DNA of 36,309 nt from Nitrospinaceae bacterium (GTDB lineage: Bacteria > Nitrospinota > Nitrospinia > Nitrospinales > VA-1), in the NCBI GenBank assembly GCA_029261515.1, contig JAJDBE010000011.1, positions 1 to 36,309 of the forward strand. The letters run 5' to 3'. A program made the position numbers and the translations under genes. The notes beneath the pieces were generated by a model that was given only the letters and a program-made list of their open reading frames with translations, searched no databases and was not told the origin of the DNA. The stretch's first letter is position 1. Each line of letters starts with the position of its first letter. This document shows positions 1-36,309 of this stretch, piece after piece.

Positions 1-1814
1 GCTTCAGCGCCAAAAACCAATCCGATCAAAATCGGCATGACAAACGCCACCACACCGGGGGCCACCATTTCTCTTAAAGCCGCCTTGGTGCTGATATCGA
101 TGCAACGGGCGCTGTCGGGTTTTCCGGTGCCTTCCATCAAGCCGGGAATCTCACGAAACTGGCGGCGGATTTCTTCCACCATTTCAAAAGCCGCTTTACC
201 GACCGAGGTCATGGTCAGCGCCGCAACGTAAAAGGGAATCACGCCTCCCAGAAGAACGCCGATGATAACCGTCGTCTTGGTGATATCGATGGATTCGATT
301 CCCACCGCCTGAGTGTAGGCCGAAAAGAGAGCCAGTGCCGTAAGCGCCGCAGAGCCGATAGCGAAACCTTTACCGATCGCCGCGGTGGTGTTGCCGACCT
401 GATCCAGACCGTCGGTGATCTTGCGCGTCTCTTCTCCAAGACCCGCCATCTCGGAAATGCCGCCGGCATTATCCGCGATAGGGCCATAAGCATCCACCGA
501 CATGGTGATACCAACGGTGGCCAGCATGCCGACTGCCGCCAGGGCGACGCCGTACAAACCGGCAAATTCCGCACCAAAGTAAATCGCCACCACGATGATG
601 ATGACCGGAAGCACGGTGCTTTCCATCGCCACGGCAAGACCCGTGATCATGACTGTCGCCACCCCGGTTTTACTGGACTCGGCAATTTTTGTTACAGGAC
701 TGCCTGCTGTGTAGTATTCCGTAATCAATCCGATGCTGATTCCCGCTACACATCCAAAGAGAAGCGCCACAAATACGCCCGAAGGCAGACCCATGATTTT
801 GACGATGAAGAACGCCACAAACAGCATGGCGCCGGCACTGATAAACGTGCAATTTCTAAGAGCCGTCGCCGGGTCCATATTCTCCAGATTGTTCATGGCC
901 CGGATGCCCACAACAGAAGCGATCAGCCCCACCATAGCGACGATGACCGGCAGCGCCATGTACTCGATGCGCATGGTCGCCATGCTCGCGCCGATGGCGA
1001 TGGTGGCGATCATGGAACCAACGTAGGATTCAAAAATATCCGCGCCCAAACCCGCCGTGTCGCCGACGCAGTCGCCGACGTTATCGGCGATGACGCCTGG
1101 GTTTCTTGGATCGTCTTCGGGAATTCCAGCTTCGACTTTTCCAACAAGATCCGAACCAACATCCGCGGTTTTGGTGTAAATACCGCCGCCCACACGCGCA
1201 AACAGCGCGATGGAACTCGCGCCCATGGCAAAGCCGCTGATGACGCTGATCGAATCGCCGCGCGCAAACAAGAGGAATAATCCGCCGACTCCGACCAACC
1301 CCAGGCTGGCCACACACAAACCCATGACCGCCCCGCCGTTAAACGCGATGTTTAACGCCTTGGCCTGGCCGCCGTCAGATGCCGCCTGCGAAGTACGGAC
1401 ATTGGCGGTGGTGGCGGCATTCATGCCAAAAAAACCGGCCAGCATGGAACAACCGGCTCCAATCGCATAAGCCACCCCGGTCCAGAAGCCAATCCAGATG
1501 CCTTTCTGGGTGGAAATGACGATAATCAGGAGAAAGAAGACGGCGCCGACAAAATAACCCAGGATTTTGTATTCACGGGCAAGAAACACCATCGCGCCTT
1601 CGTGAATGGCATCGGCGATTTCCACCATCTTTTCGTTGCCTTCAGGTTGGTCGTCTACCTTTTCAAATATTTTCCAGGCAATGACCAAGCCAAAAATTCC
1701 GAAGACAATCGCAAAATAGGCAAAATTCTGCGATGCGTCGAAAGTCGCCATCACTATATAAATCACCATGGAAATGCCGACAAAAATCAGCTCCCCTGTG
1801 TATTCCTTTAACAT
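1..1814 (-). CDS. hppA: Membrane-bound K+-dependent pyrophosphatase (HppA), C-terminus cut by window
   Basis: Integral membrane pyrophosphatase that couples PPi hydrolysis to export of H+ and/or Na+. About 604 residues are visible; family members are roughly 680-720, so the C-terminus lies beyond the window start. The start ATG at 1814 is preceded by a good GGAGG at a usual distance. The catalytic loop carries the substrate-binding pattern [11 protein letters not shown] followed by a DNVGD repeat region (about 1030-1160 on the minus strand). The block [18 protein letters not shown] contains Ala478, where K+-independent enzymes carry Lys, so it reads as the K+-dependent subfamily. Whether it pumps Na+, H+ or both cannot be decided from the visible part. 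It is the last gene of the minus-strand run, 31 bases after pth. Confidence 0.95.
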
Positions 1815-1845
1815 CCTGATTGATCCTCCGTTTGATTGGGTTCTT

Positions 1846-2388
1846 TCATGTTTTATTGACTAATTCCTGAAGCGTCACTTCGATAGCGCCAACCGCCTGT
1901 TCGATCACTTCATTAAATGTTTCGATTTCTTCGTCCGCAAAGGGGGACAAAACGTAATCGACGATGTCGTCCCGGTCCTCTGGCCGGCCAACGCCCACAC
2001 GAATACGATGAAACACATCGGTTCCAAGCGATTCGACAATAGACCGCAACCCGCGCTGGCCCGCATCGCCTCCCCGGCTCTTTTTTTTAATTTTACCGAG
2101 CGGCAGGTCAATCTCGTCATACACGACGATGACCTGCTCCGGAGGAATATTTAAGGCGGAAAGGATGGCCTTGGCCGATTTCCCACTCAGGTTCATATAG
2201 GTCATGGGTTTTGCGACCCTAACCCTGGCACCGCAAATTTCCCCATCGCCATACTGGCAATGGTATTTATGATGCGTCAAACCGATCCGGTATTTCTCGG
2301 CCAGGTTGTCGACAACCAGAAACCCTGCGTTATGACGCGTCAACTCATAACGCGGCCCGGGATTGCCCAGGCCCATGATAAGAAACAC
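1846..2388 (-). CDS. pth: Peptidyl-tRNA hydrolase
   Basis: Cytosolic enzyme that releases the peptide from peptidyl-tRNA dropped by ribosomes. At 180 aa it has family length. The N-terminus [10 protein letters not shown] contains the conserved Asn9, RHNAGF carries catalytic His19, MTYMNLSG holds Asn66, and YDEIDLP holds Asp91, the residue that activates the histidine. A later conserved region reads [11 protein letters not shown], where many homologues have His and His/Asn, a mild substitution. The start is GTG at 2388: it gives the standard spacing before GLGNPG, while a nearby ATG at 2399 is out of frame. An AAGGA sits just upstream, beside the rplY stop, so translation may be coupled. It follows rplY and prs, an order common in proteobacteria. 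Confidence 0.95.
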
Positions 2389-2405
2389 AGCGGGGACATT
2401 TATCC

Positions 2406-3056
2406 TTATTTATTGGCGGCTGGCTTTTCTTCCGTTGCCGCAGGAACCGCAGCCTCTTCGCCTTCAACAGCTTCGCCTTCAGCCGGTTCTTCTTCTTTCA
2501 CTTTTTCGATATAGACGCTGACCACGGTGTTTCCGAGGTCGTCCAGAATTTCTATTTTATCCGAAACGGAAAGGTCGCGGACATGCACCACATCGCCCAT
2601 TTGGACTTCTGCCATATTCACTTCAATGGCTTCAGGGATATCTCCCGGCAGACACTCCACTTCAATTTCTTTGGTGGCATGGTTGACCAGGCCGCCCAGT
2701 TTTTCTCCAGGTGAATGCCCCACCAAACGAATGGGAACCGAAACGTGGGTCTTTTTCTGCATGTCGATTTCCAGAAAATCGACGTGAATCCACCCGTCCT
2801 GAAGGGGATGGCTCTGAAACTCTTTCAAAATGACCTGACGCTCCGGGGTGCTGTCGCCCTCGATGCTGAGCTTGATCAATACGTTCTGGCCCTCTTTTTC
2901 AATAATTTTACCCAGTTCTTTCGGGTTGACCTTTAAAGGCAGGTTGTCCTTCAACCCATAAAGAACCGCAGGCAGTTGGTCCTCCCGCCGCACCTTGCGG
3001 GCAGCGGATTTCCCGCCTTGCTCTCTTAACTTTCCACTCAATTCCGCTGAAGACAT
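2406..3056 (-). CDS. rplY: Ribosomal protein bL25, long Ctc form
   Basis: 5S rRNA-binding ribosomal protein of the general-stress (Ctc/TL5) type. The protein has 216 aa. The N-terminal L25 domain (about residues 5-95) includes RKVRREDQLPAVLYG. The C-terminal beta domain (about 100-185) includes PGEKLGGLVNHATKEIEVECLP-type sequence. The last 30 residues are a Glu/Ala-rich tail, usual in the long form. ATG at 3056 has a GGAG upstream. It lies 13 bases after prs and 17 bases before pth, so the three are probably one transcript. No domain is missing. Confidence 0.95.
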   Translation of the reverse strand: MSSAELSGKLREQGGKSAARKVRREDQLPAVLYGLKDNLPLKVNPKELGKIIEKEGQNVLIKLSIEGDSTPERQVILKEFQSHPLQDGWIHVDFLEIDMQKKTHVSVPIRLVGHSPGEKLGGLVNHATKEIEVECLPGDIPEAIEVNMAEVQMGDVVHVRDLSVSDKIEILDDLGNTVVSVYIEKVKEEEPAEGEAVEGEEAAVPAATEEKPAANK

Positions 3057-3069
3057 TTAAAACTCCAAA

Positions 3070-4023
3070 TCAATCAAACAATGAACTTACCGATGTCTCC
3101 CGGTGAATCCTGAGAATGGCTTCACCTAAAAGAGGGGCAACGGATAAAATTTTTACCTTGGGATTATTTTTCAACTCATCGTGCAACGGAATCGTGTTGG
3201 TCGCCACGATCGATTTGATCGGCGATTTCGTAATGCGGTCCGCCGCCGGCCCGGAAAGAACCGGATGCGAACAACACGCGTGCACCTCTTTCGCGCCATC
3301 TTCCAGCAAGGCGTTGGTTGCCTCCATCAAGGTTCCCGCCGTGTCAATCATGTCATCCACAATGAATGCGACTTTCCCCTTCACATCTCCAATGATGTTC
3401 ATGGCTTTCGCCTCATTGGGCAACTCCCGCCGCTTGTCTATAATGGCCAGAGAAACACCCAGGCGCTTGGCAAAGGCGCGCGCCCGCTCAACACCGCCAG
3501 CGTCAGGAGAAATCACAATGAGGTTCTCAAGTTTAAGCTCCTTAATATATTTGACCAGAACGTTCATTGCAAATAAATGATCGACCGGAATATTAAAAAA
3601 CCCTTGAATCTGGCCGGCGTGGAGGTCGACGGTCAATACCCGGTCCGTTCCGGCGGTTTCCAGAAGGTCCGCCACGAGCCTTGAGGTGATCGGGACGCGC
3701 GGTTCGTTCTTCCGATCCTGCCGGGCGTAGCCATAGTAGGGCAACACCGCGGTGATCCGCTTGGCCGAAGACCGCTTCAGGGCGTCGATCATGATCAGCA
3801 TCTCCATCAGATTGGTGTTGCCCGGATTGGAGGTGGACTGAATCACGAACACATCGCCGCCGCGAACGTTTTCATCGATTTTGACGTAGATCTCCTGGTC
3901 GGCGAAGTCACGAATATTGGACCGCCCCAGGGGAACGTTCATATACTTGCAAATATCTTCCGCCAGCTCAGGGTTCGCCCTGCCGGAAAAAACTAAAACC
4001 TTGCCGTTGCCATTTTTATCCAT
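3070..4023 (-). CDS. prs: Ribose-phosphate pyrophosphokinase (PRPP synthetase)
   Basis: Makes PRPP from ribose 5-phosphate and ATP for nucleotide, His, Trp and NAD synthesis. The protein is 317 aa, normal class I length. Visible motifs: the ATP-side segment [10 protein letters not shown] (96-105), the Mg2+ and nucleotide region [13 protein letters not shown] (131-143) with Asp133 and His135, [10 protein letters not shown] (172-181), and the ribose-5-phosphate-binding PRPP loop [11 protein letters not shown] (222-232). The start ATG at 4023 lies only 25 bases beyond the 3' end of the tRNA-Gln gene, and no strong Shine-Dalgarno is visible. It may therefore be expressed from a transcript that also releases the tRNA. 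Confidence 0.97.
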
Positions 4024-4048
4024 GTCGATACCAAAACCACAAGTTTAA

Positions 4049-4119
4049 CTGGGGCGGGAGGATTCGAACCTCCGTTGCAGGAATCAAAATCCTGTGACTA
4101 GCCTCTTGTCGACGCCCCA
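4049..4119 (-). tRNA. tRNA-Gln (anticodon UUG)
   Basis: A full cloverleaf can be drawn on the minus strand, 71 nt long. The acceptor stem TGGGGCG pairs with CGCCCCA, with discriminator G. The D stem GAC/GTC is short, as in other tRNA-Gln genes. The anticodon arm CAGGA-TTTTGAT-TCCTG gives anticodon TTG. The T arm is GGAGG-TTCGAAT-CCTCC. CCA is not encoded. It lies between ispE and prs, a placement that recurs in several proteobacterial lineages. Confidence 0.96.
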
Positions 4120-4140
4120 AGATATTGAAATTATTAATCT

Positions 4141-4167
4141 ATTATCAAGTAAACACGCCAACCTCAA
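4141..4167 (-). promoter_or_regulatory. Possible promoter for tRNA-Gln/prs
   Basis: On the minus strand TTGAGG (4162-4167) and GATAAT (4141-4146) are separated by 15 bases, placing a start near 4133, just before the tRNA. The -10 matches five of six consensus bases. The spacer is short, so this is only a candidate. The rest of the 205-base gap between ispE and the tRNA shows no gene. Confidence 0.3.
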
Positions 4168-4325
4168 TGCAACTGAACGTCCGCAACCTATCCAAGGATA
4201 CACTACAAAGCTAATTTTCGTTAAATTGAATCCGGCAATGAATGGAAATGGACTGAATGTCGGCGAGAAGCTTAAGATTTAACTATAGAATCAAGTCCTA
4301 TAAATTCAGGGAATATCACGGAAAT

Positions 4326-5222
4326 TCATGGGTAATTCAACATTGGGTCCGGCCAAAACTCGTCAAAACCCATAACCGTTTCCGTCAAAAACACTCCCCA
4401 GTCCCCTTGGTTTAATTTGGCATACGCACTTTTTGCTTGATCCGGGGCATCAAAGATACCAAAAACTGTGGAACCGCTGCCCGATAAAAGCGCCCCCTTG
4501 GCCCCCAGGGAAATCAGTTGGTCCTTGATGGCCTGAATGGCAGGATACCGTTGAATAACAACAGGTTCCAAGTCATTGCACAAGTGCGTTCCCAAGCCGG
4601 AAATCTGCGATTGGGACAAAAATTTTTGCAAAATGCTAATATTATTTTCACGCTTTGTCAACTTCAATTTTAGATTCTGATAGACCCAGGAGGTGGCAAT
4701 GGGAAACATCGGGTAAAAGAGCAAAACCTGAAATTTTTCAGAAGGTTCGAGAGCCGACAAGATGTCCCCGCGGCCCCTGCCCAGAGCGCACGGAGCCGTC
4801 AGGAAAAAGGCAACGTCCGCCCCCAGTTGCCGAGCGAGCGGAATCAGTTTTTCCCGGTGTAATTGCATGTCCCAAAGTACATTGAGGCCCATGAGCACCC
4901 CGGCAGCATTGCCGCTGCCGCCGCCCAGCCCGGCTCCGGAGGGGATATTTTTTTTCAATCGGATTCGGGCTCCAGGCCGGTCGCCTGGAAAACTTGCCAT
5001 GAGCAGATTCGCCGCCTGCACCACAAGATTGGTTTCATCTTTGGGGATTCCCGGCGCATCGCATTCGAGTTCGATTCCAGCCGGCAGGGTTTCTAGTTCA
5101 ATCTCATCATAGAGGGAAACCATCTGCAAAATAGTTTCCAGTTCGTGGTAGCCGTCTTCCCGTTTGTGGTGGATGTGAAGCCCAAGGTTGATCTTGGCTG
5201 GGGTTTTAAAAGACAGTTTCAT
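4326..5222 (-). CDS. ispE: 4-diphosphocytidyl-2-C-methyl-D-erythritol kinase
   Basis: GHMP-family kinase of the MEP isoprenoid pathway that phosphorylates the 2-hydroxyl of CDP-methylerythritol. It has 298 aa. KINLGLHI (10-17) holds the conserved Lys10. PSGAGLGGGSGNAAG (94-108) is the ATP glycine loop; most homologues have SSDAA here, so the Gly-Asn version is a small deviation. GADVAFF holds catalytic Asp136, and LLSGSGSTVFG is the third GHMP motif. The start ATG at 5222 is 8 bases after the lolB-like stop with no clear Shine-Dalgarno, which suggests translational coupling. It sits between the LolB-like gene and tRNA-Gln/prs, matching the lolB-ispE-prs neighbourhood of proteobacteria. Confidence 0.95.
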   Translation of the reverse strand: MKLSFKTPAKINLGLHIHHKREDGYHELETILQMVSLYDEIELETLPAGIELECDAPGIPKDETNLVVQAANLLMASFPGDRPGARIRLKKNIPSGAGLGGGSGNAAGVLMGLNVLWDMQLHREKLIPLARQLGADVAFFLTAPCALGRGRGDILSALEPSEKFQVLLFYPMFPIATSWVYQNLKLKLTKRENNISILQKFLSQSQISGLGTHLCNDLEPVVIQRYPAIQAIKDQLISLGAKGALLSGSGSTVFGIFDAPDQAKSAYAKLNQGDWGVFLTETVMGFDEFWPDPMLNYP

Positions 5223-5230
5223 GCCGGCAG

Positions 5231-6067
5231 CTAATACTGTGGCAGGGAAACACTCGCCTTGGGCAGGGCGAGCATAAAAGCATCTGCCGGAATACCGGTA
5301 TTGACGACAGGGTCGGTGTACTTCAAAGTGAGCTTCTCACCGCGATCAGGAAACTGGAGGGTAATGTGATGCGGAACATCCCAGCGGTCGATTTTCCGGT
5401 AATCCTCCCATTGCACCTCAAGCATCCCCAGACTTTTGCTCTTTCGTAAAATCCGTGAAGGGAGCAGCGTGAAAGCATCGAGTTCGATGTCGATTTTGAC
5501 TCTTTCCACAGGATCGACTGCTTTTAATTGGTACGTTTTCCCATCTTCGCTCAAGGCCCCCTGAATGATTTTCAAGGACTGCATTTGCGGAATGGCGCCA
5601 TAAAAAACAGGAAGATACTTTTCAAAGTTCAGGCTCATCCCCAGGGTCCGGGATAAAACCTTCTGCACTTCCTCGCCCAGGATCAATCGGTTGCGCCCAG
5701 GATCGTACAGAAGAACTTTCGATCCTTGCGGCAGTTGCTGGTTAAATATGAAGACGCCCAAAGGCTGACCGAACACATTCATCGTGTCGATCCTCAGCGA
5801 ATCTTCCTGATGAATCAGCAGGGTCTGACGGAAGGAATGTTTTCGGTCTTTTGTTTCAACGGTGGTGCGAACGAACGATTTCAGGTCCGTCAACCCGGTC
5901 TGCCTGTGGCTCAATTGCTGCTGGAAGTACTCCAGGGAAATCGTTTCCTGGGTCAGATGCGAGGCAGAAGGCCCCATTTTGGATTGGCACGCGGAAAGGG
6001 GAACACTGATCGCCAGTATCACCAGCCCTGCCGCCCACCGGGGGAATGAAAACAAACGCACCGTCAT
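5231..6067 (-). CDS. Outer-membrane lipoprotein, LolB/DUF4292-like
   Basis: Predicted lipoprotein of 278 aa. A basic N-terminus and hydrophobic stretch end in LSAC with Cys27 as the lipidation site. The body is rich in beta strands with alternating polar and hydrophobic residues, and includes a segment resembling the LolB/LppX lipid-binding fold (LLYDPGRNRLIL, later PSRILRKSKSLG). LolB inserts lipoproteins into the outer membrane. The fold assignment rests on pattern and context: lolB lies directly before ispE and prs in gammaproteobacteria and this gene holds the same place. The start ATG at 6067 has AAGGA at good distance, 22 bases after the preceding gene. A DUF4292-type protein of unknown role is the alternative. 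Confidence 0.7.
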   Translation of the reverse strand: MTVRLFSFPRWAAGLVILAISVPLSACQSKMGPSASHLTQETISLEYFQQQLSHRQTGLTDLKSFVRTTVETKDRKHSFRQTLLIHQEDSLRIDTMNVFGQPLGVFIFNQQLPQGSKVLLYDPGRNRLILGEEVQKVLSRTLGMSLNFEKYLPVFYGAIPQMQSLKIIQGALSEDGKTYQLKAVDPVERVKIDIELDAFTLLPSRILRKSKSLGMLEVQWEDYRKIDRWDVPHHITLQFPDRGEKLTLKYTDPVVNTGIPADAFMLALPKASVSLPQY

Positions 6068-6089
6068 TCATTTTCCTTAGGGCCGGACT

Positions 6090-8321
6090 TCAATAGCTTT
6101 CCTGAAGCAGTTTATCGACTTTCTTTAATTTTTCCTGCAGTACGCCGAGGTCCGGGACTTCGCCTCCGTCAGGATCGTCTTTTTTCACTTTGGTCAAAGA
6201 CAAGCTGGTCTTCCAGGCCCCATTGGCCGCTTCATAGTTTTTCAAAGAAAACTGAACATCTCCCAAGTGGTCGTACAAAACGGGGTCCGGTGGGGCATAC
6301 ACCATGGCTTTTTTGATCTCTGTCAAAGCCAATTCCGGTTCGCCTTTTTTGAAATAGATCCATCCCAGGCTGTCCAGGAAGTAGCCGTTGCGCGGTTGAA
6401 TGGAAAGCGCTTTTTTCAAATGGCTGATGGCTTTATCCAGATAGTTTCCCTGCAACGCATACATATAACCGATAAAATTGTGGGCATTCGAATGCATCGG
6501 ATTCAAGGCGATGGCTTGCTGCATGTTTTGAATGGCATCATCGTAATTTCCGCCCCGCTCCAGAAGAGCGCCCAGTTCGAAATAGTAAGAATCCTTGCTG
6601 TCATTGAGAGTAATCGCGATCCGCATGTTCTCTATGGCCAGATCGTATTTTTCAACGCCCATATAGGCCAGAGCCAGAGAGTGATACAAGGAATCATTTT
6701 CGGGTTCCAGCTTGACCGCTTCCTGGATCAGCCGAATGGCTTCTTCCGGCTGTCCATCCAGACTGTACAACCGGGCGGCATAGCGCAGAATCTCAACCGA
6801 TTCCGGCTCCATTTTCTTCAGGATTTCGAATTCCTCTATCGCCTTGTCCAGCCGGCCCAGAATTTCGTAAATCCGCGCCAGAAGCATGTGCGGTTCTTTG
6901 GTGTCTTCTTTTGCCAGAAGCAGCTGAAACTCGTCCAGAGCCTTGAGGTAAATGGCCTGCTCATAAAAAATAGCCGCGATATTCATGTGGATATCAGGCT
7001 GATCCTGTAGCTCCTCCGGAATACCGGATTGATGATTCGCTAACGGGTCCGCCGATTTCCGCTGCAGTTGCTCAACGTGATCCCTCACTTTTTTGTTTCT
7101 GGGGTCCAGTTTCGCGAGCAACTTGTACTCCCTTAACGCCTGCTCGGTTTTGCCAAGGTACATCAGAACCCAGGCCAGGTGTTCACGTGCCTGAATATAA
7201 TTCGGTCTAAGAGAAATGGCCTTCTCAAAACTTTTTTCCGCATTCTCCAATTGTCCTGCCTGGATATGGGCGCGGCCCAGGTAGAAATGCCCAAGAGGAT
7301 TGTTCGGCTCCGCTAAAGCCACCTGTTCATACAACTCTTTTGCCCGCTCGTATTGTTTGAGCGAATCAAATACGATTCCCTGAAGCAGGTAGGCACGGGC
7401 GCCTCCAGGATCGGCTTCCGTCACCTTCTGGTAATGTTTAATAGCGCCATAGGAATCCTGACGCGCCGCCAGCACATCCGCCATGATCATATTGAGTGCC
7501 GGGTTATTGGGGAAACGTTCCAGGGACGCGCCGCAAACTTGTAAAAGTTCATCGATTTGCCCCGACCTCAAGAGAAGGCCCGCCAACTTTTCGTGGAATG
7601 CTTCATTCTTCGGGTCATATTTCACCACCGCGCTGTAATGCGATGCCGCTTCCTCGAATAAGGACTCACGCTCGGCGTTTAACGCCATGAGGTAGTGGTA
7701 ATAGGCTCTGGGGTCTCCGGTGGAGGCTTGCGAATCCCCTCCCTTTTTGGCCAACTTTTTTACCGCCATAGAAGAAGAAAGGTCGGCATCCCCCCCGGCA
7801 ACACCGTTAACGGGAAGACTGCTACAGTTTGAAACAAACAGACACCCCGCCAACATTAAAGCGGCGCCACGCATCTTGATCGACAAACGAGTTAAAATTT
7901 CTTTCAAGCCTGGGTCTTGGATCATCTCAAGGTTTCCTTTTAAACCATCATCATTGGAATTTTCAGAGGAGGTACTGGAAGTTTTCGGTTGCGAATCCTT
8001 CTTTTTTTCATCCGGGATAAAAAGCCTTGGCGCTTTTGCAAAGGCAACGGGGGCTTCCTCAAAAACCACACGGCTCAATTCCCCAAGACCCGAATGTTGT
8101 TTGATTTCTCCGATTATCTTTTTCCTCAACGCGGTGAGAGCGGGAATCCATTCCTTTCCTGCAACCTGAACGTAAAGCGTTTTTGGAGCCACTTTAGTTA
8201 CTTTGGCAATCGCCGCAATTTCTTTTCCCACCGCCAGGGTCCAGTAGAACGCAATTCTGTCCAGAGAATCTTCTGGGGAAGATTCAATTTCCTGCAAGGA
8301 TTTGGACAAAACTGCCTGCAT
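6090..8321 (-). CDS. DUF721 (DciA-like) domain fused in frame to a TPR lipoprotein-like protein
   Basis: One open frame of 743 aa with two parts that are normally separate proteins. Residues about 18-105 match the DUF721/DciA-like pattern (WTLAVGKEIAAIAKV, then YVQVAGKEWIPAL), a cytoplasmic nucleic-acid-associated domain. A polar Ser/Lys-rich linker follows (about 106-132), then DPGLKEILTRL, typical of the end of DUF721 proteins. From Met150 the sequence resembles a lipoprotein signal (MRGAALMLAGC, with LAGC at 157-160). Residues about 200-740 are a long array of TPR repeats, a protein-interaction scaffold. No stop separates the halves. The start at 8321 has no strong Shine-Dalgarno. An internal start near Met133 (7925) or Met150 (7874) could give a separate TPR lipoprotein. 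It heads the lolB-like/ispE/prs run. Confidence 0.85.
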   Translation of the reverse strand: MQAVLSKSLQEIESSPEDSLDRIAFYWTLAVGKEIAAIAKVTKVAPKTLYVQVAGKEWIPALTALRKKIIGEIKQHSGLGELSRVVFEEAPVAFAKAPRLFIPDEKKKDSQPKTSSTSSENSNDDGLKGNLEMIQDPGLKEILTRLSIKMRGAALMLAGCLFVSNCSSLPVNGVAGGDADLSSSMAVKKLAKKGGDSQASTGDPRAYYHYLMALNAERESLFEEAASHYSAVVKYDPKNEAFHEKLAGLLLRSGQIDELLQVCGASLERFPNNPALNMIMADVLAARQDSYGAIKHYQKVTEADPGGARAYLLQGIVFDSLKQYERAKELYEQVALAEPNNPLGHFYLGRAHIQAGQLENAEKSFEKAISLRPNYIQAREHLAWVLMYLGKTEQALREYKLLAKLDPRNKKVRDHVEQLQRKSADPLANHQSGIPEELQDQPDIHMNIAAIFYEQAIYLKALDEFQLLLAKEDTKEPHMLLARIYEILGRLDKAIEEFEILKKMEPESVEILRYAARLYSLDGQPEEAIRLIQEAVKLEPENDSLYHSLALAYMGVEKYDLAIENMRIAITLNDSKDSYYFELGALLERGGNYDDAIQNMQQAIALNPMHSNAHNFIGYMYALQGNYLDKAISHLKKALSIQPRNGYFLDSLGWIYFKKGEPELALTEIKKAMVYAPPDPVLYDHLGDVQFSLKNYEAANGAWKTSLSLTKVKKDDPDGGEVPDLGVLQEKLKKVDKLLQESY
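7842..7874 (-). other. Internal lipoprotein-like signal inside the DUF721-TPR frame
   Basis: Codons 150-160 of the long frame read MRGAALMLAGC: a start-competent Met, Arg, a short hydrophobic run and a perfect LAGC lipobox. A second Cys follows after FVSN. The hydrophobic core is short if Met150 is the start. With Met133 as start the basic region LTRLSIKMR would precede it. This suggests that an independent secreted product starts here. Confidence 0.5.
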
Positions 8322-8925
8322 CCCGAACCAGGAGCTGCCTTCGTTTCGTTTTTGAATCGTATAACTCCGGCAAGTAAAAGAGAACTCAACACATACCTTT
8401 TTATTTTAGCTTAGGTCAAACGGCAAGATAAAGTTTTATTTTAGGGTTCTCCCTTCCAGCACGCTGGGAAGTAAAGGCTTTTTATAACAATAAGGACTTG
8501 CTCATCGCCCATTTCCCGGGGCTTGAAAAAAAATTTCCAGGCCGGGTGGCCTTTGTCTGATCCTCGCTGCTAGAAAATTAGTTTTTCGATCTGCAAAAAC
8601 AAACCGACCTGCTAAAAATAATTGGCATCGATTTTTTTTATGGCGTCGTGCGCAATGCCGGTATTTTTTAGCCGGGATCAACCGGATAGACAAAAAAGCC
8701 ATCCGGATTTTATCCTGCCACTCCTCCCTCACTTGCGGCCGCCCCTCTGTGAGCGTTCCCTGCAGGCTTGGCGGGCGTTATTAATTGAAAAATTTGGGGT
8801 TATAAAAAGTTCGAAAAACCCTGAAAGCCGATTAAATTTATCGGGGGAAGCATTAAACTCTTAGCGGCGAGCCCAAAATCATCTATAATAAAAGGACTGA
8901 GTTTTTCGGGAATTATAAGGAAATT
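8322..8925. other. 604-base gap without a convincing gene
   Basis: The gap separates divergent operons. Short frames on both strands lack recognisable domains or good ribosome sites. AT-rich tracts occur near 8401-8450 and 8610-8640. A small hairpin CCGGAT/ATCCGG (8682-8687 with 8701-8706) is visible. The right end holds a candidate promoter for the kinase gene. The left end should hold the promoter of the large minus-strand run, but no good -35/-10 pair stands out. Confidence 0.5.
8861..8889 (+). promoter_or_regulatory. Candidate promoter for the RsbW/STAS pair
   Basis: A perfect -10 hexamer TATAAT at 8884-8889 lies 37 bases before the start codon of the kinase gene. The -35 region 17 bases upstream (TTAGCG) is a weak match. 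AAGGA lies six bases before the ATG at 8926. The -10 is good; the -35 is doubtful. Confidence 0.45.
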
Positions 8926-9360
8926 ATGACGGAAACAGTCAAACTCACCATACCCAGCGATCCCAAATATCTCTGCCTCGGGCGCAAAGTCCTGCATCAC
9001 TTGCTTTCCACCCATGATGTGCCGGAGGACATGACCCAAAGGCTCATCCTTTGCGTCGACGAAGCCTGTTCCAATATCATCAAATACAGCTACGCCAATT
9101 GCCCGGATCTTCCCATTGAGATTTCGTTCTCACTGGATGAATACCGTTTTGAGGTCAAAATACTCGATTACGGAAAGCAATGCGACTCCCGCACGATTAA
9201 GCCGCGGCCCCTTAAGAAAATTGAGCCGGGGGGGCTTGGAACTTACTTTATCAATGAAATTATGGACGAGGTGCATTATTGCACGCAACGTGAAAAGGGA
9301 ACCCTGCTCACGATGTGCAAAAACCTCAAAAATGAAGTGACCTCGTCCAAAACAAACTAA
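8926..9360 (+). CDS. RsbW/SpoIIAB-like anti-sigma or switch kinase (HATPase fold)
   Basis: Small GHKL ATPase of 144 aa, the type that binds a sigma factor or other partner and phosphorylates a STAS-domain antagonist. The N box is DEACSNIIKYSYA (45-57) with Glu46 and Asn50. The G1 box is ILDYGKQCD (79-87), and the G2 box GGLGTYFI (102-109) ends the ATP lid. There is no transmembrane or receiver domain. The next gene, 9 bases downstream, encodes a STAS protein with the expected phospho-acceptor motif, so the two should form a partner-switching pair. No sigma factor or PP2C phosphatase is in the window, so its final target is unknown. The nearby mla genes offer one possibility. Confidence 0.85.
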   Translation: MTETVKLTIPSDPKYLCLGRKVLHHLLSTHDVPEDMTQRLILCVDEACSNIIKYSYANCPDLPIEISFSLDEYRFEVKILDYGKQCDSRTIKPRPLKKIEPGGLGTYFINEIMDEVHYCTQREKGTLLTMCKNLKNEVTSSKTN

Positions 9361-9369
9361 GGTGAACGC

Positions 9370-9711
9370 ATGAACATTGAGCTTGAGTCCAGCCAGAAAG
9401 GAAATGGGGCAGTGACCCTGACGATCAAAGGGGAGATTGACATGAGCAGCTCAAGCAAGGTTCGCGCCCATCTGACAGACCTCTTTAAAGGCAATCAAAG
9501 CGCCATCGTGGTGGACCTCTCCGATGTGTCCTACATCGACAGTTCGGGAATCGCCACACTGGTCGAAGGATTGCAATGGAGTCACACCAGCAACAAGAAA
9601 TTCCGCTTGACTGGTCTTGCCCCTATGGTCAAGGATGTGTTTGAAATCGCCCGCCTATTGACAGTTTTTGAAGTCTACGATTCTCAGGAAGAAGCGCTGA
9701 AGGGAGTTTGA
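9370..9711 (+). CDS. STAS-domain antagonist (SpoIIAA/RsbV-like; possible MlaB-like role)
   Basis: Single STAS domain of 113 aa. GEIDMSSSSKVRAHL (21-35) is the typical N-terminal part, and VDLSDVSYIDSSGIATLVEG (48-67) carries the phosphorylatable DSSG, with Ser59 aligned to the SpoIIAA phosphoserine. It should bind the kinase encoded directly upstream and be phosphorylated by it. STAS proteins also act as MlaB, the cytoplasmic cofactor of the MlaF ATPase, and mlaE starts 143 bases downstream. Which partner it serves cannot be settled here. The start ATG at 9370 has AAGGTGA before it. Confidence 0.88.
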   Translation: MNIELESSQKGNGAVTLTIKGEIDMSSSSKVRAHLTDLFKGNQSAIVVDLSDVSYIDSSGIATLVEGLQWSHTSNKKFRLTGLAPMVKDVFEIARLLTVFEVYDSQEEALKGV

Positions 9712-9758
9712 CCGCAACCTCGATAAATGCAAATAATAATATGAAGATTGCGCCGTTT

Positions 9759-9776
9759 TAGGGTAAATTTACCCTA
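9759..9776. promoter_or_regulatory. 18-bp perfect palindrome between STAS gene and mlaE
   Basis: TAGGGTAAATTTACCCTA reads the same on both strands. It lies 48 bases after the STAS stop and 79 bases before mlaE. It could be an operator for a dimeric regulator of mlaE. As RNA it would form a 7-bp hairpin with an AAUU loop, followed 10-25 bases later by T-rich sequence, so a weak terminator for the STAS gene is the alternative. Confidence 0.55.
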
Positions 9777-9854
9777 CGATAGATTTTCATTTTTATTTTT
9801 CGATCTCGAAGTGTTCCTGATTCATACCGTCGGCCACCTAATTGCAATAGCGAC

Positions 9855-10670
9855 ATGAGAAACTTGTTGGGTCATATTGGACGCATCGGTTACCAGGCGA
9901 AGGATACCTCTCTCGATTTTTTTCGCGACATCACCGGACTGTTTTATTTGACCCGGGCCACCCTCTATTGCACCTTCATTGAACCTCTGCGCGGCAAACC
10001 CAACAAATGGGGTCCCGTCTGGACGCAAATGGAAGAGGTCGGCGTCAAATCCACCGCCATCGTGTTTCTGGTTTCCTTTCTCATCGGAGTGATCCTGGCG
10101 TTTCAATCCGCTTATCAAATGGCGCAATTGGGGGCTTTGGACTATGTCGGCGCGCTGGTCGGGGTGGCGGTCATCCGGGAACTGGGACCCTTAATGACGG
10201 CTCTGGTCATGGCGGGCCGGGTGGGAGCTTCATTCACTGCGGAAATGGGCACCATGAAAGTCTCGGATGAAATTCTGGCTCTCGAAACCATGGCCTTAAA
10301 CCCGGTCAAGTTTCTCATCACCCCGCGCTTCATTGCATTGCTCATCATGCTGCCCTGTTTGACCGTGATGGCTGACGTCATGGGCATTCTCGGAGGCTAT
10401 CTGGTGGGGGTGACCACGCTCGGCATCGACTCAGCGCCCTACATCGACAACTCCCTGGAAGCCATGAAAGTGAAGGATGTCGTCACCGGGCTGATCAAAA
10501 GCAGCGTGTTTGCGGTTATCATCGTCATGGTGGGAAGCTACATGGCGTTCATCATAGAAGGCGGCGCGGAAAAAGTAGGACAAAACACCCGCACTTCGGT
10601 CGTGATCTCGATGATTCTCATCATCATTGCGGACTTGTTATTCACCTCCATCTTTTACTTTTTGACCTGA
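9855..10670 (+). CDS. mlaE: Phospholipid ABC transporter permease MlaE
   Basis: Inner-membrane permease of the Mla system that moves phospholipids between inner and outer membranes. It has 271 aa with several hydrophobic segments (about 70-92, 150-180, 195-225 and 245-270). The MlaE hallmark region RELGPLMTALVMAGRVGAS lies in the middle and is followed by FTAEMGTMKVSDEI. The N-terminal amphipathic segment before the first membrane helix is family-typical. The start ATG at 9855 has no evident Shine-Dalgarno. Its stop overlaps the mlaF start by one base (TGATG), so translation is coupled. Confidence 0.95.
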   Translation: MRNLLGHIGRIGYQAKDTSLDFFRDITGLFYLTRATLYCTFIEPLRGKPNKWGPVWTQMEEVGVKSTAIVFLVSFLIGVILAFQSAYQMAQLGALDYVGALVGVAVIRELGPLMTALVMAGRVGASFTAEMGTMKVSDEILALETMALNPVKFLITPRFIALLIMLPCLTVMADVMGILGGYLVGVTTLGIDSAPYIDNSLEAMKVKDVVTGLIKSSVFAVIIVMVGSYMAFIIEGGAEKVGQNTRTSVVISMILIIIADLLFTSIFYFLT

Positions 10671-11476
10671 TGATCCAGATAAGACACCTGTACAAATCGT
10701 TTGGCGAAGGCGATAAAAAAACCGTGGTCCTTGAAGATTTCAATGCCGACTTCGAAAGAGGCAAAATCACTTCGATCATCGGCGGCAGCGGCAGCGGCAA
10801 AAGCACCATCCTCAAACACCTGATAGGCGCTTACAAGCCAGATTCAGGACAAATCATCATCGATGGGGAAGACATCACTAAAATGAATGCTGAAGGCATG
10901 AACCGGGTGCGCAAAAAATTCGGCATCATGTTTCAAAGCGGCGCCTTGTTCAATTCCCTGACCGTTGAAGAGAACGTCGCCCTGCCGTTACGCGAACACA
11001 CGGACCTCAACGAAAGCACCATCCGCATCATGGTCAAAATGAAACTGGAGATGGTCGGCCTAAGGGGTGCGGAACACTTGAAACCGGCGCAGTTGTCCGG
11101 CGGCATGATCAAACGCATCGCTCTGGCCCGCGCCATCGGCCTCGACCCAAAAATCGTTTTTTACGACGAGCCGTCCGCCGGACTTGACCCCATTTCTATC
11201 GGCGTGATCGACAAGCTCATCATGGACTTAAGCCGGAAAATGTGGATCACGTCCGTCGTCGTCACCCATGAAATTCCCAGCGCCATGCGCATCTCTGATA
11301 AAATCATCATGCTGTTTAAAGGGAAAATTATCGCTCAAGGCTCGCCGCAAGAACTAAATAACAGTAGCGATCCCAGGGTGATTCAGTTTATAAAGGGGGA
11401 CCCCGACGGGCCTATACCGTTCAGCAAAAGCCAGAAGGATTACGGGGAAGAGCTAAAAGAGATGTCTGCGAACTGA
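10670..11476 (+). CDS. mlaF: Phospholipid ABC transporter ATPase MlaF
   Basis: Cytoplasmic ATPase of the Mla transporter, 268 aa. Walker A is GGSGSGKST (38-46), the Q-loop Gln89 lies in MFQSGALF, the signature is LSGGM (142-146), and Walker B is IVFYDE (162-167) followed by PSAGLDP. The MlaF-type switch region VVVTHEIPSAMRI is present. The start overlaps the mlaE stop by one base, and mlaD begins one base after its stop. Such tight packing indicates one polycistronic message and fixed stoichiometry. Confidence 0.96.
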   Translation: MIQIRHLYKSFGEGDKKTVVLEDFNADFERGKITSIIGGSGSGKSTILKHLIGAYKPDSGQIIIDGEDITKMNAEGMNRVRKKFGIMFQSGALFNSLTVEENVALPLREHTDLNESTIRIMVKMKLEMVGLRGAEHLKPAQLSGGMIKRIALARAIGLDPKIVFYDEPSAGLDPISIGVIDKLIMDLSRKMWITSVVVTHEIPSAMRISDKIIMLFKGKIIAQGSPQELNNSSDPRVIQFIKGDPDGPIPFSKSQKDYGEELKEMSAN

Positions 11477-11477
11477 T

Positions 11478-12605
11478 ATGGAATACCGATCTTCAGAATA
11501 CAAAGCCGGATTGTTCATCTTCATCAGCGTCATCGCGCTGATGATACTGGTTTTTTTTCTCGGCGATGTTAAAGAGCGTTTTCAGCCGAAGAAAGGCATT
11601 CACATTGTGTTTAACTTTACCGGCGGTCTGGATATTGGCGCTCCCGTCCGTTATGCGGGTCTGCACGTGGGACGTGTGACCAATATCGATTTACTCAATT
11701 CGTTCAACGAAAAAGAAACCGACCAGGTGACCGTTCTGGCGGAAATCAGCCCTTCCATTAATCTCAAACGGGATTCCATCGCCACCATTAAAACTGCCGG
11801 CCTCATGGGCGGACCTTATATCGACATCCGGCCCGGAACCCCGGAGTCGCCTTCTCTCGGCAAAGGAGAGCAAATTCTGGGTCAGGACGCGTTTCAGTTC
11901 AACGAGGTCGGGGACATGATGGAAGAGGTGGTGCTTCAGGTCCGCAGGTTCACACAGCTGGCGGAAGCCTTGTCTGTCGACACAAGGGAAACGCTTCTCG
12001 TCCTGCAATCGTCTTTAAAAAGCGTGAACAGCATTCTGGTCGATAATCGCGAAGAAATCCGCGAGAACCTGCTCAACCTTGTGGATATCTCGCGCGAACT
12101 TTCCGACATTTTGGGCGATAAGGGAGACCGCATCAGTAAAACCATCGAACACATTTCCGCTGTGGCCGAGAAAGCCGACCGATTGATGGCCTCCAAGGAA
12201 AAAAGCCTGGCCAAAATCGTCGATCAAACCGAGGAATTGACGCATGAGCTGGACCTGCTGCTGAAAGAAAACCGCAAAGGCGTGACTCAGTTGGTCAAAA
12301 CCATGGAAGAGGACACGCGGGAGATCACCAAAAACATCAGCTCCGCGACCGGCAATCTCGACCAGACCATGCAGCAAAGCAATGCGATTCTGGTGGAGAA
12401 TCGGCGCAACCTCTTGGAGTTGTTGCGCAATCTCAACGAAACGTCACGCAATTTGAAAGTGGTCAGCGAAGATTTGAAACTCAACCCGTGGAAACTGGTG
12501 CGAAAATCAGATGAAAAAAGTCCCACGGTAAAAAAGGAATGGACCTCCTCTTCGAGTCCCAAGGAAATTCGCATGCAACGGCTGGACAAGCTTTCGAAAA
12601 ACTAA
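11478..12605 (+). CDS. mlaD: MlaD/MCE-domain substrate-binding protein with long coiled coil
   Basis: Periplasmic MCE-domain protein anchored by one N-terminal membrane helix (about residues 10-29, FIFISVIALMILVFFLG). The MCE domain (about 38-125) contains GGLDIGAPVRYAGLHVGRV and AGLMGGPYIDIRPG. Residues about 145-330 are predicted helical coiled coil with heptad-like Leu/Ile, then a basic tail. It has 375 aa, longer than E. coli MlaD (about 180) and closer to the long MCE proteins whose helices build a tube or needle. It should form a ring on the MlaFE complex and pass lipid. No mlaC follows, so the helical extension may span the periplasm instead; this is inference. Confidence 0.92.
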   Translation: MEYRSSEYKAGLFIFISVIALMILVFFLGDVKERFQPKKGIHIVFNFTGGLDIGAPVRYAGLHVGRVTNIDLLNSFNEKETDQVTVLAEISPSINLKRDSIATIKTAGLMGGPYIDIRPGTPESPSLGKGEQILGQDAFQFNEVGDMMEEVVLQVRRFTQLAEALSVDTRETLLVLQSSLKSVNSILVDNREEIRENLLNLVDISRELSDILGDKGDRISKTIEHISAVAEKADRLMASKEKSLAKIVDQTEELTHELDLLLKENRKGVTQLVKTMEEDTREITKNISSATGNLDQTMQQSNAILVENRRNLLELLRNLNETSRNLKVVSEDLKLNPWKLVRKSDEKSPTVKKEWTSSSSPKEIRMQRLDKLSKN

Positions 12606-12616
12606 TCTGATTGCCT

Positions 12617-13528
12617 ATGCATAACCTCACCCATCGTCATTCCCTGCCCTTGTTTTTAGTTCTATTGATGCTCGTCTTCAGCGCGGGTTGCTTCAATCGC
12701 GCGGTTCCGGTGGAGAGCCATTACAACCGGGGCGTCGAGCTATACGACCAGGGGAAATATGCCGGCGCCATCGAAGAATACAAACTGGCTTTGCGGGAAG
12801 ATCCGAAAAACATGTTCGCCAAATACAACCTGGCCGTCGTCTATCAGGATCAGGGGAAATTCGAGCAGGCCATCGACCTGTATCAGGAAATTCTCCAGAA
12901 CACCGAGGACACCAACAGCCGCATCAACCTGGCGGCCATCCATTATGGCCGGGGCGATCACGACCTCGCCTATAAAGAACTTGAGACCGCCGCGGAAAAT
13001 AACGAAGACAGCGCGGAACCGCTAAGCGCACTGGGTGAGTACCTGGAACGGCAGGAATTGTTGGAAAAGGCGGAGAATAAATACCTGCAAGCGCTTGAAG
13101 TCGATGACCAACACGATCTCACTTTTTTCCGCCTGGGCCGGCTTTATTGCAAACAGGAAAAGACCGGGGCCTGTATTGAAAAATTAAAAAAGGCGGTCGA
13201 GTTGAACCCGGATGTGCCTGTATACCTCGAGGCGCTGGCTGTCGAATTTGAAAAACAAGGGTCCCCCTACGAAGCAGTCAACCTTTTAGAACGCGTCTCG
13301 GTGCTGCAACCCGACCGGGAAGACATATACGTCCGGCTGGGAAATATCTATAAATCGGAAAAATTATATAAAGAAGCCATCCAGCGTTACTGGTCCGCCC
13401 TTTCCATCAATGACAGCGATCCCAGCATTCATAAAAACCTTGCGGATATTTATAACCAATTGACCGAGAAAGAGATGAATGAACTGAAAAAAATGCAGGA
13501 TCAGAGTTCGTTAGCCCAAAATCCCTGA
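12617..13528 (+). CDS. TPR-repeat lipoprotein
   Basis: Predicted lipoprotein of 303 aa. A short basic N-terminus and hydrophobic stretch end in SAGC with Cys25. Seven or so TPR units fill residues about 30-290 (for example YNRGVELYDQGKYAGAIEEY and later YVRLGNIYKSEKLYKEAIQRY). TPRs mediate protein contacts, and no enzyme motif is seen. The frame also allows a TTG start six bases earlier (12611); the ATG at 12617 is preferred, though neither has a clear Shine-Dalgarno. It follows mlaD by 11 bases, so it is probably in the same operon and may be an accessory of the lipid transporter. Confidence 0.85.
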   Translation: MHNLTHRHSLPLFLVLLMLVFSAGCFNRAVPVESHYNRGVELYDQGKYAGAIEEYKLALREDPKNMFAKYNLAVVYQDQGKFEQAIDLYQEILQNTEDTNSRINLAAIHYGRGDHDLAYKELETAAENNEDSAEPLSALGEYLERQELLEKAENKYLQALEVDDQHDLTFFRLGRLYCKQEKTGACIEKLKKAVELNPDVPVYLEALAVEFEKQGSPYEAVNLLERVSVLQPDREDIYVRLGNIYKSEKLYKEAIQRYWSALSINDSDPSIHKNLADIYNQLTEKEMNELKKMQDQSSLAQNP

Positions 13529-13582
13529 ATCGGGATTGACAAAAGGGGCAATTTTTTTAGGTTGGTTCCCACCTGCTTTTAA

Positions 13583-15199
13583 ATGACCCTGTTAGACAAA
13601 TACATTGGGAAAATTTCATTTTTTAAACACCCTTTCCTCAGGATATCATCCAACTTGCAACGCGCCCTCGACATCCTCCGTTCCCACGGCCAGCTGATCC
13701 TGTTCGGAACCTTCAGCCTTATCCTGTATCTATGGATGACGGAACTCTCCCGCCAGTTCAACTGGGGAGAAGGCTATGCCGATCGGCCTATCTTGACTTA
13801 CCTGGCGATTTACTTCGCGTTGTTCATTCAGTACGCCTGCGCCTGCCAATGGATTTCGAAAGAAAAAGAAAAACGCTTTTCCCTATGGATCATCATCATC
13901 TGGGGTCTTATGTTTCGAGCCATACTCATTCCCTCCAACCAGATTCAGGAAGACGATGTCTACCGCTACATGTGGGACGGCAAAGTGTTCGCAGAGGGGA
14001 TCAATCCATATAAGTACGCCCCGGCTGAGGTGAATGGCTATATGGAATTCAAGATTCAGGAACCGGAAAACTTTGAGAAAACCTATACTGTAAATGAAAG
14101 GCAGGAGCTTGAGCGTCTCAACAAATTAAAATGGGAAAACGACGCCGCGCTGACAACGCTCGAACGCGTGAATCATCCCGACGTCCCCACCATATACCCA
14201 CCGATGGCGCAGCTGGTTTTCCGTCTGGTCGCGAGCGCCCAACCGGACAGCATTCTGGCCATGCGTCTGGCGTTTCTTGTTTTCGATCTCCTCACATTGT
14301 TCTTTATCATCAAAATCCTCGGGGCTTTGAATAAAAACCTCAATCTTTGTCTGGTTTATTTCTGGTCGCCTTTGGTCATCAAAGAAACGTTCAACTCCAC
14401 ACATCTCGACATTATCGGCATCGCTTTTTTGTGCGCCTCCATTTATTTGTTGATCCTGCATCGCCATATCCTCGCCATGCTTTGCCTGGCAGGCGGAGTT
14501 CTCGGAAAACTGTATCCCGCAATCCTTCTGCCTTTCTACCTGGAACGCGCCGCTCTGCAAAGTCAAATTTCCAGGAATCCCATGCTGTCGGGAATGCTTC
14601 AGCTCCTACTTGTGTTTGCAGGCGCGGTCTTAATCGGTTATCTGCCGTTTACAGACACGGGGCTCAAAACCTTTGCGGGGCTCAAAACCTTTTCCACTTA
14701 CTGGCAAAGCAACGACAGCGTCTTTTCGCTTTTGGTGTTCTTTTTTGAGGATGTGTTGCGGCTGAAGACTCTGGAGCTCACGGTGTTCTCCAACGACCTG
14801 CCCACGTTTTTAAGCAAAGTGGCCGTCGTCTTGATTCTGCTGGCCGTGCTCTTTCATCTTCTATTCAAAAGAAACTTTCTGCAGAAACCAAGAGAACTGT
14901 TGCTCCGCTCTCTTTTTATTCTCATGGCGCTAGTCTTTATCTTAAGCCCGGTGCAAAACCCGTGGTATCTGCTCTGGGTCGTCCCCTTTCTTTGCCTGTT
15001 TCCCATGCGATCCTGGATTTTATTGACCGGGCTTGTGGGATTGTACTATCTGGACTTTTACTTTGATTATCAGGACATCCCGCAATACTCGGCCTGGATC
15101 CCCTGGTTGGAGTACACTCCGTTTTACATCTATTTAGCTTACGAACTGCTCAAATCCTCAGCGAAAAAAGCCGGCCCCACGACTCAAGCCGCGGCATAG
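13583..15199 (+). CDS. GT-C fold membrane glycosyltransferase (mannosyltransferase-like)
   Basis: Polytopic inner-membrane protein of 538 aa with about 10-12 hydrophobic segments. The first long loop carries QEDDVYRYMWDGKVFAEGIN, an acidic motif and Trp-Asp pattern typical of GT-C enzymes that use polyprenyl-phosphate sugars (GT87/DUF2029 and related families). Later PTIYPPMAQLVF and LGKLYPAILLPFYLE recur in the same families. Donor and acceptor cannot be named; lipid or protein glycosylation are both possible. A small tandem duplication GLKTF-A-GLKTF is seen near residue 357. The start ATG at 13583 lies 54 bases after the TPR lipoprotein. Confidence 0.8.
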   Translation: MTLLDKYIGKISFFKHPFLRISSNLQRALDILRSHGQLILFGTFSLILYLWMTELSRQFNWGEGYADRPILTYLAIYFALFIQYACACQWISKEKEKRFSLWIIIIWGLMFRAILIPSNQIQEDDVYRYMWDGKVFAEGINPYKYAPAEVNGYMEFKIQEPENFEKTYTVNERQELERLNKLKWENDAALTTLERVNHPDVPTIYPPMAQLVFRLVASAQPDSILAMRLAFLVFDLLTLFFIIKILGALNKNLNLCLVYFWSPLVIKETFNSTHLDIIGIAFLCASIYLLILHRHILAMLCLAGGVLGKLYPAILLPFYLERAALQSQISRNPMLSGMLQLLLVFAGAVLIGYLPFTDTGLKTFAGLKTFSTYWQSNDSVFSLLVFFFEDVLRLKTLELTVFSNDLPTFLSKVAVVLILLAVLFHLLFKRNFLQKPRELLLRSLFILMALVFILSPVQNPWYLLWVVPFLCLFPMRSWILLTGLVGLYYLDFYFDYQDIPQYSAWIPWLEYTPFYIYLAYELLKSSAKKAGPTTQAAA

Positions 15200-15309
15200 T
15201 CAAAGAAATAAACTTCCGAAAGATACCGTGACCTGTTAAACTTTCGACAATATTTTTCCAGGTGATACTTTAGACCAACTCGTGGGGAGGGGGGAAGGGA
15301 TAGACAGGG

Positions 15310-15819
15310 ATGGCAGATATCACAGTTGCAAAAATTAAGTCGTTGTTGAAAGAAGACAAACGACCGCATTGGGTAGGAGCCGATTTATCCGGCCTGGATC
15401 TTTCGGGTCTGGATTTGACCCGTGTCACCTGTGTGAAAACCAATTTCAATAAATCCGCTTTCAAGAAATCCAAACTGGTCAAAGCTTATCTCTCGGAATC
15501 CAGTTTCCGGGAGGCGGACTTAAACAGTGCGGATTTGTGCGAAGCCAAACTGGACAAAACCGATTTCACCAGGGCCAACCTGCTGAACGCATCCATGAGC
15601 CGGGCGAATCTCTCCGGCGCCACGTTACTGGGGACCAACCTGAGTGAGGCCAGCCTGACCTTCGCCAACCTGTCCGGCGCCAATTTAAGAGGCGCCAACC
15701 TGGAATCCGCCTCCCTGTTCGGAGCGGATCTCACCAATGCCGACCTGACCCAGGCCAAAGTCAAAGGCGCCTCCTTCACCAAAGCCAATCTCACCGGAGT
15801 GAAAGGCTACAAACCGTAG
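15310..15819 (+). CDS. Pentapeptide-repeat protein
   Basis: Protein of 169 aa made mostly of A(D/N)LXX pentapeptide repeats from about residue 20 to 165, such as ANLSGATLLGTNLSEASL and GADLTNADLTQAKV, which fold as a right-handed quadrilateral beta helix. No signal peptide or membrane segment is seen, so it is probably cytosolic. Function is unknown: some relatives mimic DNA and protect gyrase, but most have no assigned role. The purine-rich sequence before the ATG (GGGGAGG... AGGG) offers ribosome binding. It converges on the HAD gene, with only 7 bases between their stops. Confidence 0.9.
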   Translation: MADITVAKIKSLLKEDKRPHWVGADLSGLDLSGLDLTRVTCVKTNFNKSAFKKSKLVKAYLSESSFREADLNSADLCEAKLDKTDFTRANLLNASMSRANLSGATLLGTNLSEASLTFANLSGANLRGANLESASLFGADLTNADLTQAKVKGASFTKANLTGVKGYKP

Positions 15820-15826
15820 CGTTCGA

Positions 15827-16519
15827 TCAAACCAGTTCCAGGAAAGACTGCACGGTCGTCACCTGGGTTTCCTTGTGCCGGCCTTGCCGGTCCACAAGAA
15901 TCGCATCCAACCCCGCATTTTGGGCGCCTTTAATGTCCGTGTTCGGTTCATCCCCTATATGGCATGCCTGGTCACTCCCCACCCCGCTTTGACGGAGCGC
16001 GGCCTCGAAAATTTTCCGGTCCGGCTTGGCCGACCCCACCACCGTCGAGGCCAGAATAAAATCGAAGTGATGCGCCAACCCGATATCGTCCAGGGTTTCC
16101 GGAAGCCGGGAATCCCAGTTTGAGATGATTCCTAAAATGACACCCCGTTGTTGCAATTTTTTGAGAACGGACGATTGCAGAACATCTTCATAAACCCGCC
16201 AGTTGTCTTTTTTTCGGAAGGCTTCGTAGATCTGATCAAAGTACGTCTCAAAATCCTCCAGACCGCCGAAATGCTCAAACACCTGAAACACCAGATCGCG
16301 CCAAAATTTCCGCTCCACCGTCAATCCACTCTGACGGCCCAGAGACTCGATGCCGCCAATCGCTTGCCATTGCCGCCGAAACTGTGCCTCGACTTCCTCA
16401 GGCGAACCGGAAAACCCGTAGCTTCGTGCATAGCGGGCGTACACCTCCCCCACGGAAGGATGCACACGCAACAGCGTCCCGCCAACATCGAAAAATACCG
16501 CTTTATATTTTGATAACAT
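15827..16519 (-). CDS. HAD-superfamily hydrolase-like protein with DxG instead of DxD
   Basis: HAD-like protein of 230 aa. Motif I reads FFDVGGTLL (9-17): the nucleophile Asp11 is present, but the usual second Asp (general acid) is Gly13. Motif II is seen as ISNWDSR, motif III Lys is in SAKPDRKIF, and motif IV is HIGDEPNTDIKGA. This resembles the HDHD3/DREG-2 group, where the second Asp is also replaced, so ordinary phosphatase activity is doubtful. The start ATG at 16519 is chosen because AGAGGA lies eight bases upstream; a longer frame to 16564 exists but has no better signal. Confidence 0.85.
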   Translation of the reverse strand: MLSKYKAVFFDVGGTLLRVHPSVGEVYARYARSYGFSGSPEEVEAQFRRQWQAIGGIESLGRQSGLTVERKFWRDLVFQVFEHFGGLEDFETYFDQIYEAFRKKDNWRVYEDVLQSSVLKKLQQRGVILGIISNWDSRLPETLDDIGLAHHFDFILASTVVGSAKPDRKIFEAALRQSGVGSDQACHIGDEPNTDIKGAQNAGLDAILVDRQGRHKETQVTTVQSFLELV

Positions 16520-16843
16520 CAATACGATCCTCTGTTTAAAATAACCGCTGAAATTTTCCTGCAACCCGCGCTATATTTGATGTTAGGCATTATATATTGA
16601 GGGTCATTTTTTTATTATAACCCCCGTAAGCAAATATTTATAACTCCGGTTTCCAGTCAAACTAATGACGCTCTCACGATGCGATGCTTCGGCTTTTAAC
16701 TCCTGATCGAATACGGAACACCCGCTTTGCCGCCTGATAAGGCTTCGAATTGGGAGTGTCTGCTGCATCTCAAATTAGACGGGCCCCTCGGCATAAATTT
16801 TGCTTTTTTATCCCTAAACCTTTGCCAACGGAAACAGGCGACC
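16520..16843. other. Divergent intergenic region between HAD gene and DUF481 gene
   Basis: The gap of 324 bases is AT-rich near 16570-16640, including a T run and TTATAA at 16608-16620. Promoters for both flanking genes should lie here, but no pair of hexamers is convincing. The frame of the DUF481 gene stays open back to 16727, but its first 39 codons lack any family similarity and precede a clear signal peptide. They are therefore left outside the gene. Confidence 0.5.
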
Positions 16844-17848
16844 ATGAAAAAAATTTTGGCCGGCTTGACAATCCTGATGACCGGATTTGTTTTTACCGCA
16901 GACGCCTATGCAGATAAAATTTTAATGCAAAACGGCGATCAGGTGCGCGGAACCGTTGAAAAAGTCGAAGACGGTGTGTTGACTTTTACCACAAAATATT
17001 CCGAAAGCATCCGCCTGAAAACATCCCAAATCAAAAAAATCCTGACCGAAAAACCCGTCTCGATTCATCTGACCAGTGGAGAAATCTTAAAAGGCCGAAT
17101 TCTTCCTGCCGGGACCGGGCAAATTCGAGTCGAGGCGTTTTCAGGAAGAGGCACGGCCCGGATCAACTGGGACATCGTCAAAGCCATCAACCCACCGCCA
17201 AATCAATGGAAGGGGTCCATTGCATTGGGAGGCTCGATCGACCAGGGCAATACCGAGCGGACCAGCGGTTCCCTTGGGTTCGACGCGAAACGGATATTTG
17301 AAGAGGACCGGATCGCCTTCAAATTCCTGTCCATTTATTCGGAAGAAGACGAATCGGTCAGCACCCGCAACACCTATGGCACCGCCAAGGTCTCGCATGA
17401 TTTTACCGATCAGTGGTTCAGTTTTCTGGCAGTGGAAATGCTGAGCGACACGTTCAAGGACCTTGACTTAAGAACCACCATCGGCCCTGGGGTGGGGTAT
17501 CGAATCTGGGAGGATGAAAAAAAGTCGCTGGAGGTGGAAGGAGGGTTTACGTATACTTTTGAAGATCGGCGGACTGCCGAAGACGAGCAATACGCTTCAG
17601 CACGGTTTGCCGGAAACTTTTCCTATAACCTCATCTCCAACCTGACATTTGCCAACGAAGTCGTCATCTTTCCCAGTCTGGAAAACTCCGGCGAATACAC
17701 GCTGAGAAATGAAGCCTCGCTCATCACAATACTGGGCAATGGCTGGAATGTGAAATTGACGAACGTGCTGGAGCGGGACAACGCTCCTGCGCCGGAAGTC
17801 GAAGAAGACGACCTGCACTGGATCGCGGCGCTGGGATACAAGTTTTAA
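16844..17848 (+). CDS. DUF481-type outer-membrane beta-barrel protein
   Basis: Exported protein of 334 aa. The signal peptide has a basic start (MKK), a hydrophobic core and a likely cut after AYA (residues 20-22). Residues about 23-105 form two small beta modules with the pattern DKILMQNGDQVRG and HLTSGEILKGRIL. From WKGSIALGGSIDQGNTERTS (about 121) the DUF481 barrel runs to the end, finishing in Tyr-Lys-Phe, an outer-membrane barrel signature. Function of DUF481 proteins is not established; porin or scaffold roles are guesses. The start at 16844 is set by the signal peptide. No close operon partner: the neighbours are on the other strand. Confidence 0.85.
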   Translation: MKKILAGLTILMTGFVFTADAYADKILMQNGDQVRGTVEKVEDGVLTFTTKYSESIRLKTSQIKKILTEKPVSIHLTSGEILKGRILPAGTGQIRVEAFSGRGTARINWDIVKAINPPPNQWKGSIALGGSIDQGNTERTSGSLGFDAKRIFEEDRIAFKFLSIYSEEDESVSTRNTYGTAKVSHDFTDQWFSFLAVEMLSDTFKDLDLRTTIGPGVGYRIWEDEKKSLEVEGGFTYTFEDRRTAEDEQYASARFAGNFSYNLISNLTFANEVVIFPSLENSGEYTLRNEASLITILGNGWNVKLTNVLERDNAPAPEVEEDDLHWIAALGYKF

Positions 17849-17888
17849 ATCAAGCCAGCCAAAACCCAAAGCACAGGAAGCGGGTCAC

Positions 17889-18638
17889 TCACCCGTAAAT
17901 CTCACGGTGTTTTCCAAAGTAGGCCAGAGCATGGTCGTACTCCGCCTGGGTGTCGATCTCAAAACAACCGGACTGCGAAACCGTCCAACCATTGAGATCG
18001 ACCGTCTCAGCAAAGTCCGTAAAGGGAATTTCCCAGAGCACTTTTTCATATTCCGCTTCATTGCTGTCGTACAGCTCGACAAATTTTTTCACATCACCGG
18101 CTGAGAGCCGGAAAAAACCGATCGCCTCGCCGCCAAATTGAAAGCCGTTTTTTTCCTCCTGAGTCAAATGGCGTTTGGTGATAAAAGCGTGAATCCGGCC
18201 ATCCGGTTTCAATAATACCTTGGCGGCTTCCTCGTTGTCGATATCCCCGGCAGTGAGGGCGAAGGACGTCGGTTGAGAGCCGCGCACATAATCAATGAAA
18301 ACCGAACGCGGATACAAAACGTCTCCATCCATAATCAGGACATCCCCCTGGCTTTCCCTAAAACCCATGACCATCGAAAGCGTGTTGCCTGTGGTCCGGT
18401 AAACCGGGTTGTCGATGAAGTGAATGGGCAAATCGAGGTTGAGACTCTGGGCATAGTCCTTCACCGCCTCTTTATTATGGCCGAGAACCAGATGCGCCCG
18501 CTCAATGGACAATTCATTTAAACAGGTAAGATGCCGGGACAGAAGGGTCTCCTCGCCAAAGGGCAGCATCGATTTATGGGGAATATCCTGCCGGTCCAGA
18601 CGGGACCCGTAACCGGCCAAAAGCAGTACCGCTTCCAT
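17889..18638 (-). CDS. LicC-like sugar/phosphocholine nucleotidyltransferase
   Basis: NTP-transferase of 249 aa. The N-terminal nucleotide loop is LLLAGYGSRL (6-15), with HKSMLPFGEE following in place of the usual G-x-x-K-P. MDGDVLYP carries the metal-binding Asp. TTGNTLSMVMG resembles LicC/IPCT-type cytidylyltransferases, which make CDP-choline, CDP-inositol or similar for surface or lipid headgroup decoration. The exact substrate cannot be read from the sequence. It is the only gene of its transcript in view: a terminator lies upstream for the preceding minus-strand gene, and a small CGGGT/ACCCG hairpin overlaps its last codons. Confidence 0.8.
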   Translation of the reverse strand: MEAVLLLAGYGSRLDRQDIPHKSMLPFGEETLLSRHLTCLNELSIERAHLVLGHNKEAVKDYAQSLNLDLPIHFIDNPVYRTTGNTLSMVMGFRESQGDVLIMDGDVLYPRSVFIDYVRGSQPTSFALTAGDIDNEEAAKVLLKPDGRIHAFITKRHLTQEEKNGFQFGGEAIGFFRLSAGDVKKFVELYDSNEAEYEKVLWEIPFTDFAETVDLNGWTVSQSGCFEIDTQAEYDHALAYFGKHREIYG

Positions 18639-18689
18639 GAAATTTCAGAGATATTGATTCAGACGGGAATAAACCCCGCTGTGATGGAT

Positions 18690-18723
18690 GAAAAAGAAAA
18701 ACGCCTGAACTCGCCTCAGGCGT
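18690..18723 (-). terminator. Intrinsic terminator after the cyclase-like gene
   Basis: On the minus strand an 8-bp perfect stem (ACGCCTGA/TCAGGCGT, arms 18701-18708 and 18716-18723) with a 7-base loop is followed by TTTTTCTTTTT. It lies 34 bases past the stop of the gene ending at 18757. Confidence 0.9.
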
Positions 18724-18756
18724 CTCCAATGAATGCTCCGGGAAATGACCCGTCCG

Positions 18757-19725
18757 CTATTTACTATAGGCCCAGAAGTGCGACATGGGATCACCGGCGC
18801 AAAACCTTCTGAATTTCAGCAAGGTGTCCAGACCGTCCGCCGTGCGCTCGACATTGCTGTCCTCGCCGGGAAAATCTCCCCATCCCGCTTCGTTTTTATG
18901 ATCGATGAGCCAGCGGACTCCCTTTTCAACCACCGGAGCGTATCGTTCCTTTTTGCCGAAGGTGTCGGCAACCAGCATCAGGTTCCGGCAGGCGTCCATG
19001 GTGTGGTCCATGTTTTCATTGTCCCAGGAACCGTTCGGCGCCTGCTCCCCAACCAGCGAGTCGGCGGCATCCATGCACAGCTTTTCGGCATAATCAATGC
19101 CATCCATGAAGTACGCGGGAACCAGCGTGTATTGCATCAGGTGCGCGGTGGTTTCGATGCCGGCTGGATGAAACGTGTTGTCCTTCCATAGCCCTGTATC
19201 CCGTTGCCAGTTCTTGATGAACTCGAATCCTCTCACCCTCGCGGCATTGATGCGTTCATCATCCTTTTGATCGTGCGTGACCTGGTAGATGGTCAGAAAG
19301 CAGGTGACCGAACAGGTGGTGTCCAGATGCGACCATTCCGGATCGGCCCAGTGCCCGTCTTCCTCCTGTGTGGAAAGAACATATTCCAGAGCGCGCTGAA
19401 TCGCCGCCTCGATTTTAGGGTCCTTGAGAATCATGTTGCCGCGGCACAATTTCAAGGCCACAAAGGTGGTGATCCACATGGAGGTTTTATCGGTGTGCGA
19501 TTGCTTGGACCAGCCGCCGTCCGGGTTTTGCACTTTCACGCATTCCTGAAATTCGCGGGGCCTTTCTTTTGTACTTCCCAAATGTAGAATGCACCGCAAA
19601 ACATGCTCCAGAACCTCCATGTCCTGTTCGCCTTCGAGAAGGCTCCACTCCGCTTTTTTGGATTCCAGGTAATCCCACTCTTTCCCTATTAATTGCTCCA
19701 GCTCGTCCTGCACAATGGTCGTCAT
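18757..19725 (-). CDS. Terpenoid-cyclase/prenyltransferase-fold (alpha-alpha toroid) protein
   Basis: Protein of 322 aa with repeated QW-like motifs of the squalene cyclase/prenyltransferase fold: NPDGGW (68-73), EEDGHW, PNGSWDNE and AGWGDFPGED, each followed by helical segments such as TTFVALKL and TTAHLMQYTL. The class II cyclase acid DxDD is not present; the nearest matching position reads LDTTCS. It is about half the length of hopene cyclases, so it is unlikely to be a standard hopene synthase. No signal peptide or lipobox. Function unknown; a binding toroid or a non-canonical enzyme are both open. Neighbours give no clear hint, and it has its own terminator. Confidence 0.75.
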   Translation of the reverse strand: MTTIVQDELEQLIGKEWDYLESKKAEWSLLEGEQDMEVLEHVLRCILHLGSTKERPREFQECVKVQNPDGGWSKQSHTDKTSMWITTFVALKLCRGNMILKDPKIEAAIQRALEYVLSTQEEDGHWADPEWSHLDTTCSVTCFLTIYQVTHDQKDDERINAARVRGFEFIKNWQRDTGLWKDNTFHPAGIETTAHLMQYTLVPAYFMDGIDYAEKLCMDAADSLVGEQAPNGSWDNENMDHTMDACRNLMLVADTFGKKERYAPVVEKGVRWLIDHKNEAGWGDFPGEDSNVERTADGLDTLLKFRRFCAGDPMSHFWAYSK

Positions 19726-19886
19726 AATAGCGTCTCTATAAATGAATGATTAAGTTAATCAGGAAGTTGATTCGTGAGGGCAAATTATATTACGAGTTTT
19801 GGTTTGACTCAACCCCTCTTAAGACTCGGCAAAGCATCCCGCAGTCACTCTGGGCCACAGTCTAAAAGACCGGGTCAAAGAATGAA

Positions 19887-21188
19887 TTATTCCACTACCT
19901 GGGCAAATTTTTTCGAAATCCATCCGGCCTGCCCCCTGGCAAATTCCACTTTGTACCAGCCATCTTGCTCCTGAATCAAAGGCACCAGAGTGCCCTTATC
20001 GATACTGGAAATGACCCTGGAACCGGGAAAAGGCCCTTCGCGCACCCTAAGAGGGTCCTGCCGGGTCTCTATGCGGACCCGCTTCCCAAGGCCCGGTGTT
20101 GCCAAACCAGGATTCACTCCGGACAAAACTGCATCCGACGATGTTTTAGGAAATAAGGATGTACTGGTCGAAGGTTTCGGATCCGGTTGCGTGGCGATTT
20201 CTATCTCCTGGGGATTGCGTCGAATCACTTCCCTGGGTTGCTGAGGGATAAATTCCCCGTTGGTGCCCTTCATCAATTTACTTTCCCCATTCGCCGGGTC
20301 TTTGGCCATCTTGCCTTTGGGCCTATTTGGCATGAGAGAATCTTCCAGATCCGTGCTCTCTTTGATCTCCTTCTCCATGGTCTCCCCCTGCATCATGGAG
20401 CCGCCCTTTTCCATCGCCTGGCCCTCCTCTTCCATAGTGAGGTTTTCCAATATGGGGTTTTCCCCGGCTAGAGTTTCCTTCTCCATTTTCTCCATGGCCG
20501 GACCATCATCGGCAGCATCCCCACCTTCCGCCGGGGCGGCCATCTGCGTGTCTCGGGGTTTCATGCCTTCGATTTTGTTGCGCGCTTCGTCCGAGTTTTT
20601 CGGGCTATTGGGATACCGTTTTAGGAAATCCTCGTAAGCTTCCAGGGTATCGATTGATTTTGCCTGTTGAAAAACTTTGTCTTCCATTTCTTCAATGAGA
20701 AAGCCAATCTGCTCCTTTTCCCGCGGTTCCGAAATATCCTGCGCCCGCATCAGGTAATCGACGGCGCCATTGTAATCTTTGGCTTCTTTAAGCAAAGTGG
20801 CTTTGAATTTGAGGACACGAATGAGGTTTTTTTTGATTTTAACGTCAGTGGGTTCCAAAGACCGCGCGGTTTCAAACTCGGCAATCGCCGGTTCCATCTG
20901 GTCGTTTTCAAAATAGACCAGCCCCAGGTTGTTATGCGCTTCAAAAGACCGCGGCTGCTTCAAAAGAAATTGGTTCCACACCTTGATGGCCGCCTGAATG
21001 CGGTTGTTCTTCTGCCGGAACAGCGCCCGCTCAAAAAGCTCCCGGTCGGCCCGGGTGATCTGTGCCGGCGGTGTGTCGAAATACGGCGCTTCGAAATACT
21101 GACTGACAGGGGTTCCGGTACAGGCACCGAGCAACAGCAACAGTCCTGCGATCCATAAGTGCAATAACGTTTTAAAATTCATAGTCAT
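19887..21188 (-). CDS. TPR and SH3b-domain lipoprotein
   Basis: Predicted lipoprotein of 433 aa. The N-terminal hydrophobic stretch ends in LLGAC with Cys23. TPR-like repeats lie at about 47-200 (AHNNLGLVYFENDQMEPAIAEF). A low-complexity middle (about 205-300) is rich in Glu, Met and Gly with repeated MEKE/GETMEK patterns. The C-terminus (about 365-430) is a bacterial SH3 domain (DPLRVREGPFPGSRV, then DGWYKVEFARGQAGWIS), usually a peptidoglycan-binding module. It probably sits at the outer membrane and contacts the wall. Met1 and Met3 are both possible starts. It is divergent from the thi operon. Confidence 0.82.
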   Translation of the reverse strand: MTMNFKTLLHLWIAGLLLLLGACTGTPVSQYFEAPYFDTPPAQITRADRELFERALFRQKNNRIQAAIKVWNQFLLKQPRSFEAHNNLGLVYFENDQMEPAIAEFETARSLEPTDVKIKKNLIRVLKFKATLLKEAKDYNGAVDYLMRAQDISEPREKEQIGFLIEEMEDKVFQQAKSIDTLEAYEDFLKRYPNSPKNSDEARNKIEGMKPRDTQMAAPAEGGDAADDGPAMEKMEKETLAGENPILENLTMEEEGQAMEKGGSMMQGETMEKEIKESTDLEDSLMPNRPKGKMAKDPANGESKLMKGTNGEFIPQQPREVIRRNPQEIEIATQPDPKPSTSTSLFPKTSSDAVLSGVNPGLATPGLGKRVRIETRQDPLRVREGPFPGSRVISSIDKGTLVPLIQEQDGWYKVEFARGQAGWISKKFAQVVE

Positions 21189-21231
21189 GGTTTTTCAGTT
21201 TCGCTCTTTTTTGGTTTTGCGTCAATTGTTC

Positions 21232-21259
21232 TTGACTTCGCTGGGAAAGTGCCTAATGT
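21232..21259 (+). promoter_or_regulatory. Possible promoter of the thi operon
   Basis: TTGACT (21232-21237) and TAATGT (21254-21259) with a 16-base spacer would start transcription at the first stem of the riboswitch. The -10 is a poor match; TATAGA at 21259-21264 is closer to consensus but 21 bases from the -35. Confidence 0.35.
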
Positions 21260-21263
21260 ATAG

Positions 21264-21353
21264 ACTTCACTAGGGGTGTTGTTCTAACTGAGACTTCCGC
21301 AAGGATGACCCTTTGAACCTGATCTGGATCATGCCAGCGAAGGGAAGTGAAGC
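21264..21353 (+). promoter_or_regulatory. TPP riboswitch (thi box)
   Basis: The conserved TPP aptamer is clear. P1 is CTTCAC (21265-21270) with GTGAAG (21347-21352). The pyrimidine-sensing segment GGGGTG...CTGAGA ends at 21293. The pyrophosphate-sensing half includes ACCCTTTGAA and CCTGATCTGGATCATGCC (21318-21335), then AGCGAAGGGAAG. TPP binding should lower expression of thiS-thiG-thiE-thiC. The aptamer ends about 295 bases before thiS, a long leader that also holds an intrinsic terminator and an inverted partial copy of the aptamer. Confidence 0.96.
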
Positions 21354-21385
21354 GATCTTCATAAAAGATGTGCTGCAATTCCTTT

Positions 21386-21421
21386 AAGCTGCAATTTGCA
21401 AGACAGGTTGTGGCTTTTTTT
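21386..21421 (+). terminator. Intrinsic terminator (attenuator) of the TPP riboswitch
   Basis: AAGCTGCAA (21386-21394) pairs with TTGTGGCTT (21408-21416) through nine pairs, two of them G-U, with a 13-base loop. It is followed directly by a run of seven T (21415-21421). It lies 33 bases after the aptamer, the usual place for a transcriptional off-switch. An antiterminator could involve aptamer AAGGGAA (21340-21346) pairing with TTCCTTT (21379-21385), just before the 5' arm. Confidence 0.7.
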
Positions 21422-21432
21422 ATTGGCCTCGC

Positions 21433-21456
21433 TGCGGACATCTCCCTTAGAACAAC
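21433..21456 (+). promoter_or_regulatory. Aptamer-complementary segment downstream of the attenuator
   Basis: This 24-base stretch can pair without gaps with aptamer bases 21278-21301. Twenty of 24 positions are Watson-Crick, including a block of ten (21447-21456 with 21278-21287), and the CTGAGA region is covered. It could open the aptamer once polymerase has passed the terminator. Alternatively it is a decayed inverted duplication. Confidence 0.6.
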
Positions 21457-21648
21457 TCTCCGAATAAATTTTTGCCACAATTAACATAACGGGTAAGATT
21501 GCAATTCCTTTAAGGATATAAAAAGATTCGGTGTAAAACTGAATGCTGTTTTTATATCGAGGATACCGGTGTCAGGTTATTCCCTGAACTTCATTCTAAC
21601 CCTAAACGGTTCTCTTTGGTAAGAAGAAAAAAGTGACCGGAGATATTG

Positions 21649-21852
21649 GTGAAACTGATCATTAACGGAAAAGAACGCGACATGCGTTCCAGCCGGACGC
21701 TGACTGAACTGGTGCAGGAACTGGAAATCACCGCTCCCCATTTTGCCATGGCGCTCAACCAGCAGGTGATTCCAAAATCACAATATTCAGACACCGCTCT
21801 CAAAGAGGGGGATAAAGTGGAAATCGTGCACGCCGTCGGCGGCGGCGTCTGA
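21649..21852 (+). CDS. thiS: Thiamine sulfur-carrier protein ThiS
   Basis: Ubiquitin-fold sulfur carrier that delivers sulfur as a C-terminal thiocarboxylate to the thiazole synthase ThiG. It has 67 aa, the usual size. [11 protein letters not shown] at the N-terminus and [13 protein letters not shown] near the end are typical. The chain does not end at Gly: one Val follows the three glycines before the TGA stop. Standard ThiS needs a free Gly-Gly end, so trimming or a different activation is implied. The GTG at 21649 is preferred over TTG at 21646 because GGAG lies six bases upstream. No thiF, the activating enzyme, is in the window. First gene after the riboswitch. Confidence 0.9.
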
Positions 21853-21893
21853 CATTATTCAATCATGAATTTCTGGGAGGAAATCAACATCCC

Positions 21894-22694
21894 ATGGGAA
21901 ATACCATCACAAGCACTGAAAAAAAAAGTAACCTGAAAATAGGCGATAAAACGTTCAAGTCCCGCCTGATCGTGGGAACCGGAAAATACGCGTCATTCGA
22001 TGAAACCCGCATGGCCATCGAAATTTCCGGAGCGGAAGTCGTCACCGTCGCTGTCAGGCGCATTGAGCTGGACACCTCCAAGGACTCCATCCTCAATCAC
22101 CTCGATCCCAAAAGGTACACGTTTCTGCCGAATACCGCCGGTTGTTATAACGTGAAAGAAGCCGTGATGACCTGCCAGCTGGCCCGCGAAGCGGGTCTTG
22201 GCAACTTCGTCAAGGTGGAAGTCATCGGCGATGAGAAAACCCTGTTCCCCGATAACGAAGCCACACTCGAAGCCTCCAAACTGCTGGTGGCCGACGGGTT
22301 TCAGGTGCTTCCCTACTGCACCGACGATGTCGTCCTGTGCAAAAAACTGGAAGACGCCGGCTGCGTCGCCGTCATGCCGCTGGCGGCGCCCATTGGCTCC
22401 GGTCTTGGCATCCGCAATCCGTACAACATCAAACTGATTTTAGAAGCGGTGCAAGTGCCTGTCATCATCGACGCCGGAGTCGGCACCGCCTCTGACGCCA
22501 GCCGCGCCATGGAGCTTGGTGTCGGCGGCCTCTTGATGAATACCGCCATCGCCGGGGCGAAAGATCCGTTGAAAATGGCGCAGGCCATGAAACTGGCCGT
22601 CGAAAGCGGCAGGCTGGCCTATGAAGCGGGCCGTATTCCGAGAAAACTATACGCCTCCGCCAGCAGTCCGCTGGAGGGGTTGATCGATATTTAA
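21894..22694 (+). CDS. thiG: Thiazole synthase ThiG
   Basis: TIM-barrel enzyme that builds the thiamine thiazole phosphate from 1-deoxyxylulose 5-phosphate, dehydroglycine and ThiS-thiocarboxylate. It has 266 aa. [10 protein letters not shown] (23-32) is the N-terminal barrel signature, FVKVEVIGD carries the predicted Schiff-base Lys107, and [16 protein letters not shown] and [20 protein letters not shown] form the phosphate-binding side. GGAGG precedes the ATG by 13 bases, a little far. It follows thiS by 41 bases. The dehydroglycine source (ThiO or ThiH) is not in the window. Confidence 0.97.
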
Positions 22695-22799
22695 CCGGCG
22701 TTGCCGCCAATGCGAACAGAAGCTGTTGTAAAGGGCTTGAGTGTGCCGCCATCCGAGAACGAGTTGAGACCTTCTGCCCACACGGCCAGTGGCGAGGGC

Positions 22800-25386
<2,587 letters not shown>

Positions 25387-25400
25387 AAAAGCGCAGTGGT

Positions 25401-25431
25401 GGAAAACACCTTCTCTTGCAGGAGGTGTTCC
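25401..25431 (+). terminator. Hairpin after thiC (weak terminator)
   Basis: AACACCT (25405-25411) pairs with AGGTGTT (25423-25429), and two further G-C pairs lie across an AA bulge. No T run follows, so it may stabilise the message or end it by another route. Confidence 0.4.
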
Positions 25432-25440
25432 GCCCATTGC

Positions 25441-25468
25441 TTGACAAATCAGGGAATCCCACTAAAAT
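25441..25468 (+). promoter_or_regulatory. Sigma70-type promoter for tRNA-Val
   Basis: A perfect -35 TTGACA (25441-25446) and a good -10 TAAAAT (25463-25468) with a 16-base spacer. Transcription would start near 25475, about 14 bases before the tRNA. Confidence 0.8.
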
Positions 25469-25488
25469 AGGTCAATCTTAACAAATTC

Positions 25489-25560
25489 AGGCGCGTAGCT
25501 CAGGGGTAGAGTACTTGCTTGACATGCAAGGGGTCGGCGGTTCGAAACCGCCCGTGCCTA
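25489..25560 (+). tRNA. tRNA-Val (anticodon GAC)
   Basis: Cloverleaf of 72 nt. Acceptor AGGCGCG pairs with CGTGCCT (one G-U), discriminator A. The D arm is GCTC/GAGT. The anticodon arm CTTGC-TTGACAT-GCAAG gives GAC. The T arm is GGCGG-TTCGAAA-CCGCC. CCA is not encoded. It has its own promoter and no integrase or repeat next to it. Confidence 0.96.
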
Positions 25561-25765
25561 TTTTTCAAAATCTTAAAGCTGAATTTGCACTCATTAAAAG
25601 TCCGGCAGCACCGGAGAGTGGAACCTTAATTTATGTAACACGATCAGCCCTTCCCAGGGAAAACCTCCTTCCTTCAAGCAGGTCATTTCCATCGAAATCC
25701 TGATTCTGGTTTTTTGATCGATGCGGACTTGATTGCGGCAGGCGCTGATAAATTTGAAAGTTTAA

Positions 25766-27520
25766 ATGAACCAGAAAAGCGAAAATTACGATCTTGAAAC
25801 CATCCGCCACAGCGCCGCGCATTTGATGGCGCAGGCGGTGAAGCAACTGTTTCCGGAAACCAAGGTCACCATCGGTCCTGTGATCGAAGACGGCTTCTAT
25901 TACGATTTTTTCCGGGAAAAACCCTTCGTCCCCGAAGATCTTGAAAAAATCGAAGCCCGGATGAAGGAGCTTGCCAAGCAGGACCAGGAAATCGTCCGTC
26001 GGGAAATGCCGCGCGATGACGCGATCAAAATGTTTGGCGACATGAACGAATCGTTCAAGCAGGAGATCATCCAAGACATCGATTCCAACGACCCCATTTC
26101 CTTATACACCCAGGGCGAGTTCACCGACCTTTGCCGCGGCCCGCATGTGGGTTCGACCCAGGATTTAAAATCCTTCAAGCTCTTGCACACCTCCGCCGCC
26201 TACTGGCGCGGCGACGAACGCAACCCGGTGTTGCAACGCATCTATGGCACCGCCTGGCACAATGACAAGGAACTTCGCACTTACCTGCGCCGCCTGGAAG
26301 AAGCCAAAAAACGCGATCACCGCAAACTCGGCAAGGAGCTGGATTTGTTCTCGGTGACCGATGAAATCGGTCCCGGCCTCATCCTCTGGCATCCCAAGGG
26401 CGCGAGAATCCGTGGCCTGATCGAGGATTTCTGGAAAAAGGAGCATTTTAAAAACGGCTACGAAATGGTGTACAGCCCGCATGCGGCCAAGCTCGACCTC
26501 TGGAAAACCAGCGGCCACACGAATTTTTACAAGGACAATATGTTCTCGCCCATGGAGATCGAGGGCAAAGAATATGTCATGAAGCCGATGAACTGTCCGT
26601 TTCACATCCAGATTTTCCAGACCCGGCTTCGAAGCTACCGCGACCTTCCCATCCGCTTTGGCGAACTGGGAACCGTGTACCGCTACGAGCGTTCCGGCGT
26701 TCTGCACGGCCTCCTTAGAGTGCGTGGGTTCACCCAGGACGACGCGCATTTGTTCTGCCGCCCCAGCCAGATTGAAGAAGAACTGGTCAAAGTGCTGGGG
26801 TTTATCCTGTTTATTCTGCGCTCCTTCGGATTCAACGAATACAAAGTGTACCTCAGCACCCAGCCGGAAAAGTTTGTCGGCGAACAGGACGATTGGGAAA
26901 AAGCCACCAGCGCTCTCAAAAACGCTCTGGAGAAAAGCCAGCTGGAATACGAAGTCGATCCCGGCGAAGGCGTGTTCTACGGACCCAAGATCGACATCAA
27001 GATCAAGGACAGTCTCAACCGCTACTGGCAGGTTTCTACCGTACAGGTGGATTTTAATCTTCCCCAGCGGTTTAACATAAGCTATATTGAAGAGGACGGT
27101 CAGCGTCGGCAACCGATCATGCTGCACCGGGCCCTGATGGGTTCTCTGGAGCGATTTTTTGGCTGTTTGATCGAGCATTACGGCGGCGCTTTTCCCCTGT
27201 GGCTCGCTCCCACCCAGGTCATCCTGCTTCCGATAACCGATAACCAGCATCCTTATATCGAGGAACTGGCCAAACGGCTGGAAAGCGAGGAAATCCGGGT
27301 GGAAAAAGACTTGCGAAACGAAAAGATTGGGTTCAAAATCAGGGAGGCCCAATTACAGAAAATCCCTTACATGATCGTCGTGGGGGACAAAGAAGTCGAA
27401 TCCGAAACCCTGGCGGTTAGAAAACGCCGATCCAAGGAATCGCGAACGCTGGATTTTGCCTCGTTTCTTGAGGAAATCAAAGCCGAGATACAGGAAAAGA
27501 CCATCGATAGTCCAGAATAA
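25766..27520 (+). CDS. thrS: Threonyl-tRNA synthetase lacking the N-terminal TGS domain
   Basis: Class II synthetase charging tRNA-Thr. It has 584 aa against about 640 in E. coli: the TGS (N1) domain is missing and the protein begins at the editing domain. The editing site is complete: HSAAH (15-19) and LCRGPH. The catalytic core shows NCPFHIQ, RYERSG and MLHRALMGSLERF, which include the Cys and His zinc ligands. The anticodon-binding domain is at the C-terminus (QVILLPITDNQHPYIEELA). The start is fixed: a TAA codon lies immediately before the ATG in the same frame, so no TGS can be added. It heads the infC-rpmI-rplT-pheS block. Confidence 0.96.
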   Translation: MNQKSENYDLETIRHSAAHLMAQAVKQLFPETKVTIGPVIEDGFYYDFFREKPFVPEDLEKIEARMKELAKQDQEIVRREMPRDDAIKMFGDMNESFKQEIIQDIDSNDPISLYTQGEFTDLCRGPHVGSTQDLKSFKLLHTSAAYWRGDERNPVLQRIYGTAWHNDKELRTYLRRLEEAKKRDHRKLGKELDLFSVTDEIGPGLILWHPKGARIRGLIEDFWKKEHFKNGYEMVYSPHAAKLDLWKTSGHTNFYKDNMFSPMEIEGKEYVMKPMNCPFHIQIFQTRLRSYRDLPIRFGELGTVYRYERSGVLHGLLRVRGFTQDDAHLFCRPSQIEEELVKVLGFILFILRSFGFNEYKVYLSTQPEKFVGEQDDWEKATSALKNALEKSQLEYEVDPGEGVFYGPKIDIKIKDSLNRYWQVSTVQVDFNLPQRFNISYIEEDGQRRQPIMLHRALMGSLERFFGCLIEHYGGAFPLWLAPTQVILLPITDNQHPYIEELAKRLESEEIRVEKDLRNEKIGFKIREAQLQKIPYMIVVGDKEVESETLAVRKRRSKESRTLDFASFLEEIKAEIQEKTIDSPE

Positions 27521-27526
27521 CTTTTT

Positions 27527-27533
27527 AGAGGAG
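27527..27533 (+). promoter_or_regulatory. Ribosome binding site that fixes the infC AUU start
   Basis: AGAGGAG lies eight bases before ATT 27542, an ideal distance. The nearest in-frame ATG (27569) is 35 bases away and would remove the conserved RIN motif. Confidence 0.85.
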
Positions 27534-27541
27534 ATTCTTTA

Positions 27542-28066
27542 ATTAATAAGAAACAGCGCATCAACAATATGATTCGGGTTAAAGAAGTCAGTTTGATCGG
27601 CGATGACGGTGAACAAATAGGCGTTATCCCCACTGAAGAAGCCATCAACATTGCGATGGAAAGAAATCTGGACCTCGTGGAAGTGGCACCCAATGCGGTC
27701 CCTCCGGTTTGCCGGATCATGGATTTCGGCAAGTTCAAATACCGCCAGAGCAAGCGGGCGCATGAAGCCAAAAAGAATCAAAAGGTGGTTCACCTCAAGG
27801 AAGTCAAATTCCGCCCCAACACCGATCAGCACGACTTCGATTTCAAACTGAAGCATGTGATGCGTTTTCTGGAAGCGGGCGATAAGGCCAAGGTGGTGAT
27901 TTTCTTTAAAGGCCGCGAGATTGTGCACCGCGAAGGCGGAGTGCGGGTTCTCGAGCGGGTCACCGCCGCCACCGAAGAAGTGGCGGTCGTTGAAAGCCCG
28001 CCCAAGCAGGAAGGCCGCACTTTGATGATGATCCTGGCGCCCAAGGGAAAAAAGAAAGCCACTTGA
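27542..28066 (+). CDS. infC: Translation initiation factor IF-3 with AUU start codon
   Basis: IF-3 binds the 30S subunit, keeps the subunits apart and rejects wrong start codons. Taken from ATT at 27542 it has 174 aa, normal length. The N-domain starts [15 protein letters not shown], matching the RIN-x-x-IR pattern of the family, and holds [14 protein letters not shown]. The C-domain follows with [16 protein letters not shown] and ends with LAPKGKKK. The rare AUU start is the known autoregulatory device of infC: excess IF-3 blocks its own non-AUG initiation. An ATG-only call would begin nine codons too late. Confidence 0.93.
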
Positions 28067-28106
28067 GTCTCATAAAAAACGGAATTGCAAACAACGAGAG
28101 ATCTTC

Positions 28107-28298
28107 ATGCCAAAAATGAAAACCAACAAAGGCGCCGCCAAGCGCTTCCGGAAAACCGGAACTGGAAAAATAAAATTTAATCACGCGTTCACCAGCCATA
28201 TTTTGACAAGCAAAACTACCAAGCGAAAACGCAATTTGAGAAAAAGCGAGACGATGGCGCCGGGAGACGCAAAGCGGATGAAAGTCCTCCTCCCGTAA
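28107..28298 (+). CDS. rpmI: Ribosomal protein bL35
   Basis: Small basic 50S protein of 63 aa. The family signature is seen at the start, [20 protein letters not shown], and the end is KRMKVLLP. It lies 40 bases after infC and 33 before rplT, the standard infC-rpmI-rplT order. In other bacteria this group is repressed by L20 binding to the mRNA; no specific site is identified here. Confidence 0.97.
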
Positions 28299-28331
28299 AT
28301 CAGCGTCAATAAAAACCAGAGGAGAAAGTAA

Positions 28332-28688
28332 ATGCCACGAGCAGTCAATGGAACCGTCTCCAGGAGACGGCGAAAAAAAATACTCCGTTTAGCCTCCGGC
28401 TTCCGCAGTATTCGCAGCAGAGCCTTCAGGAAGGCAAGAGAGTCTGTCGAAAAAGGCCTGACCTACGCCTACCGGGACCGAAGAGTCAGGAAACGCGACT
28501 TTAGACGCCTGTGGATCGCCCGAATCAATGCGGCGGTACGCGCCGAGGGCCTGACCTACAGCAAGTTCATGCACGGCTTGAAACTGGCCAACATCGACCT
28601 GGACCGCAAAGTTCTTTCCGATATGGCCATCAACAATCAGGAAGCCTTCCAGACGTTGACCAAAACAGCGCAGGCAAAATTGGCTTAG
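28332..28688 (+). CDS. rplT: Ribosomal protein bL20
   Basis: 50S assembly protein of 118 aa. The basic N-terminal helix includes [14 protein letters not shown] and the globular part includes [20 protein letters not shown]. It has normal length and a strong GAGGAG before the ATG. In other bacteria L20 also represses its own operon. Two hairpins follow its stop. Confidence 0.97.
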
Positions 28689-28730
28689 CCCTCATATTTG
28701 AGGGCACACTGCCCTTCATTTCCGCAGGGC
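28689..28730 (+). promoter_or_regulatory. Two tandem hairpins between rplT and pheS
   Basis: The first hairpin is CCCTCA-TATT-TGAGGG (28689-28704), beginning right after the rplT stop. The second is GCCCT (28711-28715) with AGGGC (28726-28730). No T run follows either. They could reduce readthrough or protect the rplT message end. Confidence 0.5.
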
Positions 28731-28751
28731 GTTTGACAGAATCCTCCCTTT

Positions 28752-29768
28752 ATGATTCAAACCATCGAAAAGCACCAACAGGACTTTGATGCCCGAATTG
28801 GCGCATCCACTTCACTCGACGAGTTGAAGCAAATGCGTATCGAGTTTCTGGGCAAAAAGGGCTGCGTTTCCCAATTCATGAAGGACCTGCGTTCCGCGCC
28901 GCCTGAAGAAAAACCCGCCCTTGGCAAACACATCAATGAACTTAAAGAACACATCGAGCGGCTGCTGACGGAAAAAACCGAGGAACTGGAAAAAAAAAGT
29001 GCAGGCGCTTCCGGCGCGGTGGCAGGATTCGATGCCAGCCTGCCAGGGAAAAAAGAAATCGCAGGCTCCACCCACCCCATCACCGAGATGCTCGATGAGA
29101 TCACCTCCATCTTTTTCAGTCTGGGGTTCCAGGTGGAAGAGGGTCCTGAAATCGAAACCGATTATTATAATTTTGAAGCGTTGAACATCCCCAAGGACCA
29201 TCCCGCGCGGGACATGCAGGACACGTTTTATATTGAAGAGGAAGTGGTCCTCAGAACCCACACCTCGCCGGTGCAGATCCATGTCATGGAAAAGCAGAAG
29301 CCTCCCCTTCGCATCATAGCACCCGGAAAGGTCTACCGCTGCGATTCGGACATTTCGCACACGCCCATGTTTCACCAGATCGAAGGCTTGATGGTCGATG
29401 AAAATATTTCCTTCAGCCATCTCAAGGGAGTGATTCAGATCTTTCTGCATCAGGTATTCGGCGAAAAGACCGAGGTGCGCTTTCGCCCCAGTTTTTTCCC
29501 CTTCACCTGCCCAAGCGCCGAGGTGGACATTCAATGCGTCATCTGTTCGGGAAAAGGCTGCCGGGTGTGTTCCAACTCAGGCTGGCTGGAAATTCTGGGA
29601 GCCGGAATGGTGGACCCGGCGGTGTTCAAATCCGTGGATTACGATCCGGAACGATGGACCGGGTTCGCGTTCGGTCTGGGCATCGAACGCATCGCCATGC
29701 TCAAGTACGGCATCAACGATATCCGCCTGTTTTTCGAGAACGATCTCAGATTCCTGAAGCAATTTTAA
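28752..29768 (+). CDS. pheS: Phenylalanyl-tRNA synthetase alpha subunit
   Basis: Catalytic alpha subunit of the alpha2-beta2 enzyme, 338 aa. The N-terminal coiled coil (about 1-90) binds tRNA. The class II core shows DTFYIEEEVVLRTHTSPVQ, the motif 2 region FHQIEGLMVD and motif 3 GFAFGLGIERIAMLKYG. The Phe site segment FRPSFFPFTCPSAEVDI is intact. The start ATG at 28752 has no Shine-Dalgarno; the sequence before it contains CCTCC instead. pheT, normally next, is absent: a terminator hairpin and an opposite-strand chemoreceptor follow within 100 bases. Confidence 0.97.
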   Translation: MIQTIEKHQQDFDARIGASTSLDELKQMRIEFLGKKGCVSQFMKDLRSAPPEEKPALGKHINELKEHIERLLTEKTEELEKKSAGASGAVAGFDASLPGKKEIAGSTHPITEMLDEITSIFFSLGFQVEEGPEIETDYYNFEALNIPKDHPARDMQDTFYIEEEVVLRTHTSPVQIHVMEKQKPPLRIIAPGKVYRCDSDISHTPMFHQIEGLMVDENISFSHLKGVIQIFLHQVFGEKTEVRFRPSFFPFTCPSAEVDIQCVICSGKGCRVCSNSGWLEILGAGMVDPAVFKSVDYDPERWTGFAFGLGIERIAMLKYGINDIRLFFENDLRFLKQF

Positions 29769-29802
29769 CCCCCTGCTCCCGGCCTGACTTCATTTCACCT
29801 CT

Positions 29803-29842
29803 AAAAAAATAAAAAAGGGAACAGGGCAAACACCCTGTTCCC
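29803..29842 (-). terminator. Strong intrinsic terminator of the chemoreceptor gene, possibly bidirectional
   Basis: A perfect 10-bp stem GGGAACAGGG/CCCTGTTCCC (29817-29826 and 29833-29842) with a 6-base loop. On the minus strand it is followed by TTTTTTATTTTTTT (29803-29816). It lies 22 bases past the receptor stop. On the plus strand it may also stop pheS transcripts, though no T run follows there. Confidence 0.92.
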
Positions 29843-29864
29843 TCTATGAGGCTACGTAGAACTT

Positions 29865-32609
29865 CTATTCGTACCTGAACTGTCCTACCAAGCCCTGCAA
29901 TTCGCCTGCAAGGTGAGACAATTCTTTTGCGGCGGTTTGAGTTTCCTGAGAACCTTGCGTCGTGCTTTGCGCCGCCTCGGCCACACTGGTTATGTTCTGG
30001 GAAATCTCCTGTGTTCCTTTCGCGGCTTGCGTCACATTGCGCCCGATCTCGTTGGTCGTGGCGGTCTGCTCCTCCACCGCGCTGGCGATGGTGCCGGAGA
30101 TATCGTTGATTCTGACAATCACCTCGCTGATCTCGGCAATGGCTTCGACTGCTTCCTGCGTATCGGTCTGAATGGCGCCGATCTTGGCACCGATTTCTTC
30201 CGTCGCATTGGCCGTCTGATTGGCCAGATCCTTCACCTCATTGGCCACCACCGCGAAGCCCTTTCCGGCTTCCCCTGCACGCGCCGCTTCGATCGTCGCG
30301 TTCAGGGCCAAAAGGTTGGTCTGCTCCGCAATGGAGGTGATGACCTTGATCACCTGCCCGATCTCTGCCGAGCTTTCGCCCAGCTGTTTGACCTTTTCAT
30401 TGGTGCGTTGCGCAACTTCTACCGCGCTTGTGGCGATGCGTGCCGCCTCGTTTGAACTTTGCGCAATCTCCTTGATGCTGGCGCTCATTTCTTCCGATCC
30501 TGTCGCCACCGTTCCCACATTGGAACTCACCTCTTCCGAAGCGGCAGACACCATTCCGGCCTGAGCCGAGGTCTCTTCCGCATTGCTGGCCATTTGCTGG
30601 CTCACCGCGGACAGCTGCTGGGACGAACCGGCAAGGGTCTCGGCATTTTTGCCAATATTGGAAACACTCGTGCGCAGGTTGCCCAGGAACTTCTCCAGCC
30701 CCTCTCCCATCTGGCCGATGGCATCTTCTCCTTTCACCGGAACCTCACGGGTCAGGTCGCCCTGGCTGGCGGCGTGGACCACTTCCAGCATGCTGTCTAC
30801 TTTTTTGCGCAGTTCCGCAGCCTGGGCTTTTTCGCGGTCAGAGGCTTCCCGGGCGGTTTTTTCGGTGGCCAGCCTTTCCGTTATGACTTCCCAGGTCACC
30901 ATGGGTCCCAGATAGTTTTGCTTGTCATCGTAAATGGGACTCACCAGGAGATCAAGAATTTCAGAACCCAGTTGGATTTGCGCCTTGTGCGGCAGATTTT
31001 TCGGGTTGGACAATATTTTATGTTGCAGGTCCGGGTTCTTGTGAAAAATATCAATGGACTGGCCTATCATATTGTTCACCTTAACTGGAAGGTATTGCTC
31101 CAGTGCTTTAAGGGTCTTGTAAGAGGCTGGATTCATGTACTGCAATTTTAAATCCTGGTCGGTGCACATGACATTAATCGGTGCATTTTCCATCATGGAA
31201 TTCACACGCGCCATTTCCGCATCGGCTTTGCTTTTCTCAACCGCCTGACTGAACATGCCCTTTAAATTGGCCTCGAACTCGCCTTGCAGGCCAAACTTGT
31301 CCGAGGCAGGAATATTCCCCTTTAGCAGGGAATCAGTATCTTTCAGAAAGTTTTTGACGCTGTGGAGCAGACCGTTAAAAGACTGCGAGAGCCGCCCGAT
31401 TTCATCCTGAGAACGCACGGTCAATTCGTGCATGGTCTTCAGTTTGCCGGCGGCAAAATCCTCCAGCCCATTGGTCAGAGCCGCTATGGGATTGGTCAAT
31501 GCCCGGGCGCTCCAGAAACCAAACATCAATATCACAATTGCACATACTCCGGCGGTGACAAACAGTTGATTTTCTATAGAAATAATAGGCGCGTTGATCT
31601 CCGAATCTGGCATGCGGGCCAGAACCGACCAATTCATCCCAGGAAAACCCAAAGCGCCACCAAGATGTGCAAAGCCCGCGGCCTGAACGATTTTCTTGCG
31701 TGCGTGCAGGGCATATTCAAAACCCGACTGTTTTTCCTTAGCCGCTTTGACCGCCGCAGACACGCCCTTTTCCGCCAGATTCAGTTTGGCAAATACAGTT
31801 AAATCGCGTTTGATGCCATTTTCCGATCCCTTGCCTTCGGCAGGATCAAAATCAACGATCACCGCGCCTTTATCATCCAGCAGAGTGAGTTCAACATTGG
31901 CCATCCCCTGGTTTTTCAATTTCCCGTATGCGGCTGTGAAAACCTCTTCTACCAGGGAAAACTTCGCGTAATTATGCCAAATGGCGACGACATCGCCTTT
32001 TGCATCCGTAACCGGCGCCGCAAAGCCAACGGTCATCCCGTCCTCGCCGGGATAGGCTGTTTTAACATCCGCGTCTGCATGCAACGGCACAATGACGGTT
32101 CCCGAGAAAGCGCTGTTCCCCCCTGTATTCCCCGCCTGACTGGTGTAAAACTTTTTTTGCATCACATCATGAAACCAGGAAGCATTTTTATAGTTTTTGG
32201 CGTAAAGGCTCTCGGAAACGATTCCCTTCCCCTCCTGATCCTTGCTATTGACCGCGATAACATTGCCGTCGAGATCCACCAGCAGGGTCAAAAAATAGAT
32301 GTCGTAGGTATCCACATAGTTGTTCATGGCAGAGACGATGGGGCTCTCGGCCTTATACCAATGATCGCGATTGCGAAGAATGGTGTTGAGTCCAAACGCC
32401 TGAACGTCTCCATAACGTTCAAACAGATTGCGGTCGATTTTATCAGCGATGTTTTCCGCCACGCTCCGGAGACTGCCGGCGTTAATATTACGGATGTCAT
32501 TAAAGGCAATATTGCTCATAATCATGACCGCCCCCAGGGGCACCATGCCGATCATCAGATACAAAATGACCTGCTTCCACTTGAGACTCAAATTTTTCCA
32601 AACACTCAT
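29865..32609 (-). CDS. Methyl-accepting chemotaxis protein (dCACHE-HAMP-PAS-MCP)
   Basis: Inner-membrane receptor of 914 aa. The first membrane helix lies at about 13-35. A large periplasmic double-CACHE type ligand domain follows (about 36-345), ending in the typical NWSVLARMP. The second membrane helix is at 349-370, HAMP at about 371-423. A cytoplasmic PAS domain (about 471-590) contains [11 protein letters not shown] and SIDIFHKNP. The signalling domain ends the protein, with the conserved hairpin tip [20 protein letters not shown]. No C-terminal CheR pentapeptide is seen. ATG 32609 has GGGGAGAA upstream. The PAS-to-end portion is a close paralogue of the partial receptor at the right edge of the window. 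Confidence 0.95.
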
Positions 32610-33002
32610 AACTTTCTCCCCGTAAAGTTAAGTTAATAATGCTGCTGTCGTCGTCGCACCAGCAAAGTAATGTTTTCCTAACCTGTATTCGATACAATAA
32701 AAGCTTTGCCAAGGCCCGGCTGATCCCGGGGAAAACCCTATTTGGGGCGTTCTATCTCGAATCCATCAGGAAAAAAATCCGGTCCAGTCATGACCCATCC
32801 CAATGAAAGTAAATGTACGGTTTTCCAGTGATAAATCAATTTTAGTGCAATTTAAAACACTTACTGTAATTTTCCATAGTCAATGTAAGCCATTAATTTT
32901 AAAAGGTCAATTTTATTTTCCGCAAATCTGACCCAAAAAACCAGAATACCGGACAATAGCAAGCCTGGAATTCCTTACAATATTTGTCTCTCTGGAAAGC
33001 CT
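32610..33002. other. Divergent intergenic region, 393 bases
   Basis: It separates the chemoreceptor (minus) from the cytochrome gene (plus). The sequence is AT-rich from 32810 to 32930. No gene or RNA structure is recognised. Both promoters should lie here. TTGGCA with a weak -10 on the minus strand near 32680-32710 is the best receptor candidate, but neither promoter is convincing. Confidence 0.45.
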
Positions 33003-33998
33003 TTGAAAGTTCCAAATATCCTCAAAAAAACCGTTCCCGTGGCCGTGGGTCTTGTCGTCCTGGGTTATCTCACCCTCTATTTCGTCATCAACCAAACGCC
33101 GCAGTGGATTCCTGAAAACCTGACGCGTTTGGCGCGTCAGGCGGATCTATTGGAAAACCCCGAAGCCAAGCGCTGCTTCGAATGCCACAAAGAAATTTAT
33201 GCCGCCTGGAAAAAGAGCCGACATGCAATTGCGTGGGTCAGCGAAACTTACATCGAAGACTCAGAAAACCGGAGCAAAGAAAAATGCCTGCCTTGTCACA
33301 TCCCGCGGCAAGTAAAAAATGGCGAAAAACCACAGCCCCGGCTGGATCACCGTGACGACGGCATCTATTGCGTCCCCTGCCATGTGATCGACGGCAAAAT
33401 GCACGGCCCCTATGATTTATTCTCACCGCCGCATCCGACGCAAAAGAATTTGCAGTACCGGGAATCCAAGTTCTGCGGCTCCTGCCACGAAAAAACGTTT
33501 GAGGAGTGGAAGATTGCAGGCGTTGAAGACACCTGCCAATCCTGCCACATGGCCCGCACGGAAAGTCGGCTGGTACAAAAACCGGTATTGAGCTGGCTGC
33601 ATTCGAAAAAACAGGTGGGCGACCACAGCTTCCCGCACGGAGAAATCACGCAGGAGGACCTTGCGGTGACCGGTGAAATTTCCGGCAAAGAATTCATCGT
33701 AACGCTGCTCAACCAAAAAATCCCGCACCGGGTGCCCACAGCCGACAATGGCGATCCCAGGCTCTACCTCTATGTCCGCTTTCTCGATGATTCGGGCCAG
33801 GAGGTGGATCGATTCAAGGAAATTCTGGCGCCACAACAGGACACTGCCCTGCTTTATGGCAAAGAAGCGCGTTTTCAATACCCTTTGACAGCCCCAGTGC
33901 GAAAGGTGGAGATTTCCCTGCAATACAAACCCGCCTGGAGCAAAGACAAGAGCGAATGGCGTCAGCTGTCTTATCCTGTGACTGGTGATTCCGGTTGA
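33003..33998 (+). CDS. Membrane-anchored five-heme c-type cytochrome
   Basis: Protein of 331 aa with an N-terminal membrane helix (about 10-30) that anchors it on the periplasmic side. Five CxxCH heme sites are visible: CFECH (58-62), CLPCH (95-99), CVPCH (123-127), CGSCH (158-162) and CQSCH (178-182). The spacing resembles the cytochrome c554/NapC-like multiheme group. The C-terminal 130 residues lack Cys and look like a beta domain (EFIVTLLNQKIPHRVPTADNG). It should carry electrons in the periplasm; partner and substrate are unknown. The start is TTG at 33003 with GGAAAG nearby. The next cytochrome gene begins 63 bases downstream. Confidence 0.9.
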   Translation: MKVPNILKKTVPVAVGLVVLGYLTLYFVINQTPQWIPENLTRLARQADLLENPEAKRCFECHKEIYAAWKKSRHAIAWVSETYIEDSENRSKEKCLPCHIPRQVKNGEKPQPRLDHRDDGIYCVPCHVIDGKMHGPYDLFSPPHPTQKNLQYRESKFCGSCHEKTFEEWKIAGVEDTCQSCHMARTESRLVQKPVLSWLHSKKQVGDHSFPHGEITQEDLAVTGEISGKEFIVTLLNQKIPHRVPTADNGDPRLYLYVRFLDDSGQEVDRFKEILAPQQDTALLYGKEARFQYPLTAPVRKVEISLQYKPAWSKDKSEWRQLSYPVTGDSG

Positions 33999-34061
33999 TC
34001 CGGTGGCGACATTTGTTTTAAATTTAAAGGCACATCCCATTTCCCTTAAGAAGGAGGTTTT

Positions 34062-34910
34062 ATGCGCACGTCCCTGATCAACTCGCTCCTATTCACGCTA
34101 ATGCTGTTTCTCATCCCCCTGCAGTTGCAGGCAAAGGACATGGTGGTCAAAGCGCCGCCGGAGTCGCTCGGCAAATACTATCCACCTGAAAGCAAAGAAC
34201 CCAAATGGATTCAGCAAATGCACAAGATGAGCGGCAACCTCGGCGGGGTGTTCGTCAACCTCAGGGAAAAGGACTGGGACAATCTCGACAAAAACGCCGA
34301 CCAGTTTGTCGAATCCTATAAAGAAGCCTCTGAAATGGTTCCGGAATGGGAGGAGTATTTCGATCTGAAAGCCGCTAAGGAATTCGCCGCCGCCGCCAAA
34401 ACGCATGACGGGGAAAAAATCGGCAAGGCCGTCGGCGCTGTCGGCAAAACCTGCGGCAAATGTCATGCAGACAACTCCATCTCGGTGTGGACCCGTTTTC
34501 ACTGGCCCTCGTTTCACAAGATCAAGATCACCGACCCCATCGAAGAGAAGGAACTGGACTTCGGCAAATACATGGGGCTGCTTTCCGGCACGTTCAAGGG
34601 AGTCACGGTGAATTTTAAAGAAGGCCAGTACGACCGGTCGCAAAAAGCCTTGCGAGCTTTCAAATCCCGGTTCATGGAATTGAAATCCACCTGCTCCAAA
34701 TGCCACACCACAGACGACGTGAAGCTGTTCTACGTTGGGGAAAACGTGGCGCAGGCTTTCGACGGACTGCAAAAAGAACTGACAGCGGAAAAACCGAATC
34801 CAGGGAATTTCTGGAAAAATGTGGGAATTTTAGGCAAACAGGGATGCAAGAACTGCCACCTGACGCATCGGTCTTACGCGATGATTCAGGAGCGCTGGGA
34901 AGAAAAATAA
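34062..34910 (+). CDS. Periplasmic triheme cytochrome with tandem cytochrome c'-like domains
   Basis: Exported protein of 282 aa. The signal peptide (1-24) has a hydrophobic core ending LQA. Three CxxCH sites: CGKCH (131-135), CSKCH (211-215) and CKNCH (262-266). Residues about 52-135 and 170-266 look like a duplicated helical unit: MSGNLGGVFVNLREKDWD matches LLSGTFKGVTVNFKEGQYD, and each unit ends with a heme site, as in class II cytochromes c'. The second unit has an extra heme site where the first has EMVPEW. It probably exchanges electrons with the membrane-bound cytochrome encoded upstream. AAGGAGG precedes the ATG. Confidence 0.88.
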   Translation: MRTSLINSLLFTLMLFLIPLQLQAKDMVVKAPPESLGKYYPPESKEPKWIQQMHKMSGNLGGVFVNLREKDWDNLDKNADQFVESYKEASEMVPEWEEYFDLKAAKEFAAAAKTHDGEKIGKAVGAVGKTCGKCHADNSISVWTRFHWPSFHKIKITDPIEEKELDFGKYMGLLSGTFKGVTVNFKEGQYDRSQKALRAFKSRFMELKSTCSKCHTTDDVKLFYVGENVAQAFDGLQKELTAEKPNPGNFWKNVGILGKQGCKNCHLTHRSYAMIQERWEEK

Positions 34911-34941
34911 CCTTAAGGAAACATCGCAGTAAAGACCGCAC

Positions 34942-34974
34942 AAAAAAAGACGGCAGGTGTTACCCTGCCGTCTT
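34942..34974 (-). terminator. Convergent terminator between cytochrome and chemoreceptor genes
   Basis: An 11-bp perfect stem AAGACGGCAGG/CCTGCCGTCTT (34947-34957 and 34964-34974) with a 6-base loop. The minus strand continues with a run of T (34942-34948), ending the partial receptor transcript. The plus strand continues AATTTTC, so it may also act on the cytochrome operon. Confidence 0.9.
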
Positions 34975-34998
34975 AATTTTCTATTGCTGCAAATCAAC

Positions 34999-36309
34999 TT
35001 ATCGATATTTAAACTGCTTGACCAGCCCTTGCAATTCGACCGCCATTTTCGATAATTCGGCGGAAGCCCCCTGCGTGTCCGAAGCTCCCTGCGTCGTGCT
35101 TTGCGCCGCCTGGGACACACCGGTGATGTTCTGCGCGATTTCCTGAGTTCCCCGCGCCGCTTCCGCCACATTGCGGCCAATTTCGGCGGTGGTCGCCGTC
35201 TGCTCTTCCACGGCGCTGGCGATCGTGCTGGAAATGTCGTTGATCTTGTTGATGACCTCGGAAATTTCAGCAATGGCAGCCACCGAGCTTTCTGTGTCTC
35301 CTTGAATGGCTTCGATTCTGGCGCTGATGTCTTCAGTCGCCTTGGCCGTCTGGTTGGCCAAATCTTTCACCTCGTTCGCCACAACCGCAAAGCCTTGGCC
35401 CGCTTCGCCTGCACGCGCCGCTTCGATCGTCGCGTTCAAAGCTAAAAGATTGGTCTGCTCCGCGATGGAGGTGATGACTTTTATCACCTGACCGATCTCA
35501 GCCGAACTCTCGCCTAATTTGGTGATCGTGGCGTTGGTATTTTTTGCCACTTTCACCGCCTCTGTAGCCACACGCGCCGCTTCGTTGGCGTTTTGCGCAA
35601 TCTCTTTAATACTGGCGCTCATTTCCTCCGCTCCGGTGGAGACGGTTTGTACATTTTTACTGACTTCGTCTGAAGCGGCGGAAACCACGCCGGATTGAGC
35701 CGAAGTTTCTTCCGCATTGCCCGCCATCTGCTGGCTGACCGCCGTCAATTCCTCAGCCGAAGAAGACAGCGTTTCCGCGTTATGCCCGATGGCTTGAATA
35801 TTGCCACGCAGTTTTTCCAGAAGCTGAGACAGGCCTTCTCCCATCTGACCGATAGCATCTTCACCCTTGACTGTCACCTCACGAGTCAGGTCTCCTTCCG
35901 CCGCGGCGGATACGACCTCCAGCATGGAGTTCACCTTTTGGCGTAACTCTTCCGCCTGAGTTTTTTCCCTCTCCGAAGCTTCCTTGGCCGCATTTTCATT
36001 GTTCACCAATTGGGTGACCACTGCCCAACCCGCCATGTATCCAATAAGCTCCCCCTTTTGATCGGAAATAGCGGCGACATTGAGATCGAGAATTTCATCT
36101 CCCAACTGGATTCGGGTTTGATGTGGAAGATTCTTGGGATCGGATAAAAACTTTCTTTGGTGAGCAGGATTTTTATGGAAAACATCTATCGTTTGACCGA
36201 GTACCTGATCCGCTTTCACGGGCAATAAATGCTCGAGTTGTTTAAACGTTCTTTGCGACGCTGGATTCAAATACGTAAGCTTCAAATCTGTGTCCGCGTA
36301 CATGATGTT
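34999..36309 (-). CDS. Methyl-accepting chemotaxis protein, N-terminus beyond window
   Basis: The last 436 residues of a receptor; the frame is still open at the window edge. The visible part begins inside a PAS domain ([37 protein letters not shown]), then a helical linker and the signalling domain with [20 protein letters not shown]. The PAS and signalling domains closely match the receptor at 29865-32609. A Met two codons inside the edge (36303) is not the true start, since it lies in the PAS core. Sensor and membrane parts are unseen. Confidence 0.95.

Follow-up and report, generated by a model that had tools for sequence, protein, structure and literature searches.

Long and short products of a single frame are known from the nested in-frame starts of infB, cheA and mcrB, and in Bradyrhizobium fbcH a cytochrome b/c1 precursor with an internal signal is cut by signal peptidase to give two proteins. 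The helicase loader DciA of V. cholerae consists of a KH-like domain, a flexible linker and a C-terminal helical tail that binds DnaB, on which the tail folds into a helix hairpin (PMC9912922, PMC9865707). In Pseudomonas, lbcA is followed by lolB and ipk (PMC6050968). Here we analysed a locus of a Nitrospinaceae bacterium in which a DciA domain and a TPR protein share one frame; a literature search found no paper linking Nitrospina with DciA.

Layout and neighbourhood of the fused frame

The frame lies on the reverse strand of the window (the whole stretch of DNA analysed, 36309 nucleotides) at 6090–8321(-). It is uninterrupted over 743 codons counted from the first ATG, with the stop at 6092–6090. 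The encoded protein begins with a DciA (DUF721) domain, which a variable linker separates from a hydrophobic segment and the TPR array that follows. The earlier note had described one 743-codon frame with DUF721/DciA and TPR halves, and this was confirmed by ORF reading and Pfam. Residues 5–87 (8061–8309(-)), the KH-like domain, matched PF05258 at 35.4 bits (cutoff 24), with a long run of TPRs detected behind them. A profile comparison also matched the solved DciA domain 7ykm at 5.8e-10. An AlphaFold model built from 24 fused homologues (mean pLDDT 81.6) recovered the helix/strand order of the DciA domain, followed by a low-confidence stretch (residues 95–131) in the variable linker, which spans 7926–8057(-), a single helix (residues 137–163) spanning a tail motif and the hydrophobic segment, with its second half at low confidence, and a TPR superhelix (6093–7823(-)), the predicted mature lipoprotein. 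The PF05258 match was the only one in this genome, the assembly of which is about 90% complete, and one PF05258 protein was found in every genome with a match, so no source of DciA other than the full-length chain is visible.

Where the ORF truly starts in this genome is uncertain, as an ACG (8358–8360(-)) occupies the place of the ancestral ATG. Homologues begin approximately 13 codons upstream of 8321, where relatives (compared using L002–L008) have an ATG, and a GGAG is present at 8368–8365, just 5' of the ACG. The ACG may represent a mutation, a rare start codon or an assembly error. Position 8321, the first ordinary start here, already falls within the N-terminal segment that is conserved among homologues.

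The frame is followed on its strand by genes for a LolB-like lipoprotein (5231–6067(-)), ispE (ipk; 4326–5222(-)) and, further on, the ribose-phosphate diphosphokinase prs (3070–4023(-)); ribosomal protein L25 and pth are also encoded downstream. The TPR part thus occupies the lbcA position of an lbcA-lolB-ispE operon, and since the order TPR, lolB-like, ispE is that of Pseudomonas, we regard the TPR half as LbcA-like. PA4667 (LbcA), the outer-membrane TPR lipoprotein that partners CtpA, was matched collinearly and its fold ranked 34 and 50; other TPR proteins scored higher, and such matches are unspecific. Two CTP proteases (TIGR00225) are encoded in this genome, and the TPR lipoprotein is probably an LbcA-type partner of a CTP protease.

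Distribution and origin of the fusion

Matches to the fused protein were found in 60 of the 60 nearest relatives, most of them MAGs. Frame-by-frame reading of the loci gave 26 fused, 32 adjacent but separate (including one class-level outgroup) and seven without a DciA match in the stretch read. Within the order, the fusion was present in 26 of 57 readable genomes and in 11 of 16 genera, the others having both genes side by side. The fused genera include that of this genome (g1), g2, g6 (all readable members except one) and g9. In families f2, f3 and f4 every one of the 15 readable genomes was fused, with no split among them. Separate genes were found in g3, g4, g5, g7 (the sister genus of g1) and g8, and in the remaining member of g6. 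With 26 fused genomes and the fusion in all sampled families of the order, the suggestion that a stop codon was lost in this genome is no longer tenable. The fusion probably dates from the ancestor of the order. A tree of the TPR part needs six state changes (for example, a single basal fusion in the order with five fissions after it), compared with approximately seven by count if the ancestor of the order had separate genes, so the tree alone hardly decides the ancestral state.

Two loci show other histories. The exceptional g6 member (L045 of G029) is a recent re-split, in which the DciA and TPR frames differ and overlap; only the TPR frame still contains the tail motif, and this frame probably starts at an ATG at column -26 with the SD (Shine–Dalgarno) sequence GGAG. 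Outside the order, a single genome of family f8 (L098 of G069) has a second dciA-TPR fusion with a 783-codon open frame; its sisters L099 and L105 have separate genes, and it is apparently independent of the fusion in the order.

Directly before the hydrophobic segment, the fused proteins share a helix of the pattern D..L(K/R)..L.R(L/I)..K, represented here by DPGLKEILTRLSIK (D136–K149; 7875–7916(-)). When each protein was scored with a matrix built without its own genus, the motif averaged 20.9 in fused proteins, with the lowest score 3.0 (L041), against a null from TPR segments with a mean of -5.3 and a 99% point of 6.2. Most separate-gene members of the family were at background; the exceptions were the re-split L045 and two members of g7 (L002 and L007), in which the motif is fading. 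In the class-level outgroups f6, f8 and f9, whose dciA genes end in a stop of their own, the motif makes up the last 20–35 residues of DciA. The outgroup scores (3.5 to 13.4) were modest singly when compared with shuffles (mean 0.4, S.D. 3.5, one at 18.2), and the motif was at the same place in all eight outgroup proteins. A motif belonging to the signal only was therefore rejected, since it is the tail of DciA in the outgroups and decays after fission.

Because the helix before the signal corresponds to the C-terminal tail of DciA in outgroups with separate genes, these comparisons indicate that the two genes were fused when dciA lost its stop, whereby the loader tail would have become the n-region of a lipoprotein signal. 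In the separate-gene genera of the family DciA ends before the tail, whereas outgroup DciA ends with it; the best reading of their separate genes is thus that secondary fissions shortened DciA. The post-fission DciA of g3, g5 and g8 (for example, L018, L029 and L043) consists of little beyond the KH domain, yet it is the only DciA of the genome. A comparison of the tail with that of V. cholerae DciA in the PDB gave no sequence match, so it is by analogy that the tail of the fused protein may act on DnaB as in V. cholerae.

Export signal, internal start and selection

The tail is followed by the hydrophobic h-region of the signal with positions -3 to -1 of the lipobox (VSN; together 7827–7874(-)) and by Cys166 (7824–7826(-)), which closes the sequence LFVSNC and would be the N-terminus of the mature lipoprotein. 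This Asn-Cys was invariant in 24 aligned fused homologues, a lipobox cysteine was present in nearly all separate TPR genes, and the outgroups with separate genes have ordinary -GC or -SC lipoboxes at this position. The signal has therefore not decayed, and the TPR part is predicted to be lipidated on Cys166 and cut by Lsp. The asparagine at -1 (7829–7827) is nearly universal in the lineage and atypical, lying outside the usual G/A/S. The earlier note had placed a lipoprotein-like signal inside the frame, but chose the cysteine of MLAGC (Cys160); residue 160 is not conserved, and the conserved cysteine is Cys166 (VSN-C). Its alternative of a decayed signal and a protein of one compartment was not supported, as the hydrophobic segment and the cysteine were retained in every fused homologue. 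By the earlier note, a lineage-wide fusion combined with the lack of a conserved signal or cysteine would have spoken against its reading; the same fusion does occur across the lineage, but both signal and cysteine are conserved.

An internal ATG at 7925 (Met133; 7923–7925(-)) is preceded 9 nt 5' by an AAGGA SD sequence (7935–7939(-)), and the site was kept across three families. AAGGA or GAAGG with an ATG was found at the equivalent position in g2, part of g6, g9 and most genera of f4 and f2, and the separate TPR genes of the sister genus g7 start at the same SD and ATG. The mean SD energy of the internal starts was -4.2 kcal/mol compared with -2.3 kcal/mol for a control set of 857 in-frame ATGs (P=5.6e-5, a value that overstates independence because the fused rows are related). 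Of the 12 fused genes with a glycine codon within the SD, 11 use GGA, compared with 26% in the background. Members of g14 have a TTG or GTG start displaced by two codons, which is accompanied by a GAGGA-like site in about half of them, and a subclade of g6 has a AAGGATGA-like site ahead of an ATG or GTG at column -26. An upstream ATG of g14 (-44/-46) was checked as a start and had a poor SD. The separate TPR genes in the family often have weak SDs, and a start can therefore be recognised only imperfectly here from the strength of its SD. A search for an internal promoter gave no minus-strand match within 7700–8900. Of the two internal starts that the earlier note had named, 7925 is thus conserved and has an SD, whereas 7874 was discarded, with an ATG in that column in only one of 25 other fused genes. 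The conserved site at 7925 supports the idea of nested in-frame starts giving two products.

In nine close pairs, the DciA and TPR parts were mostly under purifying selection, and the tail more strongly so in most pairs: Ka/Ks was mostly 0.06–0.4 for DciA, lower for the tail in most pairs, and up to 1.4 for the linker. The linker was close to neutral in several of these pairs, yet its frame was open in the fused genes, whereas off-frame readings of the same linkers were open in only five of 52. That this fast-evolving linker keeps its frame open indicates a role for the full-length product in the fused lineages.

Proposed model: one frame, two destinations

Since its export signal is intact and it apparently has a second start midway, the frame would most likely yield both a cytoplasmic and an envelope protein. 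We consider it the likelier reading, with reasonable rather than high confidence, that it gives a full-length DciA-signal-TPR chain, probably cut at the lipobox, and in addition the lipoprotein alone from the internal start. An ancestral pair of genes, dciA and a TPR lipoprotein gene, would have lost the dciA stop, so that the DciA tail helix continued directly into the hydrophobic part of the signal. The upstream start would then give DciA, linker, tail, signal and TPR part, and the SD and ATG at 7925 would give a TPR prolipoprotein with the DciA tail as the n-region of its signal, to be lipidated on Cys166, cut by Lsp and active in the envelope. The full-length chain would supply the only DciA of the cell. 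Judging from its anatomy, its internal signal would most likely also be inserted and cut at the lipobox, the simplest fate given that the signal is intact; cleavage would thus split a polyprotein, and DciA with its tail would stay at the inner membrane, facing the cytoplasm. More tentatively, the only DciA may be made as the cytoplasmic, signal-peptide side of the lipoprotein precursor, so that Lsp cleavage frees the lipoprotein and leaves DciA, together with its DnaB-binding tail, anchored at the inner membrane; if true, this would couple loading of the helicase to the maturation of a lipoprotein and to growth of the envelope. The predicted sizes are roughly 19 kDa for the DciA fragment, 64 kDa for the lipoprotein and 83 kDa for the precursor.

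If instead the upstream start alone were used and Lsp cleavage parted DciA from the lipoprotein, the internal SD and ATG would be a relic. This would account for a frame kept open through the linker, and it suits L020, L030 and L041, fused genes that have no convincing internal SD and ATG, as well as the L098 fusion, which has no obvious strong internal start. However, a relic should decay, whereas the site was kept in three families and, where it had moved, was mostly formed anew, and we regard this explanation as unlikely. Rather improbable is a nested arrangement in which the lipoprotein comes solely from 7925, the long product is an uncut DciA-TPR chain and the open frame serves translational coupling. 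Translation across the linker would indeed keep the strong and conserved start site unfolded, but a nearby stop suffices for coupling, as in the separate genes of g7, leaving the approximately 35-codon open frame in all readable f2, f3 and f4 members unexplained, and the full-length chain has an intact signal and cysteine. That the genes are in frame by chance and no fused product matters is very improbable and already disfavoured: although five genera in the family have the two genes apart, the fusion is found in 26 genomes of 11 genera, none of the 15 readable f2, f3 and f4 genomes is split despite a near-neutral linker, and the tail motif is retained while fused and lost after fission.

If the reading of a cut full-length chain plus a separately started lipoprotein is true, a replication factor and an envelope lipoprotein in one frame would be an unusual case of one gene serving two compartments, with one peptide acting both as the C-terminal tail of the loader and as the n-region of a signal; the sister genera with separate genes offer a natural comparison. 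The fused protein resembles V. cholerae DciA in its KH-like domain, flexible linker, helical tail and single copy, but its tail is not C-terminal and runs on into the lipoprotein signal and TPR protein. Like LbcA (PA4667), its TPR half lies directly upstream of lolB and ispE/ipk genes, has a collinear C-terminal sequence match and occurs in a genome with CTP proteases; lbcA, however, is a separate gene in Pseudomonas, whereas here the TPR part is fused behind DciA and a partnership with CtpA is putative. As in infB, cheA and mcrB, a long and a short product would come from one frame via internal initiation, although the short product here would have another compartment and another function. 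As in fbcH, one precursor with an internal signal would be split in two by a signal peptidase, but both parts of the fbcH product belong to one membrane complex, whereas here one would act in DNA replication and the other would be a lipoprotein of the outer membrane, and the peptidase is expected to be Lsp.
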